This document shows, piece by piece, positions 1-64,000 of a DNA stretch of 64,000 nt. Every line of letters starts with the position of its first letter. The stretch's first letter is position 1. The stretch lies in the NCBI RefSeq assembly GCF_001307195.1, contig NZ_CP012808.1, positions 1,922,001-1,986,000 on the forward strand. Reading direction: 5' to 3'. Under the pieces are notes generated by a model. It was not told the origin of the DNA, did no database searches, and worked only from the letters and a program-made list of their open reading frames with translations. The DNA comes from Acinetobacter equi (GTDB taxonomy: Bacteria; Pseudomonadota; Gammaproteobacteria; Pseudomonadales; Moraxellaceae). The position numbers and the translations under genes were made by a program.

Positions 1-51
1 AGAACAAATATATTTAAAACTTTCTGTATTTTGATTTTTAGAATTATTCAT
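1..51 (-). CDS. Partial prophage gene (5' end only)
   Basis: An ATG at position 51 on the minus strand, a few bases after the stop of the preceding gene, opens a frame that runs off the window (17 residues visible, starting MNNSKNQNTESF). An AAGGCG-type ribosome-binding site precedes it. It would be the next member of the leftward recombination operon. The product cannot be recognised from 17 residues. Confidence 0.4.
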   Translation of the reverse strand, partial: MNNSKNQNTESFKYICS

Positions 52-55
52 ATTG

Positions 56-418
56 TTAATCGCCTTTATATCTTGCACTTGAGTAAATTGGACTATGTTG
101 AATTGGTTGGGTAGGAGCCGTATCAGCTCTATATTCAGGATCATCAATCGGAAGTCCCTTTGTGATTCTCCATGTTTTATATATCGCCTTCATGAAAGTA
201 TCTCGATACATGAGACGCTCATTTTTAGAGAAATCACCACTGAGGGTGTAAGATTTCAGAAGGGACTCAAATTCATATTGGTCATGTGTAATATGGTTAA
301 AACTTACGAGTGATATAGGGGTAATGATTTCACCAGTATCAAGGGCTGTATAAATACCATTTGTTCTAATGACTTCAATTTTGGAACCATCGTTTAATTT
401 AGCTAGATATGTCGTCAT
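56..418 (-). CDS. Hypothetical prophage protein
   Basis: A 120-residue protein starting MTTYLAKLNDG, chosen over the upstream in-frame ATG because GGGATGGTGA lies at a suitable distance. It overlaps or abuts the end of the ERF gene, so it is in the same leftward operon. I see no membrane segment or catalytic motif, and the C-terminal third is rich in Pro, Tyr and Gln. No family is recognised. Its place next to an ERF recombinase suggests a role in phage early metabolism, which is inference only. Confidence 0.6.
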   Translation of the reverse strand: MTTYLAKLNDGSKIEVIRTNGIYTALDTGEIITPISLVSFNHITHDQYEFESLLKSYTLSGDFSKNERLMYRDTFMKAIYKTWRITKGLPIDDPEYRADTAPTQPIQHSPIYSSARYKGD

Positions 419-423
419 GATTA

Positions 424-1044
424 TCACCATCCCATCTGATCACGTTTGGCTTTAATGCTTGCCTGTATTTGTTGCTCGTAAGGCGTACCTTTAAAAGTAT
501 TCCAAATCGTGATGAGTACATTTTTGTTGTTCGCATTTTGAATATCTCTAAATGCTTGCTGGGTGTTTAGTGGAGGGGCATTTGTTTTTTGATTATTGGT
601 CGGTTGGTTGTTCGCTTTAGTTTGATTATGAAATTCATCTGAATCAGGGTCTTTAGAATCATCAATCAGGAATAAGCCATTTAGTGCATATTTACGAGCG
701 TAAGAGCTGGATGCACCAAATGTTTGAGCAATATCCATTCCTTTCTTATTTACTTCAACACCAGCTTCTGCTTGAACAATCGTCTCATTTCCTTTGCTGT
801 CGGTAAATTTAGCAATGGCTGTAATTACAGGAATACCGCAAAGTTCTTTTGATTCATCTAATAAAACTAATGAGCAGTTATATTTTTTGAGTAGGGGTTT
901 TACTGCTTCTAAAATAGATTCACATGAACGGTAATGGTATTTACCAAAAGAATTAAACTTATCTTTAGGTGCTTTAAGTTCTTGCTGAATACTGACTAAA
1001 TCATGAGTCATCGTGATTTGAGTTGTATGGACTTGAGCATTCAT
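424..1044 (-). CDS. ERF-family single-strand annealing recombinase
   Basis: A 206-residue protein of the ERF family, phage single-strand annealing proteins that pair homologous strands during phage recombination. The N-terminal two thirds show the family hallmarks: a KFNSFGKYHYRSCE segment near residue 30, then QTFGASSSYARKYAL and GLFLIDDSKDPDSDE around residues 105-138. A Gln/Asn-rich linker (about 140-160) leads to a short C-terminal helix region. It is the third gene of a leftward operon that starts at the promoter near 1504-1532. Length and motifs agree with an intact protein. Confidence 0.85.
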   Translation of the reverse strand: MNAQVHTTQITMTHDLVSIQQELKAPKDKFNSFGKYHYRSCESILEAVKPLLKKYNCSLVLLDESKELCGIPVITAIAKFTDSKGNETIVQAEAGVEVNKKGMDIAQTFGASSSYARKYALNGLFLIDDSKDPDSDEFHNQTKANNQPTNNQKTNAPPLNTQQAFRDIQNANNKNVLITIWNTFKGTPYEQQIQASIKAKRDQMGW

Positions 1045-1055
1045 GATGATCTCCT

Positions 1056-1238
1056 TTAGGCAGCAATTTGAGCTGAGAGTTTTATTGTTTTTTGACGTTC
1101 TGTTTCAATAATTCGAGTTGTCCAAGTTCTATATTCAGAGTCGGAAAGGTCACCACGTTGGTAAGCGTATTCAACAGCAACTTCGATTGATTCAGGGAAT
1201 AATGATTGGAGTCTTATTAGTAATTCTTGAGTATTCAT
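1056..1238 (-). CDS. Small hypothetical prophage protein
   Basis: A 60-residue, mostly helical protein starting MNTQELLIRL. Its ATG overlaps the stop of the upstream gene (ATGA), indicating translational coupling in the leftward operon that leads to the ERF recombinase. Charged and aromatic residues alternate, with no membrane segment. No family recognised. Confidence 0.6.
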   Translation of the reverse strand: MNTQELLIRLQSLFPESIEVAVEYAYQRGDLSDSEYRTWTTRIIETERQKTIKLSAQIAA

Positions 1239-1429
1239 TGAGATACCTCACTTACTACTGATTCTTGAGGTAGTTCACTTGTAAACGTTTCAAAATACAT
1301 AAGTGAAAGGAAAGAGAAGATCGCAATGATGGCTAAATATCCGAGAATGTCTCGAGTAAGCTTTAGAAATTGATTATGATTTTGGCGTATAACTTTGAGT
1401 TCTTGACCGTTTAGGTTGTTTTGATTCAT
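1235..1429 (-). CDS. Small single-pass membrane protein, first gene of the leftward phage operon
   Basis: A 64-residue protein starting MNQNNLNGQEL, chosen over the upstream in-frame ATG because GAGATAAGT lies just before it. A hydrophobic helix (LGYLAIIAIFSFLSLMYF) occupies roughly residues 30-47, so it is probably an inner-membrane protein. It is the promoter-proximal gene of the operon running down to the ERF recombinase. Function unknown. Confidence 0.55.
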   Translation of the reverse strand: MNQNNLNGQELKVIRQNHNQFLKLTRDILGYLAIIAIFSFLSLMYFETFTSELPQESVVSEVSQ

Positions 1430-1503
1430 ACTTATCTCGCTATGTAGCAAAAGTACACTGAGAGTTAAGGGGTTCAGTGTGCTTTTTTATTGGGTGTGAG
1501 ATA

Positions 1504-1567
1504 AATATAGTAATTCCGATATTGTATGTCAATAGTTATTCCGCTATTTTATTGGAAAACCGATATT
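1504..1567 (-). promoter_or_regulatory. Leftward early promoter with repressor-like operators (pL-like)
   Basis: On the minus strand a consensus TTGACA (1532-1527) and TATATT (1509-1504) are separated by exactly 17 bp. The spacer contains TATCGGAAT. Further half-sites of the same type (ATTCCGCTA, ACCGATATT) follow up to 1567. The same TATCGG words recur in the cI-cro intergenic region, so this is probably a CI-controlled early promoter for the ERF operon. The promoter elements are seen; control by CI is inferred. Confidence 0.65.
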
Positions 1568-1593
1568 TTTGTTTTTTCTGCTTTATAATAGAC

Positions 1594-1617
1594 AAAAGAA
1601 AACCCACACTGGTGGGT
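1594..1617 (-). terminator. Rho-independent terminator, leftward
   Basis: ACCCAC-ACTG-GTGGGT hairpin (1602-1617) followed on the minus strand by TTTCTTTT. It lies downstream of the leftward gene at 1807-2202 and separates it from the pL-like operon. Confidence 0.5.
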
Positions 1618-1635
1618 CAGATAAAGTTTTTTAAA

Positions 1636-1806
1636 GTGAAGAAAATATATTGTATAGCCTTCTTATTTCAAATAATTGCTCTCATTACCTATATTTTTCT
1701 GCTTGATACTCTAATGTATATATCTGTATTTTCGCTTTGGCTTAGTAGTGTTTTATTGGGTATGGGACTAAAAAAAGTCAGTTTACTCAAAACAAGTAGT
1801 TTTTAA
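1636..1806 (+). CDS. Possible small two-helix membrane protein
   Basis: A 56-residue frame from a GTG, almost wholly hydrophobic, with two likely membrane helices (YCIAFLFQIIALITYIFLL and ISVFSLWLSSVLLGMG). It ends next to the convergent gene at 1807. No clear ribosome-binding site is present, and a leftward terminator sits just upstream, so expression is uncertain. The longer upstream in-frame extension overlaps promoter DNA and is not credible. Confidence 0.25.
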   Translation: MKKIYCIAFLFQIIALITYIFLLDTLMYISVFSLWLSSVLLGMGLKKVSLLKTSSF

Positions 1807-2202
1807 TTATTTTATAAGTTGAATAGTACCTGTTATAGCTGCAATTAATGCCAAGACAATAGTGGTGTAATCAACCCAACTGTGTATTGATGGTTTTTCA
1901 ATTTGCCTAACTATTAGCTCACTATTAATTAATTGAATAGTTGCATCTGTTAACTGATCTCCAAATAACTCACCAGTTAACAACCTTGATAATTCTAAAT
2001 CTGAAAGTTTTTTAATTTCAGAAACTTTGAAACTTAAGGGCCTTGCACTAATTTCATTTAACCTCGATTGTAAATCATAGGTAGGTGTCGGACTTCTGTA
2101 TTGAGAATCTTTCTGATACGATTGAATGTCTTTAAGTAATTTTTGTAGAATTTCCACCTCCTCTTCATTAGGGGGGTATTTTTCATTTATATCAACTTTC
2201 AT
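1807..2202 (-). CDS. Hypothetical prophage protein with C-terminal membrane anchor
   Basis: A 131-residue protein, MKVDINEKYPPNEEEVEIL, preceded by a strong AGGAAGAGG ribosome-binding site. The first 105 residues are soluble, acidic and helical. The last 20 (TTIVLALIAAITGTIQLI) form a single membrane helix, so it is a tail-anchored protein. It sits between the repressor and the recombination operon, where lambdoid phages often keep lysogeny or exclusion genes. That role is only a possibility; I do not recognise the family. Confidence 0.6.
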   Translation of the reverse strand: MKVDINEKYPPNEEEVEILQKLLKDIQSYQKDSQYRSPTPTYDLQSRLNEISARPLSFKVSEIKKLSDLELSRLLTGELFGDQLTDATIQLINSELIVRQIEKPSIHSWVDYTTIVLALIAAITGTIQLIK

Positions 2203-2253
2203 GCCTCTTCCTATCTAAACCAAAAAACCACAAAGTGGGGTGGTGTTATTCAA

Positions 2254-2555
2254 TCAAGACTTAGAATATTTTTCTAAAAACTCATCAATCCATCCTTGTG
2301 CTGTATCAAGATTAGTTATGTCTGATAGCTTTAGATTGATGCCTTCTGCCTCATTAAAACCCTCAATAATAGCTTCAAAGATGTTTAGCTCGTTTATGGT
2401 TTCATTTGCCATTTCCGCAGCGTCATAGCTCTGTTTTGCCTTCTTGAGTGAAGTAATTTGCTTATCAATTCCTGCGCTAATTTTTCTAGTGCTAATTTAA
2501 ATTCTTGACGATTAATCGTTAGCGCAGTTTTAGATTTATTAAGTGTTGCGATCAT
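2254..2555 (-). pseudogene. Frameshifted hypothetical prophage gene
   Basis: From the ATG at 2555 (good AAGGAA site) the frame reads MIATLNKSKTALTINRQEF and then shifts at an A5 tract (plus-strand T run at 2481-2485). In the next frame it continues as SAGIDKQITSLKKAKQSYD and ends KYSKS at 2254. Restoring one A gives a continuous protein of about 100 residues, a plausible coiled-coil phage protein. Either a genuine one-base deletion or a homopolymer sequencing error. It lies immediately downstream of the repressor gene on the same strand. Confidence 0.55.
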
Positions 2556-2569
2556 TTAGGGTTCCTTTT

Positions 2570-3238
2570 TTAAATGTTGTGCTTGATTGTTTTTGATCTG
2601 CGTTTTGATTTATATATGTACCGAATACAATCAACTACCTCGCCAACAAAATTACAGTCTTCATCCAGTGGAATAATATTTGGTTTCAATTCAGGGTTTA
2701 AAGCTTGAAGGTATTTAGTTCCATCTGTTTCTATTACTAATTTTTTGAAAGTAGCATCGTCAAACTTTCTAACTACAACCATATCTCCAGATCGCATATC
2801 ATCAAACTGAACACACGGGTCAACTAAAATATAATCATTCTCTTGAAATGTAGGGAAATTACTTAGACCTTGAACTTTTAAGTAAAAACATTCCTCACAT
2901 TCATCTGGTAATGGTAGCCACTCTTCAACTTGAGACATATCAACAGCCTCAACATTAGTGAATACACCAGCCTGAACCCATGAAAGAACAGGAGCCATTC
3001 TAGGTTTTACAATCTCAATATTAGATAATTTACTTTCATCGATAATGCCTTTTTTTAACTCCTCAGCAGAAACACCAAGGGCGGCAGCTAATTCCAAAAT
3101 CGAACCAGTAGTTTTGGCATTACCAGTTTCTAAATCTGAAATAACAGACTGTTTGACACCTGATTTTTGAGCTAAATTTTTTTGAGTCATTTTTTTAGCT
3201 TTACGAATTTTTTTTAGATTTTCACCTAAAGTTGCCAT
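2570..3238 (-). CDS. CI-like phage repressor (HTH plus S24 peptidase-like domain)
   Basis: A 222-residue repressor. Residues about 8-60 form a Cro/CI helix-turn-helix (MTQKNLAQKSGVKQSVISDL). A candidate autocleavage pair Ala-Gly is in SWVQAGVF (about 87-94), followed by an S24/LexA-like domain with the nucleophile region VQGLSNFPTF and the lysine region ATFKKLV. The Ser lies in GLS rather than the usual GDS, but Ser and Lys are both present. It probably maintains lysogeny by binding TATCGG-type operators at 3250-3325 and 1504-1567, and would be inactivated by RecA-stimulated self-cleavage. It diverges from the Cro-like gene. Confidence 0.88.
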   Translation of the reverse strand: MATLGENLKKIRKAKKMTQKNLAQKSGVKQSVISDLETGNAKTTGSILELAAALGVSAEELKKGIIDESKLSNIEIVKPRMAPVLSWVQAGVFTNVEAVDMSQVEEWLPLPDECEECFYLKVQGLSNFPTFQENDYILVDPCVQFDDMRSGDMVVVRKFDDATFKKLVIETDGTKYLQALNPELKPNIIPLDEDCNFVGEVVDCIRYIYKSKRRSKTIKHNI

Positions 3239-3358
3239 AACTGTGTCCTTAAATACCGCTATCGGAATTGTGATACAAATCTTTATCGGTTTGGCTATTG
3301 TAGTGATATCGGAAAACCTATATATTTATAGGGGATATAGAAGATATAGGAGTCCTCT
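3239..3358. promoter_or_regulatory. cI-cro divergent promoter and operator region
   Basis: This 120-bp divergent intergenic region has at least three similar words: GCTATCGGAATT (about 3262), TTATCGGTTT (about 3283) and GATATCGGAAAA (about 3307). An AT-rich TATATATTTATA suits a rightward -10 before the Cro-like gene. It is the expected CI/Cro switch; which word is which operator cannot be assigned by eye. Confidence 0.6.
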
Positions 3359-3559
3359 ATGAATAGATGGCAGAAAATGATTGTTGATCTCAAGGAAAAA
3401 GGATTAACACAAACTCAAATTGCCAATGCAATGGGTTGTTCACAAAACTACGTTAGCAATCTTGAAAATGGCTTATGTGGTAAGCGCCTTGGGTATGAAA
3501 AAGGTGAAAGCCTTACAAAATTATGGATTGAGAATTGCTCAACTTTACAAGTTGCATAG
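3359..3559 (+). CDS. Cro-like helix-turn-helix protein
   Basis: A 66-residue protein whose residues 10-40 (LKEKGLTQTQIANAMGCSQN) are a typical XRE/Cro helix-turn-helix. It is the first rightward gene opposite the CI-like repressor, the classical cro position, and carries a strong AGGAGTCCTCT site. The C-terminal tail is short, with no peptidase domain. Its role as early-lytic repressor of cI is inferred from position and fold. Confidence 0.75.
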   Translation: MNRWQKMIVDLKEKGLTQTQIANAMGCSQNYVSNLENGLCGKRLGYEKGESLTKLWIENCSTLQVA

Positions 3560-3570
3560 GAAAATCCCCC

Positions 3571-3819
3571 ATGACCAGACGTAAAACCAAAAAGGACGCA
3601 TCCGTAACAATACATATGCCGCAGTTTAGAAAAGACCAATTAACTGGTTTAGCAGAACAGCAAAGAGCTGGGCAGGGTGCTAGTGAATTTATTTTCGAGA
3701 CGATTGTCATGCCTTATCTCCAAAAAGTTGAACATGAGACAAAGGTTAGACAAAAGATATTCGGATTAACAGAGAACTATAAAAACGATGAGCACCGTAC
3801 AGATTTATCCGACCGCTAG
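3571..3819 (+). CDS. Hypothetical prophage early protein
   Basis: An 82-residue basic protein starting MTRRKTKKDASVTIHMPQF, preceded by AGGAAAAT. The upstream in-frame ATG at 3535 lies inside the Cro-like gene and is less likely. The N-terminal part (SVTIHMPQFRKDQL) resembles the beta-strand plus helix of ribbon-helix-helix DNA-binding proteins, but this is weak. It lies between cro and the replication genes, where a CII-like regulator is often found. Confidence 0.5.
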   Translation: MTRRKTKKDASVTIHMPQFRKDQLTGLAEQQRAGQGASEFIFETIVMPYLQKVEHETKVRQKIFGLTENYKNDEHRTDLSDR

Positions 3820-3830
3820 AAATTTAGGCA

Positions 3831-3866
3831 TTAAAAAACCACTTTCAGCGGGAACTGAAAGTGGTT
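3831..3866 (-). terminator. Strong leftward terminator in the rightward early operon
   Basis: A perfect 12-bp stem (AACCACTTTCAG / CTGAAAGTGGTT) with a 6-nt loop, preceded on the plus strand by AAAAAA. It therefore has a U-tract only when read leftward. No leftward gene ends here, so it would stop antisense transcription heading toward cro/cI, or act as a hairpin in the rightward mRNA just before the replication gene. Confidence 0.6.
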
Positions 3867-3895
3867 CGGGGAATTCAAATACTTGGAGCAAATGA

Positions 3896-4339
3896 ATGAA
3901 ATCAAATTTAGCACAAGAACAACAAAGCTATCAAGGCGAAGTTGTTCAATTTCCAAAGCAAGAGCGACAAGCTATGTCGGAGAAATTCTTACAAGGCTAT
4001 GTTCAATCAAGCCAGTTATACAGAAAAGAGGTTTACCCTTTTTTAAGCGATGCAGCTCGTCATGTTTATTTTGAATTAGAAAGTAGAATTCATGGATTTC
4101 AAAAAGAATCTGATTTTGTTAGTTACAGTCAATTACAAGGTGGAAGCTTGCTAGGCTCAAAAAAGGTAAGCACAGCGACAATTAGAAAAGGGCTTAAAGA
4201 ACTAATTGATCTTAAAGTTATCTCTATAATTAGTGAAAACAGTCGAAAAGGAAATGAATATCGAATTAATGAGGTTTCATTGGTCGAGCACTTTAAAAAT
4301 CAAAGTACCACTTTAGAAACTAAAGCGCCAGCACTTTAG
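3896..4339 (+). CDS. Phage replication initiator, N-terminal part (frame interrupted)
   Basis: 147 residues. Residues about 40-130 look like a winged-helix domain (YFELESRIHGF, SYSQLQGG, STATIRKGLKELIDLKVISI), as in phage O-like/DnaD-like replication proteins. The frame stops at a CTT-TAG (4334-4339). The +1 frame continues without a stop through SNESASTLESKDTKDN into the DnaT-like domain at 4533-4844. I read this as the front part of a single roughly 315-residue protein, broken by a one-base shift or joined by +1 frameshifting. Confidence 0.6.
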   Translation: MKSNLAQEQQSYQGEVVQFPKQERQAMSEKFLQGYVQSSQLYRKEVYPFLSDAARHVYFELESRIHGFQKESDFVSYSQLQGGSLLGSKKVSTATIRKGLKELIDLKVISIISENSRKGNEYRINEVSLVEHFKNQSTTLETKAPAL

Positions 4340-4532
4340 TAATGAAAGCGCTAGCACTTTAGAATCTAAAGATACAAAAGATAATTTCAAAGAAAATATT
4401 AAAGAAATACACACACAAGAAAACGCGCCTGAAAAAAATGATTTTGACGAGCAGTGGAATCCTAATTTTGGTTTCTTAAAAACAATTCTCGCTCAAACAA
4501 AATTTAGTCAACGGGTAGATGAAATTTTATCA

Positions 4533-4844
4533 ATGGCGGATTTCCAATTTCACTTAGGAAATTTTAATTCTCACTGGGAAAACAAACCACCACTCACTGA
4601 AAACCAAAAGCATCGCAGATTTGCAATGTGGTTGCTTCAGGAGTTCGAGAAAGCAGAGCGTAGCGTGAAAGCTCGTACTTTTGGAAAACAAAATAATTTC
4701 CAAGACAAACCAAAATCTGCTCTCCAAGCAACAAAAGACCTGTGGGCACAAGAGCGTTTTGAACGTCAACAGCAAGCACAAGCATCACAAATTATTGATG
4801 TGAACAGCCAAGTGTTAATCAGAGGTGGTTATGAACATTTTTGA
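4533..4844 (+). CDS. DnaT-like C-terminal domain of the replication protein (downstream frame)
   Basis: The open frame actually extends upstream to about 4318. The first in-frame ATG is at 4533 but has no good ribosome-binding site. The sequence QWNPNFGFLKTIL ... ADFQFHLGNFNSHWENKPPL ... MWLLQEFEKAE resembles the DnaT/primosomal single-strand-binding domain (Trp-Asn-Pro start, F-x-W centre). It is probably the C-terminal half of the protein begun at 3896, and would be expressed only through a frameshift or if the shift is a sequence error. The next gene (P-like) overlaps its end. Confidence 0.5.
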   Translation: MADFQFHLGNFNSHWENKPPLTENQKHRRFAMWLLQEFEKAERSVKARTFGKQNNFQDKPKSALQATKDLWAQERFERQQQAQASQIIDVNSQVLIRGGYEHF

Positions 4845-5508
4845 ACAACGTGCAAATATTTTAGTGACAACTTTGCAAGCACTGTACGGCAATTTATTTC
4901 TTGACTCGATGAAAGGCTTAACGCTTGGTCAAGTTGAAATGGTTGCTACTGGTGTGATGACAACACTCTCTGATGATCAATTTAATCGCGGTATGGCAAT
5001 GCTGAATACGAAAGCTGGTCAAGGTGGTTATTGCCCAACAATCGCAGAATTTAAAACATGGTGCATGGCTGGTAGTTGGTGGACAGCTGAAGAAGCATGG
5101 GCGCGAGTTTGTGATTATACAGTTAAGAAATCAGTAAAACTCACAACTCTCACTAAATACGCTTTTGATCAAGTGGCATATCAGATTACGAGTGGAAATA
5201 TGAAAGGCGCACAACGTCAATTTAAAGCAGTCTATGTTGATCTTTTATCCAAGGCTCAACTCAAAGGTGAATCACAGCAGTGGTATGAAGCGCCAAAACA
5301 GATTGCAATAAAACTTCAAGAGCAAGGTAAGTCGATTGCCGAAGAAAAGACAACAGCTCAAAAAGTTGGTCTTAATTCAGAACAGCAACAGATTATGGAT
5401 TTAACAAAGCGTTTTGTTGAACAAGGTAAGACTTGGAAAGATGCGTTTGATTTAGCTCAAATCGAAGTTCGTGGGATTATTAAAAAGCCTTGGGGAGCAG
5501 TGGCATGA
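4831..5508 (+). CDS. Phage replication protein P-like
   Basis: A 225-residue protein, MNIFEQRANILVTTLQAL, with AGAGGTGG just upstream; the GTG six bases earlier is less likely. The pattern LTLGQVEMVATGVMTTLSDDQFNRGMAML followed by GYCPTIAEFKTWC (residues about 32-75) matches the lambda P/replication P family, which loads the host DnaB helicase at the phage origin. It overlaps the DnaT-like frame upstream and couples to the next gene by ATGA, so it is part of a compact replication operon. Confidence 0.72.
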   Translation: MNIFEQRANILVTTLQALYGNLFLDSMKGLTLGQVEMVATGVMTTLSDDQFNRGMAMLNTKAGQGGYCPTIAEFKTWCMAGSWWTAEEAWARVCDYTVKKSVKLTTLTKYAFDQVAYQITSGNMKGAQRQFKAVYVDLLSKAQLKGESQQWYEAPKQIAIKLQEQGKSIAEEKTTAQKVGLNSEQQQIMDLTKRFVEQGKTWKDAFDLAQIEVRGIIKKPWGAVA

Positions 5509-5777
5509 AGGATGAAAACGATAATAAAACTATTGATTGTGTTGCTGAACCAAAACCCAAACTAATCGAAACGGAACTAGGTATTGAAAAACTTTGTTTG
5601 TGTTGTGATGATTATTACCCGATGGATGATGAGTTCTTTTATCCAAAACGGAGAAAAACAGCATCAGGTGTTAAATATGAATACGAAGCTGTATGTAAGG
5701 CGTGTTATCCGATCCACTACAACAAGCAAACGAGTAGGCGGTACAAAGCGAAGTCTAAGCATGAAATGGCTGCATGA
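5505..5777 (+). CDS. Small Cys-rich protein, probable zinc-binding
   Basis: A 90-residue protein whose ATG overlaps the P-like stop (ATGA). Residues about 27-58 contain CLCC and CKAC pairs separated by some 30 residues, the layout of a zinc ribbon. The C-terminus is strongly basic (RRYKAKSKHE), suggesting nucleic-acid binding. Similar small Cys-rich genes occur in phage replication or nin-like regions. No specific family is recognised. Confidence 0.55.
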   Translation: MKDENDNKTIDCVAEPKPKLIETELGIEKLCLCCDDYYPMDDEFFYPKRRKTASGVKYEYEAVCKACYPIHYNKQTSRRYKAKSKHEMAA

Positions 5778-5789
5778 TTGGAGGTATGT

Positions 5790-6155
5790 ATGGGAATGGT
5801 GATTAATTCAGATGCATTGATAAAAGAATCTCAAATACGGTTTATCCAGCAAAGAAGTAAAAAGACGGTTAAAGAGTTTTTATTAAAGTTGAGAGGGTAT
5901 AAACGACCTGATTTTAATAGAATGATTTTGGATCTACATAAACTCGGTTGGACACATGAAAAGATTGCAGATGTGTTGCCAGTGTCGGGAGCTTCGACTG
6001 TTTCAGAATGGGCGAGAGGTGGTATTCCTAATTATGAGAATGGTGATGCGTTTATTTTATTGTGGCAGATGGAGACAGGTGTAAAGCGTTACCCACGAGA
6101 GGGTGAGTGGGCAACGTATCAATATAATGTGGGGCAGTTGGATATGTTTAACTAA
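5790..6155 (+). CDS. Hypothetical prophage protein with helix-turn-helix-like segment
   Basis: A 121-residue protein starting MGMVINSDALIKES, set by GGAGG five bases upstream. Residues about 45-85 (NRMILDLHKLGWTHEKIADVLPVSGASTVSEWARG) read as a helix-turn-helix similar in style to the Cro-like protein. The C-terminal VKRYPREGEW is also reminiscent of that group. It closes the rightward early operon before the insertion of host-type genes at 6.3 kb. Confidence 0.5.
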   Translation: MGMVINSDALIKESQIRFIQQRSKKTVKEFLLKLRGYKRPDFNRMILDLHKLGWTHEKIADVLPVSGASTVSEWARGGIPNYENGDAFILLWQMETGVKRYPREGEWATYQYNVGQLDMFN

Positions 6156-6278
6156 TTATCTGTTTTTATTAATGATAATGGTTCTTGTTGTTTGTAACTA
6201 AATTATACAATTCATTCAAATTTAATTAGTATTTTTAACTTAAGATAAAGCTACACCAATATTTTTGAAAGAATTTTT

Positions 6279-6620
6279 ATGAAAAAACAATTTAAAGTAG
6301 CTTTGTTATTTGGATTTTTTACATTAGTGTTTACTGGTTGTACTAGTTTAAGTAAGCCTACAGTTACTGCTGGTGGAGCTGGGACCGGTGCTGCAATTGG
6401 ACATAAAACTAATGGAACTACAGGGGCTGCTGTGGGTGGTGCTATTGGTGGGGCAACAGCAAGTAAATTAAATGATGGTTCTAATGCAAATGCCGCAGCA
6501 AGTGCTGTAGGTGGTGCAGTAGGCGGAGCTCTTGGTAGTAAAATTGGTGGAACAAGCGGTGCTGCAATTGGTGGTGCTGTTGGAGCTGGAGCTGCATCAA
6601 GTTTAGAAAGCAATCGCTAA
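6279..6620 (+). CDS. Glycine-zipper lipoprotein
   Basis: 113 residues with a lipoprotein signal (KKQFKVALLFGFFTLVFTGC, lipobox FTGC, Cys21). Two long Gly/Ala-rich stretches follow (GGAGTGAAIGH..., AVGGAVGGALGSKIGG), typical of glycine-zipper outer-membrane lipoproteins. It is monocistronic, followed by a terminator at 6643. It does not look phage-derived. Exact function unknown; such proteins often affect envelope stability. Confidence 0.7.
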   Translation: MKKQFKVALLFGFFTLVFTGCTSLSKPTVTAGGAGTGAAIGHKTNGTTGAAVGGAIGGATASKLNDGSNANAAASAVGGAVGGALGSKIGGTSGAAIGGAVGAGAASSLESNR

Positions 6621-6642
6621 AAATTATTAGTTAAAGTTCAAT

Positions 6643-6672
6643 AAGCCTTATCCCTGAGATAGGGCTTTTTTT
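6643..6672 (+). terminator. Rho-independent terminator
   Basis: GCC(T)TATC...GATAGGGC hairpin followed by TTTTTTT, 23 bp after the lipoprotein stop. The same GATAGGGC-T7 design recurs at 11479 and 15478. Confidence 0.8.
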
Positions 6673-6814
6673 ATTGTCATTGACGCCAAATCTCACAAAA
6701 AAATGAGCATAGCGTTGTATTGAGTCTTTAGTATTTTGCTTTTGTATAACTCTATTATGTTAAATAGTAGACAAATTCTATTGAAAATAAGATGAATTTT
6801 ATCTAAAATAAAAG

Positions 6815-6827
6815 TGAACAATGTTCA
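6815..6827. promoter_or_regulatory. Palindromic operator candidate TGAAC-AAT-GTTCA
   Basis: A perfect 5-3-5 inverted repeat, TGAACAATGTTCA, about 60 bp upstream of the small secreted-protein gene and 300 bp upstream of the TetR gene. Short palindromes of this size are typical TetR-family operators. The link to the neighbouring TetR protein is inferred. Confidence 0.45.
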
Positions 6828-6885
6828 TTTTTATTTTGTTATATTACAAACATAATCAATTCACATTATTTAAGGTATTATAGGT

Positions 6886-7056
6886 ATGAAATTAGTTAAA
6901 TTAGCTTTTGCAGGAACAGCACTTGTAGCATCATTAAATGTCTTTGCTGTTGAGGCTCCAGCAAGTGAGGTTGTTGCTGAAGTTGTAGCGAGTGAAGCTA
7001 TTGTTACTGAGACTCCAGCAAGTGAAGTTGTTGTTAATGACAATAGTGAGAAATAA
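6886..7056 (+). CDS. Small secreted protein with repeated PASEV motifs
   Basis: A 56-residue protein. Residues 1-21 are a signal peptide (KLVKLAFAGTALVASLNVFA). The mature part is a short acidic, Val/Glu/Ser-rich chain with repeats APASEVV, VASEA, TPASEVV. It is preceded by TAAGGT and followed by a terminator at 7079. No homologous family is recognised. Its proximity to the TGAACAATGTTCA palindrome suggests control by the adjacent TetR protein. Confidence 0.6.
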   Translation: MKLVKLAFAGTALVASLNVFAVEAPASEVVAEVVASEAIVTETPASEVVVNDNSEK

Positions 7057-7078
7057 TTAACTAATTTGTATAGTTAAG

Positions 7079-7103
7079 TAGCCTCTTAATGAGGCTATTT
7101 TTT
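7079..7103 (+). terminator. Rho-independent terminator
   Basis: TAGCCTC-TTAAT-GAGGCTA stem followed by TTTTTT, 22 bp after the small secreted-protein gene. Confidence 0.8.
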
Positions 7104-7128
7104 ATTAATTTGATTTTCTTTGGTTTCT

Positions 7129-7755
7129 ATGGATATTGCTAAACGTACACGAAGCTTAAGTCGTGAGAAAACAGATGCTACAAAAAAATCAATACTAGAT
7201 GCTGCTTTAACGTTATTTCTTGAAAATGGTTTTTCAAAAACAACTATTAGAGATATTTCAAGTTCTTCTAATTGTAGTGTTGGAACCATTTACCGTTATT
7301 TTTCAAGAAAAGAAGATATTTTTGAAGAAATAGCCCATATGATGATTAATGAAAGTCATATGGTTTTTCATGCTGGTATGTTAGCTAATAATCAAAATGT
7401 TTATGATTTTTTATTGAATCATTTTGATAAAGTCATTGATTCTTTTTCCACTTCTAGACGTGAAGGTATAGCTCAATTAATTTTAAGAGAAAGTCAACAT
7501 AATCCAGAATTAAGAAAAATTTATTTTAATGTGATGTTTTTGCCTTATACAACAGAATTAGAAAAATTAATTTCAATAGCCAGTGAAAGAAAAGAAATTA
7601 ACTTAATGTGCACTACTTTTGAGTTTACTTTACTGATCTTATCTCCAATATGGATGGCTATGATTTATAACAGTAATTTAAGTGAGGGAAATATTGTTCC
7701 TATTAAGAATCTTTTCAACTTAAATTTATATGTCCTATTTAATACAAAAAAATGA
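7129..7755 (+). CDS. TetR-family transcriptional regulator
   Basis: A 208-residue protein starting MDIAKRTRSLSREK; a TTG nine bases upstream is the alternative. Residues about 18-62 (SILDAALTLFLENGFSKTTI, ISSSSNCSVGTIYRYFSRKE) are a canonical TetR DNA-binding domain. The C-terminal ligand domain is divergent, so the ligand cannot be predicted. It is likely autoregulatory or acts on the 6886 gene through the palindrome at 6815. It reads alone, with no co-directional partner for 300 bp. Confidence 0.85.
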   Translation: MDIAKRTRSLSREKTDATKKSILDAALTLFLENGFSKTTIRDISSSSNCSVGTIYRYFSRKEDIFEEIAHMMINESHMVFHAGMLANNQNVYDFLLNHFDKVIDSFSTSRREGIAQLILRESQHNPELRKIYFNVMFLPYTTELEKLISIASERKEINLMCTTFEFTLLILSPIWMAMIYNSNLSEGNIVPIKNLFNLNLYVLFNTKK

Positions 7756-8069
7756 AAATTACCATCAAATTAACATAATACACCTTATACAAAATTTCAA
7801 TTATCTCATTTTTAAATTAAGGTAAGCTGAGTATGCAACTTATCTTTATAAAGTCATGCAGTTGGATGGCTTTAAGTAATCAAACCTTTACTACATGAGT
7901 AACGTTAGCTTTAGTATATGTAAAAGGATAAAGTAATTGTCGGTGATGTGTTGGTTTTGGTTGATGACTAAATGCTTTCATTTTAAACTAATTGAAAGAA
8001 GTGATGTACTCTATTTCTTTAAAACCATAAGTTAGAACAAATAAATATTAATTAAGTAAAGGAAAAGCA
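7756..8069. other. Intergenic region without recognisable genes
   Basis: 314 bp of AT-rich DNA. It contains only short open frames without ribosome-binding sites, and a weak AAGGAAAAG site serving the gene at 8070. No clear terminator follows the TetR gene. I see no repeat or RNA signature. Confidence 0.5.
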
Positions 8070-8612
8070 ATGTCAAAATCAGCTCTATTAGTTATTGATT
8101 TACAAAATGAATATCTACCTACGGGAAAATTACCATTGGTAAATATTGAACAAGTATCAGCTAATGCAGTGAAAGTAATTGCGAAGGCTCGTCAGGATGG
8201 TATTCAAATACTTCATGTTCAACATATTGCTAATGCTGAATCACCTATATTTGAACCTAATTCAAATGGTATTGAATTTCAGGATGCAGTTAAGCCACAA
8301 GAAGATGAAACTATTATTATCAAAAATAATATTAATGCATTCTTAAATACTTCTCTTAAAAAAGTTTTAGATACTAATAACATAATGGAAATTGTTGTAA
8401 TTGGTGCCATGAGCCATATGTGTATTGATGCTGTTGTTCGTGCTGCATCTGATTTTGGTTATAAAGTGACGGTAATCCATGATGCTTGTGCAACACTTGA
8501 CCTAGAGTTTAATGGTGTTAAAGTGCCTGCTGAACATGTACATGCAACATTAATGGCGGCTTTTGAATTTGCATATGCTCAGGTTATTTCAACTAAAGAT
8601 TATATTAATTAA
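8070..8612 (+). CDS. Isochorismatase-like cysteine hydrolase
   Basis: A 180-residue protein of the isochorismatase-like hydrolase family (nicotinamidase / N-carbamoylsarcosine amidase relatives). The catalytic triad is visible: Asp10 in LLVIDLQNEY, Lys in TIIIKNNINAF (about 86) and Cys in GAMSHMCIDAVVRAA (about 119), with the usual cis-peptide region just before the Cys. Substrate unknown; small amide or isochorismate-like compounds are family candidates. A good AAAGGAAAAG site precedes the ATG and a terminator follows at 8627. Confidence 0.85.
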   Translation: MSKSALLVIDLQNEYLPTGKLPLVNIEQVSANAVKVIAKARQDGIQILHVQHIANAESPIFEPNSNGIEFQDAVKPQEDETIIIKNNINAFLNTSLKKVLDTNNIMEIVVIGAMSHMCIDAVVRAASDFGYKVTVIHDACATLDLEFNGVKVPAEHVHATLMAAFEFAYAQVISTKDYIN

Positions 8613-8626
8613 AATCCTTCAATATT

Positions 8627-8655
8627 AGTCCTATTTTAGAGATAGGACTTCTTGT
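8627..8655 (+). terminator. Probable rho-independent terminator
   Basis: AGTCCTAT ... ATAGGACT stem with a short TTCTT tail, directly after the hydrolase gene. The weak T-run lowers confidence. Confidence 0.5.
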
Positions 8656-8835
8656 GATTCGGTGATGGTTTTATATATTAAGGCTCAAAAAAAGATCAGA
8701 GATCTTAAAAGAATTTAGAAGAAGACTAAACCTTGACACTAAACCTCACAAATACAGCAGAGTGTCCAATTTGGATACCTCAAGGTTCGAATATTATGAT
8801 TTTGTATAAGACTCATGGTATTAAATGGGGCGGAT

Positions 8836-9264
8836 TTATTTAATCCGCTTACCATTATTATTGATGATGATTTCACCATCCTCTTTGCTAAAAGCTTTTA
8901 GTTGAGATGCAGATAAAATATCTAAAACGAGTTCAGATGGTCTACAGAGTCTTATACCGATCTCAGTGACTACAAATGGACGATTAATTAAAGTTGGATA
9001 CTCAACCATAAAATTAATGAGTTGTTCATCGGTCCAATGAGGTTGATCTAATTTAAGCGTTTCGAAAGGCTCTACATTTTTACGAATGGCTTCACGTACG
9101 GAAAGACCTGCTTTTTCAATTAAATGAATCAGTTCAATTTTGCTTGGAGGATTAATAAGGTACTCAATAATTTCAGGTTCTTCTCCTGTATTTTGAATTA
9201 GAGCTAGTGTATTTCTTGATGTTCCGCAAGCTGGGTTGTGATAGATCTTAACTTTTGATGACAT
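8836..9264 (-). CDS. arsC: Arsenate reductase, glutaredoxin-linked type
   Basis: A 142-residue ArsC that reduces arsenate to arsenite with glutaredoxin/glutathione. The catalytic Cys lies in HNPACGTSRNTLALI (Cys14). The conserved anion-binding arginines are represented by NRPFVVTE and RLCRP (residues about 95-113). It is transcribed divergently from arsR-acr3-arsH, so detoxification and efflux are co-controlled from one 88-bp region. A GCGGATT...AATCCGC inverted repeat overlaps its stop codon and may terminate transcription. Confidence 0.92.
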   Translation of the reverse strand: MSSKVKIYHNPACGTSRNTLALIQNTGEEPEIIEYLINPPSKIELIHLIEKAGLSVREAIRKNVEPFETLKLDQPHWTDEQLINFMVEYPTLINRPFVVTEIGIRLCRPSELVLDILSASQLKAFSKEDGEIIINNNGKRIK

Positions 9265-9298
9265 TGGATAGACCTAGAGTTGAGTGTAGTGTTGCACT

Positions 9299-9336
9299 TA
9301 TATATGGATATGCGTATATTTGCAATACCATATATA
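9299..9336. promoter_or_regulatory. ArsR operator candidate in the divergent ars promoter
   Basis: A 9-bp inverted repeat TATATATGG (9299-9307) / CCATATATA (9328-9336) separated by 20 bp in the 88-bp arsC-arsR intergenic region. AT-rich dyads of this kind are where ArsR/SmtB proteins bind. It could control both directions. Confidence 0.55.
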
Positions 9337-9352
9337 TGAATGCAGGTAGATC

Positions 9353-9667
9353 ATGGACCAAGCAGATTTCTTTAAATGCCTATCTGACTCGACTCGTTTG
9401 GATATATTAAAAATAATTTTAGAAAGACATAACGTATGTGTTTGTGAAATCACAGAGATATTACAGCTGAGCCAACCTAAGATTTCTCGCCACTTAGCTT
9501 TACTTCGTAACCTTTTAATTGTGCTAGATGAACGTAAAGGGCAATGGGTATATTACCGTTTAAATCCCGATTTACCAGAGTGGGCAACTTCTATACTTAA
9601 TGTTTTAAAGGATGAGGTACTGAGCACACCTTCGAACAACTTATCTATCTCTATACAGTGCGAGTAG
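9353..9667 (+). CDS. arsR: Arsenite-responsive ArsR repressor
   Basis: A 104-residue winged-helix repressor of the ArsR/SmtB family. The arsenite-sensing Cys pair is in HNVCVCEI (about residues 30-34), at the DNA-recognition region, followed by [16 protein letters not shown]. It should release the ars promoters when As(III) or Sb(III) binds. First gene of arsR-acr3-arsH, five bases from the efflux gene. Confidence 0.9.
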
Positions 9668-9671
9668 TCGA

Positions 9672-10712
9672 ATGTCTGTATCAAAGCTTTCATTTTTAGA
9701 TCGAAACTTAACCCTATGGATTTTTATTGCCATGGCATTAGGGGTAAGCATCGGTATATTTTTTCCTAAAGTATCGATCGCTTTAGATCAACTGAGTATA
9801 AATTCAGTAAATATTCCTATTGCGATAGGACTTATTTTGATGATGTATCCACCACTAGCTAAAGTAGACTATGCAACTTTGCCAAAAGTATTTGAGGATA
9901 AGCGTACTTTAACATTATCTCTTGTCCAAAACTGGCTTATAGCACCAAGTTTGATGTTTATTCTAGCCATCGTTTTTTTACATTCCTATCCGGAATATAT
10001 GACAGGGTTAATTTTAATTGGATTAGCCCGATGTATTGCTATGGTTTTGGTGTGGAATGAACTAGCTTGTGGTGATAATCAATATGTAGCAGCATTGGTT
10101 GCTTTTAATAGTGTTTTTCAAATTTTATTTTTTAGTAGTTATGCTTGGCTTTTTTTGACTTATTTGCCACCTTATTTTGGTGTAGAAGCACAAGTTATTG
10201 ATGTGGGATTTTGGACTATTACCCATGCTGTGCTTATTTATCTAGGAATTCCATTTTTACTTGGTTTTTTGACTCGATTAATTTTAGTTAGACAAAAAGG
10301 TTTAGATTGGTACCAAACTAACTTTATTCCTAAAGTTAGTCCGATTAGCCTAGTTGCTCTTTTATTTACTATTGTTGCAATGTTTAGCCTCAAAGGTGGT
10401 GAAGTAGTTAGCCTTCCTTTGGATGTAATTAGAATCGCTATACCTTTAATAATCTATTTTGTTGTGATGTTCTTTATTAGCTTCTTTATGAGTAAGTGGA
10501 TAGGAAATGATTATCCTAAGACAACAGCTATTTCTTTTACTGCAGCTGGAAATAATTTTGAACTAGCGCTTGCTGTTGCTATTGCTACTTTTGGATTGGC
10601 TTCACCAGTAGCATTTACTACGATTATTGGTCCTCTTGTTGAAGTACCTGTACTTATTGCTTTAGTGACAGTGTCATTATGGCTTAGAAAAAAAATTTAT
10701 AAAGAGGAGTGA
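9672..10712 (+). CDS. acr3: ACR3-family arsenite efflux permease
   Basis: A 346-residue inner-membrane protein with about ten membrane helices. The family's essential Cys is in [19 protein letters not shown] (about residues 112-130), and the second signature [20 protein letters not shown] is near residue 290. ACR3 proteins export As(III) using the proton-motive force. They differ from ArsB, which this is not. It lies between arsR and arsH with almost no gap, so it is co-transcribed with them. Confidence 0.92.
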
Positions 10713-10719
10713 ACTTTAA

Positions 10720-11424
10720 ATGCAATTACCTAATATTGATTTAAATCTTCTTGAACAACCTACGTTAGACAAAGTTCAAGCCAAAGAACTAGAACATCCA
10801 CCAAGAATATTACTTTTGTATGGTTCAAATCGTGAAAGGTCGTATAGCCGTTTAGCGATTCAGGAAGCGGGCAGAATTTTAGAATATTTGGGTGCAGAAG
10901 TTAAAATTTTCCATCCTAAAGGATTACCTCTTCCCGAGGATAGTGATATGGAACATCCTAAGGTAAAAGAGTTACATGAACTTTTAGCATGGTCTGAGGG
11001 GATGGTATGGTGTTCGCCTGAACGTCATGGTGCAATGAGCTCTATTCTTAAAGCTCAAATTGATTGGATTCCATTGGCAGCAGGTGCAATACGTGCAACA
11101 CAAGGTAAAACTTTGGCTGTAATGCAAGTTTGTGGTGGATCACAATCTTTTAATGTTGTGAATCAGTTAAGAATACTAGGACGATGGATGCGTATGATTA
11201 CGATCCCAAATCAGTCATCCGTCCCTAAAGCATTCTTAGAGTTTGAGGAGGATGGACGTATGAAGTCTTCTTCTTATTACAATAGGATTGTTGATGTTAT
11301 GGAGGAGCTTTACAAGTTTACTCTTCTCACAAGAGGGCAGTCAGGATATTTAACTAATCGTTACTCTGAACGTGTAGAAAGTGCTGAAGAACTTTCAAAG
11401 CGTGTAAACCAAAAGAGTCTTTAG
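10720..11424 (+). CDS. arsH: ArsH, NADPH-dependent FMN reductase / organoarsenical oxidase
   Basis: A 234-residue flavoprotein. The FMN-binding signature [15 protein letters not shown] (about residues 30-45) and the loop SPERHGAMS (about 88-97) are typical of ArsH, which oxidises trivalent organoarsenicals and reduces quinones. It starts seven bases after acr3 and is followed by the terminator at 11479, closing the operon. Confidence 0.9.
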
Positions 11425-11478
11425 ATAATCTTCTATGTGAAACCACCCAACAAACCTCAACACCATTTGATCCACAAT

Positions 11479-11507
11479 AGCCTTATCTCTGTGATAGGGC
11501 TTTTTTT
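11479..11507 (+). terminator. Rho-independent terminator of the ars operon
   Basis: AGCC(T)TATC-TCTGT-GATAGGGCT stem with TTTTTTT, 55 bp after arsH. Confidence 0.8.
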
Positions 11508-11509
11508 AT

Positions 11510-11650
11510 ATGACAAAACATGACTTAAGTAGTTTACGCGACGCAATTAATGATTGTCGTGATGCACAAGAAAAAGAATTACTTCAACAGCAATGGCTGG
11601 AGATACACCAGAAATTAGAAGAGAGACAGTTCTGGGATGATGAAAATTGA
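11510..11650 (+). CDS. Small hypothetical protein, probably prophage
   Basis: A 46-residue, highly charged helical protein (MTKHDLSSLRDAINDC ... ERQFWDDEN). Its ATG falls immediately after the U-run of the ars terminator, so it has no normal ribosome-binding site. It may be the 3' part of a gene cut by the insertion boundary. Style and position before the Q-like gene suggest phage origin. Confidence 0.4.
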   Translation: MTKHDLSSLRDAINDCRDAQEKELLQQQWLEIHQKLEERQFWDDEN

Positions 11651-11695
11651 GAATTGTGGTGGGCTCATTAAACTTAATAAGTGTGAGGGGATTAG

Positions 11696-12229
11696 ATGAA
11701 TATTGCAGTACAAGAAAGAACGACAAATTTGGAATGGTTAGGGCAGCAAATGAGAGCAAAAACTACAAACTATGAAACCACTCAAAAAGGTACCAACTTA
11801 AACCCTATAACATGGGAGGACCGTTGCGGAGCCATTGCATCAATTGAAGATAAGGCTACTAAGGCTTATTGTGAAATCCTAGTTTGGGGTGACTATCGAG
11901 ATACAACAATGGCATATAATACGTTGCATTGTTATTTAGCTACGGCACTGTATGAAGCTTTAGTAAAGGATGTTCAACGAGTAAGATTTGATCTGAAATC
12001 ATTCGCGCTCAAAGTTGCTAAGATGGCTTTGTTTTTTAAATTAAGGGGATTACAAGGCTTCACCGTACAGGACAAGCTTAAATTCTCAGGAATCATCGAA
12101 ATGAAAGCTGATACTTATCGCAGACATTATATTTATCTTGAAAATATGGTCGAAATTATGTTGTCAGATATGCAAGATGAGATTGATTACTATGTTGATA
12201 TTTACCGTAAAAATCTAAAAAAAGCTTAA
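11696..12229 (+). CDS. Prophage protein in the position of a Q-like late antiterminator
   Basis: A 177-residue protein (MNIAVQERTTNLEWLGQQM), preceded by GAGGGG. It is mainly helical with basic segments (RVRFDLKSFALKVAKM, YRKNLKKA), and no named domain is recognised by eye. Immediately after its stop lie a TTGACA/TAATAT promoter and, about 100 bp on, a terminator. This is the organisation Q-pR'-tR' of lambdoid phages. A late-gene regulator is therefore the best guess, from context only. Confidence 0.5.
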   Translation: MNIAVQERTTNLEWLGQQMRAKTTNYETTQKGTNLNPITWEDRCGAIASIEDKATKAYCEILVWGDYRDTTMAYNTLHCYLATALYEALVKDVQRVRFDLKSFALKVAKMALFFKLRGLQGFTVQDKLKFSGIIEMKADTYRRHYIYLENMVEIMLSDMQDEIDYYVDIYRKNLKKA

Positions 12230-12259
12230 TTGACAAAATAACGGCATATAAGGTAATAT
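12230..12259 (+). promoter_or_regulatory. Strong promoter, candidate phage late promoter (pR'-like)
   Basis: TTGACA (12230-12235), an 18-bp spacer and TAATAT (12254-12259), directly overlapping the end of the Q-like gene. A terminator follows at 12354. The promoter-then-terminator layout matches Q-dependent late promoters, but no Q binding site could be recognised. Confidence 0.6.
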
Positions 12260-12353
12260 TTTTATATTGTAGTCGTATTACAGTTTATCTGGGACGAATA
12301 TATTGTTTTGATGATTAAATATATAATCAATAAAAACACCTTCTCTACAAAAA

Positions 12354-12378
12354 GGCTCACCATTTGGTGGGCTTTTTT
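12354..12378 (+). terminator. Rho-independent terminator
   Basis: GCTCACCA-TT-TGGTGGGC stem followed by TTTTTTG. It lies about 95 bp downstream of the promoter at 12230 and before the gene at 12426. Confidence 0.75.
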
Positions 12379-12425
12379 GTTTTTGTGCTAAAGTGTTTGC
12401 ATTAATAAATTACTAGGTAAATAAA

Positions 12426-12644
12426 TTGAATATATGCATTGGCGGTGATTTGGATGGTCAAGTTTTTGACTTTGATAAAAAACGATTCAGTGCTAAGGAG
12501 ATTGATGAAAGCCATTCATCAACGTATTACAAGCAAAAATATATTATTGATAGTGATTTATTTTGTTTTTGGGTATTAGATAGTTTGGATTTGGGTGACG
12601 CGACTAAAAAGGTTGAGTTGTTGCTTAGAAAACCAAAATGTTGA
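12426..12644 (+). CDS. Small hypothetical protein, phage-like
   Basis: 72 residues starting at TTG with an AGGT ribosome-binding site (MNICIGGDLDGQVFDFD...). It is soluble and acidic in the centre, with a basic C-terminus. The IGGDLDGQ opening is of a kind I associate with small Acinetobacter prophage proteins, but no function is known. It sits just upstream of the first tRNA. Confidence 0.5.
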   Translation: MNICIGGDLDGQVFDFDKKRFSAKEIDESHSSTYYKQKYIIDSDLFCFWVLDSLDLGDATKKVELLLRKPKC

Positions 12645-12758
12645 ATAAAAGATTCACTTATTAGTTGGCTTTTTTGTTGCTGAGTTAGATTAATATTTAA
12701 TTAATTTAAATAAAGTTTGCTTTACTGAGCTTTACTACGTATAACGTATCTTCATTGA

Positions 12759-12835
<77 letters not shown>

Positions 12836-13220
12836 ATGAAAAAATTTAAATTTTACATATCTAAAATGGCACAACCTTTTAGGTATTTATAATTAAAAAA
12901 ATAATATATATTTTGTGGTCGAAATTTATAAATAATTAATGTGCGCTAACCTCACTGCCAACTTTAAGGTTGGTGGTTTTACACTGCATAGGTGTGTACC
13001 CATTTAATGAAAATTTAAATGGGTTTTTTTATGTTTTTATTTTATTGAAAAGTACTGTTAAATTTTATCTGAAAGTCTTTAAGAATAAACTTTTTGATGA
13101 AAATAAGTGGCTAATATTAAAGTAAAATTAAACTAATGTTTTTATTTGTTTTTTAAATGTATTGTTTTTGTTTTGTTTTAGAGATATAAGGTAATTATAA
13201 AAATAAACATTAGGGGAAAT
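12836..13220. other. Region after tRNA: possible short RNA, no gene
   Basis: No credible coding frame. It contains CCAAC-TTTAAG-GTTGG, an ACAC-TGCATAG-GTGT hairpin and the terminator at 12998. The two hairpins plus terminator (about 12940-13030) could be a small RNA or simply the end of the tRNA transcript. The remaining part up to 13220 is AT-rich with no visible feature. Confidence 0.35.
12998..13030 (+). terminator. Rho-independent terminator
   Basis: ACCCATTTAA-TGAAAA-TTTAAATGGGT stem followed by TTTTTT. It ends the tRNA-fMet (or small RNA) transcript. Confidence 0.75.
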
Positions 13221-13370
13221 ATGGGGAAAATTAATTATGCCTTTTGTTGTGGGTGTATTACTTTAGTAATATGTATATTTACGTTATTAGTGATCACTAA
13301 TATTCATCGAAATGAAAGTAAAAGTTACGATCAGAGAATAATATTTGAATTAAAGACTACAAAAAAATAG
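13221..13370 (+). CDS. Small single-pass membrane protein
   Basis: A 49-residue protein (MGKINYAFCCGCITLVICIF...). An AGGGGAAAT ribosome-binding site precedes the ATG. Residues about 7-28 form one hydrophobic helix with a Cys cluster, followed by a polar, basic C-terminus. Too small for family assignment; the ribosome site and downstream terminator (13434) support a real gene. Confidence 0.5.
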   Translation: MGKINYAFCCGCITLVICIFTLLVITNIHRNESKSYDQRIIFELKTTKK

Positions 13371-13433
13371 TTTTATAGGGGTTAAATTTTACATAGCTAT
13401 CTATTTATTAGAATGGCTCAACTAAGCAAAAAC

Positions 13434-13466
13434 CCCACCGATAAGATAATTATTTGGTGGGTTTAT
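13434..13466 (+). terminator. Probable rho-independent terminator
   Basis: CCCACC ... GGTGGG with a 16-nt loop and a weak T-rich tail, following the small membrane gene. Confidence 0.5.
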
Positions 13467-13510
13467 ATTTAGATGGACTGTACTAATTGGTTTTTTAATA
13501 AATATTTAAA

Positions 13511-13861
13511 ATGTATTTTTTAACTATTTACAGTAGTATGCTTTTAATACTTTCTGGTAAATTAATTATGCCCACAACATATAAATATTTATATACTTAT
13601 TTTGGGATATTTGGATCATTGCCAACACATAAAATATTTTTAAATTTAAAAGATAGTAATAAGTCAAAATTTATCTTTGCAGATAATACATTTATTTATG
13701 GTATTGTTTCTGATTGGGTTATTAGAAACTCAGATTTCGATACGAGAGCATCAACATGGGATGAAGAAAAAAAATATTTTATAGATAATGAAACAAGATT
13801 ATTGAATAAGTATAGGAAATCACATCCTTTATTTAAAACTGAAGCAGTTAATAATATTTAA
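13511..13861 (+). CDS. Hypothetical protein with N-terminal hydrophobic segment
   Basis: 116 residues if started at the first ATG (MYFLTIYSSMLLILSGKLIM, a possible signal or anchor). An internal ATG at 13568 (MPTTYKYLYTYF) is an alternative. The rest is aromatic and polar (FADNTFIYGIVSDWVIR...). No ribosome-binding site is convincing and no family is recognised. Confidence 0.4.
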   Translation: MYFLTIYSSMLLILSGKLIMPTTYKYLYTYFGIFGSLPTHKIFLNLKDSNKSKFIFADNTFIYGIVSDWVIRNSDFDTRASTWDEEKKYFIDNETRLLNKYRKSHPLFKTEAVNNI

Positions 13862-14023
13862 ATTAGGTTTAGATTGAAAAGGGTGCTATAGTGGCTTTGA
13901 TCGAATCCGTAGGCGAAACGGAAGTGTTTGAGTTGTTCTTGGAATTGCGTATTCCCTTTAGTAAATTTATTTTATGAATTCAAGCAGTTAACGCAGAGCA
14001 TGATATCGCTACATGCCGATCTT

Positions 14024-14051
14024 AAAAAGTCCACGGCTTTGTGGACTTTTT
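14024..14051. terminator. Bidirectional hairpin terminator inside the leader region
   Basis: AAAAAGTCCAC-GGCTTT-GTGGACTTTTT, a perfect 11-bp stem with A-run and T-run on either side. It lies between a TATAGT promoter-like element (about 13893) and the structured leader of the 14209 gene. It either ends an upstream short RNA or attenuates the gene. Confidence 0.75.
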
Positions 14052-14056
14052 AACTA

Positions 14057-14208
14057 TTAAAGCACAGTGCTTTTTAAATACATTGCTAATGTAAAATGTA
14101 AATTTTAATTGTAGGCAAAGCCTCTTCTATCAGATTTTAAATCCTCTCTATCTAATCTTTGTAGTTAATATTACGTGGTTTTACAAAAGCTCAATGAAAT
14201 GAGTTAAA
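14057..14208 (+). promoter_or_regulatory. Conserved structured mRNA leader, copy A
   Basis: About 150 nt that align closely with the leader of the paralogous gene at 25290. Shared elements in order: an AAAGCA...TGCTTT stem, ATTGCTAATGTAAAATGTAA, a short AGGC-loop-GCCT hairpin whose loop differs between copies (AAA here, GTGA there), GTTTTACAAAAG, and CTCA-ATGAAA-TGAG, which places the ribosome-binding GAG in a stem just before the ATG. Conservation of stems with loop changes suggests a functional RNA. Confidence 0.6.
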
Positions 14209-14427
14209 ATGAATATATCAAATGGCTGGATGAATGCCTCTGCTGTAAATGGCGATCAAATACGTGTAAAAGTGATTCCTTTTATGCGTCAACAAAATAA
14301 TATGCTTGGAATAACTTGGGTTGAAGTAAGTAAGCAAATAGAGTTTGAAACTGGGGAAATTTTTTCATTAAATTTAGATGGAAAATCTTTTTATACAGGT
14401 CTAAATAAATTATATAAATTAGTTTGA
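14209..14427 (+). CDS. Small conserved protein, paralogue of 25290 gene (copy A)
   Basis: A 72-residue protein (MNISNGWMNASAVNGDQIRV). About 62 of 72 residues are identical to the product of 25290-25511. It has no membrane segment, and the alternating pattern (QIRVKVIPFMRQ, WVEVSKQIEFE) suggests a small beta-barrel or beta-sheet fold. The second copy is next to a cold-shock gene, so a stress or temperature role is possible, but this is inference. Its stop overlaps the TTG start of the acyltransferase gene. Confidence 0.65.
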   Translation: MNISNGWMNASAVNGDQIRVKVIPFMRQQNNMLGITWVEVSKQIEFETGEIFSLNLDGKSFYTGLNKLYKLV

Positions 14428-15377
14428 GAAAAAAACGTTTAATGCTTGATCATCATCAGAATAAATCTGGAAAATTTCAATGGGCTTTTTTACTCCCTAA
14501 ATATTGGACTACTTGGTTTTTATTACCTTTTATTTTTATATTGGCAGTTTTACCATGGTTCATTCAGTGGCGTATAGCTAAATTATTAGTTAATCCTGCA
14601 TGGAAATATTTAAAGCGTAGAAAAAACATTACCATTCGAAATATAGAAGTTTGTTTTTCTGATAAAAGTCCTGAAGAAATAGAAAAAGCAGGTAAAGATG
14701 TATTTTTTAATATGTTAATAGGCTTTTTTGAAGCGTTAAATGCGTGGTATAGCCCGAATTGGTTTAATAATAGGGTTAGTATTAAGGGGCTAGAACATAT
14801 TGAAGCAGTAAAAGATAAAGGAATTTTATTACTGAGTACTCATACAACTTTATTAGATGCTGGCGGTTATATTTCTAGTCTCTTTTTTGAATTGGATGTG
14901 GTATATAGACCACAAAATAACGCTTTTTTAGATTGGTTAATTTATTGTAGTAGAAAGAGAGTTTATAAAAATCAGATTTCTAAGAATGATATGAGGCAAT
15001 TGGTTAGAAGTCTAAAAGATGGTCGAGCTGTTTGGTATAGTCCTGATCAAGACTTTGGTTTAAAGCAAGGTGTCATGGCTCCATTTTTTGGTATTTATGC
15101 GGCTACGTTAACGGCACATAGACGTATTATGCAGATGTCTAATGCAGTTGCTATCCCTTTATATTTTTACAGAAAAGGGGATATTAGAAACCCTCATTAT
15201 CATATTTTGATAGAGCCAATACTGAATCAATTTCCGAGTAATGATGAAGTTTCTGATGCTATAAGAGTTAACAATATTCTTGAAAACCAGATCCGTATAG
15301 AACCTATGCAGTATATGTGGGTTCATCGTAGATTTAAAACGAGACCTGAAGGTTTTACATCAATTTATTTAAAATAA
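14424..15377 (+). CDS. Lipid A lauroyl/myristoyl acyltransferase (LpxL/HtrB family)
   Basis: A 317-residue inner-membrane acyltransferase that adds a secondary acyl chain to lipid A. A membrane helix is at about residues 30-48 (WFLLPFIFILAVLPWFIQW). The catalytic HxxxxD is in LLLSTHTTLLDAGGY (about 139-153), and the family signature WYSPDQDFG is near residue 205. The TTG start at 14424 overlaps the previous stop; ATG at 14442 (MLDHHQNKSG) is the alternative. Coupling to the small upstream gene places lipid A modification under the structured leader, which would suit temperature adaptation. Confidence 0.85.
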   Translation: MRKKRLMLDHHQNKSGKFQWAFLLPKYWTTWFLLPFIFILAVLPWFIQWRIAKLLVNPAWKYLKRRKNITIRNIEVCFSDKSPEEIEKAGKDVFFNMLIGFFEALNAWYSPNWFNNRVSIKGLEHIEAVKDKGILLLSTHTTLLDAGGYISSLFFELDVVYRPQNNAFLDWLIYCSRKRVYKNQISKNDMRQLVRSLKDGRAVWYSPDQDFGLKQGVMAPFFGIYAATLTAHRRIMQMSNAVAIPLYFYRKGDIRNPHYHILIEPILNQFPSNDEVSDAIRVNNILENQIRIEPMQYMWVHRRFKTRPEGFTSIYLK

Positions 15378-15477
15378 ATAGCATTCTTTTTTAGGCTGAT
15401 TCACGTAAATATAAATTTAATAATTAACTATTTCGTTACTGCTTTTAGTTATTATTAATTTATTGAATCTAAGCAGA

Positions 15478-15507
15478 GCTCTATCAGTATATCGATAGGG
15501 CTTTTTT
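15478..15507 (+). terminator. Rho-independent terminator
   Basis: GCTCTATC ... GATAGGGC stem with TTTTTT, about 100 bp after the acyltransferase gene. Confidence 0.75.
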
Positions 15508-15651
15508 ATTACTTAGGATTTGAAGGAGAAAATATATGGCGAACCTCACAAAACTTAATATTGCAGAAGCTATTCAATATGAATAGAAAAATAAAGCTTC
15601 ATATCCACTATATGAAACTTTATTTTTCTCCTAAATTAAATCAGTTATATC

Positions 15652-15822
15652 CTACTTTTTATTGGGTACATTGTGATCAGGTTGAACCCCCTTATCTTTT
15701 TGATCAACCTTAGGGGGTGATGGGGTATTTGGTTGAGGTGTATGTTCTTTCACTTGTTCGTTAGTTTGAGTGTTTGATTTTTGAAGACTGGCTTTATTTG
15801 AAAAATCTTTAAAATCTGACAT
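15652..15822 (-). CDS. Small Pro/Lys-rich hypothetical protein
   Basis: A 56-residue protein (MSDFKDFSNKASLQKSNTQT...) that is hydrophilic, Pro-, Gln- and Lys-rich and probably disordered. An AAG-rich site precedes the ATG. No signal or membrane segment and no family recognised. It lies alone on the minus strand between the acyltransferase and the tail module. Confidence 0.5.
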   Translation of the reverse strand: MSDFKDFSNKASLQKSNTQTNEQVKEHTPQPNTPSPPKVDQKDKGVQPDHNVPNKK

Positions 15823-16258
15823 TTTAATCTTCTTTACTTTGTGAAGGAGTATTCACCTTACAGATTTGATGACACTTACACTAAGGTAGTTTAGAGAGGG
15901 GGGAGTAGATATTTGTTATTCAGTAAGTGTTTATATCGACATGATATTTCACTAAGAAAATTAACTATATATTAATTGTTGATTTAGATTGCTTTAACTA
16001 GGTTCATAGAGTCCTATGAATTCAAGTAAAGCTACATAATTAAGACAAATGTGTGAATATATAATTTTGATGTAAGAGTAAAGCTGAAACAGGGCAGACC
16101 ATTAGCAATAATGAATTGGCTTTTATCCAATTAACACTATTGATGAACCATAGTTTATTTGATGAGTTACATAATACGGTGGCTTGATATGGTCAACAAA
16201 ATAGAAGCAACAAAGAATCTTAAAAACAAATAACGAAACTAAAAAATGAAGGAATAAT
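15823..16258. other. Intergenic region with a decayed coding fragment
   Basis: No intact gene. Around 16085-16189 one plus-strand frame reads like a protein C-terminus (TISNNELAFIQLTLLMNHSL, then FDELHNTVA, stop) without a start, so it is probably a remnant of a lost gene. AAGGAATAAT at the end is the ribosome-binding site of the 16259 gene. Confidence 0.4.
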
Positions 16259-16825
16259 ATGAATAATTCAATTTCCCCTCCTATAAAAAAGATCAATACA
16301 AGTGATTTAATTCCATACGTGAATAATTCACGTATTCATAGTGAAGAGCAGGTTTTACAAATTGCTGCATCCATTAAAGAGTTTGGCTTTTTAAATCCAA
16401 TTATTATTGATGGTCACAATGGCATTATTGCTGGTCATGGTCGTGTCATGGCTGCAAAAAAACTCAAAATTAAAGAATTACCCTGTATTGATGCGTCACA
16501 TTTAAGTGAGGCTCAAAATGGATCTCCATTTATTCCACCTATAGATAAACCTTGGTGCCGAATTTCAATTGATTATCACAGTACTCAGTTTTCAGGCTTT
16601 GGTAACCGGGCGAAGTTTAGAGATTTTGGCATGATTTCAATTCAATGCTTTGTACCTAAAAATACAGGGACCTTAGTTTTAATGAGGGTATGTCAGGAGT
16701 GGCGTGATTTACTAGAAGGAAAAAGCATTGAACACTTGGAGGTTTATATAGTCCATGCGCCACAAAATATTGATGATGATAATTTCTATGGAAAAATCAT
16801 GAGAGCTGAGTTTCGAGTGAACTAG
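16259..16825 (+). CDS. Chimeric ParB-like / phage tail-terminator gene
   Basis: 188 residues made of two unrelated halves. Residues 1-86 are a ParB/Srx N-terminal domain as found in phage DNA methylase or packaging regions (NSRIHSEEQVLQIAASIKEF, then IIAGHGRVMAAKKL, LPCIDASHLSEAQ). From residue 87 (FIPPIDKPWCRISIDY ... FGMISIQCFVPKNTGTL) it reads as a lambdoid tail-terminator protein (DUF4128-like). The join near base 16517 is in frame. I infer a deletion that removed terminase, portal, capsid and the start of the tail genes. The fusion is unlikely to perform either original function. Confidence 0.7.
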   Translation: MNNSISPPIKKINTSDLIPYVNNSRIHSEEQVLQIAASIKEFGFLNPIIIDGHNGIIAGHGRVMAAKKLKIKELPCIDASHLSEAQNGSPFIPPIDKPWCRISIDYHSTQFSGFGNRAKFRDFGMISIQCFVPKNTGTLVLMRVCQEWRDLLEGKSIEHLEVYIVHAPQNIDDDNFYGKIMRAEFRVN

Positions 16826-16851
16826 CGATATTACCCAACAAACCGTTACAA

Positions 16852-16883
16852 GCCCTGATCTTTAATTGGATTGGGGTTTTTTT
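16852..16883 (+). terminator. Probable rho-independent terminator
   Basis: CCCTGATC ... GGATTGGGG imperfect stem followed by TTTTTTT, just after the chimeric gene. Confidence 0.55.
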
Positions 16884-16902
16884 ATGCCTGAAATATGGCA
16901 AC

Positions 16903-16979
16903 CACTGGCTAGGGTAGCTCCCGAAACAAAGATGGTCTTATGACTACTCATCATCTTTCGCCAGTGTTTTCTTTTTTAT
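16903..16979 (+). ncRNA. Candidate small RNA with three-way-junction fold
   Basis: CACTGGC (16903-16909) pairs with GCCAGTG (16960-16966). Inside are GGG-TAGCT-CCC (16912-16922) and AAAGATG (16928-16934) pairing with CATCTTT (16952-16958). The closing stem is followed by TTTTCTTTTTT, a terminator-like tail. Nothing open codes through it. It sits between the terminator of the chimeric gene and the antirepressor. No known RNA family is recognised. Confidence 0.45.
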
Positions 16980-17026
16980 AAATATCTGTTTTTAAAGGTT
17001 AACGCAAAGTTGCGTCAATAAGTTTT

Positions 17027-17083
17027 GCCATACAGATGTGTTTCGTTACCACATGTCTGTGTGGCTTTTTTATTTGGTAACGA
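17027..17083 (+). promoter_or_regulatory. Terminator/antiterminator-like leader of the antirepressor gene
   Basis: GCCATACAGATGTG (17027-17040) pairs with CACATGTCTGTGTGGC (17050-17065) followed by TTTTTT, an intrinsic terminator 11 bp before the ribosome-binding region. Its loop and the first bases of the 3' arm, TCGTTACCA (17043-17051), are perfectly complementary to TGGTAACGA (17075-17083). The two structures are mutually exclusive, the layout of an attenuator. Confidence 0.5.
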
Positions 17084-17093
17084 GGTAAACGAA

Positions 17094-17726
17094 ATGAATG
17101 CATTAGTAAATATTGAAAATCAAACTCCATTTATTGAGGTTGAATTAAACGGAAAAATTCAATTAGGTGTGAATGCTCGTGATTTGCACAAAATGCTAGA
17201 AGTTAAAGCTGATTTTTCACATTGGATTAAACGACGAATCACCCAATGTAAATTTGAAGAAAATTATGACTTTATTAAGCTCGTCAAAAAAAACGAGCTT
17301 TCCAAGACTGGTCAATGGGTGACTGATTACATCATTTCAGTAGATATGACCAAGCACCTTGGAATGATGGAGCGTAATGAAAAAGGGCACGAAATTCGCA
17401 AGTATTACATTGAACAAGAAGAAGTAGCTCGTCAGCTTAAAGATGGTTTGCAAATTAAAATCGGCAATATTTCAGCACAATTTGAAATGATTACAAATTC
17501 CCTTTCTGATGCCGCAAGATTTCTTGTAGTACATGGTAAGCAAACGAAGCCACTAGTGGGAAGTCTTGTTTCTTTTTTAGCAAAAAAGGGAGTGATTGAT
17601 ATTAATGAATATATTGAGTTTACGGAACAAACCAAAAAATCAATTACAACTGACAGTGAAGCACTAAATGAGAGAATTGAAATTTATTTTAATTCACACA
17701 TTAATGATTTAAGAAAGCCTGCATAA
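17094..17726 (+). CDS. Phage antirepressor (AntA/AntB-type)
   Basis: A 210-residue protein starting MNALVNIENQTPFIEVELNG; the longer frame upstream runs through the attenuator hairpin and is rejected. The GAGGT site supports this start. Residues about 15-85 (GVNARDLHKMLEVKADFSHW, FEENYDF, ISVDMTKHLGMMERNEKG) match the AntA/AntB antirepressor domain. The C-terminal half is a separate helical domain. Antirepressors inactivate phage repressors. Here it lies within the tail genes, as in some other phages. Confidence 0.85.
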   Translation: MNALVNIENQTPFIEVELNGKIQLGVNARDLHKMLEVKADFSHWIKRRITQCKFEENYDFIKLVKKNELSKTGQWVTDYIISVDMTKHLGMMERNEKGHEIRKYYIEQEEVARQLKDGLQIKIGNISAQFEMITNSLSDAARFLVVHGKQTKPLVGSLVSFLAKKGVIDINEYIEFTEQTKKSITTDSEALNERIEIYFNSHINDLRKPA

Positions 17727-17739
17727 GTGATCTAAATAA

Positions 17740-18081
17740 ATGAGCAACCAAAAATTTACATGGTGCCAAGATTTAGAATCAAACTCACAAACCTCATCAT
17801 TTAATGTTTTAAGCAGTAAATTTGGTGATGGTTATGAGCAAAATACTTCAGTTGGCATCAACAACAAGTCAAGCACTTGGAGCTATACAAAAACAGCAGA
17901 AAAGGCTTTGATCTTAGAGATTAAAGCCTTTTTTGATGCCCATAAGGGGGCAGATTCTTTTCTTTGGGATTCACCAATGGATGGCGAAGTCCGTGTCAAA
18001 ACAGGTGAATATAACCCAGTGTGTTTAGGTGGTGATATTTGGCGAATTTCAACTACATTCACTCAGGTTTTTTATCCATGA
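17740..18081 (+). CDS. Phage minor tail protein M-like
   Basis: A 113-residue protein with the features of lambda gpM: FGDGYEQNTSVGIN in the first half and SFLWDSP ... ISTTFTQVFYP at the end. It is the first of four consecutive tail-tip genes in lambda order (M, L, K, I) and appears intact. The tape-measure and tail-tube genes that should precede it are missing. Confidence 0.85.
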   Translation: MSNQKFTWCQDLESNSQTSSFNVLSSKFGDGYEQNTSVGINNKSSTWSYTKTAEKALILEIKAFFDAHKGADSFLWDSPMDGEVRVKTGEYNPVCLGGDIWRISTTFTQVFYP

Positions 18082-18089
18082 GGTTTTAA

Positions 18090-18995
18090 ATGGCTTTAAA
18101 TAGCGACTTTCAGAAGCTTTATGTTGATGGCTTAATTCAACTGTTTGAACTGGATGCCAGTGCCTTAGGTGCTGGCATTCTTCGTTTTCATGGTCATATT
18201 GCTTATCGAGATTGGGAGAAAATTTATCTCACTGTTGATAATACCAATATCTCCATTGATAGTGAGCAAATTACCGCTGATCAAACTGCATTGATGAGCA
18301 GAACATTTGGACCACTAACGATTGATAATACGTGGATTTCAATTGATAAAAATAATTACTCCATTGACCAAGATCAGCATTTTACTCAACAAGAGAATGT
18401 CACCACAGGTGAGCTTGCTTGGTATCGAGATATTGTTTGGCAAGGTGAAACATTTGAACCAATCGCATTGCAATGTGATGGCTTAGAAATGCGTTCTGAT
18501 GGTAAAGCATCAGCACCAACCTTGACGCTAGCGAATAACTTTCGGGGAGTTCAAGGTGCCATATCTGCCTATTGTTTGCAGTTTAAAGATTTTGTTGGGA
18601 TGAAATTAAAAGTCATTACCACATTGGCCAAATATCTTGATGCTGAGAATTTCACTACAGGTAATTCTTCTGCCCAAAATGAAGCCAAGGAACAACTTTG
18701 GTATATCGAACAAAAGACTTCAGAGAATGCTCAAGCTGTGACTTTTGAACTTTCAAATCCGATTGATTTTGAGGGCTTAAAAATACCGGTTCGACAGATT
18801 TCAAATTACTGTCAATGGGAGTATCGCTCTGAAGAATGTGGTTATACCGGTGCAGAATTATTTACCCACAAAGATGAACCGACAGATCGACTTTTATTAG
18901 ACCAATGCTCAAAACGCTTATCAGGATGTGAGTGCCGATTTAAAAAAGGCAATGTTCTACGTTTTGGTGGTTTCCCAGCGAGTTCGTTATTATGA
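18090..18995 (+). CDS. Phage minor tail protein L-like
   Basis: A 301-residue protein related to lambda gpL, which forms part of the tail tip. The C-terminal third carries the conserved Cys set (YCQWEYRSEECGYTG, DQCSKRLSGCECRF), which in lambda L binds an iron-sulfur cluster. The N-terminal half contains an insertion with repeated VDNTNISIDS / IDNTWISID elements. GAGG precedes the ATG, and the stop overlaps the next start (ATGA). Confidence 0.88.
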   Translation: MALNSDFQKLYVDGLIQLFELDASALGAGILRFHGHIAYRDWEKIYLTVDNTNISIDSEQITADQTALMSRTFGPLTIDNTWISIDKNNYSIDQDQHFTQQENVTTGELAWYRDIVWQGETFEPIALQCDGLEMRSDGKASAPTLTLANNFRGVQGAISAYCLQFKDFVGMKLKVITTLAKYLDAENFTTGNSSAQNEAKEQLWYIEQKTSENAQAVTFELSNPIDFEGLKIPVRQISNYCQWEYRSEECGYTGAELFTHKDEPTDRLLLDQCSKRLSGCECRFKKGNVLRFGGFPASSLL

Positions 18996-19741
18996 AATTA
19001 ACAACTAAAATGAAGAAAGCGATTTTACAGGATGCCGCACAATGTTTTCCTCAAGAATGCTGTGGCGTGATTGTTGATGGTACTTATATTGCTTGCCGTA
19101 ATCTTTCAGAACATCACGATCAATTTGAAATTCATCCTGAAGATTTGGCCAAAGTTGAGGATTTAGGTGAAATACAAGCTTATGTACATTCGCATCCGAA
19201 TGCCACAGCAAGAGCTTCGGAATTAGATCGACATCAAATCGAACTGCATCAAAAGCCTTGGGTAATTTGTGCGTATCCAGATGTTGAGTTTCAAGTTCAT
19301 CAACCTTTTGGATATAAAGCACCTTTGGTCGGGCGTGATTATTATCATGGCTGGCAAGATTGTTATTCGATTGTTCGAGATTTTTATCAGCGTGAATTCG
19401 GTCTTCAATTGATTGATTTTGAACGTCAAGATCGTTGGTGGGAATCGAAAGATCATGAATCTTTATATTTAAATGGATTTAAACAGGCAGGTTTTGTTGA
19501 GGTGGATCATGTGCAATATGGCGATGTTTTATTGTGTAAAGTTGGTCGAACAGAGCATGTAAATCATGCGGTGATTTATTTAGACCATCAGCCCAATTTA
19601 AAATCAGAAGTAACCAGTTCCTTAGTCGGTGGTCCTTTTATTTTGCATCATCCCTATCAACGAAAGTCAGTCCGTGAAATCTACGGTTCACAGTGGCAAG
19701 AACGTGTTGCTAAGGTCGTACGTCATGTTAAAAACAATTAA
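18992..19741 (+). CDS. Phage tail assembly protein K-like (JAMM plus NlpC/P60)
   Basis: A 249-residue two-domain protein. The N-terminal JAMM metalloprotease motif is complete: Glu in PQECCG and HSH-x7-SxxD in VHSHPNATARASELD (about residues 67-81). The C-terminal NlpC/P60 domain shows Cys in WQDCYSIVRDFY (about 128) and His in EHVNHAVIYLD (about 190). Both catalytic sets look intact. It acts in tail-tip assembly and possibly peptidoglycan cutting during DNA entry. Confidence 0.9.
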   Translation: MKLTTKMKKAILQDAAQCFPQECCGVIVDGTYIACRNLSEHHDQFEIHPEDLAKVEDLGEIQAYVHSHPNATARASELDRHQIELHQKPWVICAYPDVEFQVHQPFGYKAPLVGRDYYHGWQDCYSIVRDFYQREFGLQLIDFERQDRWWESKDHESLYLNGFKQAGFVEVDHVQYGDVLLCKVGRTEHVNHAVIYLDHQPNLKSEVTSSLVGGPFILHHPYQRKSVREIYGSQWQERVAKVVRHVKNN

Positions 19742-20312
19742 GTTATATGGTGTGTTAGCCAAGAAATTTGGCAAAGAATTTAAATTAGATGTCGCAAACA
19801 CAAGAGAAGCGGTCAAAGCTTTATCGATTCAGTTACCCGGTTTTGAACAGTTTATGCTAAATGCACATGAGCGCGGTTTAACATTTGCAATTTGGCAAGA
19901 TGCTCACAATATTGCTGAAGATCAAATAGATTTTGATACCAGTGCCAAAGTCATCAAGATTGTACCGAAAGTGATTGGGGCAGGTGGAGATGGGGTTTTA
20001 AGTACCATTCTCGGTGCTGTTTTAATTGTCGTGGGTGTTGTGGTAACAGGTTTATCTTTTGGTAGTGCTGCTCCTATTGGTGGAGCATTAATTGGTGCTG
20101 GTATTGGAATGATGGTCGGTGGTATTGCTCAAATGCTGATGCCAAAAACAGAGACCAATGATGAGAATCAAGATGGCAATAAAGCCAATAAAGGTTTTGG
20201 TGGTGCAGTCACTACCATTGCTCAAGGTAATCCGGTTCCTGTGCTGTATGGTCAGCGAGAAGTGGGAGGCTTTATTGTCAGTGCTGCTCAATATCCTGAA
20301 GATTTACTTTAA
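19725..20312 (+). CDS. Phage tail assembly protein I-like
   Basis: A 195-residue protein starting MLKTIKLYGVLAKKFG inside the end of the K gene; the much longer upstream frame is an overlap artefact. A ubiquitin-like N-terminus is followed by a very hydrophobic glycine-rich segment (STILGAVLIVVGVVVTGLSF, about 87-106), then a polar tail with GNPVPVLYGQREVGG. This matches lambda gpI. Intact. Confidence 0.88.
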   Translation: MLKTIKLYGVLAKKFGKEFKLDVANTREAVKALSIQLPGFEQFMLNAHERGLTFAIWQDAHNIAEDQIDFDTSAKVIKIVPKVIGAGGDGVLSTILGAVLIVVGVVVTGLSFGSAAPIGGALIGAGIGMMVGGIAQMLMPKTETNDENQDGNKANKGFGGAVTTIAQGNPVPVLYGQREVGGFIVSAAQYPEDLL

Positions 20313-20328
20313 TTTATTTCAAAACTTG

Positions 20329-20350
20329 GACGCTTGAAGCGTCTTTTTTT
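20329..20350 (+). terminator. Rho-independent terminator between tail genes I and J
   Basis: GACGCT-TGA-AGCGTC followed by TTTTTTT that runs straight into the J ATG. Unusual inside a tail operon; it would reduce J expression. Confidence 0.7.
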
Positions 20351-20875
20351 ATGTCTGAGAAAATGATGAATACAGCAAAAATTAAAGGCGCAAAAGGGGG
20401 GTCAAGTAGTACCAAAAGAGCCACGATTGCACCGGATTCAGCCCAATCAAAAACTTACATTAAAATTTTATATGGTTTATCGGAAGGTGAAGTTGAAGGA
20501 TTAGCGAATGGTTTGCAATCAGTCTATTTGGAAAATACCCCCTTACAAAATCCAAGCCTTGAAGATAATTTTGAAAATGTGATTTGTGACTTCCGATACG
20601 GAACGCTTGATCAAGATTATATTGAAGGTTATCCAGATATTTCATCAGAAGTGGCAGTGAATGTTGAACTTAAATCAGATACACCTTGGGTAAGGGCACT
20701 TTCAAATCAAGATCTTGATGCCATTAATATTCGCTTAAAGTGGGGACCTATTCGCCAGACCAATCCGGATAATGGTGATGTATATGGTTATACCATCAAA
20801 TACGCCATAGATTTACAAACGGATGGTGGGACATGGGTTGAGGTTTTAAATGCACAATTATCGGCTCAACAATAG
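20351..20875 (+). pseudogene. Truncated tail-tip protein J (host specificity)
   Basis: 174 residues corresponding only to the N-terminus of lambda J-type tail-tip proteins (IKILYGLSEGEVEGLANGLQ, INIRLKWGPI, YTIKYAIDLQTDGGTWVEVL); complete family members exceed 1000 residues. After NAQLS the frame runs out within a few codons, exactly where the DNA becomes the 5' part of the endolysin gene in another frame. The C-terminal receptor-binding part, tail fibre and holin genes are gone. Clear deletion scar. Confidence 0.8.
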
Positions 20876-20940
20876 CCGCTGCCTTAACAGGTGGCGGTTT
20901 TTTAATATCTGGCGTAAGTGAACAACAGCTTCAAGCCACG

Positions 20941-21384
20941 ATGGCCAAAGAGGGATTTAGCTCAAAACCAATCATACCAGTGAAAGGTGATGTGCCGACG
21001 ATTGGTCCCGGTATTACGGTTTATCCAGATGGTACTCGAGTCAAAATGACGGATCCACCGATTACAAGAAAGCAGGGTCTTGAATACCTAAAAGCGCATA
21101 TGGATCAGGAGGCTCAGCGATTTAATAAAACGCTTTTAAATATTCCAATTTCGCAACAGGAATATGACCTCTATATGGATTTCACCTATCAATATGGCAT
21201 AGGTACTTGGTCTAATTCATCAATGCTTCGCCATTTAAAGCAGGGTAATTATCAACAAGCCTGCGAATCACTTCTTAAATATAAATATGTGGCTAAGCGT
21301 GATTGCTCTATCCGATCTAACAACTGCTATGGCGTATGGACCCGACAAAAAGAACGTTATGACAATTGTATGGGGGCGCAATAA
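20941..21384 (+). CDS. Lambdoid SAR-type lysozyme, N-terminus lost
   Basis: 147 residues from the first ATG, but the same frame extends upstream without a start, reading CTIIGSTIAAALTGGGFLIS, a signal-anchor-release helix. The original start has been deleted at the J junction. The catalytic region is MAKEGFSS ... GITVYPDGT, a glycoside-hydrolase 24-like endolysin, with DFTYQYGIGTW and CYGVWTRQKERYDNC later. Without the SAR segment it could not be exported, so it is probably inactive as a lysis protein. Confidence 0.75.
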   Translation: MAKEGFSSKPIIPVKGDVPTIGPGITVYPDGTRVKMTDPPITRKQGLEYLKAHMDQEAQRFNKTLLNIPISQQEYDLYMDFTYQYGIGTWSNSSMLRHLKQGNYQQACESLLKYKYVAKRDCSIRSNNCYGVWTRQKERYDNCMGAQ

Positions 21385-21741
21385 ATGTATCGAATTTATA
21401 CCATCATTGCTTTAGTTGTTTTATCTCTTATTCAATTTGGCTGTTATTCAAATATGAAGAAAGACCGGGATGCAATTGAAGCCAAGACTGTTCAAAAGTA
21501 TGAAGAAAAACAAGTAAAAGAAGCCAAAGCTTATCAAGAAGCCTTAGCTAAACAGCAAACTACAATTAATAAGTTGAGCGCAGACTATGAAACCGAAAAA
21601 GCCAAATATAAAGTCAAAGTTGAAACAGTCACAAAGTACGTCGATAAAATTGTTGAGCGTGATGTTTATCGGAATGTCTGCATTGATGACGACGGCATGC
21701 ACTCCATCAACTCGCTTATTCAAAGTCGAGGTACCAGCTAA
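21385..21741 (+). CDS. Inner-membrane spanin (Rz-like)
   Basis: A 118-residue protein: an N-terminal membrane helix (IYTIIALVVLSLIQFGCY) followed by a long alpha-helical, Lys/Glu-rich periplasmic domain (about residues 25-90). This is the pattern of Rz i-spanins, which with Rz1 fuse inner and outer membranes at lysis. It starts right after the endolysin stop and contains the Rz1 gene in the +2 frame. Confidence 0.75.
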   Translation: MYRIYTIIALVVLSLIQFGCYSNMKKDRDAIEAKTVQKYEEKQVKEAKAYQEALAKQQTTINKLSADYETEKAKYKVKVETVTKYVDKIVERDVYRNVCIDDDGMHSINSLIQSRGTS

Positions 21742-21895
21742 TTTAATGCAACCTTGCCCACAACTTCAAGAATTGTCAGGTACCACTGGTAAAGATTGGA
21801 TGAAATGGGGAGTGGATACGGTTGATAAGTACAATCAATGTGCAATGCAAGTTGATGCTTGGATAGAGGTGGGGAAGCTTTTAAAACAGAAATAA
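21587..21895 (+). CDS. Outer-membrane spanin lipoprotein (Rz1-like), overlapping Rz
   Basis: The frame overlaps the Rz gene in a different phase. A lipoprotein signal (KLLSVMFIGMSALMTTAC) ends at a lipobox Cys, and the mature part contains PANLMQPCPQL, typical of Rz1-like proteins. Starts at 21587, 21662 or 21674 are possible; the first gives a full n-region. The embedded/overlapping architecture is the classical Rz/Rz1 arrangement. Confidence 0.7.
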   Translation: MKPKKPNIKSKLKQSQSTSIKLLSVMFIGMSALMTTACTPSTRLFKVEVPANLMQPCPQLQELSGTTGKDWMKWGVDTVDKYNQCAMQVDAWIEVGKLLKQK

Positions 21896-21897
21896 TA

Positions 21898-22161
21898 TTA
21901 ATACGATTTATATAGGTTATCTCTATATGCGAGACTAACATCAAATGAGTGTAATGGCATATGTTTGGTTTTTCGACCACTCATACGTTTACGCCAAAGT
22001 TTAAAGTTAGTAGATTTTAAATTATTACGCATTAGAGTAATTACTGCTGATTCATTTAGATTATATTGTTGTTGTATAGCATCAAAAGGGGTTTTATTTT
22101 CCCAAGCCATTTCAATAATACGCGATAAATCGGCTGTTGATAAAAGATTGGTGATTTTCAT
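21898..22161 (-). CDS. DUF2805 / TIGR03643-like protein
   Basis: An 87-residue protein (MKITNLLSTADLSRIIEMAW...) with the family features: IIEMAWENKTPFDAIQQQYN then NESAVITLMR and FKLWRKRMSGRKTKH. It is a small basic helix-turn-helix-like protein found in host chromosomes; function unknown. It converges on the spanin genes, marking the right limit of recognisable phage DNA. Confidence 0.75.
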   Translation of the reverse strand: MKITNLLSTADLSRIIEMAWENKTPFDAIQQQYNLNESAVITLMRNNLKSTNFKLWRKRMSGRKTKHMPLHSFDVSLAYRDNLYKSY

Positions 22162-22240
22162 AATTAGCAACTATATATTTATGAGAGAATGAATTTTTTA
22201 ATGAATTTATTCTGTCGAATTAATAATGTTATATTGAGTT

Positions 22241-22441
22241 TTATATTACTCTGTAAATTTTACCTGAAAACTTGCTTTTAAAAAGTAAATCAAAGCTTGG
22301 TTTTATATCTTCATTTTTTATTGTTAAAAAACAGATGTTAGTTGGTGTTTTTGTGTTGATTGATATATTATCTTCATATGTGGCGATAACATAATATATT
22401 TTATTAAATTGATCCTTGACTATTATTTCAAAAAATTTCAT
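22241..22441 (-). CDS. 66-residue small protein, paralogue of 25948 gene
   Basis: MKFFEIIVKDQFNKIYYVIA... aligns end to end with the product of 25948-26148. Shared positions are VKDQF, Y-x-x-IAT, F-x-T, E-x-I-x-PS-x-D and a final KI-x-x-V. AAAAGGG precedes the start. It appears to be a small soluble beta-rich protein. No known family. Confidence 0.6.
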   Translation of the reverse strand: MKFFEIIVKDQFNKIYYVIATYEDNISINTKTPTNICFLTIKNEDIKPSFDLLFKSKFSGKIYRVI

Positions 22442-22613
22442 AATAAACCCTTTTTAAATAATTTTTTTAAAGAAAATATAAAATTCATATACTAAATGTT
22501 TCTTTTAATTTTAATTCGAATCAAGATAAAAGAATAAAAATTGTATTTTTCTATATTGGTTGTCATTATTATTTTTAAACCTTTAGTTGAATTTATTAAT
22601 ATGTTTTTCATAA

Positions 22614-22838
22614 TTATGGCCTGAAGTTGAATTTGTGTATATGATCCATTATTAACCATATGTGATTGTTTATATTTACTTTATTTCCTCTTAAAATATG
22701 AATGTCTTTTCCGAAAAAATCCGTAATATTTATAAGACAGTCATCTTTATCATAGTTTGCCCAAAGACATCTATAATTTTGTGTTTGATTATTATATAAA
22801 GTAATTATTTTTCTAGATTTCACTAGATTTGTATTCAT
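22614..22838 (-). CDS. Small hypothetical protein
   Basis: A 74-residue protein (MNTNLVKSRKIITLYNNQTQ...) with a near-consensus AAGGAG ribosome-binding site. Basic N-terminus, alternating hydrophobic residues, possibly a beta-sheet fold like the neighbouring small proteins. No family recognised. Preceded by the terminator of the next leftward gene, so it is monocistronic. Confidence 0.6.
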   Translation of the reverse strand: MNTNLVKSRKIITLYNNQTQNYRCLWANYDKDDCLINITDFFGKDIHILRGNKVNINNHIWLIMDHIHKFNFRP

Positions 22839-22856
22839 TTTTATACTCCTTAATTT

Positions 22857-22885
22857 AAATTAAAGGGATTATATCCCTTTAATTT
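22857..22885 (-). terminator. Terminator-like hairpin
   Basis: AAATTAAAGGGA-TTATA-TCCCTTTAATTT, a perfect 12-bp stem between two leftward small genes. The flanks are AT-rich on both sides. Confidence 0.6.
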
Positions 22886-22913
22886 TAAAAATTAATATTT
22901 TAAATTAATATGA

Positions 22914-23090
22914 TTATTTTGGAATTTCAGTATGTTCTTTAAGAATTTCCGCACTAGAATCTTTAATTTCAACATCCTCATTTTTATTTTCTTTAACAGT
23001 GTGATTTGTGTTTTTGATATCCTCCTTTTTAATTTCTTTGTTAGTTGTTTTAGGGGTGCAGCAATTAAGATTTTTTCTAAAATTAAACAT
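22914..23090 (-). CDS. Small Lys/Glu-rich hypothetical protein
   Basis: 58 residues from MFNFRKNLNCCTPKTT; an ATG twelve codons upstream is possible but has no better site. After a CC pair the chain is almost entirely Lys, Glu, Asn and Thr and is probably disordered. Weak AGAG ribosome-binding site. Function unknown. Confidence 0.4.
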   Translation of the reverse strand: MFNFRKNLNCCTPKTTNKEIKKEDIKNTNHTVKENKNEDVEIKDSSAEILKEHTEIPK

Positions 23091-23357
23091 AATTTTTACT
23101 CTGTTTGTCATTATTATTGATGACAACCTTAGAATGTTCCTTTTTTTGATTAATAGATATAATGTATATGTATCAATATATATGTATCAGAGATTGTTAT
23201 TGATTTTTTGAAGTATTTTTATTATTATTATTTTTTATTTTGTAAGTTAAGATTTTGTGATTTTTGTTTATAAGTTGATTTTAGTTTATATTGGATTTAA
23301 TAATGACTTAAAATAGATATCTACCTGATATAATATCTTAAATAACCCGAATCCTGC

Positions 23358-23801
23358 TTAAGCCAATGATTCCATAATGTGAATTATTGGCTTATTTGAA
23401 TGCGTAATTTGATATGCACATAACGATGTGTAAATCCCGCTTAGAAATCCATGAATACTACGTGCTTTACTCGTGACCAAATTGTATTTCCCTTTTAATA
23501 AGCTGAATAACGTTTCTATCTTGTTACGTTGTCTTAAGTGATATTCATCTGATGCAGTAAGCTGAATTGTCTGCATGTTTTTCCGATGATAGGTAATCAA
23601 ATCAACACTTTTCTTTTTTAATCTGATTTTTAAATCTTGGCTAATGTAGCCACGATCCGCATAAATCTTCGCTTCTAAACCGTAAACCAATTGCTCAACC
23701 ATTTTAATGTCAGCAACATGGCCATTTGATAAAGCTGAACATGCTATTTCACCCAATTGATTCATCGCAATATGTAATTTACAGCCATAAAACCAGCCCA
23801 T
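23358..23801 (-). pseudogene. IS982-family transposase, C-terminal part
   Basis: 147 residues (MGWFYGCKLHIAMNQLGEI ... RQRNKIETLFSLLKGKYNL). It contains the second and third acidic catalytic regions (IYADRGYIS and KIETLFSLLK). It continues in another frame from the N-terminal part at 23831-24226. Restoring one A at 23860-23863 would join them. Confidence 0.8.
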
Positions 23802-23830
23802 CGAACTTTTACCACGAGTTGCTATTTTAG

Positions 23831-24226
23831 CTAGAGATTTATGGCGCTGAATCCGTTGATTTTACAGACTGGTAGTGTTGTTGAATCAATCCATAAATAT
23901 TGTTTATCTTGAGCTTTCATCAGTGATACATGCAAAGCATGTAGGGCGAGTTGGTGCATATTGATCAGATAAATCATACGTTGATAGCAAGGTAAGTACT
24001 TAAATAAATGACTTTTGTCTTCTTTTAACCATGCGAAAAAGGCTTTGAAATTATTGAAATAAGAACACTTGTACCAAATAGCAATAAAGCAGATCTCTGA
24101 AATTGTGAGTTGAGCAGTTCTGATTCTTAAGGAATCACGATTTTGTTTGAGAAACTGCCAATAAATTGCTTCAAATTTAAGAAAGAAATCATCAATTATG
24201 CAGAATAATTCGGTACTATTGAACAT
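23831..24226 (-). pseudogene. IS982-family transposase, N-terminal part
   Basis: 131 residues. IDDFFLKFEAIYWQFL and ISEICFIAIWYK are typical of the IS982 N-terminus, and WIDSTTLPVCK carries the first catalytic Asp. The frame then shifts after CK (A4 tract at 23860-23863) and ends at a stop after SAINL. The intact protein would continue KNQRIQRHKS into MGWFYGCK. Confidence 0.8.
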
Positions 24227-24317
24227 TAGGACTAGAGCTTTAAGTTAGGTGTGGTAACTCAACTGATGGTTCTAGTCCTTTTATTTTTCAAGTCAATTTC
24301 TTATCCGCGATTCGGGT

Positions 24318-24773
24318 TAAATATGCAATTTCGTGGCAGAACAAGAAGACAAACACACAACTGATGCAAAACGATTTAGTGATGCTTAGGTTTAATGAAA
24401 TTGATGGTACCTTTATTAATGAGGGTACCAAAAACTCAAGGGATACAGATTCTAAGTTTCAATGATATAATTACACAAAAGAAGGACTCGAACCCGAGAC
24501 CAAAAATAGAAAAACAGCAGGGACTTTTTATTTTAGCAGTACATTTAGAAGTACATTGAAAACCGTGTTCAAATAAATTCAGTATAAACAATAGTTTAAG
24601 TTGTTATTCTTATGCACGCTGAGCGCACCAATTACTATAAATTACTTTTATTGTATGCTTTTAAAACAAAATCCTTATCCGTGATTTAGGTTAAATTAGG
24701 GGATATATTAATTTAAATTTATTAAAAAAGTTTGTATTATTTACATTTAACCTGTATAACGTATTTTCATTGA
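24318..24773. other. Gene-poor region with fragments, including an IS-end relic
   Basis: No intact gene. A short frame ending AKRFSDA stop (about 24328-24390) looks like a protein tail. ACTCGAACCCGAGAC near 24487 resembles a tRNA T-arm in reverse but does not fold as one. Bases 24673-24696 match the IS982 right end at about 20 of 24 positions, all differences being transitions, so an older element once ended here. Confidence 0.45.
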
Positions 24774-24850
<77 letters not shown>

Positions 24851-24873
24851 ATGAAAAAACATATAGTTTTCAT

Positions 24874-24907
24874 AGCTTAATCTATATATTAGATTAAGCT
24901 TTTTTTT
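24874..24907 (+). terminator. Rho-independent terminator of tRNA copy 2
   Basis: AGCTTAATCTA-TATAT-TAGATTAAGCT perfect 11-bp stem followed by TTTTTTT. Confidence 0.85.
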
Positions 24908-25132
24908 ATAATTTTATTTTCATCGAAATAAATAAAATTAGGTTAAATATTCCGATGAGTGTTATAGTGAATTGAATTAATTCCGTAAGTTGAAATGGGA
25001 AAGTATTTAGATCTATACAGAGATTATATTCACTTGTTAATTTTTTATTTGATAAGTGTTAAATTATTATTGTTATCTCACATTACTTTATTCGCGTTGA
25101 AGTTTTATAGTGTTGTGAGTTTTTAAGAATAT

Positions 25133-25289
25133 AAAATGCATAATGCTTTTATATTTATTATATTGCTAATGTAAAATGTAAATTTTAATTGTAGGCGTGA
25201 GCCTCTTGCTATCAGATTTAAATTCTCTCCATAATCTTTTTAGTTTTAATATTACTGTGTTTTACAAAAGCTCAAATAAATGAGTGAAA
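25133..25289 (+). promoter_or_regulatory. Conserved structured mRNA leader, copy B
   Basis: Counterpart of the leader at 14057-14208. It has the AAAA-GCA...TGC-TTTT stem, the unchanged ATTGCTAATGTAAAATGTAA block, an AGGC-GTGA-GCCT hairpin, GTTTTACAAAAG and a CTCA-AATAAA-TGAG hairpin at the ribosome-binding site. A TTATAGT element near 24961, matching the promoter-like element of copy A, lies about 330 bp upstream of the gene. Confidence 0.6.
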
Positions 25290-25511
25290 ATGAATATATC
25301 TAATGGTTGGATGAATGCATCCGCAGTAAATGGTGATCAAATTCGTGTAAAAGTTATTCCTTTTATGCGACAACAAAATAATCAAATTGGAAAAACGTGG
25401 GTTGAAGTAAGTAAGCAAATCGAATTTGAGTCTGGGGAGGTTTTCTCTTTAAATCTTGATGGTAAATCATTTTATGCGGGTTTAAATAAGCTCTATAAAT
25501 TAATTTTTTAA
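25290..25511 (+). CDS. Small conserved protein, paralogue of 14209 gene (copy B)
   Basis: A 73-residue protein (MNISNGWMNASAVNGDQIRV), nearly identical to copy A. The main differences are at MLGI/QIGK, ET/ES, EI/EV and YT/YA. The ATG at 25290 is chosen over a GTG two codons upstream because copy A starts there. A CspA-like gene follows 158 bp downstream. Family unknown. Confidence 0.65.
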   Translation: MNISNGWMNASAVNGDQIRVKVIPFMRQQNNQIGKTWVEVSKQIEFESGEVFSLNLDGKSFYAGLNKLYKLIF

Positions 25512-25669
25512 TACTATCTTTCATATTATAAACAGGTTATAGTGTTTTCTTAGAAAAATATTTTTATTATGTTTACTAATTTTACCTTGTTGTTTTATAG
25601 CATCATTTTATTAAAAGTTTATATTTAAAGATTATTGACTATAATATTAATTATTCAGGAATATAAAAT

Positions 25670-25879
25670 ATGTCAAATTTAACGACTGGTACAGTAAAAT
25701 GGTTTAATGATGCAAAAGGATTCGGTTTTATCTCTTCAGATAATGGTGATGATGTATTTGCACATTTTAGTGAAATTCAATCTGGTGGTTTTAAAACTCT
25801 AGTGGAAGGACAACGTGTCCAATTTACTACTTCAAATGGGAAAAAGGGTATTCAAGCAAGTAGTATTACTATAATTTAA
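25670..25879 (+). CDS. CspA-family cold-shock protein
   Basis: A 69-residue single cold-shock domain with both RNA-binding motifs: RNP1 KGFGFIS (about residues 17-23) and RNP2 DVFAHF (29-34). It begins with the usual TGTVKWFN. It acts as an RNA chaperone or transcript antiterminator. It stands in a cluster of small genes with structured leaders, consistent with a cold-responsive neighbourhood. Confidence 0.95.
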
Positions 25880-25947
25880 TCTCTTATTTGGTTTGAATAA
25901 AGAACTAACTAAATAATAGTTAGTTGTTCAATAAAATAAGGAATTTT

Positions 25948-26148
25948 ATGAATACTTGCTTAATAGATGTGAAAGACCAGTTTGGTACACAATATTCAAT
26001 TATTGCTACATTATTAACATCCAAGTTGAATTTAGGCATATTAAATGAAAATATCCAATTTATTACTGTGAATGCTGAAGAAATTAGACCAAGTATAGAT
26101 ATGTATTTTCAAAGTTTAGATTCAAATAAAATCTTTAAAATAGTTTAA
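25948..26148 (+). CDS. 66-residue small protein, paralogue of 22241 gene
   Basis: MNTCLIDVKDQFGTQYSIIA... from the ATG preceded by AAGGAAT; an earlier in-frame start is unlikely. It is the same length as, and clearly related to, the product of 22241-22441 on the opposite strand 3.5 kb away. It lies 70 bp after the cold-shock gene. Function unknown. Confidence 0.65.
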   Translation: MNTCLIDVKDQFGTQYSIIATLLTSKLNLGILNENIQFITVNAEEIRPSIDMYFQSLDSNKIFKIV

Positions 26149-26160
26149 TATCAGTTTATA

Positions 26161-26193
26161 ACCTAATTTAATTAATTTAAATTAGGTTTTTTT
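26161..26193 (+). terminator. Rho-independent terminator
   Basis: ACCTAATTTAA ... TTAAATTAGGT stem followed by TTTTTT, 12 bp after the 66-residue protein gene. It runs straight into the AATTTTT tandem array. Confidence 0.75.
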
Positions 26194-26256
26194 AATTTTT
26201 AATTTTTAATTTTTAATTTTTAATTTTTAATTTTTAATTTTTAATTTTTAATTTTT
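26194..26256. repeat. Nine perfect tandem copies of AATTTTT
   Basis: A 63-bp heptanucleotide array, nine exact units, preceded by T7. It lies between the terminator at 26161 and the gene at 26305, about 50 bp upstream of that start. Such arrays change length by slippage. Confidence 0.95.
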
Positions 26257-26304
26257 AATGTTGAATCTATGATGATTCATAATAATGTGGGATAAATCTT
26301 TTTA

Positions 26305-26517
26305 ATGAGTAATGATGATTCTCGTGTAACGATTACTAAAAATAATCATCACCTGACAGTAAAACTAATCGATGCTGATTTAACTATTGAAAAGCCTTAT
26401 GTAAGTATAGTGAATAGACGTAAACAAAAAGTACAAAACAGTGAGCCAATTAATATTGGTGCATGGCTTATTACAGTTTTTATTTTTTTAATTATATTAT
26501 TTTTTACATTTGGCTGA
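26305..26517 (+). CDS. Small tail-anchored membrane protein
   Basis: A 70-residue protein: a polar N-terminus (MSNDDSRVTITKNNHHLTVK), then a C-terminal membrane helix (GAWLITVFIFLIILFFTFG). It resembles other short tail-anchored proteins but matches no family I know. The AATTTTT array in its upstream region could affect its promoter spacing. Confidence 0.55.
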   Translation: MSNDDSRVTITKNNHHLTVKLIDADLTIEKPYVSIVNRRKQKVQNSEPINIGAWLITVFIFLIILFFTFG

Positions 26518-26532
26518 TTTATATTAAGTAAG

Positions 26533-26563
26533 GAAAAATCCCGATTAATATCGAGATTTTTAT
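26533..26563. terminator. Bidirectional terminator between the small gene and narL
   Basis: AAAAATC-CCGATTAATATCG-AGATTTTT imperfect hairpin with A- and T-runs. It is convergent between the rightward gene at 26305 and leftward narL. Confidence 0.6.
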
Positions 26564-26664
26564 ATATTTAATTATTTGATAAATATTTCTTATTGCAATC
26601 ACTAAAATTGCACATGTAATTAGTGTATTTCGGTTAGATCGATATAAAAAACTTAAAATAAACA

Positions 26665-27333
26665 TTATTTTTGATGAGAATATTCATCATGATCCAGTGC
26701 ATGTTCAACAGCAAATACTGCTGCTTGTACACGACTATTTAATTCTAATTTTCTGAGAATATTTTGCACATGTACTTTAACAGTAGATTCTGCAACATTC
26801 ATTTCTCTTGCAATGACTTTATTGCTTGCACCTTTGGCTAACCAGTGTAAGGTTTCTTTTTCGCGTAAAGTAAGAATTGATAATAAATCTTCTTTTTTTT
26901 CTGCGGCAGGATTTCTTAATTGAGAAATAAGTTTAGTTGTCATTTCAGGTGAAAGAATACTATCTCCTTCCATTGCTTTACGAATACTTTCAAGTAAGAA
27001 ATTTGTTTCAATATTTTTGAGTAAATATCCTCTAGCGCCCAAACGCATACATTCAGTTAAATCTTCTGCATCTTCTGATACAGTTAAGATAATGACCACT
27101 AAATTAGGATAGCTATTTAATAATTGTGGAAGTGCTTCACGGCCACTCATAATAGGCATATCTAGATCAAGTAGGACCAAATCTGGGCGTAATTGTTCTG
27201 CTAGTTTAATACCGGTTAAGCCATCAGTTGCTTCGCCGATAACATTAAAGTTTTCTTCTTGCTCTAGCAAAAAGCGTATACCTGTTCTAAAAAGCATATG
27301 GTCATCAATTAACAAAATATTTGTAATTGTCAT
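26665..27333 (-). CDS. narL: Nitrate/nitrite response regulator
   Basis: A 222-residue NarL/FixJ-type response regulator. The receiver domain has the acidic pair in LLIDDH, phospho-acceptor Asp56 in LVLLDLDMP, and the conserved Lys in YLLKNIE. The C-terminal LuxR-type helix-turn-helix is complete (LTLREKETLHWLAKGASNKV, VKVHVQNILRKL). It starts ten bases after narX, so the pair is one operon with moaC. It would activate nar promoters in response to nitrate. NarP is an alternative name; pairing with a NarX-type kinase favours NarL. Confidence 0.9.
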   Translation of the reverse strand: MTITNILLIDDHMLFRTGIRFLLEQEENFNVIGEATDGLTGIKLAEQLRPDLVLLDLDMPIMSGREALPQLLNSYPNLVVIILTVSEDAEDLTECMRLGARGYLLKNIETNFLLESIRKAMEGDSILSPEMTTKLISQLRNPAAEKKEDLLSILTLREKETLHWLAKGASNKVIAREMNVAESTVKVHVQNILRKLELNSRVQAAVFAVEHALDHDEYSHQK

Positions 27334-27342
27334 GAATTTCCC

Positions 27343-29193
27343 CTAACGTGACGAGCGCTGAATTGAAACTTCAATACGTGTGCCTTGATTTATTGTTGAT
27401 TCTATTTGAAATAGCCCATTCACTTGTTGAATACGTTCTTGCATGATGGCTAGACCAATATGATGTCCTTGATCTGCTTTTTTACTTTTATAATCAAAGC
27501 CGATTCCATTATCTTGAATGCATAAATATATTTTTTCAACATTATTTTTAAAGTGAATAGTAACGTAAGTGGCTTGTGCATGTTTTCGAATATTTGATAA
27601 TGCTTCTTGTAGAATAAAAATAAATTGAATGTGTTGTTGAGGCGTTAGATCAACACCTGTAGATTGGTAATTTAATTTTACTTCGATTTGAGTTTGATTT
27701 TTAAAACGATCGATAATAGAGAGTAAGACATCTTCGAATGATTGCTGTGAGAGTTTTAATCTAAAATTATTTAGTAGTTCTCGAACATCATCATAGCATT
27801 GCTTAATTCCTGTATTTAAAAAATCAAGGTGCTGCGTTATTTTTCGATGATCTTGTTTTTGAATAGCTTGGTTGAGCATTTGTAGTTGTAAATTCATAAA
27901 GGATAAGGATTGGGCAATGCTGTCATGTAGACCTTGAGAAATCATATTACGTTCTTCTAGAACTGCGAGTTGTTTTTCTTTTAAAATTAATCGATGGTTT
28001 TCAATTGTTGTGGCAAGTTGACCACATAATAGCTGTATAAGAGATTGATTTGAAATAGCCTCAGATGATTTTTGTTCAAAGTAAAGAGTTAATAATCCCA
28101 ATGTTTGGTCTCTGAGGCGAATTTTATAAATCATTAAATGATTTAGACCAAATTTTCTGCATAAAAATTCATGATTTTCTTTAAGTTGAATATTAATCTC
28201 TGTATTGCTCTGGCAAAGTGTTTTACCACATAGGCAAGCTTCAGTTTGGTTACAAGCTTCGTTGTTTAATAACTCTTCCGGCAAATTAATATGATGAGCT
28301 GTCCACATTTGTAGACCTTGCTGATTAAGCAAGCGAATACTACCGGCTTTTGCAAATGATATGGCCATCATTTTTTGTAAAAACATATCTAATGTTTGGT
28401 CATTGAGGGGCATTTTATGCAAATTATCGGTAATTGCATAAAGGGTTGCTAGTTCATGATTTGTCCGTTCAAGATCATGCGTTTTTTGTTGTACTTTATC
28501 TTCTAAATGCTGATATAAATTTTCAAGACTATTTGCCATTTGATTGAAGCCATCAGAAACCTGATGAAATTCATCATTTGTTTTTAAATTTAGTCGAACA
28601 TTAAGTTCACCTTGTGTAATTTGTTGTAATCCTTGATTAATAAGTGATAGCGGACGAATGACTAAGCGATTTAATAAATAGAGTGAGAGTAATGCGGATA
28701 TAAAAGCCATAAACATAAGGAGAATCTGTGCAAGACGCATGATATAAATATTATGGGTATTTTGCGATTCAATGCTTTTGACTAATTGGTTTATTATTTC
28801 AATGAATACTGGTGTTTCACGAATCAGTTTACGATGTATTTCAGAATTATATTGTGCTTCAATAAATTGTGGTTTTAGTTTTTCAAACTCTTGTTGAATA
28901 TGTTTAAGTTGTTCAATATTTTCGGTTTTATTTAAGAGAGAAAGATATTTAATTTTTTCTTCAAAAACTTTAATTTCATGCTTAAGCAATGTTTCTTGAT
29001 GTGATTGGGTTAAAATAACAAGATAAAATACCTGCTTACGTAAACTGCCTGCTTCATTAATTGCTACACCTCGATCCTCTAATTTCCATGTGATATTTAA
29101 AGTTAATCCAACAAAAAATAATGCACCAATAAGCCATAAAACAATGGCTAAGAAAAGTTTATGAGATAGGGTATTTAGTTTAAAAATATTCAT
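27343..29193 (-). CDS. narX: Nitrate/nitrite sensor histidine kinase
   Basis: 616 residues from MNIFKLNTLSHKL; the longer frame overlaps moaC. It has two membrane helices (about 12-33 and 152-178) flanking a periplasmic domain with the nitrate-sensing P-box NEAGSLRKQVFYL. Then come a HAMP segment, a coiled coil and the Cys-rich central module (ACNQTEACLCGKTLCQ). A HisKA_3 domain follows with the phospho-acceptor His in QGLHDSIAQSLSF (about 423), then an ATPase domain (NIRKHAQA, IQDNGIGFD). It phosphorylates NarL when nitrate is present. All expected motifs are intact. Confidence 0.92.
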   Translation of the reverse strand: MNIFKLNTLSHKLFLAIVLWLIGALFFVGLTLNITWKLEDRGVAINEAGSLRKQVFYLVILTQSHQETLLKHEIKVFEEKIKYLSLLNKTENIEQLKHIQQEFEKLKPQFIEAQYNSEIHRKLIRETPVFIEIINQLVKSIESQNTHNIYIMRLAQILLMFMAFISALLSLYLLNRLVIRPLSLINQGLQQITQGELNVRLNLKTNDEFHQVSDGFNQMANSLENLYQHLEDKVQQKTHDLERTNHELATLYAITDNLHKMPLNDQTLDMFLQKMMAISFAKAGSIRLLNQQGLQMWTAHHINLPEELLNNEACNQTEACLCGKTLCQSNTEINIQLKENHEFLCRKFGLNHLMIYKIRLRDQTLGLLTLYFEQKSSEAISNQSLIQLLCGQLATTIENHRLILKEKQLAVLEERNMISQGLHDSIAQSLSFMNLQLQMLNQAIQKQDHRKITQHLDFLNTGIKQCYDDVRELLNNFRLKLSQQSFEDVLLSIIDRFKNQTQIEVKLNYQSTGVDLTPQQHIQFIFILQEALSNIRKHAQATYVTIHFKNNVEKIYLCIQDNGIGFDYKSKKADQGHHIGLAIMQERIQQVNGLFQIESTINQGTRIEVSIQRSSR

Positions 29194-29209
29194 TTTAAAA
29201 TTTGGCAAC

Positions 29210-29695
29210 TTAATTTTTTCTCCACTGACCCGAGCGGCCACCAGATTTATGAATAAGTTGAATATCAGAAATTCTCATATTTTTATCAATTGCTTTTAGC
29301 ATGTCATAGATTGTGAGAAGCCCTATATTTACAGCACATAGTGCTTCCATTTCAACACCAGTTTGGCCTACATTTTCAGTACTCACCTCAATAGAAATTC
29401 GATGTTCATTTTCATGTAATTTAAATTCGACAGAAACATGAGTCAGTGAAATTGGATGACATAGTGGAATTAGAAAAGCTGTTTGCTTACTCGCTTGAAT
29501 AGCTGCAATACGCGCAATTGCAAGAACATCTCCTTTTTTATTATTTCCAGACTGAACACATATAAAAGCCTCTTCTGAAACAAAAATACTTCCTTCAGCA
29601 GTAGCCTTTCGTTTAGTCGATTCTTTTTGACCAACATCGACCATATGGGCTTGACCATCTTGATTAAAATGCGTCAGATTTTGATGAGAAGTCAT
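29210..29695 (-). CDS. moaC: Cyclic pyranopterin monophosphate synthase
   Basis: 161 residues from MTSHQNLTHFNQDGQ, set by AAGGAATATAT; an in-frame ATG eight codons upstream is possible. It catalyses the second half of the first molybdopterin step after MoaA. Motifs: AHMVDVGQKESTKRKATAEG near the N-terminus, LIPLCHPISLTHV in the middle, GVEMEALCAVNIGLLTIYDM, then KSGGRSG at the end. It is the first gene of moaC-narX-narL, divergent from moaD. Confidence 0.93.
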   Translation of the reverse strand: MTSHQNLTHFNQDGQAHMVDVGQKESTKRKATAEGSIFVSEEAFICVQSGNNKKGDVLAIARIAAIQASKQTAFLIPLCHPISLTHVSVEFKLHENEHRISIEVSTENVGQTGVEMEALCAVNIGLLTIYDMLKAIDKNMRISDIQLIHKSGGRSGQWRKN

Positions 29696-29824
29696 ATATA
29701 TTCCTTTTATTTTTTTCAATTTTACTCCACGAAAGGGGGAGTTGAATATCGGTCAAAGTGATTATTGTTGAATCATTTTTAGAAGTCTAAGCTATAAAAA
29801 AATGCTTAGTATGAGTTTGAATTT

Positions 29825-30076
29825 ATGATTTATATACAATATTTTGGGCCATTGGCGACAGAATTAGGAACTCGAGCAGAAACTTTACCATGGAATAATG
29901 GGGGAACAACAGAAACATTATTAACAGTACTTCGTTCACGTAATGAGCGCTGGAAAAAGGCTTTAGCTGAAGAGAAAATTTTTAAATTAGTTGTAGAAAA
30001 AAGAATTTGTCACGATCTTGTGAATATTCCTGATGGTGCGGAAGTTGCCATTTTACCTCCCGTTACTGGAGGTTGA
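29825..30076 (+). CDS. moaD: Molybdopterin synthase sulfur-carrier subunit
   Basis: An 83-residue ubiquitin-like protein ending in the Gly-Gly (ILPPVTGG) that is thiocarboxylated by the MoeB-type enzyme and donates sulfur to molybdopterin. It starts a tight rightward operon moaD-moaE-mobA-moeA-moaB-modABC and overlaps moaE by four bases. Confidence 0.9.
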   Translation: MIYIQYFGPLATELGTRAETLPWNNGGTTETLLTVLRSRNERWKKALAEEKIFKLVVEKRICHDLVNIPDGAEVAILPPVTGG

Positions 30077-30537
30077 GCATGAATATTCTCATTCAAATTG
30101 AAAATGAAGCATTAAATTTCAATAAATATTACACGTTTGTAGATTCATTGAATGAGGATTTTGGAGCACAAGTCATTTTTACAGGATTTGTGCGCAAAAA
30201 TGATTATGCAGAACCTATTACACACTTATATATCGAGCATTATCCACAAGTTACAGAAGATGAAATTAGAAAAATTGTAGAAAAAGCGGCAGAAAAATGG
30301 CAACTAGAAACGGCTGTTGTTGCTCATCGTGTCGGAAAAATTGCAGTTGGAGAAGCTATTGTTTGGGTGATGACGCAAAGTAAACATCGATTAGATGCAT
30401 ATGCGGCAAATGAATTTATTATGGACTATTTAAAAATATCAGCGCCATTTTGGAAAAAAGAACATTTTCAAAATGGTCAAGAAAACTGGGTTGCGGCTAA
30501 GCAAAGTGATCAAGAGAAATCTCAAATATGGCTATAG
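30073..30537 (+). CDS. moaE: Molybdopterin synthase catalytic subunit
   Basis: A 154-residue MoaE. Signatures: VIFTGFVRKND near residue 36, LYIEHYPQ, AVVAHRVGKIAVGEAIVWV, and the catalytic-lysine region YLKISAPFWKKEHF. With MoaD it inserts the dithiolene sulfurs. It overlaps both neighbours. Confidence 0.93.
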   Translation: MSMNILIQIENEALNFNKYYTFVDSLNEDFGAQVIFTGFVRKNDYAEPITHLYIEHYPQVTEDEIRKIVEKAAEKWQLETAVVAHRVGKIAVGEAIVWVMTQSKHRLDAYAANEFIMDYLKISAPFWKKEHFQNGQENWVAAKQSDQEKSQIWL

Positions 30538-31148
30538 TTCAGTATTCTCAATTGGGGGCATTAATTTTAGCAGGTGGCTTAGGTAGCCGTATGGGATATC
30601 AAAATAAAGGTTTAATTAAATTTGGTAGATATCATTTAATTGATCCAGTTCTGAATATCTTAAAACAGCATTGTGCTTATGTTGCGATTAGTGCGAATCA
30701 AGATATTGAACAATACAGTAATAAAAATGTAGATGTTTGGGCAGATCAAACTCCTTGGAAAGGTTTAGGACCATTGGCAGGTGTAAATAGCAGTGTTCCT
30801 TATTTTCCTGAAAATATTCAATATATCCAGGTTGTACCTTGTGATTCACCATTTATAAATTCAAATGTTATTCAAAAATTATTTGAAAAGTTAAAAACTA
30901 GTGATGCTTTGGCTGTATATGCACAAACATCATCGCAAATTTATCCTGTAATTTTTCAATTTAAACGTGCCGCATTAATACAACTTTCAGAATATTTAAT
31001 GGCATCGAACAAACATAGTATTCGCCGTTGGTTAAGTGAAATTGGAGCTATTGCTGTCAATTTTGAAGATGATGACATCTTTATCAATATGAATGATATG
31101 CAGACACTAAATCAATATTTACCCATGAGGGAAAAGCTATGTCACTAA
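30528..31148 (+). CDS. mobA: Molybdenum cofactor guanylyltransferase
   Basis: A 206-residue nucleotidyltransferase with the GTP-binding opening LILAGGLGSRMGYQNKGLI and the metal-binding VVPCDSPFI near residue 103. It converts Mo-molybdopterin to the guanine-dinucleotide form used by NarG. It overlaps moaE and moeA. Confidence 0.9.
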   Translation: MAIVQYSQLGALILAGGLGSRMGYQNKGLIKFGRYHLIDPVLNILKQHCAYVAISANQDIEQYSNKNVDVWADQTPWKGLGPLAGVNSSVPYFPENIQYIQVVPCDSPFINSNVIQKLFEKLKTSDALAVYAQTSSQIYPVIFQFKRAALIQLSEYLMASNKHSIRRWLSEIGAIAVNFEDDDIFINMNDMQTLNQYLPMREKLCH

Positions 31149-32344
31149 TTCCTTATGCACAAGCATTTGATAAATTAATACAGCAACTTAATGCTCAAAA
31201 TAAAACTGAATTGGTTGCAATTGAAGAAGTACAAGGAAGAGTTTTAGCTGCATCCATTGAAGCACAGTTCGATTCACCTATTTTTGATAATAGTGCTATG
31301 GATGGCTATGCCATATGTGGTATTGAACAAGAGAGTTGGACATTAATTGATTATGTTGCGGCAGGTGATTCAACACAGCATATTCATTTAAAATCAGGGC
31401 AAGCTGTCAGAATTTTTACAGGTTCAGCAGTCCCTTTGGGTACAGATGCTGTAATACCTCAGGAAAATATAAGTATTCAAAATCATATTATTATGAGTTT
31501 GGAACCAATTAAAGAAAAACAGCATATTCGATTTAAAGCTGAAGAATTTACTGAAAATGATATTTTAGTTGGAAAAAATCAAATAATTACAGCAACACAT
31601 ATTGGTGTTTTTGCAAGTCAAGGTTTAACAGAAGTATTGTGTTATGCACCGCTAAAGGTCACAGTTTTTTCGAGTGGAAATGAACTTCAGTCGTTAGGAA
31701 AGGAACTACTTGAAAACCAAATTTATGATAGCAATCGTTTAATGTTGCTTAGTTTATTAAAAAATTATTCGTTTATTCAATATTTTGATGGCGGTGTATT
31801 ACCAGATGATGAGCTCATTATCGAGGAACAATTGAGTCGTGCGGAAAAGCAAAGTGATGTCATTTTGATTTCGGGAGGTGCTTCAGTTGGTGATAAAGAT
31901 TATACCAAACAAGTTCTTGAAAAAATTGGTGAAGTTCAACATTGGAAACTCGCAATTAAACCAGGAAAGCCTTTTGCTTGGGGTAAAATTAATAATACTA
32001 AAGTGTTTGTGCTACCGGGTAATCCCGTTGCATGTTGGGTGACATATTTAATTTTAGTTTTACCCGCATTAAAAGTTTTGTCGGGCATACAGCCAAACTT
32101 AGTTTTGCCTAAAAAAATACAAGCTAAAGCACAATTTAATACACATAAGGCACAAAGTAGATTGCAATTTTTACGGGGCAATATAGCAATTGTTGAAGGT
32201 CAAGTTCAGGCATTTATACATGCATTACAAAGTAGTGCAATGCTTGCCAATTGTGCAAATAGCAATGCCTTAGTCATGATTCCTGAAAATGAAACTGTCC
32301 AACATGGGCAAATGATCGAATTAATATATTTAGATGAAATATAA
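31139..32344 (+). CDS. moeA: Molybdopterin molybdenumtransferase
   Basis: A 401-residue MoeA, which inserts molybdate into adenylylated molybdopterin. Motifs: DSPIFDNSAMDGYA near residue 43, FTGSAVPLGTDAVIPQE, SGGASVGDKDYTK (about 244-256), and KPGKPFAWG ... VLPGNPVACW near residue 280. Length and order are normal. It overlaps mobA by ten bases. Confidence 0.93.
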   Translation: MSLIPYAQAFDKLIQQLNAQNKTELVAIEEVQGRVLAASIEAQFDSPIFDNSAMDGYAICGIEQESWTLIDYVAAGDSTQHIHLKSGQAVRIFTGSAVPLGTDAVIPQENISIQNHIIMSLEPIKEKQHIRFKAEEFTENDILVGKNQIITATHIGVFASQGLTEVLCYAPLKVTVFSSGNELQSLGKELLENQIYDSNRLMLLSLLKNYSFIQYFDGGVLPDDELIIEEQLSRAEKQSDVILISGGASVGDKDYTKQVLEKIGEVQHWKLAIKPGKPFAWGKINNTKVFVLPGNPVACWVTYLILVLPALKVLSGIQPNLVLPKKIQAKAQFNTHKAQSRLQFLRGNIAIVEGQVQAFIHALQSSAMLANCANSNALVMIPENETVQHGQMIELIYLDEI

Positions 32345-32353
32345 GAGGTTGAA

Positions 32354-32926
32354 ATGGAAACAATAAAAATTGGTTTAGTGTCTGTAAGTGATCGTGCATT
32401 TAATGGGGTTTACCAAGATCAGGGAATTCCTGCACTAAAAGATTGGTTAACAATGGCATTGAAAAATCCATTTATTTGTATAGAAAAACTTATTCCAGAT
32501 GAACAAGATTTAATTGAAAAAGTTTTAATGGATTTAGTTGATATTCAAAAATGTGATTTGATTTTAACGACAGGTGGAACAGGGCCTTATCCACGAGATG
32601 TTACACCTGATGCAACTTTGAATATTGCTGATCGTATTATTCCTGGGTTTGGGGAACAAATGCGTCAAGTGAGTTTACATTTTGTTCCTACAGCTATTCT
32701 TTCTCGTCAAGTTGGAGTAATTCGAGGAAATTGTCTTATTTTAAATTTACCAGGACGTCCTAAAGCCATTGCTGAAACATTATCTGGTGTAAAAACGGTA
32801 GATGGTCAAATTAAAGTTCATGGAATTTTTGCTGCTGTACCTTTGTGTATTGATGCAATTGGTGGACCTTATATTGAAACGCATCATCAAATTTCTGAAA
32901 CATTTAGACCGAAAAATTTTGATTAG
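32354..32926 (+). CDS. moaB: Molybdopterin adenylyltransferase-like protein (MoaB/MogA)
   Basis: A 190-residue MogA/MoaB-family protein with LTTGGTGPYPRDVTPDATL (about residues 74-92) and NLPGRPKAIAETL near residue 135, the molybdopterin-binding signatures. It adenylylates molybdopterin before MoeA acts. Without phylogeny MoaB and MogA cannot be distinguished with certainty. Confidence 0.85.
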   Translation: METIKIGLVSVSDRAFNGVYQDQGIPALKDWLTMALKNPFICIEKLIPDEQDLIEKVLMDLVDIQKCDLILTTGGTGPYPRDVTPDATLNIADRIIPGFGEQMRQVSLHFVPTAILSRQVGVIRGNCLILNLPGRPKAIAETLSGVKTVDGQIKVHGIFAAVPLCIDAIGGPYIETHHQISETFRPKNFD

Positions 32927-32942
32927 TTTTAGGAGTATGAGG

Positions 32943-33686
32943 ATGCATAAAAATATTGTATTAGGATTGGTATTATTGCTGTGGCAAACATCAATTTGTG
33001 CGGCTGAAATTACAGTTGCTGCTGCTTCAAGTTTAACCGATGCTTTTAAAGTAATTGCGCAAGATTTTGAAAAAAAATATCCAAAGACGAAAGTAAATTT
33101 AACGTTTGCATCATCAGGTATTTTATTACAACAATTACGACATGGTGCTCCGATTGATGTATTTGCAACAGCAGATCAACAAACCATGAATGAAGCACAA
33201 GCATTGTCATTGATTCAAAATCAAACACGTGTAAATTTTACATCTAATCAATTGGTTTTAATTGCACCTAAAAATAGTACGCTTAAAATTCAAAATTTAA
33301 TTGATTTAAATCAGGCATCCATTAAACGGATTGCAATTGGTAATCCTGCTTATACGCCAGCAGGACGATATGCACAAGCCGTATTAGAAAAGCAAAATTT
33401 GTGGAATCCTGTTCAATCTAAATTAATTAAAACTCAAAATGTACGTCATGCACTTGATTATGTAGCGCGTAGTGAAACACAACTTGGATTTGTTTTTTCT
33501 TCGGATGTTTTGAATCAAGCCAATAAAGTCAAAGTTGTTATGAATGTACCGACTTTAGAACCCATTCAATATCCGATTGCAATTACAAAGAACACTACAA
33601 ATAAATTAGAAGCAGATCAATTTCTAAAATATGTACAAAGTGGAGCAGGGAAGCAAGTTTTACAACGTTATGGTTTTAAACCCTAA
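32943..33686 (+). CDS. modA: Molybdate-binding periplasmic protein
   Basis: 247 residues from MHKNIVLGLVLLL; AGGAG is seven bases before this ATG and too close to the one six bases upstream. The signal peptide ends at about ICAA. The mature protein starts EITVAAASSLTDAF, the ModA ligand-binding N-terminus, with FASSGILLQQLRHGAPIDVF next. It delivers molybdate to ModB. Its stop overlaps the modB start (TAATG). Confidence 0.92.
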   Translation: MHKNIVLGLVLLLWQTSICAAEITVAAASSLTDAFKVIAQDFEKKYPKTKVNLTFASSGILLQQLRHGAPIDVFATADQQTMNEAQALSLIQNQTRVNFTSNQLVLIAPKNSTLKIQNLIDLNQASIKRIAIGNPAYTPAGRYAQAVLEKQNLWNPVQSKLIKTQNVRHALDYVARSETQLGFVFSSDVLNQANKVKVVMNVPTLEPIQYPIAITKNTTNKLEADQFLKYVQSGAGKQVLQRYGFKP

Positions 33687-34375
33687 TGCAAATGATATTG
33701 ATGGAACAAATAGAGCCAATTGTAATTGCACTTTGGCTCTCGTTGAAAGTTGCATTTTTTGCCACACTCATTAATTTTGTTTGTGGCATTTTATGTGCAG
33801 CATTTCTATTTAAATATAAAAATCGTTGGACCAGCTTACTTGAAAGTTTTTTAACATTACCAATGGTATTACCACCTACAGTACTTGGCTATTATCTATT
33901 AGTTTGCTTTGGTAGTCAGAGTTTCATTGGAGAATGGTTAGCATCTTATGGTATTCAGCTTATTTTTACTTTAAAAGGCGCCATTATTGCAGCCGCAGTT
34001 GTTACTTTTCCCTTGGTCTTAAAACCGATACAAGCTTCATTTGAACAAATTCCTCAAGCAATTTTAGATGCTTCTAAAATCATAGGTTTAAATGAATGGC
34101 AGCGATTGATTATTATTATTTTACCTATGGCATGGGAATCTGTATTAGCAGGATTATTACTTGGTTTTGCACGAAGTTTAGGAGAGTTTGGTGCAACATT
34201 AATGATTGCTGGAAGTATTCCAGGTAAAACTCAAACAATTTCTATTAGTATATGGGAAGCAGTTCAGGCAGGAAATGATCAACTTGCTTTTGCCTTGGTG
34301 GTGATTATTTCTATGGTATGTATTTTGATTTTATGGCTAGTAAAAGTGCTCAATTTACGGCATTGGAAACAATAA
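33686..34375 (+). CDS. modB: Molybdate ABC transporter permease
   Basis: A 229-residue inner-membrane permease with five to six helices. It carries the ModB pattern LTLPMVLPPTVLGYYLL (about residues 52-68) and the coupling motif ARSLGEFGATLMIAG near residue 170. It overlaps modA and is one base from modC. Confidence 0.92.
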   Translation: MQMILMEQIEPIVIALWLSLKVAFFATLINFVCGILCAAFLFKYKNRWTSLLESFLTLPMVLPPTVLGYYLLVCFGSQSFIGEWLASYGIQLIFTLKGAIIAAAVVTFPLVLKPIQASFEQIPQAILDASKIIGLNEWQRLIIIILPMAWESVLAGLLLGFARSLGEFGATLMIAGSIPGKTQTISISIWEAVQAGNDQLAFALVVIISMVCILILWLVKVLNLRHWKQ

Positions 34376-34376
34376 A

Positions 34377-35084
34377 ATGAATATGTTCAAAGAAAAATAC
34401 TGTAGATCGAATAATACAGATTGCCTTTATGATATCGCATTAAAAAAATATGCTCAGAAAGGTATTGAGTTATTGAATTGTGAAATGAAATCAAATGCAC
34501 AATCAATTGTCATTATGGGAGCTTCTGGGGCTGGGAAAACTTTATTTTTAAAAAGTTTAGCAGGATTATTACCTATAGATTTAGGTTATATTTATTTTCA
34601 AGATCATATTTTTTTAGACACAAATAATAAAATAAATATGCCAATAAAAAGTAGACGAGTTTCATATTTATTTCAGGAGTTTGCTTTATTTCCACATTTA
34701 ACGGTGGCACAAAATATTGCTTTGGCTCAGACCAAGTCAATTTTTAGTTTAAGAGAAAATCAGGCGAAAAAAATTGCTGAAAAATGGTTAGATATTGTCG
34801 ATTTATCTAGCTTTTCATCAAGCTATCCTCAGCAATTATCTGGTGGTCAGAAGCAGCGTGTTGCATTGGCTAGAGCATTAGCTGTAGAGCCGCAGCTATT
34901 ATTGTTAGATGAACCTTTTTCTGCATTAGATCAGCATTTACGTGCTGAGATGCGTGAATGGGTAAAAGATATAGTTCAACAGCAAAACATCCCAATGATT
35001 TTGGTCACACATGATATTGATGATGCTGATTATTTTGCAGATGAATTATGGATAATGGAACAAGGGTGTTTAAAAAAGAAATGA
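34377..35084 (+). CDS. modC: Molybdate ABC transporter ATPase, lacking the C-terminal regulatory domain
   Basis: A 235-residue ATPase: Walker A GASGAGKT (about residue 44), Q-loop LFQEFALFPHL, signature LSGGQKQR, Walker B LLLLDEPFSALD, then THD. It ends soon after the nucleotide-binding domain, so the molybdate-binding (Mop/TOBE) domain that brings typical ModC to about 350 residues is absent. It is the last gene of the operon before the T6SS insertion, so loss of the tail by that event is possible. Confidence 0.88.
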   Translation: MNMFKEKYCRSNNTDCLYDIALKKYAQKGIELLNCEMKSNAQSIVIMGASGAGKTLFLKSLAGLLPIDLGYIYFQDHIFLDTNNKINMPIKSRRVSYLFQEFALFPHLTVAQNIALAQTKSIFSLRENQAKKIAEKWLDIVDLSSFSSSYPQQLSGGQKQRVALARALAVEPQLLLLDEPFSALDQHLRAEMREWVKDIVQQQNIPMILVTHDIDDADYFADELWIMEQGCLKKK

Positions 35085-35195
35085 ATTTTAAAATTTAATA
35101 ATAAATTGCAACAAAACAAAAGTGTGATTCAATTTTATAAAAAATGTAAATGTGTTAAAATTAACCAAATTAATCATCTCATTATAAAATAACAA

Positions 35196-37814
35196 ATGCT
35201 GAATAATATTTTAATGGTCTTAGACAAGATTGGTTTAGGTACACAAAAACGTGCCTTGCATATTCAATTTTCTAATGCAGCACTGAATCAACAAGTCATG
35301 CTACAACGCATTGATGGAGAACATGCCATTAATGAAGGCTTGTCTGCGGAACTGATTTGCCTATCGACCAATCCCTATCTCGCGTTAAAAGAATTTATTG
35401 GCAGCCAAGTAGCAGTGGATCAGGTGACTGATGCCAGTCAATTGATTAGAACAACGGGGATCATTACAGAAGCCTCATTGGGTCAATCAGACGGTGCTTT
35501 AACGCTGTATCGTCTAAAAATGCAAGATGCAACAGCACTGTGGCATCAACGACGTAACAGTCGTGTGTTTATGAATAAAACCGTGGTTGAAATTGTCGAA
35601 ACCATTTTTAAAGAATGGCAGAGTAAAAGCCCACTTTTTGCAGCCAGTCTACAATTCGATTTAATTGGTCTGAAGAATACTTATGACACTCGACCATTTT
35701 CCATGCAATCAAATGAGAGCGATGCGGCATATGTAAAACGGTTGTTAGCTTCTGAAAACATTACATATTTTATTGATGAAGCCAACTATATTGTTGCTAG
35801 TCAAAACCAAGGGATCGAAGCACAAAAACTTCGCTTGATTGATGACAATGCCCAATTCCAAGCCCTAAGTCGTCGTAGTATTCGTTATCATCGTTCCAAT
35901 GCCACTGAAAAAACCGACAGTATTACCAGTCTGATTGCTCAACGTCAGCTACAACCAACGGCAATTCATGTGCAACGTTGGCAAGCGGATGCACTTTCAC
36001 AAGAAGAAGGTGCTGGCTCAGTTTTAAGTTCACACAAACATAGTCAAGTCCAAGACAATGCGAGTTTAAGCCTCGAACAGGCATGGACCATTTCACCGGC
36101 ATGGATCAGTGATTTAAAAGGTGAAGACCAAGCCACCAAATCTAGCAATGCACAAATTGAAAAACTCAATACCCAGTTAAACCAATACCAAGCCTTACAA
36201 TCGAAATATTTCACAGCACACAGCAGTGTTCGTGATACTCAAGTCGGTTATTGGTTCCAACTGAATGACCATCCAGAATTAGATCAAAACCACAGTGGCA
36301 GTGATAAAGAACTTTTAATTCTCCGCAAACGTTTTTATAACCAAAACAATTTACCGAAAGATTTAAAAGACCAACTCGAACGTCTACTCCAACAAAGCCA
36401 TTGGTCAAGCAGTAAAGACAGTGATCAAGAACGCCAAGCCAATGAACTGACTTTAATCCGTCGTAGTATTGCGGTTGTTCCTGAATATGATCCTCTACAG
36501 CATAGACCAACCGCCCATGTGCAACGTGCCAAAGTGGTGGGTGTGGAAGGTGAAGAAATTCATGTCGATGAATGGGGACGCATTAAAGTCCGTTTCTTAT
36601 TTACCCGTGCAGAAGATCATAGCCATGATAGTGGTGCAGGAGCAAATGACAATGACACCGACTCTGCTTGGGTGGATGTCTTAACCCCTTGGGCAGGTGA
36701 AGGCTATGGTGCACGCTTCCTGCCACGTGTGGGTGAGATTGTGGTGATTGATTTCTTTGATGGTGATGTGGATCGCCCTTTTGTGGCAGGACGTATTCAT
36801 GAAGCACAGAGAAGTCCGACCAAGTTTGATGTTAAAGGACAATTGCCTGATACCAAGAAACTCAGTGGTATTCGCTCTAAAGAAGTCGGTGGAGAAGGCT
36901 TTAACCAACTACGCTTTGATGATACGACAGGACAAATTAGTGCCCAACTGCATAGTAGTCATGGGGCTACCCAGCTTAACCTTGGAAATCTCAGTCATCC
37001 GAAAGAACAAGCGGAGAGTGATGGACGAGGAGAAGGTTTTGAGCTGAGAACGGATCAGTGGGGAGCGTTACGTGCTGGACAAGGCTTGTTGATTTCAACA
37101 CGTGGACAAAATTTAGCTGAAAAATGCATATTAAATTTTAGCCAAGTGATTAAAGATCTTACAAAGAGCCTTGAAGCATTGCAGACAATTTCAGAGAGTG
37201 CTAAATATCATCATGCAGAAGGAATGAAAGCAATAGAAGATATTGAGCAATGGCTGGATAATTTTAATCAAGATGAAAAAAATAAAAAATCTCCAATAAG
37301 TAAATATGGTCAACCATTTATATTTTTAGAATCAGTAGATCATATCGGAGTTTCATCTCAGAAAAGTATTATTATGCAGGCAAAAAACAATATTAGCCTT
37401 AATAGTATAAAAAATACTGAAATTTGCGCAAATGAAGAAGTTAATATTTCTGCGGCTGAAAAAATTAGCATTTTTGCGCATAAATTAGGTATGAAACTAA
37501 TTTCAGTTATGGAAAAAATTGAAATTCAATCTCAAGCAAATAATATTGAAATTTCAGCAGATAAGTTGGTAAATATAAGCTCAGTGAGTTCAGATATTAA
37601 TATACAGGCCAAAGGAAATATTACTATACAAACGGGTAATTCATTAATCAAGCTCACACCTTCAAATATTACTTTAGAAACGAGCGGAAAAATTGAATAT
37701 AAAGCTGGACAGCATGTATTTATGAATGGGAATCCAGTTCAGAAAGGATTACCTGTATTTTCAACAAAAGACTTAGAACTGGATAATAACGGTAATTTTT
37801 GGTTTTCAGGATAA
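35196..37814 (+). CDS. vgrG: Type VI secretion spike protein VgrG
   Basis: 872 residues. The N-terminal two thirds are the gp27/gp5-like VgrG core (LISTNPYLALKEFIG, HVQRAKVVGVEGEEIHVDEW, YGARFLPRVGEIVVIDFFDG). A DUF2345-like segment starts near GFNQLRFDDTTGQIS. From about residue 640 the sequence becomes AT-rich and Asn/Ile/Lys-rich: a long helix region, then beta-helix repeats ending NNGNFWFSG. The tail probably docks the effector encoded four bases downstream. The composition break suggests module exchange. Confidence 0.9.
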   Translation: MLNNILMVLDKIGLGTQKRALHIQFSNAALNQQVMLQRIDGEHAINEGLSAELICLSTNPYLALKEFIGSQVAVDQVTDASQLIRTTGIITEASLGQSDGALTLYRLKMQDATALWHQRRNSRVFMNKTVVEIVETIFKEWQSKSPLFAASLQFDLIGLKNTYDTRPFSMQSNESDAAYVKRLLASENITYFIDEANYIVASQNQGIEAQKLRLIDDNAQFQALSRRSIRYHRSNATEKTDSITSLIAQRQLQPTAIHVQRWQADALSQEEGAGSVLSSHKHSQVQDNASLSLEQAWTISPAWISDLKGEDQATKSSNAQIEKLNTQLNQYQALQSKYFTAHSSVRDTQVGYWFQLNDHPELDQNHSGSDKELLILRKRFYNQNNLPKDLKDQLERLLQQSHWSSSKDSDQERQANELTLIRRSIAVVPEYDPLQHRPTAHVQRAKVVGVEGEEIHVDEWGRIKVRFLFTRAEDHSHDSGAGANDNDTDSAWVDVLTPWAGEGYGARFLPRVGEIVVIDFFDGDVDRPFVAGRIHEAQRSPTKFDVKGQLPDTKKLSGIRSKEVGGEGFNQLRFDDTTGQISAQLHSSHGATQLNLGNLSHPKEQAESDGRGEGFELRTDQWGALRAGQGLLISTRGQNLAEKCILNFSQVIKDLTKSLEALQTISESAKYHHAEGMKAIEDIEQWLDNFNQDEKNKKSPISKYGQPFIFLESVDHIGVSSQKSIIMQAKNNISLNSIKNTEICANEEVNISAAEKISIFAHKLGMKLISVMEKIEIQSQANNIEISADKLVNISSVSSDINIQAKGNITIQTGNSLIKLTPSNITLETSGKIEYKAGQHVFMNGNPVQKGLPVFSTKDLELDNNGNFWFSG

Positions 37815-37817
37815 AAA

Positions 37818-40142
37818 ATGAAGTTTATATACCCACCTATAAAAAATTTAAACCCATCACCAAATACAAAAAGTTTAACTTTTGATAATCTTTTAACAAA
37901 TTCTAATTATTCTAGTGATCTAGGATCTTTTATTATAGGAAAAAATAAAGTATTCCATGGGGGGATTAATTTAGTTATACCAAATGAGCATGGATTACAA
38001 GCAGTAGCAGATGGACATATTATTGCATATAGAGTATCAAAAGAATGTCAAAGCATTGAACATGTAGATAAGAAGCAAAATACAAAATTAGAATTTTCTA
38101 ATAACTTTATTTTAGTTGAACATGATTTTGATCAATTTCAATATATAAAATGTTTAGATGACAGTTTGATAGCAAACCCATATGCAGGTTATAAATTTTA
38201 TACACTTTATATGCACATCATGCCTCTAGAAGAATGTATTAATCAGAAAATATTACCTGATTGGTTGGTTTTAGATAAAAAAAGTAATCCCGCGCTTATA
38301 CGCGGTGAAAAGTTAAAACCAAAAGTCTTAAGTTTTACAAAAGGATTTACAGTAGCAAGGACTGAACTAAGTGATAAGATCATTAAAATATCTGAAAAAG
38401 ATATAGTAAATATTAATGGTGAAAATTATTTGAATAAAATGCTTGATATGTATGATACATCGGACACACCAGTTATAGTGTTAGATAAGTTTTTTTCAAC
38501 GAATGATGTTGTTGTACTGGATGATCAGACAAAAATTTCCGTTAAAACGGGAGAGTTATTAGGCTATGCTGGAAAAAGTCAAGCGAGTAGTATTGATCAA
38601 AGTCAAGTAAATTTTATGCATTTTGAAATATGGTTAGACAGTATAGATTTTTTAACAAACAATATAATTAATCAATATGCAAGCTATATTAGTAATAATC
38701 TGAATTCTACTATGCCAAGAAATATAGTATTTAATAATTTAGATATAAGGTCACTAGGATATAGCTATATAAAAAGTAATAATAGGTATCTAACATTTGA
38801 ATCGCTTTGCTTTGTTGAGGAACCTACTACTACTGACATTTGCGCTAGAATAAAAGGGAGTTTAGATGCTCAAAAAGGTTCAATAAATCAGTTTTTAACC
38901 AGTGTATTAAATAATCAAAAGGAGACTTTGTATACAGATGCAGATTGGTTAACTAATCCTGCCAATAAATGGAAAATATATAGGCAATCTGATTTTTTTA
39001 ATATAGATGGTTCTATAAAAGAAAGTGATTTTAAAAATAAATATTCAAATTTTAAAGATTGGAAAAAGTTACAAGATAGGGCAATTATTAAATTAGAATA
39101 TTCTGAATGGGATAAAAAGTATTTTGATCAAAAATATAATTTTTTATTAACAAAAAAGAGCAAGTTTTTTTCAAAAATTGATGAGAATACATTTCAAACT
39201 TTAAAAAAATATCAAGAGTCCGTTAGTTTTTTAGATAAAACAGCAGGTTCTGGAATAGTACCAGAAATACATAGCTTATATGCTGTAAATCCTGTTGAGT
39301 TTTTGGTGCAAATGAAAAGATGTATGTTTCCGGGACCTCCCACAGCAAATACACATCTAGTCAAAAGGTTAATACAGTATGCTTTGGACGAAAATGTTTA
39401 TTTAGTCAAAAAATTATTAAAAAAGCTGGATAAATGGATTGCTGGTGGAAAAGATCGTGATTTAGATGGAAAATTCACAATATGGTTTGGATATAGGCGA
39501 GGTGTTGTTACAACAACGGCAGCAACTTCAATTGTTTATGAAAATGGGATAATACCACCAAATGTCACAGATTTTAAAATTGCTCAAAAAGTTGTGCGTG
39601 AATATTACAAGCATGCTTTAGAAGTTTTAGAGAATTTAAATTGTGAAAGATTGTGCTTTGCATGGGGGCAAGAAACAGGGGCTTTTGTATATCCATTTGA
39701 TTTAAATAAAAATATTCATTTAGGGCTTCAAATTTTTTATCTTACATCTGTAAATGTTACTAATCAAGTTAATATGCATGAAGACTTTAATATACCTACC
39801 TTTAGACGAGATCTTAATGGTGAAGTTGGATTTGTAAATTTATTTTTACATGAGGTTTTACATTTTGTGATAAAAAATAGTGATGTCACAGATCAATCAT
39901 TGCTATCTAGTATGCTTGAATATGAAGATGATTCTGATTATAAGTATTTAAATGATATTCATGTTGAATATTATAATATGTATAATACTTTTGTTCGTTT
40001 TTCAGCTTATGGCATAAGTGAGTGTTTGCAATTAGCTAAAGATATACCTTCTGCAACTTTATGTAATTCTGATAGTTATGCTGAGTTTTTTGCAGATGTA
40101 ATGGAACTAATTAGACCTACTATGCAATATAGAGGTATTTAA
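37818..40142 (+). CDS. Candidate T6SS effector with M23-like and HExxH metalloprotease-like domains
   Basis: A 774-residue protein directly after vgrG. Residues about 35-280 follow the M23 (LytM) peptidase plan: VFHGGINL (47-51), LYMHI, TGELLGYAG, NFMHFEIW (268). The second zinc ligand Asp is Asn51, and the first His of the HxH is Phe266, so this domain looks inactive, perhaps a peptidoglycan-binding module. The C-terminus has HEVLH (678-682), then SAYGISECLQLAKDIPSAT and NSDSYAEFFADV, similar to Asp-zincin (M35-type) metalloproteases. No signal peptide, as expected for T6SS cargo. The likely target is in the periplasm, because the neighbouring immunity-like proteins are exported. Confidence 0.7.
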   Translation: MKFIYPPIKNLNPSPNTKSLTFDNLLTNSNYSSDLGSFIIGKNKVFHGGINLVIPNEHGLQAVADGHIIAYRVSKECQSIEHVDKKQNTKLEFSNNFILVEHDFDQFQYIKCLDDSLIANPYAGYKFYTLYMHIMPLEECINQKILPDWLVLDKKSNPALIRGEKLKPKVLSFTKGFTVARTELSDKIIKISEKDIVNINGENYLNKMLDMYDTSDTPVIVLDKFFSTNDVVVLDDQTKISVKTGELLGYAGKSQASSIDQSQVNFMHFEIWLDSIDFLTNNIINQYASYISNNLNSTMPRNIVFNNLDIRSLGYSYIKSNNRYLTFESLCFVEEPTTTDICARIKGSLDAQKGSINQFLTSVLNNQKETLYTDADWLTNPANKWKIYRQSDFFNIDGSIKESDFKNKYSNFKDWKKLQDRAIIKLEYSEWDKKYFDQKYNFLLTKKSKFFSKIDENTFQTLKKYQESVSFLDKTAGSGIVPEIHSLYAVNPVEFLVQMKRCMFPGPPTANTHLVKRLIQYALDENVYLVKKLLKKLDKWIAGGKDRDLDGKFTIWFGYRRGVVTTTAATSIVYENGIIPPNVTDFKIAQKVVREYYKHALEVLENLNCERLCFAWGQETGAFVYPFDLNKNIHLGLQIFYLTSVNVTNQVNMHEDFNIPTFRRDLNGEVGFVNLFLHEVLHFVIKNSDVTDQSLLSSMLEYEDDSDYKYLNDIHVEYYNMYNTFVRFSAYGISECLQLAKDIPSATLCNSDSYAEFFADVMELIRPTMQYRGI

Positions 40143-40144
40143 TA

Positions 40145-40852
40145 TTGAAATATCTTTTATTAATTCTAATATGGAGTCTTATGATGATTGAATCATATGC
40201 AAATGAATATATTTATTCTAAGGATAAACAGTTTTTACCAGAAAAAATTGAAATAAGTGATCAAAAGTTTCAAAATGATATTTTTTCATATTTTAATAAA
40301 AATAATATTTTAAATGTAAATGATAGTTATCATAATTTTAAACCAGTAATAGCCTCTAAAATTTCTGTTAATCAAATAGATCCATTTAATTTAAAAGTAA
40401 ATGTAACTTTAATAAACAATAATAGAGATTGGTATATACCTAGATTTGAAGAAAAATCAATTTATAGTGAGAAAAAAATAATTATAATTGAAAAAAATGA
40501 TAAATTTAGATTAATTTACCCAGAATGGTGGCCAAGAAGAGAGAGAAGTAAAAACTCTCCGATAGTATATATACTAAAGAAAGATAATATTAGTTTACTG
40601 GCCAAATTTAATAAAGGTGATACTTATAAAATAGAATATATAATAAAGATTCCTACTATTGATGAGTCACAGTCTGAATTTAGTATACACTTTCTAGATG
40701 GGAAAATCCCTATAGAAATTTTTAATCGATATAGAAAAATAAATAATAATATTCTGCCAAACTTGGTCACTAAATCAAATATTGTGCAGGTTATTTGCAA
40801 AAGATTAAGTGATCATAAAGAAGATGGTTATACTTGTGAATTTAGGGAATAA
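40145..40852 (+). CDS. Periplasmic immunity-like protein, intact copy 1
   Basis: 235 residues from a TTG preceded by AGAGGT. It has a signal peptide (KYLLLILIWSLMMIESYA) and a mature periplasmic domain with NNNRDWYIPRFEEKS, IYPEWWPRR and a C-terminal CKRLSDHKEDGYTCEF Cys pair. Three bases after the effector and followed by two degraded relatives, it is the expected cognate immunity protein. The family is not recognised; inhibition of the effector is inferred from position. Confidence 0.65.
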   Translation: MKYLLLILIWSLMMIESYANEYIYSKDKQFLPEKIEISDQKFQNDIFSYFNKNNILNVNDSYHNFKPVIASKISVNQIDPFNLKVNVTLINNNRDWYIPRFEEKSIYSEKKIIIIEKNDKFRLIYPEWWPRRERSKNSPIVYILKKDNISLLAKFNKGDTYKIEYIIKIPTIDESQSEFSIHFLDGKIPIEIFNRYRKINNNILPNLVTKSNIVQVICKRLSDHKEDGYTCEFRE

Positions 40853-40858
40853 TAAAAT

Positions 40859-41568
40859 TTGAAAAATATTATTTTAATTATATTTCTAAGTTTATTTAGC
40901 TATAATGTTGTTGCAAAAAAATATATATATTCTAGTACAATTCAAGTTGTTCCTAATAAAATTGAATTAAATGACGAAAATTTTCAAAATGATATTTTTT
41001 CATATTTTAATCAAAATAATATTTTAAATGTAAGTGATGATTATTATAATTTTAAATCAGTATTAGTCTCTAAGATTTCTGTTAATCAAATAGATCCATC
41101 TAATTTAAAAGTAAATGTAACTTTAATAAATAATAATAGAGATTGGTATATACCTAGATTTGAAGAAAAGTCTGTTTATAGTGAAAAAAAATCTATTTAA
41201 TAAGTGATAAGAAGGAAATTATGAATGTATATCCAGAGTGGTGGCCTCGAAGAAAGAATGGAGCTAATTCACCGAGTACATATATTCTTCGACCTGAGCA
41301 TGTAGGATTATTTGCCAAATTAAAGAAAGGAGACAGTTATAATCTAGAATATATAATAGAAATTCCAAATAGCAATGAGAATTACTTTTATTTTAATCTA
41401 TTTTATCAAGATTATTCTATGCCTTATGTTGAAGTCCATAAAAAATATCGAAAATTAAATGAAAGTTTTTTTCCATTATTAATAACGAAATCAAATATAA
41501 TAAAAGTTAGTTGCAGAAGAATAAGTGATTATAAAGAAGATGGTTATACTTGTGAATTTAGGGAATAG
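40859..41568 (+). pseudogene. Immunity-like protein copy 2, frameshifted
   Basis: The 5' part (113 residues from TTG) and the 3' part (from about 41188; ATG at 41221) together match copy 1 along its length: same YFNQNNILNVSDDYYNFK, NNNRDWYIPRFEEKSVYS and VYPEWWPRR blocks. They are split by loss of one A in the A8 tract at about 41183-41190; nine As would give EKKIYLISDKKEI. Either slippage (possibly reversible), decay, or sequencing error. Confidence 0.7.
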
Positions 41569-41572
41569 AAAA

Positions 41573-41633
41573 ATGAAAAATATTATTTTAATTATATTTC
41601 TAAGTTTGTCTAGCTACACTATTGTTGCAAAAG
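41573..41633 (+). pseudogene. Immunity-like copy 3, 5' remnant
   Basis: Only the signal-peptide coding part remains (KNIILIIFLSLSSYTIVAK), nearly identical to copy 2. It is cut by the IS3-family element at 41634. Confidence 0.75.
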
Positions 41634-41675
41634 TGATGTGTGCTGAAATAACAGGACACTTCTACTTGGGAAATT

Positions 41676-42530
41676 CTAGGCAGCCATCCTGTAAAAGTCT
41701 TCTGCCATTTGATTTGGTGTCTTAAAGTCCAATCCTTTCTGAATTCTCTGCTGATTATAAAATAGCTCTATGTATTTTGTAATATCTGCTTTAGCTTCTT
41801 CCCTTGTTTTATAATTGCGATGATGAACCAATTCATTTTTTAATATTCTCCAGAAGCTCTCAATAGGAGCATTATCGAAGCAATCACCGCGTTTACTCAT
41901 TGATCCCTGAAATCCATATTTTTCAAGTATCTTTCGATATTCATGACTACAGTATTGGCTGCCCCTGTCAGAGTGAATAATCAAGTCTTGAGAGGGTTTA
42001 TGATTTCGAATCGCCATGCTCAGTGCATTGCAAACGAGCTGTGACGTCATCCGTTCACTCAAGCTATACCCAACTACTTGTTTGCTGCAAAGATCTTTTA
42101 AAGCCGCTAAATACAGCCATCCTTCAGCTGTCCACACGTATGTAATGTCACTTACCCATGCAATGTTTGGAGCAGTCACTGTAAAATTTTGCTCTAACAA
42201 ATTATTGTAAACCGTACGTTGATGGTCGCTATGAGTTGTTTTTTTGAAACGCCTATGCCGCTTACAATACAGCTGATTAAGTTTTTTAATACAACGAACT
42301 GCATACTCGCTAATTTCTATTCCTTGTGCCTGTAAGTACTTGGTTAAACGAATATAACCATAGCTTTCATTGGTTTCTTGGTGAGCAATTTTAACCAATA
42401 TTGTTTGATGATTTCTCTGAATAACCCGCTTACTTAAGCCATATTTTAACCATTCATAAAATCCAGAAACTGAAACGTGGAGTAACCGAGCCATCATAGT
42501 GACTGAGTATGCATGTTTTTGCTGTTTCAT
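41676..42530 (-). CDS. IS3-family transposase OrfB (DDE integrase core)
   Basis: A 284-residue rve integrase-core protein. The catalytic triad is visible: Asp in WVSDITYVW, Asp in IHSDRGSQYCS and Glu in APIESFWRILKNEL (35 residues later). It also has an HTH_21-type N-terminus (SVSGFYEWLK). Its frame is open upstream through the A7 slippery tract in orfA, so it is normally made as an OrfAB fusion by -1 frameshifting. It looks intact. Confidence 0.93.
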   Translation of the reverse strand: MKQQKHAYSVTMMARLLHVSVSGFYEWLKYGLSKRVIQRNHQTILVKIAHQETNESYGYIRLTKYLQAQGIEISEYAVRCIKKLNQLYCKRHRRFKKTTHSDHQRTVYNNLLEQNFTVTAPNIAWVSDITYVWTAEGWLYLAALKDLCSKQVVGYSLSERMTSQLVCNALSMAIRNHKPSQDLIIHSDRGSQYCSHEYRKILEKYGFQGSMSKRGDCFDNAPIESFWRILKNELVHHRNYKTREEAKADITKYIELFYNQQRIQKGLDFKTPNQMAEDFYRMAA

Positions 42531-42541
42531 ATGTGCGTACT

Positions 42542-42841
42542 TTACTGACTTTCTTTGGCAAAGTACGCTGCTGCTTTTTTTAGAAATTCTCTTTCCATTT
42601 CAGCGGTTTTAAGTTGCTGCTTCAGTTTTTTATTTTCCTCGAGAAGAGCAACGAGATCAGGTGAATATTGTTGTGTGCCTACTAATTTTCCAGCTTTTGC
42701 TTTGTTGTACCAATTTGAAAGGGTTTGCATTGAAATGCCAAGCAGTCGTGCTGTTTCTGAAACATTGCCATTGTTTGAATCAATAGCTTTGATTGCTTCA
42801 GCTTTGAATTCTGCTGTATAAATCTTTTGTTTTTTGCTCAT
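42542..42841 (-). CDS. IS3-family transposase OrfA
   Basis: A 99-residue protein with an HTH_8/HTH_28-type domain (YTAEFKAEAIKAIDSNNGNV, ARLLGISMQTLSNWYNKAK) and a C-terminal leucine-zipper-like helix (LLEENKKLKQQLKTAEMERE). CTAAAAAAAG at 42574-42583 (minus strand) is a probable -1 slippery site joining it to OrfB. Confidence 0.92.
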   Translation of the reverse strand: MSKKQKIYTAEFKAEAIKAIDSNNGNVSETARLLGISMQTLSNWYNKAKAGKLVGTQQYSPDLVALLEENKKLKQQLKTAEMEREFLKKAAAYFAKESQ

Positions 42842-42908
42842 GGTAAACTCCTGATAAGTATGTGTAGTTTACCAAGTTAAAGTCTCCGTTTTTTTCAGCA
42901 CACATCAA

Positions 42909-42986
42909 TCAAATGTTGTGCAGGTTATTTGCAAAAGATTAAGTGATCATAAAGAAGATGGTTATACTTGTGAATTTAGGGAATAA
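42909..42986 (+). pseudogene. Immunity-like copy 3, 3' remnant
   Basis: 26 codons reading SNVVQVICKRLSDHKEDGYT and ending EFRE, the C-terminus of copy 1 almost exactly. It lies just beyond the right end of the IS3 element and pairs with the 5' remnant at 41573. Confidence 0.75.
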
Positions 42987-43047
42987 TAATTTATATAAAA
43001 GCTGTCATTACTAAATTGAAATTTTACTTAATTAATTTAAAAATATA

Positions 43048-44022
43048 TTATCCACCAGTCATAGACATGACCCGAATGAGTTTTTTAGGTTTTTCAATAA
43101 ACTCATGCTTAAGTGGTTTAAGTTGAATAGCATGTTTAATTGCTTGTTGTAAGTCTTGGTCGGTTACTTGTGCTTTAAGTAGTGGTGTAAGCGCATATTG
43201 ATATTCATGACCCAAGCACATATATAAAGTACCATCTACCGATAGTCGAACACGATTACAGGTTTGGCAAAAATGTTGTGATAATGGTGTGATATATCCC
43301 ATTAAAAAGGTTTCTTCTTTATTTTGCCAATAACGTGCTGGACCACCGCCATACGTTTGTTCTGTGGGGTGTAATTGAAAGGTTTTACTTAGTTTTTCAA
43401 TAATAGGTTGTAGATTTAAGTATTGATGACGTTGTGCAGTAGAACCCATTGGCATAAGTTCAATTAAGCGTAAGATAAATGAATTTTCTATACAAAAAGC
43501 GACCATTCTTTCTATTTCGTGTTCATTAATACCAGCTAATGCGACCATGTTGATTTTAGTTTTTTTAAAGCCTGCATTTTTAGCAGCTTTTAAACCTCTC
43601 ATGATTTTAGCTTGAGCATCTGAACCAGTTATTTTATGTAAATTATCTTGTGAAAGAGAGTCTAAACTGATGTTTAGGCGGTCTAATCCTGCTTGTTTCA
43701 AATCATATGCATAGTGTTCTAATTGTGTGGCATTGGTACTGAGAGATAAATCTTCAACGCCATCTATAGCTTTTAAACGCTGAACTAGATTTACTATATT
43801 TTTACGTAAAAGAGGTTCACCCCCAGTAAGGCGAAAACGTTTTGTGCCTAATGCAGCGAATTGTGTTACGACACGTTCTATTTCATCAAAATTTAGCCAG
43901 TGTGATGGTTTTTCAAATTCGGTAAATCCTTTAGGAATACAATAGGTGCAACGTAAGTCACAACGATCCGTAATGGAAATTCGTAGATAATCTACTGTAC
44001 GACCATAAGTATCTTGTAGCAT
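43048..44022 (-). CDS. moaA: GTP 3',8-cyclase
   Basis: A 324-residue radical-SAM enzyme that starts molybdopterin synthesis with MoaC. The N-terminal SAM cluster motif is CDLRCTYC (about residues 21-28), the TGGEP motif follows, and the C-terminal second 4Fe-4S cluster is in FCQTCNRVRLSVDGTLYMC. The essential C-terminal Gly-Gly (MTGG) is present. It is separated from the other moa genes by the T6SS module. Confidence 0.95.
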   Translation of the reverse strand: MLQDTYGRTVDYLRISITDRCDLRCTYCIPKGFTEFEKPSHWLNFDEIERVVTQFAALGTKRFRLTGGEPLLRKNIVNLVQRLKAIDGVEDLSLSTNATQLEHYAYDLKQAGLDRLNISLDSLSQDNLHKITGSDAQAKIMRGLKAAKNAGFKKTKINMVALAGINEHEIERMVAFCIENSFILRLIELMPMGSTAQRHQYLNLQPIIEKLSKTFQLHPTEQTYGGGPARYWQNKEETFLMGYITPLSQHFCQTCNRVRLSVDGTLYMCLGHEYQYALTPLLKAQVTDQDLQQAIKHAIQLKPLKHEFIEKPKKLIRVMSMTGG

Positions 44023-44400
44023 GACTTATCTCTTTTTAGTAATTCTAGAGTCATTATAATATTGATGATGGTAGATAGCTTTTCATCAAAAGGTGAAAAT
44101 GATCTAGTTATAAAGACGTATTTGAAACTAAAAAAGAAGTATAACTGTCAAAGATTAAAGAGATATTGTTCATCAATTAGTAAGAAAAATTTACTTTATT
44201 TTTGAACTTAAATTTATTTTTTAATGATCTGAATGTTTATCTAAATATTTAGGGTAAATACTGAGATTAATTAAGTTAATAATAGGTACTTCTTTCATGA
44301 TGTTATTACATTGTTCTTTAAGGATGATCAATAAAGAAATTAGTCATAAATCATGAAAGAAGCAGGAGATTATTCTCTTTGAATAAAAGATCATAAATAA
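44023..44400. other. Gene-free region with a 12-bp inverted repeat
   Basis: No coding frame with a start site. CTTCTTTCATGA (44289-44300) and TCATGAAAGAAG (44351-44362) are perfect inverted repeats 50 bp apart. They could fold the RNA or mark a miniature mobile element. The moaA promoter must lie at the left part of this stretch. Confidence 0.5.
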
Positions 44401-44589
44401 TTAACGAGTTTTACAGGTATTAATACCTATTAAGGTATACAGTGGGCAGAAGGAGAATAATGCTGAAAGTAAAGGAACGATACCAATCCATCCCCAAGCT
44501 CCGATTGTGCCAGACAATGTGAGGGCAATAAGTAAAATACCAATAATCGCTCGAAGTAGACGGTCAATATTTCCAACGTTTTTTTTCAT
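44401..44589 (-). CDS. DUF2892 inner-membrane protein (YgaP-like)
   Basis: A 62-residue protein with two membrane helices (LLRAIIGILLIALTLSGTIG, GIVPLLSALFSFCPLYTLIG) and the opening NVGNIDRLLRA typical of DUF2892. Such proteins occur alone or fused to rhodanese domains. A sulfur-related role near moeB/moaA is conceivable but not shown. Confidence 0.85.
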   Translation of the reverse strand: MKKNVGNIDRLLRAIIGILLIALTLSGTIGAWGWIGIVPLLSALFSFCPLYTLIGINTCKTR

Positions 44590-44877
44590 GAGATATTTCT
44601 CTTATTTAAGTAAAATTTATGTATTTAATAAAAATATAATTACGAATAATTTAATGAAATTTAGGCTTAAATTTCATTTGAATTAAGTAATTTAGATGTA
44701 AATGTTTAAACTCTAATAATGTGAATCTTCTAACAAATCCTATCTCTGATAAGACTTTGCGTCAATTCCTATTTTTGCAAATAAATGAGTATTTTTTATC
44801 ATTTTTATTTATATACCAATATTCATTAAATATATGGCAATGTATTTTAAAATTTCTTATAGAATTTGATCTTTTAA

Positions 44878-45651
44878 TTATTTAGAAAAATAAGAATGGA
44901 GGCTGTTGCTAGAAGAGCAGACTGGGCAATGTGGATTTTTTTCTAGTGCAAGATGATAAGTTGAAAAATCTATTCCTTCAAATTGCACCATTTTTCCAGC
45001 AGAAGACGTGCCAAAACCAATAATAAGTTTCATTACTTCAGCTGCTTGAGCAGCACCAATTTGATGGACAAGAGGTGAAAATACACCATTTTGAGAACAG
45101 CTTTTATCTTCAGTATTTAATTCAGGAAATAAACAAGCATAGCAAGGTGAATTTGCAAGACGTGAATCAAACACGGCTAGTTGACCGCTAAATTGAATAA
45201 CGGATGCACTGACTAAAGGAATATTATATTTTACAGCAGCTTGATTGATTAAATGACGGGTTTTTGAATTGTCTGTACAGTCAACGATTACATCGCACTT
45301 GGGAACATATTTTTCAAGTAATTCTGTATTAATATAAGCATTAATAGGGGTAATATTTAGATCGGAATTTCGCTGATGTAAGTAATGAGCAATGACATCC
45401 ACTTTAGTATGGTGAATATCTTTAGGGGTAAAGGCAAATTGTCGCTGTAGATTGCTGTATTCAATTACATCATGATCACACAGAATTAAATGACCAATTC
45501 CAGCGCCAGCCAAAATAGGAATACAGGCATTACCTAGACCACCACAACCAATAATCATGACCGTTGCTTGTTGTAATTTTTCTTGTCCGTCTAAGTCAAT
45601 TTCATTTAAGAAAATATGGCGGCTATAACGAAGTAATTCATTGTCATTCAT
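44878..45651 (-). CDS. moeB: MoeB/ThiF-family MoaD adenylyltransferase
   Basis: A 257-residue E1-like enzyme. The ATP-binding GCGGLGNACIPILAGAG (about residues 35-51), DCTDNSKTRHLINQAA and zinc-binding Cys pairs (CYACLFPE, CPVCSS) fit MoeB, which adenylylates the C-terminal Gly of MoaD. A conserved Cys in KSCSQNGVFSPL is present. No rhodanese domain. It lies downstream of narI in the same direction, after a long hairpin. Confidence 0.88.
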   Translation of the reverse strand: MNDNELLRYSRHIFLNEIDLDGQEKLQQATVMIIGCGGLGNACIPILAGAGIGHLILCDHDVIEYSNLQRQFAFTPKDIHHTKVDVIAHYLHQRNSDLNITPINAYINTELLEKYVPKCDVIVDCTDNSKTRHLINQAAVKYNIPLVSASVIQFSGQLAVFDSRLANSPCYACLFPELNTEDKSCSQNGVFSPLVHQIGAAQAAEVMKLIIGFGTSSAGKMVQFEGIDFSTYHLALEKNPHCPVCSSSNSLHSYFSK

Positions 45652-45687
45652 AACTTAATTCACACTATTTGTATTATTCATTATAGA

Positions 45688-45738
45688 TAGGCTTCTTCTG
45701 TATCAACGCTAATGGACGTGATGATAAGAAGAAGCCTA
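45688..45738 (-). promoter_or_regulatory. Long hairpin between narI and moeB
   Basis: TAGGCTTCTTCT (45688-45699) pairs with AGAAGAAGCCTA (45727-45738), extended by TATCA/TGATA after a one-base bulge: 17 bp of stem. No U-run follows on the minus strand, so it is probably an mRNA stability or partial-termination element rather than a simple terminator. Confidence 0.5.
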
Positions 45739-45753
45739 CAAGTCTTTAAGATT

Positions 45754-46437
45754 TTAACGACGACGTACTAATTGTGGTGTACGACGTAAATAACTCAAGA
45801 TACCAAATCCACTCCAAATATGAACCAAGCGAGTAAATGGGAAAATCACGAAGAGTGTCATACCCATAAATAAATGTGCTTTAAAGACCCAGTTGGCATG
45901 TACAATATAGCTTGCTGCATCTGCTTTAAATGTCACAATATGCTGTGCCCAAGTCATAAGAGCAACCATTTCTTCGCCATCTGCATGGTGTGCAGAAACG
46001 CCAATGGTAGATAAGCCAAGTAATAGGGTAATTAGAATCCACACTAATACTAGTTTATCTCGCCAAGTCGTATTGGTACTTAAACGATCTGAACTAAAGC
46101 GGCGAATAATTAAAATAAGTAAGCCTAATAGACAGATGAGCCCCATAATACCACCTGCCGCCATAGCAAACATTTGCTTTTGACCGTGTGTGATACCAAT
46201 ATAATCCCAGAATGCGACAGGGGTTAGAAGCCCAACTAAATGCCCAAAGAACAGCCCTAAAATACCAATGTGAAATAAGATATTTCCTAAGCGAAGTTGT
46301 CCTCTGTAAAGCAACTGACTTGATTCAGTTTTCCAGCTATATTGTTCTCGATCAAAGCGAAGCAAACTCCCAAAAAAGAATATAGATAAAGCAATATATG
46401 GATAAATTCCAAAAATAAATTGATGTAAGTAGCTCAT
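45754..46437 (-). CDS. narI: Respiratory nitrate reductase gamma subunit
   Basis: A 227-residue membrane cytochrome b with five helices that takes electrons from quinol. Candidate haem-binding histidines are in NILFHIGILGLFFGHLVGL and in the C-terminal KAHLFMGMTLFVIFPFTRLVHIW. It anchors NarGH to the inner membrane. Last structural gene of narGHJI. Confidence 0.94.
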   Translation of the reverse strand: MSYLHQFIFGIYPYIALSIFFFGSLLRFDREQYSWKTESSQLLYRGQLRLGNILFHIGILGLFFGHLVGLLTPVAFWDYIGITHGQKQMFAMAAGGIMGLICLLGLLILIIRRFSSDRLSTNTTWRDKLVLVWILITLLLGLSTIGVSAHHADGEEMVALMTWAQHIVTFKADAASYIVHANWVFKAHLFMGMTLFVIFPFTRLVHIWSGFGILSYLRRTPQLVRRR

Positions 46438-46447
46438 AATATTGCTC

Positions 46448-47098
46448 CTATACGCTCAGTGGTTTTGAACGAGGCTGAATTTGGACAATTTGTACATCGC
46501 TTGGTTTTTTATTTAATAATGGTTCTGTTCCATCCATGAGTGGACCGAAAGTTTCTAAAGCTTCGTCCATATCATGAATAGGCGCGACTTTTAATTCTTC
46601 TGGTTCTACTGGAGATAAGTGAATTAATAAATCAATGACATTGGCATATAGGGAATCATTTTTACTTAAATTTTTTCCGATATAAGCAATGACATGAATC
46701 GCTTCAGCAAGAAGATGACTTGCATGCTGTTCGGTTTGTAATGATAAAAACTCTAAAAATAATGGTAAATAATCGGGTAATTCATAACCTTGAGGTTCAA
46801 AACCTTGGGCTTGATATTCTTGAAGCAAATTAACCATTGCATCACCGCGATCACGGTTTTCGCCATGTAAATGTTCAAATAAATGTAATGAATGATTTGG
46901 ATTACGATCAAAAGTTGCAACGTAGTCTTCTTGTAATGTAATTAAATCAGTTTCACTTAAGTGTTGAAGTAATGGAGATAAAAGATCAAACCACTTAGGA
47001 AATTTTTTTAAATCCGAGCAGATATCTGCTATCACAGCTTCTTGTAAATCTATGCTCGGATAGCTCAGTAAAGCAGAAGAAAGTTTGAATGGATTCAT
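46448..47098 (-). CDS. narJ: Nitrate reductase molybdenum-cofactor assembly chaperone
   Basis: A 216-residue NarJ/TorD-family chaperone with YVATFDRNPNHSLHLFEHLHGENRDRGDAM (quoted in parts: FDRNPNHSLHLFEHLHGE) and PDYLPLFLEFLS. It keeps NarG competent for cofactor insertion and is not part of the final enzyme. It begins at the narH stop. Confidence 0.93.
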   Translation of the reverse strand: MNPFKLSSALLSYPSIDLQEAVIADICSDLKKFPKWFDLLSPLLQHLSETDLITLQEDYVATFDRNPNHSLHLFEHLHGENRDRGDAMVNLLQEYQAQGFEPQGYELPDYLPLFLEFLSLQTEQHASHLLAEAIHVIAYIGKNLSKNDSLYANVIDLLIHLSPVEPEELKVAPIHDMDEALETFGPLMDGTEPLLNKKPSDVQIVQIQPRSKPLSV

Positions 47099-48639
47099 TA
47101 TTTTTTCCCTCCGCGATTGCTAAAGAAAATGTTTGGTGAAGCTTTGCGTTGTCCAAACAAGCTTGCAGATGACGTACCATCTGAACAGCCGTTGCCAAAG
47201 CTAAAGCCACAAGCGCCTTTATCTTTAAACGTGTCTTCAGCATATTCTTTATGTGAGCTTGGAATGACGAAACGATCTTCATAGTTGGCAATTGCCATAA
47301 TTTGATACATTTCTTCAATTTGTTTCGCAGATAGATGTGTTTTTTCTAAAACTTCAGTCATGCTGATATCTGCTTGCGGCACATGTTTTTGGCGCATATA
47401 GCGACGCATTGTGAGCATGGTTTCAAGAGCATCTAAAACAGGCTCTTCTTTTCCTGCAGTCAGTAAGTTTGCAAGATACTGTAATGGGATTCGTAAATCT
47501 TTAACTTCAGGAATTAAGCCATGTTTTCCAATCATGCCACTTTCAATGGCAGATTGAATTGGAGATAGCGGTGGAATGTACCAAACCATTGGTAAAGTAC
47601 GATATTCAGGATGCAGAGGGAAGGCAACCTTCCACTCAATAGCCATACGATAAATAGGTGATGTTTTGGCTGCATCCACCCATGCTTGTGGAATACCTTG
47701 TTTGAGTGCTTCTGCTTGAACAGCTGGATCATTCGGATCTAAGAATAGATCGAGTTGTGATTGATATAAATCTTGTTCATCGCTTGTAGATGCGGCTTGT
47801 TCAATTTTATCGGCATCATATAAAAGCACACCTAAATAACGAATACGCCCAACGCAGCTTTCTGAACATACGGTTGGTTGACCTGCTTCAATACGTGGAT
47901 AGCAGAAAATACATTTTTCAGCTTTACCACTTGTCCAGTTATAGTAGATTTTTTTGTATGGACAACCAGAGACGCACATCCGCCAACCACGACATTTATC
48001 TTGATCTACCAGAACAACGCCGTCTTCTTCACGTTTATAAATCGAACCAGAAGGGCAAGATGCTACGCATGCTGGATTTAAACAATGCTCACATAAACGT
48101 GGTAAGTACATCATGAAGGTATTTTCAAAAGTAGAATACATTTCCTTTTGAATACCTTCAAACAACTGATCTTTTGAACGTTGGTGGAATTCACCTCCTA
48201 GGTCATCCTCCCAGTTTGGTCCCCAATTAATTTTATCCATTTTCTTACCTGTTAAGACTGAAACAGGTCGAGCTGTAGGAGGGGTTTTCATTTCAGGTGC
48301 ATTTTGTAAATGCTCATAATCATAAGTAAAGGGTTCGTAGTATTCATCAATACTTGGCAAGTTTGGGTTTGCAAAAATATTTGAAATAATTTTAAGTTTG
48401 CTACCTTGTTTTAATTCTAACTTGCCATTGTTTTTACGAACCCATCCACCTTTATGAATCTCTTGGTTTTCCCACTGTTTTGGATAACCAATACCAGGTT
48501 TAGTTTCAACGTTATTGAACCATGCGTATTCAACACCATCGCGACTGGTCCAGACATTTTTACAAGTAATTGAACAAGTATGGCAACCGATACATTTGTC
48601 GAGGTTTAGCACCATACCAATTTGTGCTCTAATTTTCAT
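47098..48639 (-). CDS. narH: Respiratory nitrate reductase beta subunit
   Basis: A 513-residue iron-sulfur protein. Four ferredoxin-type Cys clusters are visible: CIGCHTCSITCKN, CEHCLNPACVASCPSG, CRGWRMCVSGCPYK (Trp in one position, as expected for the 3Fe-4S cluster) and CIFCYPR. It carries electrons from NarI haems to NarG. Confidence 0.95.
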   Translation of the reverse strand: MKIRAQIGMVLNLDKCIGCHTCSITCKNVWTSRDGVEYAWFNNVETKPGIGYPKQWENQEIHKGGWVRKNNGKLELKQGSKLKIISNIFANPNLPSIDEYYEPFTYDYEHLQNAPEMKTPPTARPVSVLTGKKMDKINWGPNWEDDLGGEFHQRSKDQLFEGIQKEMYSTFENTFMMYLPRLCEHCLNPACVASCPSGSIYKREEDGVVLVDQDKCRGWRMCVSGCPYKKIYYNWTSGKAEKCIFCYPRIEAGQPTVCSESCVGRIRYLGVLLYDADKIEQAASTSDEQDLYQSQLDLFLDPNDPAVQAEALKQGIPQAWVDAAKTSPIYRMAIEWKVAFPLHPEYRTLPMVWYIPPLSPIQSAIESGMIGKHGLIPEVKDLRIPLQYLANLLTAGKEEPVLDALETMLTMRRYMRQKHVPQADISMTEVLEKTHLSAKQIEEMYQIMAIANYEDRFVIPSSHKEYAEDTFKDKGACGFSFGNGCSDGTSSASLFGQRKASPNIFFSNRGGKK

Positions 48640-48664
48640 TTTATTTTCCTTATACCTTCGCCAT

Positions 48665-51600
48665 TTATTTCGCTTGTTCAGCAGGAGTATCTAACCAATC
48701 GACATTTTTCATTTTACGAACAATGACAAACTCATCGCGGTTCGTTCCAACAGTGCCGTAGTAGTTAAAGCCCCATGAAAGCTGTGCATAGCCACCAATC
48801 ATATGTGTTGGTTTTAAGACAGTTTTGGTTACAGAGTTATGAATACCACCGCGCATTTTGGAAACTTCAGCACCTGGAACATTGACAATTTTTTCTTGAG
48901 CGTGATACATCAAAATCATGGTTTCAGGAACACGTTGACTGACGACAACACGGGCGGCAATGGTGCCGTTAATGTTAAAGACCTCAACCCAATCGTTATC
49001 GACAATACCTGCTTTTTGCGCATCGACTTCAGAGATCCAAACATGTGGACCACCACGAGATAAGCTCAACATTCTTAAATTGTCTGAATAGGTACTGTGA
49101 ATACCCCATTTTTGATGTGGTGTAATAAAGTTCAGAACAATTTCAGTTTCGCCATTTGAATGTTGACCTAACATTTTGGCTGTTGTTTTTAAATCGACTG
49201 CAGGTTTATAGACACAGAATCCTTCACCAAATGCACGCATCCATTGATGGTCTTGATAAAACTGTTGACGACCAGTCAATGTACGCCAAGGAATTAACTC
49301 ATGAACGTTGGTATAACCTGCGTTATAGCTCACTTCTTCACTTTCTAAACCTGACCATGTTGGTGATGAAATAATTTTACGTGGCTGTGCTTGTACATCA
49401 CGGAAACGAATAGAATCATGCTCACGTGGTGTTGCTAAATAAGTATGATCAATACCTGTATTTTTAGATAATGCACCCCATGCTTTCACTGCAACATGAC
49501 CATTGGTTTCTGGTGCTAAAGTTAAAATCATTTCTGCAGCATCAATTGCTGTATTGAGTTTTGGCTGACCTTGAGCAATACCTTCTTTTTGGGTCTGGTT
49601 AATGCCTCTTAAAATTTCAACTTCATGTTTAGTATCCCAACTAATGCCTTTACCGCCATTACCTAGTTTTTCAAGAAGTGGTCCAACAGAGGTAAATTTG
49701 TCATAAATAGCACCATAATTACGTTCTACAACGGTCATGGCTGGCATTGTTTTTCCAGGAATTGGATCACATTCACCTTTTTTCCAATCTTTGGCATCAA
49801 AGGGTTGCCCAAGTTCTTGAGGGCTATCGTGCATGAGTGGTGTGAGGACTAAGTCTTGTTGTGTACCTAAGTAGTGCTTACTCATCTCTGAGAATTTTTT
49901 AGCTAAGCCTTTATAAATTTCCCAGTCTGTTTTACTTTCCCAAAGTGGTTGAACTGCTTCACTCAGTGGATGAATAAACGGATGCATATCTGAGGTATTT
50001 AAGTCATCTTTTTCATACCAAGTTGCTGTTGGTAATACGATATCTGCATATAAACAAGTGGTTGACATACGGAAATCAAGTACAGTCAGTAAATCTAATT
50101 TACCTTCAACAGCAGGACGTACTTTAATTTCTTTTGGTTTAATACAGTCATCTTCATTACTCATCACGGCATTTTGTGTACCGAGTAAGTATTTTAAGAA
50201 ATACTCATGTCCTTTGCCTGATGAACCAAGAATATTTGAACGCCATACAAATAAATTACGTGGGAAGTTTGCAGGATTGTCTGGATCATTACATGCCATA
50301 TCAATCGTGCCATTTTTTAGCCCGTTAACTGTATATTCAATTGGATCTTGTTCAAGTGTTTTTGCATCTTGCGTCACTTTCAGCGGGTTAATGGAGAGTT
50401 GTGGAGCTGATGGTAACCAACCCATACGTTCTGCTTTGGCGTTATAGTCAATCATCGACATATTTGTAAGTTCATGACCTTGAGTTGGTGCTAGAACCTC
50501 ATCCATGCCTAATTTTTCATGACGCCATTGACTTGTATGTGCATAGAAGAATGATGTGCCATTCATTTGACGTGCAGGACGTTGCCAATCAAGTGCAAAG
50601 GCAAGTGGTGCCCAGCCTGTTTGTGGTCGTAATTTTTCTTGTCCTACATAGTGACACCAACCACCACCAGATTGACCAATACAGCCACACATCATGAGCA
50701 TATTAATAATGCCGCGATATGACATGTCCATGTGATACCAATGGTTAATCGCTGCACCAATAATCACCATAGATTTACCATGTGAATCGTGGGCATTTTG
50801 TGCAAATTCACGTGCAACTTGAATGACTTTTTCAGCAGGTACGCCTGTGTGCTTTTCTTGCCATGTTGGTGTATATGGAATGTCATCTTCATAACTTGAT
50901 GCGACATTTTCACCACCTAAACCACGATCAATACCATAGTTGGCAATGGATAAATCGAAGACCGTTGCGATGTAGCAAGTTGAGCCATCTGCTAATTGAA
51001 GTTTTTTAACAGGGACTTTGCGTAACATGACGTCAGTTGCATCTTTTCCACCAAAATAGTCAAATGCGACATCAATCAATTCATCATGATTTTCAATAAG
51101 GCTAAGTTGTGCTTTGATTTCTTGGCTAGCACTATTTTCTGCTTTTAAGTTCCATTTACCTTGTTCACCCCAACGGAAACCAACAGATCCTTTCGGTGCG
51201 GCTAAGTCACCTGTATTTTCATCAATAACTAAAGTTTTCCATTCAGGATTATTTTGTTCATTGAATTGATCATTGAGTTGGCTAGCACGTAAATAATAGC
51301 TTGGAGTGAATTGACCATTTTCTTCTTTTAATGTGACTAATACAGGCATGTCGGTTAAACGACGACAATAGTCTTGGAAGTAGTCAGATGGATTGTCTAG
51401 ATGAAACTCTTTTAAAATAACGTGACCCATTGCCATAGCAAGCGCAGCATCTGTTCCTTGCTTTGGCGCAAGCCACATATCAGAGAATTTCACCATTTCG
51501 CCGTAATCGGAAGATACCGCAACGGTTTTTGTACCTTTATAACGAACTTCGGTATAGAAATGGGCATCTGGCGTACGCGTCATTGGTACGTTTGAACCCC

Positions 51601-52354
51601 AAACCATTAAGAATGTTGAGTTATACCAATCTGCTGATTCTGCAACATCTGTTTGTTCACCCCAAATTTGTGGGCTAGATGGAGGTAAATCACAGTACCA
51701 ATCGTAGAAAGATAACGATGCACCACCAATGAGGCTCAAATATCGTGAACCTGCGGCATAGCTGACCATAGACATTGCAGGAATAGGGGAGAAACCTAAA
51801 ATACGGTCTGGACCATAATTTTTAATGGTATAGGCATTGGCTGCTGCAATAATTTCATAAGCTTCATCCCAATTACTACGAACAAAACCACCTAATCCAC
51901 GTTTAGACTTATATGATTTAGCAATTTCAGGGGTAGTTGTAATGTATTGCCAAGCTTCAATAGGATCTTTTGTTTTACGAATGTCACGCCAGAGTTTAGC
52001 TAAATGTCCACGTAACATTGGATATTTAACACGTTGAGCAGAATAAACATACCAACTATAAGATGCACCACGTGGGCAACCACGAGGTTCATGATTCGGT
52101 AAATCTGGACGAGTACGAGGATAATCTGTTTGTTGTAATTCCCACGTGATCAATCCATTTTTAACAAAAACTTTCCAGCTACAAGAACCTGTACAGTTAA
52201 CACCATGGGTTGAGCGAACAACTTTATCGTGGCTCCATCGGCTTCGATAAGCATTCTCCCAATCACGGTTTTCGTTTGTCACACTTCCATGCTGATTTGA
52301 ATATGTTTCTGTGGTTCGATTTAAAAAATTTAAACGATCTAAAAAATGACTCAT
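48665..52354 (-). CDS. narG: Respiratory nitrate reductase alpha subunit
   Basis: A 1229-residue molybdenum bis-MGD catalytic subunit reducing nitrate to nitrite. The N-terminal FS0 iron-sulfur motif has His as first ligand (HGVNCTGSCSWKVF, then CPRGASYSW). The molybdenum-ligand region is WYCDLPPSSPQIWGEQTDVAE. Length equals the usual 1220-1250, with no disruption. It faces the cytoplasm (no Tat signal beyond the vestigial N-terminus). Its own promoter region (52355-52520) contains the motif shared with narK. Confidence 0.96.
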   Translation of the reverse strand: MSHFLDRLNFLNRTTETYSNQHGSVTNENRDWENAYRSRWSHDKVVRSTHGVNCTGSCSWKVFVKNGLITWELQQTDYPRTRPDLPNHEPRGCPRGASYSWYVYSAQRVKYPMLRGHLAKLWRDIRKTKDPIEAWQYITTTPEIAKSYKSKRGLGGFVRSNWDEAYEIIAAANAYTIKNYGPDRILGFSPIPAMSMVSYAAGSRYLSLIGGASLSFYDWYCDLPPSSPQIWGEQTDVAESADWYNSTFLMVWGSNVPMTRTPDAHFYTEVRYKGTKTVAVSSDYGEMVKFSDMWLAPKQGTDAALAMAMGHVILKEFHLDNPSDYFQDYCRRLTDMPVLVTLKEENGQFTPSYYLRASQLNDQFNEQNNPEWKTLVIDENTGDLAAPKGSVGFRWGEQGKWNLKAENSASQEIKAQLSLIENHDELIDVAFDYFGGKDATDVMLRKVPVKKLQLADGSTCYIATVFDLSIANYGIDRGLGGENVASSYEDDIPYTPTWQEKHTGVPAEKVIQVAREFAQNAHDSHGKSMVIIGAAINHWYHMDMSYRGIINMLMMCGCIGQSGGGWCHYVGQEKLRPQTGWAPLAFALDWQRPARQMNGTSFFYAHTSQWRHEKLGMDEVLAPTQGHELTNMSMIDYNAKAERMGWLPSAPQLSINPLKVTQDAKTLEQDPIEYTVNGLKNGTIDMACNDPDNPANFPRNLFVWRSNILGSSGKGHEYFLKYLLGTQNAVMSNEDDCIKPKEIKVRPAVEGKLDLLTVLDFRMSTTCLYADIVLPTATWYEKDDLNTSDMHPFIHPLSEAVQPLWESKTDWEIYKGLAKKFSEMSKHYLGTQQDLVLTPLMHDSPQELGQPFDAKDWKKGECDPIPGKTMPAMTVVERNYGAIYDKFTSVGPLLEKLGNGGKGISWDTKHEVEILRGINQTQKEGIAQGQPKLNTAIDAAEMILTLAPETNGHVAVKAWGALSKNTGIDHTYLATPREHDSIRFRDVQAQPRKIISSPTWSGLESEEVSYNAGYTNVHELIPWRTLTGRQQFYQDHQWMRAFGEGFCVYKPAVDLKTTAKMLGQHSNGETEIVLNFITPHQKWGIHSTYSDNLRMLSLSRGGPHVWISEVDAQKAGIVDNDWVEVFNINGTIAARVVVSQRVPETMILMYHAQEKIVNVPGAEVSKMRGGIHNSVTKTVLKPTHMIGGYAQLSWGFNYYGTVGTNRDEFVIVRKMKNVDWLDTPAEQAK

Positions 52355-52456
52355 AGAGTTCTCCGTCTAACACGGCTATGTAATAGTACTGATCTTGATT
52401 CTACAGAGCAGATAAAAGGGTCACTATTGGTCAGAGGTACTGAAAAAATGAGATAA

Positions 52457-52474
52457 AACTAGTCACTTTGGGGG
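52457..52474 (-). promoter_or_regulatory. Shared nar promoter motif, narG copy
   Basis: On the minus strand CCCCCAAAGTGACTAGTT, about 103 bp upstream of the narG start. It matches the element upstream of the first narK at 55349-55366 in 15 of 17 positions. It contains the near-palindrome (A)ACTAGT(T). Likely binding site of a regulator common to both transcripts; NarL is the obvious candidate, but the classical TACYYMT heptamer is not evident. Confidence 0.55.
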
Positions 52475-52523
52475 AGGGAGAATTAAGTCGTTTAGATGTT
52501 AAAAAAGTGAGTGTACTTAGTAT

Positions 52524-52557
52524 AAAAAATCCCCTTATCATTTTAGATAAAGGGATT
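52524..52557 (-). terminator. Terminator after the narK genes
   Basis: On the minus strand ATCCCTTTATC ... GATAAGGGGAT followed by TTTTTTA. It separates the narK-narK transcript from narG, which therefore needs its own promoter. Confidence 0.85.
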
Positions 52558-52604
52558 GGTTGAGATATAAAAATGGGAACTTTATTATATTAGCTATAAA
52601 GCCT

Positions 52605-53987
52605 TTAACATTTTACCTCTGCTTGATCACGTGAATAGAACCACCAGTTAATTAAAATACAAGTTAAATAAAAGATAATAAATCCAATGAGTGCAGGAAC
52701 TGTACTTCCAGTCAGATCTAGAGATGTACCAAAGCTTTTTGGAATAAAGAAACCGCCATAAGCACCAATTGCCCCCATAAAGCCAACTACAGCCGCAGAT
52801 TCTTTGGCAGCTTCCGCATCGGCTTGTTGGTCGTTTAATGAAAGACGTGCTGCATTGCGACGATATAATGTAGAGAAAATTCTAGGTGCTTGAGCAAAAG
52901 TTGATGCATTACCAATACCTGTTGCTGCAAATAGAATCATAAAACTAATAAAGAAACCTAAAAATGAGCCATGTGATGTTTCATTTGGCAAACTTAAAAT
53001 AACACCCACAACAGCAAGTACCATAAGGATAAAACTTACTTGAGTTACTTTTGATGCTGCAAATTTATCGGATAGCCATCCACCTACCACACGCATTAAA
53101 GCACCAACCAATGGCCCTAAAAATGCATATTTAATAGGATCGACCGTTGGAAATACATGTTTAGTGAGTAAGGCAAAACCTGCTGAAAAGCCAATAAATG
53201 AACCAAATGTTCCAATATATAGCCAGCACATTAACCAATTATGTTTACGTTTAAAAATAACAGCTTGTTCTTTAAATGACGCTTTTGCAGAGTCAATGTC
53301 ATTCATTCCAAACCAAGCAAAAATGGTTGAAAGGAGAATAAATGGAACCCAGACAAATCCAGCATTTTGTAACCAAATTTGGTGACTAGAGCCATCTGCT
53401 TGCGTAATTATTTGAGGATCACCACCTAAAAAACCAAATAGTGCAAAGGTAATGACAATAGGGACAACAAATTGAACAGTTGAAACCCCAAGATTACCTA
53501 AACCAGCATTAATTCCCATAGCACTTCCTTTTTCTGACTTAGGAAAAAAGAAGCTAATATTTGACATAGATGAACTAAAGTTTGCACCACCAAATCCGCA
53601 CAGTAGCGCAAGAATGACCATGGTGATGTAACTAGTTTCAGGATTCTGCACTGCAAATCCTAAACCTAGTGCAGGAATGAGTAAGCTTGCTGTAGAGATT
53701 GCAGTCCAACGACGCCCACCAAAAATAGGTACAACAAAGGAGTAAAAGATACGTAATGTTGCACCTGAAAGCGCAGGTAATGCTGCTAACCAAAATAATT
53801 GGTTTTTTGTGTAGTTAAATCCAATAGAGGGTAATTGTACGACTGCAACGCTCCAAACTTGCCAAATAGCAAATGCTAGAAGTAGTGCAGGGACAGATAT
53901 CCATAAATTTCTTTTGGCAATTTTTCGACCAGTATCTTTCCAAAAATTGGGATCTTCTGGTTGCCAGACCGATAAGTTCTTAGCCAT
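52605..53987 (-). CDS. narK: NarK-family nitrate/nitrite transporter (second gene)
   Basis: A 460-residue major-facilitator protein with twelve predicted helices. The nitrate signatures are present: GLGNLGVSTVQFVVPI (about residues 158-173) and a second glycine-rich stretch (VVGFMGAIGAYGGFFIPKSF). It resembles the NarK2/nitrate-nitrite antiporter type. It is ten bases downstream of another NarK-family gene; the pair could provide uptake and exchange. Confidence 0.9.
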   Translation of the reverse strand: MAKNLSVWQPEDPNFWKDTGRKIAKRNLWISVPALLLAFAIWQVWSVAVVQLPSIGFNYTKNQLFWLAALPALSGATLRIFYSFVVPIFGGRRWTAISTASLLIPALGLGFAVQNPETSYITMVILALLCGFGGANFSSSMSNISFFFPKSEKGSAMGINAGLGNLGVSTVQFVVPIVITFALFGFLGGDPQIITQADGSSHQIWLQNAGFVWVPFILLSTIFAWFGMNDIDSAKASFKEQAVIFKRKHNWLMCWLYIGTFGSFIGFSAGFALLTKHVFPTVDPIKYAFLGPLVGALMRVVGGWLSDKFAASKVTQVSFILMVLAVVGVILSLPNETSHGSFLGFFISFMILFAATGIGNASTFAQAPRIFSTLYRRNAARLSLNDQQADAEAAKESAAVVGFMGAIGAYGGFFIPKSFGTSLDLTGSTVPALIGFIIFYLTCILINWWFYSRDQAEVKC

Positions 53988-53997
53988 ACGAATACCT

Positions 53998-55239
53998 TTA
54001 ATTTTCTTTTAAAATTTCTTTCTTTTGTAATGGTTTAAATGAGAAATGCATCCAAATTAAACTGATACATACGCAACCATAGAGCAACATAAATGAGCTA
54101 GATCGAATACCTGTAAAGTCAACGAGCATTCCAAACATGATGGGTAATAAGAAACCGCCTAATCCACCCGCTAAGCCAACAACTCCAGATACTGTTCCCA
54201 TATCATTAGGAAAATCATCTGCAATAAATTTAAAAACAGATGCTTTACCAATTGCCATCGCAATACCTACGATGAAAAGTAAAATTGTAAAGATTGTGGC
54301 ATTGATACCAATGTGAAATTGAGCAGATCCATTGACAGTTTGAATACTCATATCTGTAGATGGATACGATAAAATGAAGAAGGCAACCCAGCAGACCCAC
54401 ATAACAGCCCATGTGACTTTATAAGCACCATATTTGTCAGATAGCCATCCACCTAGTGCACGAAGTACACCACCAGGTAAGGAGAAGCAGGCAGCTAAAA
54501 ATGCCGCTTGAGTGAGGCTAAAATGATATTCTTGAACGTAATAACTCACCATCCAAAGTGCTAAACCAACATATCCGCCAAATACGACAGAGTAATATTG
54601 GCTATATCGTAAAACTGCTGGATTTTTCATCAGTTTTAGTTGGTCAGATAATTTGACGGATGATGCAACTTGATGTTTAGGATCACTATATGTGGTAAAC
54701 CAGAAAATAAGTGCGCAAACCAATAAAATGACAGAATAAACAGTTGGAACAAATGTCCAGCCAAATAAAATAATAAGTGTTGGGGCGATAAGTTTATTTA
54801 AGGCACTACCAGCATTTCCTGCACCAAAAACCCCCATTGCAAAGCCTTGATGTTTACGATCAAACCATTTTGCAACATAAGGTGTTCCTACAGAAAAAGA
54901 GCCTCCAATTAATCCCATCCATAAGCCAAGTGCTAAGAATTGCCAATATTGACTTGCATATTGCAAAAGAAATACGGGTGGAATGCAAAAAAGCATAAGA
55001 ACAAAAAATACAATTCGACCGCCGTAGCGATCTGTCCATATGCCAAGTGGAACACGAATAAGAGAGCCTGAAAGAACAGGCATTGCAGCCAATATGCCAA
55101 ATTGAGTTTCGGTTAATCCGAGTTGTTCTTTTATAGGAATGCCGAGAACAGCAAAGACCATCCAGATCATAAAGCAGATGGTGAATGATAGTGTACTTGA
55201 AATTAATATACTGTTTGCTTTGTAGCGATGAGATTTCAT
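53998..55239 (-). CDS. narK: NarK-family nitrate transporter (first gene)
   Basis: 413 residues from MKSHRYKANSILIS, chosen because AGGGAA lies just before it; an in-frame start six codons upstream exists. A twelve-helix major-facilitator protein with GVFGAGNAGSALNKLIAP (about 137-154) and GVVGLAGGLGGFLLPIMF near residue 357. It is closer in style to the NarK1 nitrate/proton symporter. First gene of a two-gene operon with the promoter motif at 55349. Confidence 0.9.
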   Translation of the reverse strand: MKSHRYKANSILISSTLSFTICFMIWMVFAVLGIPIKEQLGLTETQFGILAAMPVLSGSLIRVPLGIWTDRYGGRIVFFVLMLFCIPPVFLLQYASQYWQFLALGLWMGLIGGSFSVGTPYVAKWFDRKHQGFAMGVFGAGNAGSALNKLIAPTLIILFGWTFVPTVYSVILLVCALIFWFTTYSDPKHQVASSVKLSDQLKLMKNPAVLRYSQYYSVVFGGYVGLALWMVSYYVQEYHFSLTQAAFLAACFSLPGGVLRALGGWLSDKYGAYKVTWAVMWVCWVAFFILSYPSTDMSIQTVNGSAQFHIGINATIFTILLFIVGIAMAIGKASVFKFIADDFPNDMGTVSGVVGLAGGLGGFLLPIMFGMLVDFTGIRSSSFMLLYGCVCISLIWMHFSFKPLQKKEILKEN

Positions 55240-55348
55240 AAGTAATTCCCTGACCATATGCCAGATTTATATGATTAGAGTAGAACTTTATGAAAAGTGG
55301 CTGTATTCATCTAAGGGGCAAGAGCCCTAAAGCATTTGGCTAATAAGG

Positions 55349-55366
55349 AACTAGTTATTTTGGGGA
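55349..55366 (-). promoter_or_regulatory. Shared nar promoter motif, narK copy
   Basis: On the minus strand TCCCCAAAATAACTAGTT, about 110 bp upstream of the narK start, matching the narG element at 52457-52474. A second dyad, AGGGGC-AAGA-GCCCT (about 55316-55331), lies between the motif and the gene. Confidence 0.55.
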
Positions 55367-55404
55367 ATAAAATGGAAATACAAAGTGAAACTTTATTTTT
55401 AGAT

Positions 55405-56187
55405 GGCTTTGTTGCGCAAACCTAGCCTAGCATGTTTATCCAACCATATAATTTCAAAATGAATAAATTTGTCCCTGAAACCTATCGCACAATCAATTGG
55501 TCTTCCTACAATAGAGCCTTAATTAACCGAGGTAATATTTCCATTTGGTTTGATTAGAAGACTCAGTAGGATGTACAAGCACAAGACAGATAAGCTCGAA
55601 ATCAAACCTACTCCGATACAGCGATTCAATATTGCTTAATGATCAAATCTTTATTTCGACTCTCTTTATGCATGGTCACAGGTTTTATTCAAATACATGT
55701 AGAACTCACAAAAAATAATGTCAGTGACGCACAACTACTCGAAGATTTACTTGTTTAAATTCTCTTAGCTAAGCAAATTAATTCTATTTATACAGTTGGT
55801 ACTAAGTGTTGCAGACAAGTTATTTTAGATTGAGATGCATATGCGATCATTCTATTCAGAAAGAATGTAATGCCTTAGAAAGATCAGCAAGTCAGGTCTA
55901 TAGAGCGAAATGAGTTATTAAAATTAGTTAAATGACTAGGAAGGTCACTTTGGAAAAAGTGGTCTGGTTATCATCGTCGAAGTTTGGTGGAAACCAAGAT
56001 GTATTGTATCAAATTATTAGGCGATAAATTAAAAGCAAGGAGTTTTTCTAGTCAGGTGAATAATATTTACGTACGTGTAGCAGTTTTAAATAAATTCACA
56101 GAATTAGGTTGATCTCATACCTAAGTTGTATCTTAAATTTGGATCACTTAAGGGAGTGCAGCCTTTAAACCTTTGTACAATAAAGAT
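55405..56187 (+). mobile_element. Eroded IS5-family element
   Basis: Left inverted repeat GGCTTTGTTGCGCAAA (55405-55420). The right end is degraded to TTTGTACAATAAAGAT (56172-56187); most differences from the left end are transitions. Inside are transposase fragments: MNKFVPETYRTINWSSYNRA (from 55459) stopped after GNISIWFD, then LIKSLFRLSLCMVTGF, and a C-terminal piece SLWKKWSGYHRRSLVETKMY. Many stops and shifts make it a dead relic. Confidence 0.75.
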
Positions 56188-56420
56188 GTGCGTTACTTAA
56201 AAAATATAACAAGTAACATAATAAAAAATAAAGAAACAAATTAGTTACATTAATTTGTTGGAAATTTCAATAATAATCAGCGGGGAAATGTCAGTTAAAC
56301 CATTGATGTTTAATAAGAGGGAATATTGTCATTATTTACGTTTAATGTTCACTCTTTATTTAGAGATTTATTTTTATTAATAAATACTAGTAATTTTGTG
56401 TGTAAATAATTTTGATAAAA

Positions 56421-58022
56421 ATGAAGTTTGATGTGGGAAATTGGGGTTCGGTACAACAAATGGTTTTAAAAAATTATCAGGAAAGTAGAATTAATTTTTT
56501 AACAAATAGTCATGTTGGAGAGCCTAAGAAAATTGGATTGATATTTTTTTCCATTTTGTTATTGAGTCAGCAAAGCTATGCACAAGTTGATGATATAGGT
56601 GGAATGTCAAATAAAGTAAAAACATTTGCAGGTCAATTATTTGTTACAAAGCCTAAAGTAGATTTCACCCAAATTAATATTCAGCAGTTAAGTACATTTC
56701 CTATTGATGTTTCAGCAAGTACAGAAAATACACTAGAAAGTATTGATGATCAAAATAAGATGTTTAATGATGGAATAATAACTAAAGAAAATACGATGGA
56801 GGTAAATCGTGCTGTTTATATTGCATTACAAAGAAGACCCGAAATCACACAAAGTGTAGCATTGGTTGCTGAAAAAAATTCCAATATAGATGTTGCAGAA
56901 GCTGCATATTTCCCACAAATTTCAGGCGGTTTTTCACTTGGGGATTTGACTAAAAGTGGAAATAGAGGAACTCAAATTTATAGTATTAATGCGACACAAA
57001 TGCTCTATGATTTTGGCCAAATTAAAGCAAATGTAACAAGTGAAAAAGTAAATCTATTTATTTCACAAATTCAAACTTTAGATAAAATTGATAGTATCGC
57101 CTATGATGTTGTTGATGCAATTTTAAATATTAATCGTTATAAAAATATGATGAGAATTGCACAAAAACAATCAGATGGTATTGCTAAAATTGAGGAGATT
57201 GCAAAATTAAGGGCAAGAGCTGGAATTAGTAGCCAAGCAGATTCGATTCAAGCAGAGTCTAATTTTGAAGCTGCACAAGCAGGTCTTATTGAGCAAGAAA
57301 ACTTTTTACAACAATATCAACAAAAATTAAGAACTTATTTAGGTTTTAGCGTAAAAAATATAGAGTTTAAAATACCTGAAGATTTAGTTGTTGAGTCGAA
57401 TTTATATGAAAATATAAATTATGAAACTATTCCAAGCATGATGGAAGCAGCTGCAAAAGTTGAACTGTCAATATTACTAAAAGAACGAGTAAAGCTATCT
57501 AACTACCCAACAGTAAATTTGAAAGGAACGCTTAGTCAGGCTGTAAATGGAATTAATCCAAGTAACAATCAGAACAATGGTACTGAAAGTGCTTTAACTG
57601 TTGAAGTATCCATGCCTATTTATGAGGGCGGAGCTCGATCCGCTAAAGCAAAATCTGCGAATTTTGCAGAAGATGCATCTAAAGCACAAGTGAATGCTGT
57701 GTATTTGAATTTAGTCGAACAAATTCGAATTTTACGTGAACAAGTTGATAACACTCAAAAGCAAATTCGAATTTTAGTGAAAAGAAAAGAAACTGCAATG
57801 AAAACAAGAGAGCTTTATCAAGAGCAATATAAATTGGGGACACGTTCTATTGTCGATTTGTTGAGTGCTGAGCAAGCAATTCATAGTGCAGCACAAGAAA
57901 TTGAAACAGCTAAATATAGAATTTATTCAGCCATTGTTCAGTATATACGGCATACAGGACAAACTCGTAATGTGTATGACTTAAATAATATTTCAATTCA
58001 AGGGTTTAAGATTCAACCATGA
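56421..58022 (+). CDS. TolC-like outer-membrane channel of a type I secretion system
   Basis: 533 residues from the ATG at 56421; ATG 56460 is an alternative, since the signal-like helix (GLIFFSILLLSQQSYAQ) lies unusually far in, about residues 36-52. The outer-membrane efflux pattern follows: two repeats with AYFPQISGGFSLGDL ... TQMLYDFGQIKANV and NYPTVNLKGTLSQAV ... MPIYEGGARSAKAK. It forms the outer-membrane duct for the adhesin encoded downstream. It overlaps the next start by four bases. Confidence 0.88.
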   Translation: MKFDVGNWGSVQQMVLKNYQESRINFLTNSHVGEPKKIGLIFFSILLLSQQSYAQVDDIGGMSNKVKTFAGQLFVTKPKVDFTQINIQQLSTFPIDVSASTENTLESIDDQNKMFNDGIITKENTMEVNRAVYIALQRRPEITQSVALVAEKNSNIDVAEAAYFPQISGGFSLGDLTKSGNRGTQIYSINATQMLYDFGQIKANVTSEKVNLFISQIQTLDKIDSIAYDVVDAILNINRYKNMMRIAQKQSDGIAKIEEIAKLRARAGISSQADSIQAESNFEAAQAGLIEQENFLQQYQQKLRTYLGFSVKNIEFKIPEDLVVESNLYENINYETIPSMMEAAAKVELSILLKERVKLSNYPTVNLKGTLSQAVNGINPSNNQNNGTESALTVEVSMPIYEGGARSAKAKSANFAEDASKAQVNAVYLNLVEQIRILREQVDNTQKQIRILVKRKETAMKTRELYQEQYKLGTRSIVDLLSAEQAIHSAAQEIETAKYRIYSAIVQYIRHTGQTRNVYDLNNISIQGFKIQP

Positions 58023-60133
58023 GTATAGATACAGTTAATTATAAGCCTTGGTTAAAGTCAATTTTAGAAATTGCAAAGCATTATGGGATAGAGCCATCAG
58101 AAGAGCAGATTAGTCTTCAGTTAGATTGGAGTGAAAACAAGAATTCAGATCAAATATTATCTATTATTTCAAGACAGATCGGTTTAAAAATTCAAAAAGC
58201 AGATTTTAGTACAGAATGGTTGAATACTTGGCGCTTGCCACTCTTATTGGAGTTTAAAGATGGTCAAGTAGGTGTGTTACATAAGATTGATCGCCTAGGG
58301 AATATCAGTATTTCATTTAGTGGGGAAAATGGACTATCTCAAACTATAAAGATAGAAGATATCGTTGAAAGTGCATTAAATATATACATTATTCGCCCTG
58401 ATCGTACTGTACCTGATGCACGTGTAGATGATTATATCCGTCCTTATACAAAAGGGTGGTTTTGGTCTTTAGTATTAAAAGATTGGAAACGTCATACTGA
58501 TGTTTTTGTCGCATCATTATTGGCAAATGTGTTGGCACTTGCATCTATTGTTTTTTCAATGAATGTATATGACCGAGTAATTCCAGCGCAAGCCATTCCA
58601 ACACTTTGGGTGTTGGCTATAGGTGTGCTGATTGCTGCTATTTTTGAGTTTGTATTTAGAATTTCACGTATTTATATTTCAGACTTAATTGGAAAACGAG
58701 CAGATTTACGGATTTCAGATCAAGTTTTTGGTCATGCATTACGAATTAAAAACAAGATGCGATCCAAATCTACAGGTTCTTTCATTTCTCAAATTCGAGA
58801 ACTGGAGGGTGTTCGGGAATTAGTGACATCTACCACAATTACCGTTTTAGCAGATTTACCATTTTTCTTACTTTTCCTCTTTATCTTTTGGTTTATTGGT
58901 GGAAATTTAGTTTGGATTATTCTTGCTGTTGTTCCAATTATGTTAATTCCTGGAATTTTTGTACAAAAAAAATTAGCCAAATTGGCACAAGAAGGTATGC
59001 GAGAAAGTGCCATTCGAAATGCATTATTGATTGAATCTGTTCAAGGTATTGAAGAAATTAAGTTATTGCGTGCGGAAGCAAGATTTCAAAATCAATGGAA
59101 TCACATGAATGAAGTTTCTGCTGATATTAGTATGCAACAACGAAAAATTGTGGGTTGGTTGACGACATGGACACAAAAAGTCCAAGGTCTTACTTTTGTT
59201 GCAGTTGTATTGGTTGGTGCATTTGCTGTTATGGATGGTGAGCTGACAACAGGAGCATTAGTTGCTTGTTCTATTTTATCTTCCAGAATGCTAATGCCAA
59301 TTTCTCAAGTTTCTGGAATTTTTGGTCGTATTCAACAAGCGATTGTGGCAAAAGAAGGTTTGGATTCATTAATGGATAAACCTGTCGATCAGCCATTAAA
59401 TGCTAATTTTATTAAACAACCTGTACTTTATGGTGCATATGAATTAAATGGCATTCAATTTAAATATGATAAGGCTGATCCTCAATTAAATATTGATATT
59501 CAAAGTTTAAATATTAAAGCTGGTGAGAAGATTGCAATTTTGGGACGCAATGGTGCAGGTAAGTCGAGTTTGTTGCAAATTTTATCAGGTATGCAAGAGC
59601 CTTTAGCGGGGCAAATGTTACTCGATGGCTTTGATTTCAAAATGTTAGATCCATCTGATGTACGTCGAGAAGTAGGGCTATTGAATCAAAATGCACCATT
59701 ATTTTTTGGAACAATTCGTGAAAATTTAAAGCTAGGTGCACCATTAGCAACTGATGATGATTTGATTCGGGTTTTAAAAATGACCGGTGCATTGAAATTT
59801 ATTCAGGAGAAAAAAGAAGGATTAGATTCAACTATTATGGAAGGTGGGGTTGGTTTTTCTGGGGGGCAAAAGCAGACTTTATTGCTTTCAAGGCTGTTAT
59901 TAAAAAATCCTAATATCTTATTGCTCGATGAACCAACAGCCGCTTTAGATGATGTAAGTGAACGTCATTTAATTTCTGAGTTAAAAAGTTGGATGGGAAA
60001 TCGGACATTAATCGTCGCAACACATCGTTTGGGTGTTTTAGATTTGGTTGACAGAATTATTGTTATAAATAATGGCAAGATTGTTATGGATGGTTCAAAG
60101 GAGCAAGTTTTATCACAAAAACAAACACGGTAA
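58019..60133 (+). CDS. Type I secretion ABC transporter, LapB-like
   Basis: A 704-residue ATPase/permease. The first 125 residues are a degenerate C39-peptidase-like domain without a catalytic Cys, as in LapB/HlyB-type exporters. There is a six-helix membrane domain (about 155-430), then Walker A GRNGAGKSS, signature FSGGQKQ, Walker B ILLLDEPTAALDD and THR. It exports the BapA-like adhesin together with the HlyD-like and TolC-like partners. Confidence 0.92.
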   Translation: MSIDTVNYKPWLKSILEIAKHYGIEPSEEQISLQLDWSENKNSDQILSIISRQIGLKIQKADFSTEWLNTWRLPLLLEFKDGQVGVLHKIDRLGNISISFSGENGLSQTIKIEDIVESALNIYIIRPDRTVPDARVDDYIRPYTKGWFWSLVLKDWKRHTDVFVASLLANVLALASIVFSMNVYDRVIPAQAIPTLWVLAIGVLIAAIFEFVFRISRIYISDLIGKRADLRISDQVFGHALRIKNKMRSKSTGSFISQIRELEGVRELVTSTTITVLADLPFFLLFLFIFWFIGGNLVWIILAVVPIMLIPGIFVQKKLAKLAQEGMRESAIRNALLIESVQGIEEIKLLRAEARFQNQWNHMNEVSADISMQQRKIVGWLTTWTQKVQGLTFVAVVLVGAFAVMDGELTTGALVACSILSSRMLMPISQVSGIFGRIQQAIVAKEGLDSLMDKPVDQPLNANFIKQPVLYGAYELNGIQFKYDKADPQLNIDIQSLNIKAGEKIAILGRNGAGKSSLLQILSGMQEPLAGQMLLDGFDFKMLDPSDVRREVGLLNQNAPLFFGTIRENLKLGAPLATDDDLIRVLKMTGALKFIQEKKEGLDSTIMEGGVGFSGGQKQTLLLSRLLLKNPNILLLDEPTAALDDVSERHLISELKSWMGNRTLIVATHRLGVLDLVDRIIVINNGKIVMDGSKEQVLSQKQTR

Positions 60134-60189
60134 AGCATTTTTTAAAGTAAGAAGCGTGATTGAATATGTGATGAAATGAGAAATATATC

Positions 60190-61371
60190 ATGAGAAAAAA
60201 AGTTAAAGATTTGAGCCAGATTAATGATCTTGAACCAGTATTACCGAAATCTACAATTTTAATTTGGACTGTATTTTTGTGTTTCTTGGCTTTTTTTATT
60301 TGGGCATATGTATTTAAGTTAGAAGAGGTTTCTACAGGTACGGGAAAGGTTGTTTCTTCATCTAAAGAGCAAGTTATTCAGTCTTTAGAAGGGGGAATTC
60401 TTACAAAATTATATGTTAAAGAAGGTCAGATTGTAGAAAAAGGTCAAATTCTGGCTCAGCTAGATCCAACACGTCAAGAATCTACAGTGAAAGAGAGCCA
60501 ATCCTTACTTTTGGCATCTAAAGCTACAGTTGCACGTTTAAATGCTGAAGTGAATGGAAAATCTCTTTCTTTTCCAGATGATGTGCGTAAATTTCCAGAA
60601 TTGGTTAAGGAAGAAAGTGCTCTTTATTATTCGCGTAGAGCTAATCTAGAAGAATCAATCTCAGGTTTAAAGGATGCATTAAGTTTAGTTGAACAAGAGC
60701 TTCGTATGACTGAACCATTAGTTGCCAAAGGGGCGGCTAGTGATGTAGAAATTTTAAGATTGAGACGTGAGGCAAATGATTTACGTAATCAAATGAATGA
60801 CATTAGAAATAAATATAGTGTCCAAGCTCGCGAAGAGCTCGCAAAAGCGAATACTGATGTTCAAACTCAATCTCAAGTGGTTGCTGGTAAGTCAGACACA
60901 TTAAAACGAACTATTTTTAAGTCACCTGTTAAAGGGATTGTAAAAGAAATTGATGTTATGACTATTGGTGGTGTTATTGGTCAAAATGGTAAATTGATGA
61001 CTATTGTACCTCTAAATGAAAAATTACTAATTGAAGCAAGAATTTCACCAAGAGATATTGCATTTGTACATCCAGATCAAAAGGCTTTGGTAAAAGTTAC
61101 AGCTTATGATTATTCAATATATGGTGGTTTAGATGGGGTGGTTACAGTTATATCGCCAGATACAATTCGAGATGAGGTGAAGCAAGATCAGTTTTATTAT
61201 CGTGTATATATTAGAACAAATAATGATAAATTAGAAAATAAAAAAGGACAGAGTTTTTATATTACTCCAGGAATGGTTGCAACTGTTGATATTAAAACAG
61301 GAGAAAAAAGTGTTTTGGATTATCTTCTAAAACCATTTAATAAGGCTGGTGAAGCTTTACGTGAAAGATAA
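60190..61371 (+). CDS. HlyD-family membrane-fusion protein, LapC-like
   Basis: A 393-residue periplasmic adaptor: one N-terminal membrane helix (TILIWTVFLCFLAFFIWAYV), a lipoyl-like half (STGTGKVVSSSKEQVIQSLE, GQIVEKGQILAQLDPTR), a coiled-coil hairpin (about 95-235), and the returning lipoyl half FKSPVKGIVKEI. It bridges the ABC transporter and TolC-like channel. A terminator follows. Confidence 0.92.
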   Translation: MRKKVKDLSQINDLEPVLPKSTILIWTVFLCFLAFFIWAYVFKLEEVSTGTGKVVSSSKEQVIQSLEGGILTKLYVKEGQIVEKGQILAQLDPTRQESTVKESQSLLLASKATVARLNAEVNGKSLSFPDDVRKFPELVKEESALYYSRRANLEESISGLKDALSLVEQELRMTEPLVAKGAASDVEILRLRREANDLRNQMNDIRNKYSVQAREELAKANTDVQTQSQVVAGKSDTLKRTIFKSPVKGIVKEIDVMTIGGVIGQNGKLMTIVPLNEKLLIEARISPRDIAFVHPDQKALVKVTAYDYSIYGGLDGVVTVISPDTIRDEVKQDQFYYRVYIRTNNDKLENKKGQSFYITPGMVATVDIKTGEKSVLDYLLKPFNKAGEALRER

Positions 61372-61386
61372 TAAACAGTTAAAACG

Positions 61387-61448
61387 ATCTGTGATTTTGT
61401 TAATTAATATATTTTTTATTAATTAATTTGTCACGGATTATTTTTTTT
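61387..61448 (+). terminator. Rho-independent terminator of the type I secretion operon
   Basis: ATCTGTGA ... TCACGGAT outer stem with an inner TTAATTAATA / ATTAATTAA stem, followed by TTTTTTTT. It separates the exporter operon from the adhesin gene. Confidence 0.7.
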
Positions 61449-61748
61449 CCTTATATTGTTTAATTGGGTTTTAATATATTGAATATTGAGTCACACTTTT
61501 TATTATGAGAATAAAAATCATAAATATATCAATTTTTAAATAGTATTTCTATTTATTTTTAATGATTTATTTGTTTATTGTAATAACTTTAAGTAACAAA
61601 AATATCGTATTTTATGTGATTTTTCATCTGATACCATCTTACTGACTTATCTATAAATATTATTTCAATATTTAATATATGAATGATTTGATAAGAAAAT
61701 TATTTAAAAAAATATATTAAATATTGATTTTCAGGGTGGTGGTGTAAA
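61449..61748. other. AT-rich promoter region of the adhesin gene
   Basis: 300 bp of very AT-rich, gene-free DNA between the exporter terminator and the adhesin start. It must hold the adhesin promoter. Several TATAAT-like words occur, so none can be chosen. GGTGGTG is the likely ribosome-binding site. AT-rich stretches like this are typical H-NS targets, which is inference. Confidence 0.45.
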
Positions 61749-64000
61749 ATGAATGTAGAATTAATATCGAAAAAAACGCATGAGATATTAAATAATGGTG
61801 ATGCGAAAAATATATCATTAACTGAAGCTACAGTTGTTATTGTTTATGTTGCTAAAAATAATGTTAAGGCAATAGAGAAAGTAAATAAAAATGTAGTTAT
61901 TATATTAATGTCTGGTGAGAAGATAATAATAGAAAACTTCTTTAAAGATGATAGTAATAAGTCAGATAATACTCTTGTGCTAGAAAATGATGATACTCGA
62001 GAATTATTATGGGTAAAAATAGTTGGGGAAAATGGCGAACTTTTAAATCCTATTTCATATAACCCTATTCAAAGTATTGAACCATTTTTATATGAACAAA
62101 CAGATTATTTAAACTTTGTTGTGCCTTTACTTGCAGGTGGTGCTGCAATAGCAGCTTTTGATCATCAAAATAAAGATGACGCTCAGACAGATACTTATAT
62201 ACCACCAGTTGTTGTTCCTGAAAAACCAGATGTTCCAAAAGGTTATGAAGATAATGTAGGGGATTTACAAGGCACCTTCCCAGGTGGGACAACGACTGAT
62301 GACAATACACCAGGCATTGTGGTGGTTGTTCCGGAAGGAGATACACCGAATCTGATTGTGAATGGAGAAGAAGTTCCCTCGATTTATGACAAAGATAAAG
62401 GCACACTAACGCCAGTTGATCCATTACCTGAGGGTGATAACGAAATCAGCTATACGGTGACGAATCCAGCAGGTAATACCAGTGAGCCAAGTGACAGTAT
62501 TACGATCACAGTAGATACAAGTCCAGTTGAAAAACCAGATGCACCATCAGGTTATGAAGATAACGTGGGTGATGTTCAAGGTACCTTCCCAGGTGGGACA
62601 ACGACTGATGATAACCGTCCTGGTATTCTTGTGAATGTCCCTGAAGGAGATACACCACAATTAATCGTAGATGGAGAAGAAGTTCCCTCGATTTATGACA
62701 AAGATAAAGGCACACTAACGCCAATCAATCCATTACCAGACGGTGATCATGAAATCAGCTATACGGTGACAAATCCAGCAGGTAATACCAGTGAGCCAAG
62801 TGACAGTATTACGATCACAGTAGATACAAGTCCAGTTGAAAAACCAGATGCACCATCAGGTTATGAAGATAACGTGGGTGATGTTCAAGGTACCTTCCCA
62901 GGTGGGACAACGACTGATGATAACCGTCCTGGTATTCTTGTGAATGTCCCTGAAGGAGATACACCACAATTAATCGTAGATGGAGAAGAAGTTCCCTCAA
63001 TTTATGACAAAGATAAAGGCACACTAACGCCAGTTGATCCATTGCCAGATGGTGATCATGAAATCAGCTATACGGTGACAAATCCAGCAGGTAATACCAG
63101 TGAGCCAAGTGATAGTATTATAATTACAGTCGATGCTTCAGGTATCGTACGTCCAGATGCCCCTGAAGGTTATTACGATAATGTGGGGGATCTACAAGGA
63201 AAATTTGAGTCAGGTACAACAACGGATGACAGTACACCAAGTTTGATTATCCCAACACCACCTGAAGGTAGTACACCAACACTATTGGTTGACGGTGAAG
63301 TTGTAGAATCGACGTATGATGCCGAAAATGGCTATTTAACGCCACTTGTTGCATTGCCGGATGGTTCTCATAAGTTAAGTTACACCTTAACCAATGCTGC
63401 TGGTAATGTTAGTGAGCCAAGTGACAGTATTACGATCACAGTAGATACACGTCCAGTTGAAAAACCAGATGCACCATCAGGTTATGAAGATAACGTGGGT
63501 GATGTCCAAGGCACCTTCCCAGGTGGGACAACGACTGATGACAATACACCAGGCATTGTGGTGGTTGTTCCGGAAGGAGATACACCGAATCTGATTGTGA
63601 ATGGAGAAGAAGTTCCCTCGATTTATGACAAAGATAAAGGCACACTAACGCCAGTTGATCCATTACCTGAGGGTGATAACGAAATCAGCTATACGGTGAC
63701 GAATCCAGCAGGTAATACCAGTGAGCCAAGTGACAGTATTACGATCACAGTAGATACACGTCCAGTTGAAAAACCAGATGCACCATCAGGTTATGAAGAT
63801 AACGTGGGTGATGTCCAAGGCACCTTCCCAGGAGGGACAACGACTGATGACAATACACCAGGCATTGTGGTGGTTGTTCCGGAAGGAGATACACCGAATC
63901 TGATTGTGAATGGAGAAGAAGTTCCCTCGATTTATGACAAAGATAAAGGCACACTAACGCCAGTTGATCCATTACCTGAGGGTGATAACGAAATCAGCTA
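61749..64000 (+). CDS. BapA-like giant repeat adhesin, 5' part (runs off the window)
   Basis: 750 residues visible and the frame is still open. Residues about 1-145 are a BapA/LapF prefix-like domain (LISKKTHEILNNGDAKNISL, then DYLNFVVPLLAGGAAIAAFD). From residue 158 come Ig-like repeats of 103 residues, each with GYEDNVGD(V/L)QGTFPGGTTT, DGEEVPSIYDKDKGTL and EISYTVTNPAGNTSEPSDSI. It is a surface or biofilm adhesin secreted by the upstream type I system. The cleavage and export signals would be at the unseen C-terminus. Confidence 0.88.
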   Translation, partial: MNVELISKKTHEILNNGDAKNISLTEATVVIVYVAKNNVKAIEKVNKNVVIILMSGEKIIIENFFKDDSNKSDNTLVLENDDTRELLWVKIVGENGELLNPISYNPIQSIEPFLYEQTDYLNFVVPLLAGGAAIAAFDHQNKDDAQTDTYIPPVVVPEKPDVPKGYEDNVGDLQGTFPGGTTTDDNTPGIVVVVPEGDTPNLIVNGEEVPSIYDKDKGTLTPVDPLPEGDNEISYTVTNPAGNTSEPSDSITITVDTSPVEKPDAPSGYEDNVGDVQGTFPGGTTTDDNRPGILVNVPEGDTPQLIVDGEEVPSIYDKDKGTLTPINPLPDGDHEISYTVTNPAGNTSEPSDSITITVDTSPVEKPDAPSGYEDNVGDVQGTFPGGTTTDDNRPGILVNVPEGDTPQLIVDGEEVPSIYDKDKGTLTPVDPLPDGDHEISYTVTNPAGNTSEPSDSIIITVDASGIVRPDAPEGYYDNVGDLQGKFESGTTTDDSTPSLIIPTPPEGSTPTLLVDGEVVESTYDAENGYLTPLVALPDGSHKLSYTLTNAAGNVSEPSDSITITVDTRPVEKPDAPSGYEDNVGDVQGTFPGGTTTDDNTPGIVVVVPEGDTPNLIVNGEEVPSIYDKDKGTLTPVDPLPEGDNEISYTVTNPAGNTSEPSDSITITVDTRPVEKPDAPSGYEDNVGDVQGTFPGGTTTDDNTPGIVVVVPEGDTPNLIVNGEEVPSIYDKDKGTLTPVDPLPEGDNEIS
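62220..64000 (+). repeat. Six 309-312 bp tandem repeats in the adhesin gene
   Basis: Units begin at 62220, 62529, 62838, 63150, 63459 and 63768; the last is cut by the window end. Spacing is 309 bp except 312 for unit 3 to 4. Units 1, 5 and 6 share one variant (NTPGIVVVVPEGDTPNLIVN), units 2 and 3 another (NRPGILVNVPEGDTPQLIVD), and unit 4 is divergent. Confidence 0.95.

What the first reader, a model, noticed from the sequence alone, without database searches (positions are those of the whole stretch)
37818..40142. T6SS cargo combining a dead-looking M23 fold with a C-terminal HExxH domain
The N-terminal region keeps the M23 plan but has lost two catalytic positions (Asn51 for Asp, Phe266 for the first His of HxH). 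The C-terminus carries HEVLH and an NSDSYAEFF block resembling Asp-zincin (M35-like) proteases. A peptidoglycan-docking pseudo-peptidase joined to a protease would be an uncommon effector design. The exported immunity-like neighbour fits a periplasmic target. I recall that a metallopeptidase T6SS effector (Tpe1) has been reported in Acinetobacter baylyi; whether this is a relative needs checking.
Basis: partly seen in the sequence, partly recalled or inferred. Interest (0 to 1): 0.72.

Follow-up and report, generated by a model that had tools for sequence, protein, structure and literature searches.

The report
Spike-docked toxin with retired peptidase domain
A bacterium carries a weapon protein whose front part is a retired cell-wall enzyme that probably plugs onto the tip of the bacterium's molecular spear, and whose back part looks like a new protease-type poison for rival bacteria.

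Summary
In detail: 37818-40142 encodes an intact 774-aa protein, three bases after a VgrG, with an M23-like N-terminus (Asn51, Phe266), HEVLH (678-682) and NSDSYAEFF (750-758). The reading changes. The N-terminus is a divergent copy of WHIX, a T6SS loading domain described in 2025, and profile comparison shows that WHIX itself is built on the M23 fold (E 8.4e-12, insert left out). Loss of the first HxH histidine is family-wide (His in 1 of 84); Asn51 is found only here (His in 86 of 86 relatives compared). VgrGs next to WHIX genes end in -FSx(x) (45 of 52; 0 of 24 controls) and the window's VgrG ends NFWFSG, so spike docking is the best-supported role. The C-terminus is a candidate Asp-zincin (sub-threshold M35, E 0.014), but structure prediction failed there (pLDDT 32). 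It is not recognisably Tpe1/VgrG2b. A secreted-looking immunity candidate follows, then two decayed copies, one around an IS3 element; toxin tail (3 of 175 genomes of the genus) and immunity (3 of 173) occur in the same three. New variant of a known kind.

The parts
35196..37814 (+). VgrG spike protein, 872 aa; its last residues NFWFSG (37794-37811) are the proposed docking tail
   Evidence: Pfam Phage_GPD/T6SS_Vgr/DUF2345, TIGR03361 242.9 bits over a cut-off of 186.35; tail comparison
37818..40142 (+). Effector, 774 aa
   Evidence: single copy in its genome
37923..38267 (+). First half of the M23-derived WHIX-like domain (residues 36-150): FHGGIN at 46-51, LYMH at 130-133
   Evidence: alignments A1, A3, A5, hhalign to M23, model pLDDT 62-95 in blocks of ten
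38523..38684 (+). Second M23 piece of the domain (residues 236-289): GELLGYAG, NFMHFEIW
39075..39317 (+). Second conserved WHIX region (residues 420-500): YSEW at 428-431, NP at 491-492
39318..40142 (+). C-terminal toxin candidate (residues 501-774): HEVLH at 39849-39863, SDYKYLND at 39933-39956, NSDSYAEFF at 40065-40091
   Evidence: Pfam Aspzincin_M35 sub-threshold, E 0.014-0.03; shuffles; no confident fold
40145..40852 (+). Immunity candidate, 235 aa, signal-peptide-like N-terminus (by eye), C218 and C231 invariant in 4 homologues
40859..41568 (+). Second immunity copy, open frame broken into two ORFs
41573..41634 (+). 5' remnant of a third immunity copy, next to the IS3 element
   Evidence: reading
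42906..42986 (+). 3' remnant of the third immunity copy, on the other side of the IS3 element
   Evidence: 92% identity over 26 residues
41635..42905 (-). IS3-family insertion element (two transposase ORFs 41676-42530 and 42542-42841)
   Evidence: ends approximate, read by eye

Best explanation
This is a T6SS cargo effector. Its N-terminal two thirds are a divergent WHIX-like domain, an M23-peptidase fold converted into a loading module, which caps the -FSG carboxyl tail of the VgrG encoded three bases upstream. Its C-terminal third is a toxin, most likely a zinc metallopeptidase of Asp-zincin type, released in the prey periplasm; the secreted-looking 235-aa protein encoded next protects the producer. 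Shown here by sequence: homology to WHIX proteins, M23 ancestry of that domain, loss of a histidine invariant in the relatives compared, the VgrG tail motif and its link to WHIX, co-occurrence of toxin tail and immunity gene. Shown by others for relatives: the WHIX domain is sufficient for secretion and needs the VgrG tail. Inferred: docking in this protein, lack of enzyme activity of its N-domain, protease activity and periplasmic target of the C-domain, immunity function.
For: WHIX homology: tblastn with the single protein hits only the N-terminus (1-156) in 10 plasmid records, E 4e-7 to 6e-4; of the 7 fetched, 6 gave full proteins with other C-termini. An alignment scan confirmed 221 relatives and kept 80; one of the 80 is from V. 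coralliilyticus BAA-450, a strain in which WHIX was first seen (same protein not verified). M23 ancestry: hhalign E 8.4e-12, Foldseek. Docking: 45 of 52 WHIX-adjacent VgrGs end in FSx(x) against 0 of 24 other VgrGs; 26 of 31 distinct tails; 11 genus-level groups; window VgrG ends NFWFSG; A. jandaei VgrG4 ends V-S-F-S-G-R and its last 14 residues are needed. Toxin: HEVLH fits the zinc protease signature (recalled pattern; 7 of 20,000 shuffles), M35 E 0.014. Immunity: 3 of 173 genomes of the genus, the same three that hold the toxin C-terminus (3 of 175). T6SS sheath protein and 5 VgrG matches in the genome.
Against: The WHxxxH motif reads FHGGIN here, so docking cannot be taken for granted; 7 of 52 WHIX-adjacent VgrGs lack the tail. 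No search gave a significant zincin match, and AlphaFold2 failed on the C-terminus. In the decayed L004 copy several aspartates that could be the third metal ligand are not conserved. Foldseek support for M23 has no hit at E 0.001; in a PDB sequence search with the family profile the best hits were EF-hand proteins (E 0.025), LytM came at E 0.2. No named T6SS metallopeptidase was matched by sequence.
Confidence: 0.68

Rival explanations
1. The N-domain is still an enzyme (a peptidoglycan amidase, as reported for TseP-N) and the protein is bifunctional.
For: TseP-N was reported as a Zn-dependent amidase weakened by mutating H19, H23, H109, H339, H359 and E539 (PMC11893102 section 6); that spacing roughly fits WHIX positions 47, 51, 133, 250 and 268, so the family may be enzymatic. 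His47, His133, His268 and Glu270 are kept here.
Against: Position 51 is Asn here and His in 86 of 86 relatives; position 250 is Tyr (also in 37 of 86); the first HxH histidine is absent. Periplasmic WHIX of Awe1 alone was not toxic to E. coli. The TseP mapping is approximate: the exact spacing was found in 0 of 87 sequences.
Confidence: 0.12
2. The C-terminal domain is a toxin of another kind (for example a pore former or a new fold) and HEVLH is coincidental or structural.
For: No confident zincin match, no fold; other WHIX toxins are mostly peptidoglycan hydrolases.
Against: Chance of the motif pair is low; the M35 match, the only Pfam hit of the C-terminal pieces at E up to 10, falls on NSDSYAEFF; both low-confidence models put HEVLH inside a helix.
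Confidence: 0.27
3. One reading: a pseudo-peptidase that docks the effector on prey peptidoglycan.
For: WHIX toxins mostly act on peptidoglycan, and the WHIX authors leave open a second role after delivery. That M23 folds can bind without cutting is recalled.
Against: Direct evidence for a relative is for binding to VgrG; the partner VgrG carries the family's tail motif.
Confidence: 0.08
4. The effector is decaying: a broken WHIX motif, A+T-rich sequence and two damaged immunity copies mark a relic.
For: GC 27% in the WHIX part and 23% in the immunity genes against 34% in the window; remnants in two other genomes; damaged copies next door.
Against: 774 codons without a stop, first immunity copy intact, VgrG intact with its tail, many conserved positions kept.
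Confidence: 0.08

Closest known systems
WHIX effectors (Fridman et al. 2025, PMC12135965; sections 6, 11, 12 and passages read)
   Same: Homologous bipartite N-terminal domain, gene directly after VgrG, C-terminal toxin candidate, secreted-looking immunity candidate downstream, VgrG tail of the same type
   Different: FHGGIN instead of WHxxxH; toxin type not named in its Table 1 (no metalloprotease; 145 proteins are 'Others'); the word Acinetobacter does not occur in its main text; its datasets could not be read
TseP of Aeromonas dhakensis (Wang et al. 2025, PMC11893102; section 6 and passages read)
   Same: VgrG-linked, N-domain with an M23-like histidine pattern (superposed there on 3SLU; that 3SLU is an M23 peptidase is recalled), separate C-terminal toxin
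   Different: TseP-N reported active; here one of those positions is Asn and another Tyr; its C-terminus is a lysozyme. Equivalence of positions is inferred from approximate spacing; the TseP sequence was not fetched
M23/LytM peptidases, including the EnvC LytM domain
   Same: Fold and most motifs by profile and Foldseek
   Different: Asp metal ligand and one catalytic His missing; large insert between the halves; used for loading in a studied relative
VgrG2b C-terminal domain / Tpe1 (PMC6899460, passages read)
   Same: HExxH, small downstream immunity gene with envelope targeting, T6SS
   Different: No sequence match found; carried on VgrG or PAAR neighbours, not on a WHIX domain; DUF4157 not matched here
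Aspzincin_M35 (PF14521)
   Same: HExxH and an NxDSYxxFF-type block
   Different: 15-16 bits against a cut-off of 30; matched over 29 positions only

Membership tests
WHIX T6SS effectors | Homologous bipartite domain (two conserved regions) | tested here: met
WHIX T6SS effectors | WHxxxH motif | tested here: not met
   FHGGIN; first His kept, Trp is Phe (W in 83 of 86 others), second His is Asn (His in 86 of 86 others; 69 of 69 after dropping near-duplicates). Hence filed as a divergent relative, not a standard member
WHIX T6SS effectors | Linkage to a spike protein and a T6SS genome | tested here: met
   (of the core machinery only the sheath protein and VgrGs were sought)
WHIX T6SS effectors | Binding to the VgrG C-terminal tail | tested here: inconclusive
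   only the tail motif could be tested; binding needs an experiment
M23 peptidases | HxxxD metal ligands | tested here: not met
   H47, N51
M23 peptidases | HxH pair | tested here: not met
   F266-M-H268; lost in the family (His in 1 of 84)
M23 peptidases | M23 fold | tested here: met
   Foldseek alone is weak
Aspzincin M35 | HExxH | tested here: met
   678-682
Aspzincin M35 | Third ligand Asp | tested here: inconclusive
   seven Asp residues at 689-742, several not kept in the decayed L004 copy; that M35 uses an Asp is recalled
Aspzincin M35 | Profile match over the curated cut-off | tested here: not met
   15.2-16.3 bits against 30
Aspzincin M35 | Zincin fold | tested here: inconclusive
   pLDDT 32
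Tpe1/VgrG2b metallopeptidase effectors | Sequence similarity or DUF4157 | tested here: not met
   no match in Pfam, NCBIfam or PDB sequences at E up to 10 for the C-terminus; Tpe1 itself was not fetched or compared
Tpe1/VgrG2b metallopeptidase effectors | Toxic in the periplasm, neutralised by neighbour | not testable with these tools
   -

The most novel reading that the evidence does not exclude
WHIX is an M23 cell-wall peptidase whose substrate groove was re-used to grip a short carboxyl tail (-FSx) of VgrG and PAAR-like spikes, so that loading and the reported amidase activity share one pocket. The window protein is a natural separation of the two: it has lost an otherwise invariant metal-site histidine yet keeps a partner VgrG with the tail, and it has put a new metalloprotease toxin on the chassis.
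Probability: 0.35. Interest if true: 0.7.

Novelty: new variant of a known kind. Interest (0 to 1): 0.5.

Why it matters
Two 2025 papers describe what approximate spacing of conserved residues suggests is the same domain, one as a loading domain without toxicity, the other as a zinc amidase. Seeing that it is an M23 fold, that family-wide it lacks one M23 catalytic histidine, and that one member has also lost a metal-site histidine makes the question testable: is the metal site needed for docking or for killing? The -FSx tail offers a simple marker for finding the spike partner of such effectors. The C-terminal domain may be a new antibacterial protease family with an immunity partner of unknown fold.

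Tried and rejected
Considered and rejected: Tpe1 kinship (no shared family matched); peptidoglycan docking as the main role; a DUF4123-type adaptor (none among the five proteins of the locus scanned); phage or defence origin (PHROGs: only a weak metallo-endopeptidase match to the N-domain, E 0.052, and E 0.74 for the immunity protein; PADLOC: nothing).

Led nowhere: genome-contig scan with the single protein (8 pattern matches, 0 confirmed); a search of 299 genomes of the family (2 with a match, own and G046); C-terminus against plasmids (no match at E up to 10) and against 321 genomes of the class (besides its own copy 5 matches at E 0.014-0.098, not examined further); PDB sequence searches with the protein and the C-terminus (unrelated proteins, E 0.24 or worse); second structure job (pLDDT 32), so no fold search was made with it. 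An alignment with one row given whole by mistake was redone; a first MAFFT run timed out and was replaced by a faster setting.

Limits of the counts: the 80 named relatives were found through one peptide pattern at the YMH motif, so conservation at 125-133 is partly by construction; positions 46, 47 and 51 lie outside it. Of the 86 relatives, 17 were flagged as more than 85% identical to another and 2 are short; without the 17, position 51 is His in 69 of 69. A profile search of 321 genomes of the class gave two matches besides the window's own; both keep WHxxxH and have VgrGs ending FSG and FSL. The Citrobacter hit (L008) is split into short ORFs and was left out of the alignments; hits H5, H6 and H8 were not fetched. 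In the tail count 34 of 86 loci had no VgrG ORF ending from 3 kb upstream to 300 bases inside the called start in the held DNA and were not counted. Of 33 control loci, 24 gave a usable VgrG ORF (3 of the genome's other 4); two of these frames carry stops (L108, L131). Relatedness of species is not corrected for beyond counting distinct tails (26 of 31). Genus labels were typed from the record titles.

Full report
What is there. The ORF at 37818-40142 is intact, 774 aa, and begins three bases after the stop of a complete VgrG (35196-37814). It is the only copy in its 3.05-Mb genome, which also has a T6SS sheath protein and five VgrG matches. The host is taken as Acinetobacter because the IS3 element in the locus matches 277 plasmid records, all Acinetobacter, at up to 84% identity in the rows listed; the genome itself is unnamed. 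The island lies between genes that look like molybdate transport and molybdopterin genes (by eye).

The N-terminal domain. Alone, the protein scores M23 only below the cut-off. tblastn against plasmids found ten records, all matching within the first 156 residues. Seven were fetched; six hold full proteins with other C-termini, with a VgrG or a PAAR-like protein upstream, and one (Citrobacter) is broken into short ORFs. A scan with an alignment of six N-domains confirmed 221 relatives and kept 80, in Pseudomonas, Aeromonas, Vibrio, Photobacterium, Burkholderia and others; none of the 80 is titled Acinetobacter, and in a search of 173 genomes of the genus only the window's own had the domain. 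The literature names it: WHIX, a bipartite domain sufficient for T6SS secretion (PMC12135965; sections 6, 11, 12 and passages read).

WHIX is built on an M23 fold. A WHIX profile with the insert between its halves left out (85 rows) matches 20 M23 domains with probability 97.5% and E 8.4e-12 across nearly the whole M23 domain: WHGGIH pairs with HxGxD, LYMH with YAH, xHxE with HLHxE. With the insert kept, only the last hairpin aligns (E 4.3e-6). Single members rarely show it: 3 of 63 reach E 0.1 against Pfam M23, while about 25 match EF-hand families in the middle region, and in a PDB sequence search with the family profile EF-hand proteins came first (E 0.025) and LytM at E 0.2. The AlphaFold2 model is confident in this core, and 8 of its 10 best PDB matches are M23-fold chains (LytM five times, LECT2, EnvC LytM domain, ShyA), none at E 0.001 or better (that LECT2 has this fold is recalled). 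In the main text of the WHIX paper M23 is mentioned three times, only for N-terminal extensions; the TseP paper superposes its amidase domain on 3SLU and does not use the word M23. One search for WHIX in print found two papers, the second naming it only in passing. Supplements could not be read, so I do not claim that nobody has noticed.

What is lost, and where. Among 86 relatives the residue at 47 is His in 86, at 133 His in 86 (partly by the search pattern), at 268 His in 84 of 84 with a residue. The first HxH histidine (Phe266 here) is His in only 1 of 84: its loss is a family trait. The M23 aspartate position is His in 86 of 86, and Asn only here; position 46 is Trp in 83, Phe in 2, Leu in 1, and Phe here. 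Without 17 near-duplicates the count at 51 is 69 of 69. So the window protein has lost the second half of the motif that gave WHIX its name. TseP-N mutations that reduced amidase activity include H19, H23, H109, H339 and H359; their spacing roughly fits 47, 51, 133, 250 and 268, but the exact spacing occurs in 0 of 87 sequences here, the TseP sequence was not fetched, and the one WHIX protein of the A. dhakensis genome held differs by up to ten residues. If the mapping is right, this protein lacks two of the five (Asn51, Tyr250; Tyr250 is shared by 37 of 86).

Docking tail. Of 86 WHIX loci, 52 have a VgrG ORF just upstream in the held DNA; 45 of these end in FSx or FSxx at the carboxyl end, in 26 of 31 distinct tails and in 11 genus-level groups; 0 of 24 other VgrGs do (own genome and class, out of 33 control loci), Fisher 7e-14, or 8e-11 on distinct tails. 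The window's VgrG ends NFWFSG. The A. jandaei VgrG4 residues predicted to enter the WHIX cavity end in S-F-S-G-R, and removal of 14 residues abolished binding and export. Upstream of Vibrio and Photobacterium WHIX genes stand other carriers: two of them tested are Tox-PAAR-like, and 7 of 10 such tails, read, end in FSD, the other 3 in YSD; an eleventh, of no Pfam family, ends in FSG. The WHIX paper's main text does not print 'FSG'; one search for papers on VgrG C-terminal tails and loading gave 13, of which 8 were listed, with no further reading for this point.

The C-terminal domain. Residues 501-774 carry HEVLH and NSDSYAEFF. Pfam's only match there is Aspzincin_M35 at E 0.014-0.03, about half the required score, over the NSDSYAEFF block. 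HExxH turns up in 174, the PROSITE zinc-protease pattern (recalled) in 7, and HExxH followed by xDSY in 1 of 20,000 shuffles. Of 80 relatives with a C-terminal extension of 80 aa or more, 2 have an HExxH, both in one shared context unlike this one. AlphaFold2 failed here in both jobs. So a metallopeptidase is the best guess, not a result. PMC10673891 (passages) calls the VgrG2b toxin domain M35, so M35-type T6SS toxins have a precedent in print; no sequence match to it was found here.

Immunity and turnover. The next gene (40145-40852) begins with a signal-peptide-like stretch (by eye) and has two cysteines invariant in 4 homologues. A second copy is broken into two ORFs and a third is reduced to its ends around an IS3 element. 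In the genus, immunity homologues occur in 3 of 173 genomes and the toxin C-terminus in 3 of 175, the same three. In the two others only toxin tails remain, directly before intact immunity genes, in one of them twice in a row: effector turnover that leaves 3' ends and immunity genes behind, a pattern reported for V. cholerae (PMC5361080, search listing only).

Verdict. The most likely mechanism is: VgrG tail capped by an M23-derived, enzymatically silent WHIX-like domain; delivery to the prey periplasm; damage by a C-terminal protease-like toxin; self-protection by the neighbour. WHIX-like loading is well supported (about 0.9 for homology, 0.8 for docking), the protease less so (about 0.65).

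Noticed in passing
L005:8567-8707 and 9615-9709; L004:8375-8641: Decayed 3' ends of the same toxin gene lie directly before intact immunity homologues in two other genomes of the genus, twice in a row in one of them; in L004 they follow a truncated VgrG.
   Followed up: partly
window 40859-42986: Second immunity copy broken in frame; third copy reduced to its two ends around an IS3 element, with its middle missing.
   Followed up: partly
window 37794-37811; VgrGs upstream of WHIX genes: Carboxyl-terminal -FSx motif shared by most WHIX-linked VgrGs and by several PAAR-like carriers.
   Followed up: yes
window 37215-41568: G+C falls from 39% in vgrG (29% in its last 600 bases) to 27% in the effector's WHIX part and 23% in the immunity genes (window 34%): the island's variable end looks foreign or fast-evolving.
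   Followed up: no
G000:C1:349347-351035 (L108): One of the genome's five VgrG matches has an in-frame stop.
   Followed up: no
Literature: PMC12135965 and PMC11893102: What approximate spacing suggests is the same domain is reported as a non-toxic loading domain in one paper and as a zinc amidase in the other; the passages read here do not connect the two.
   Followed up: partly
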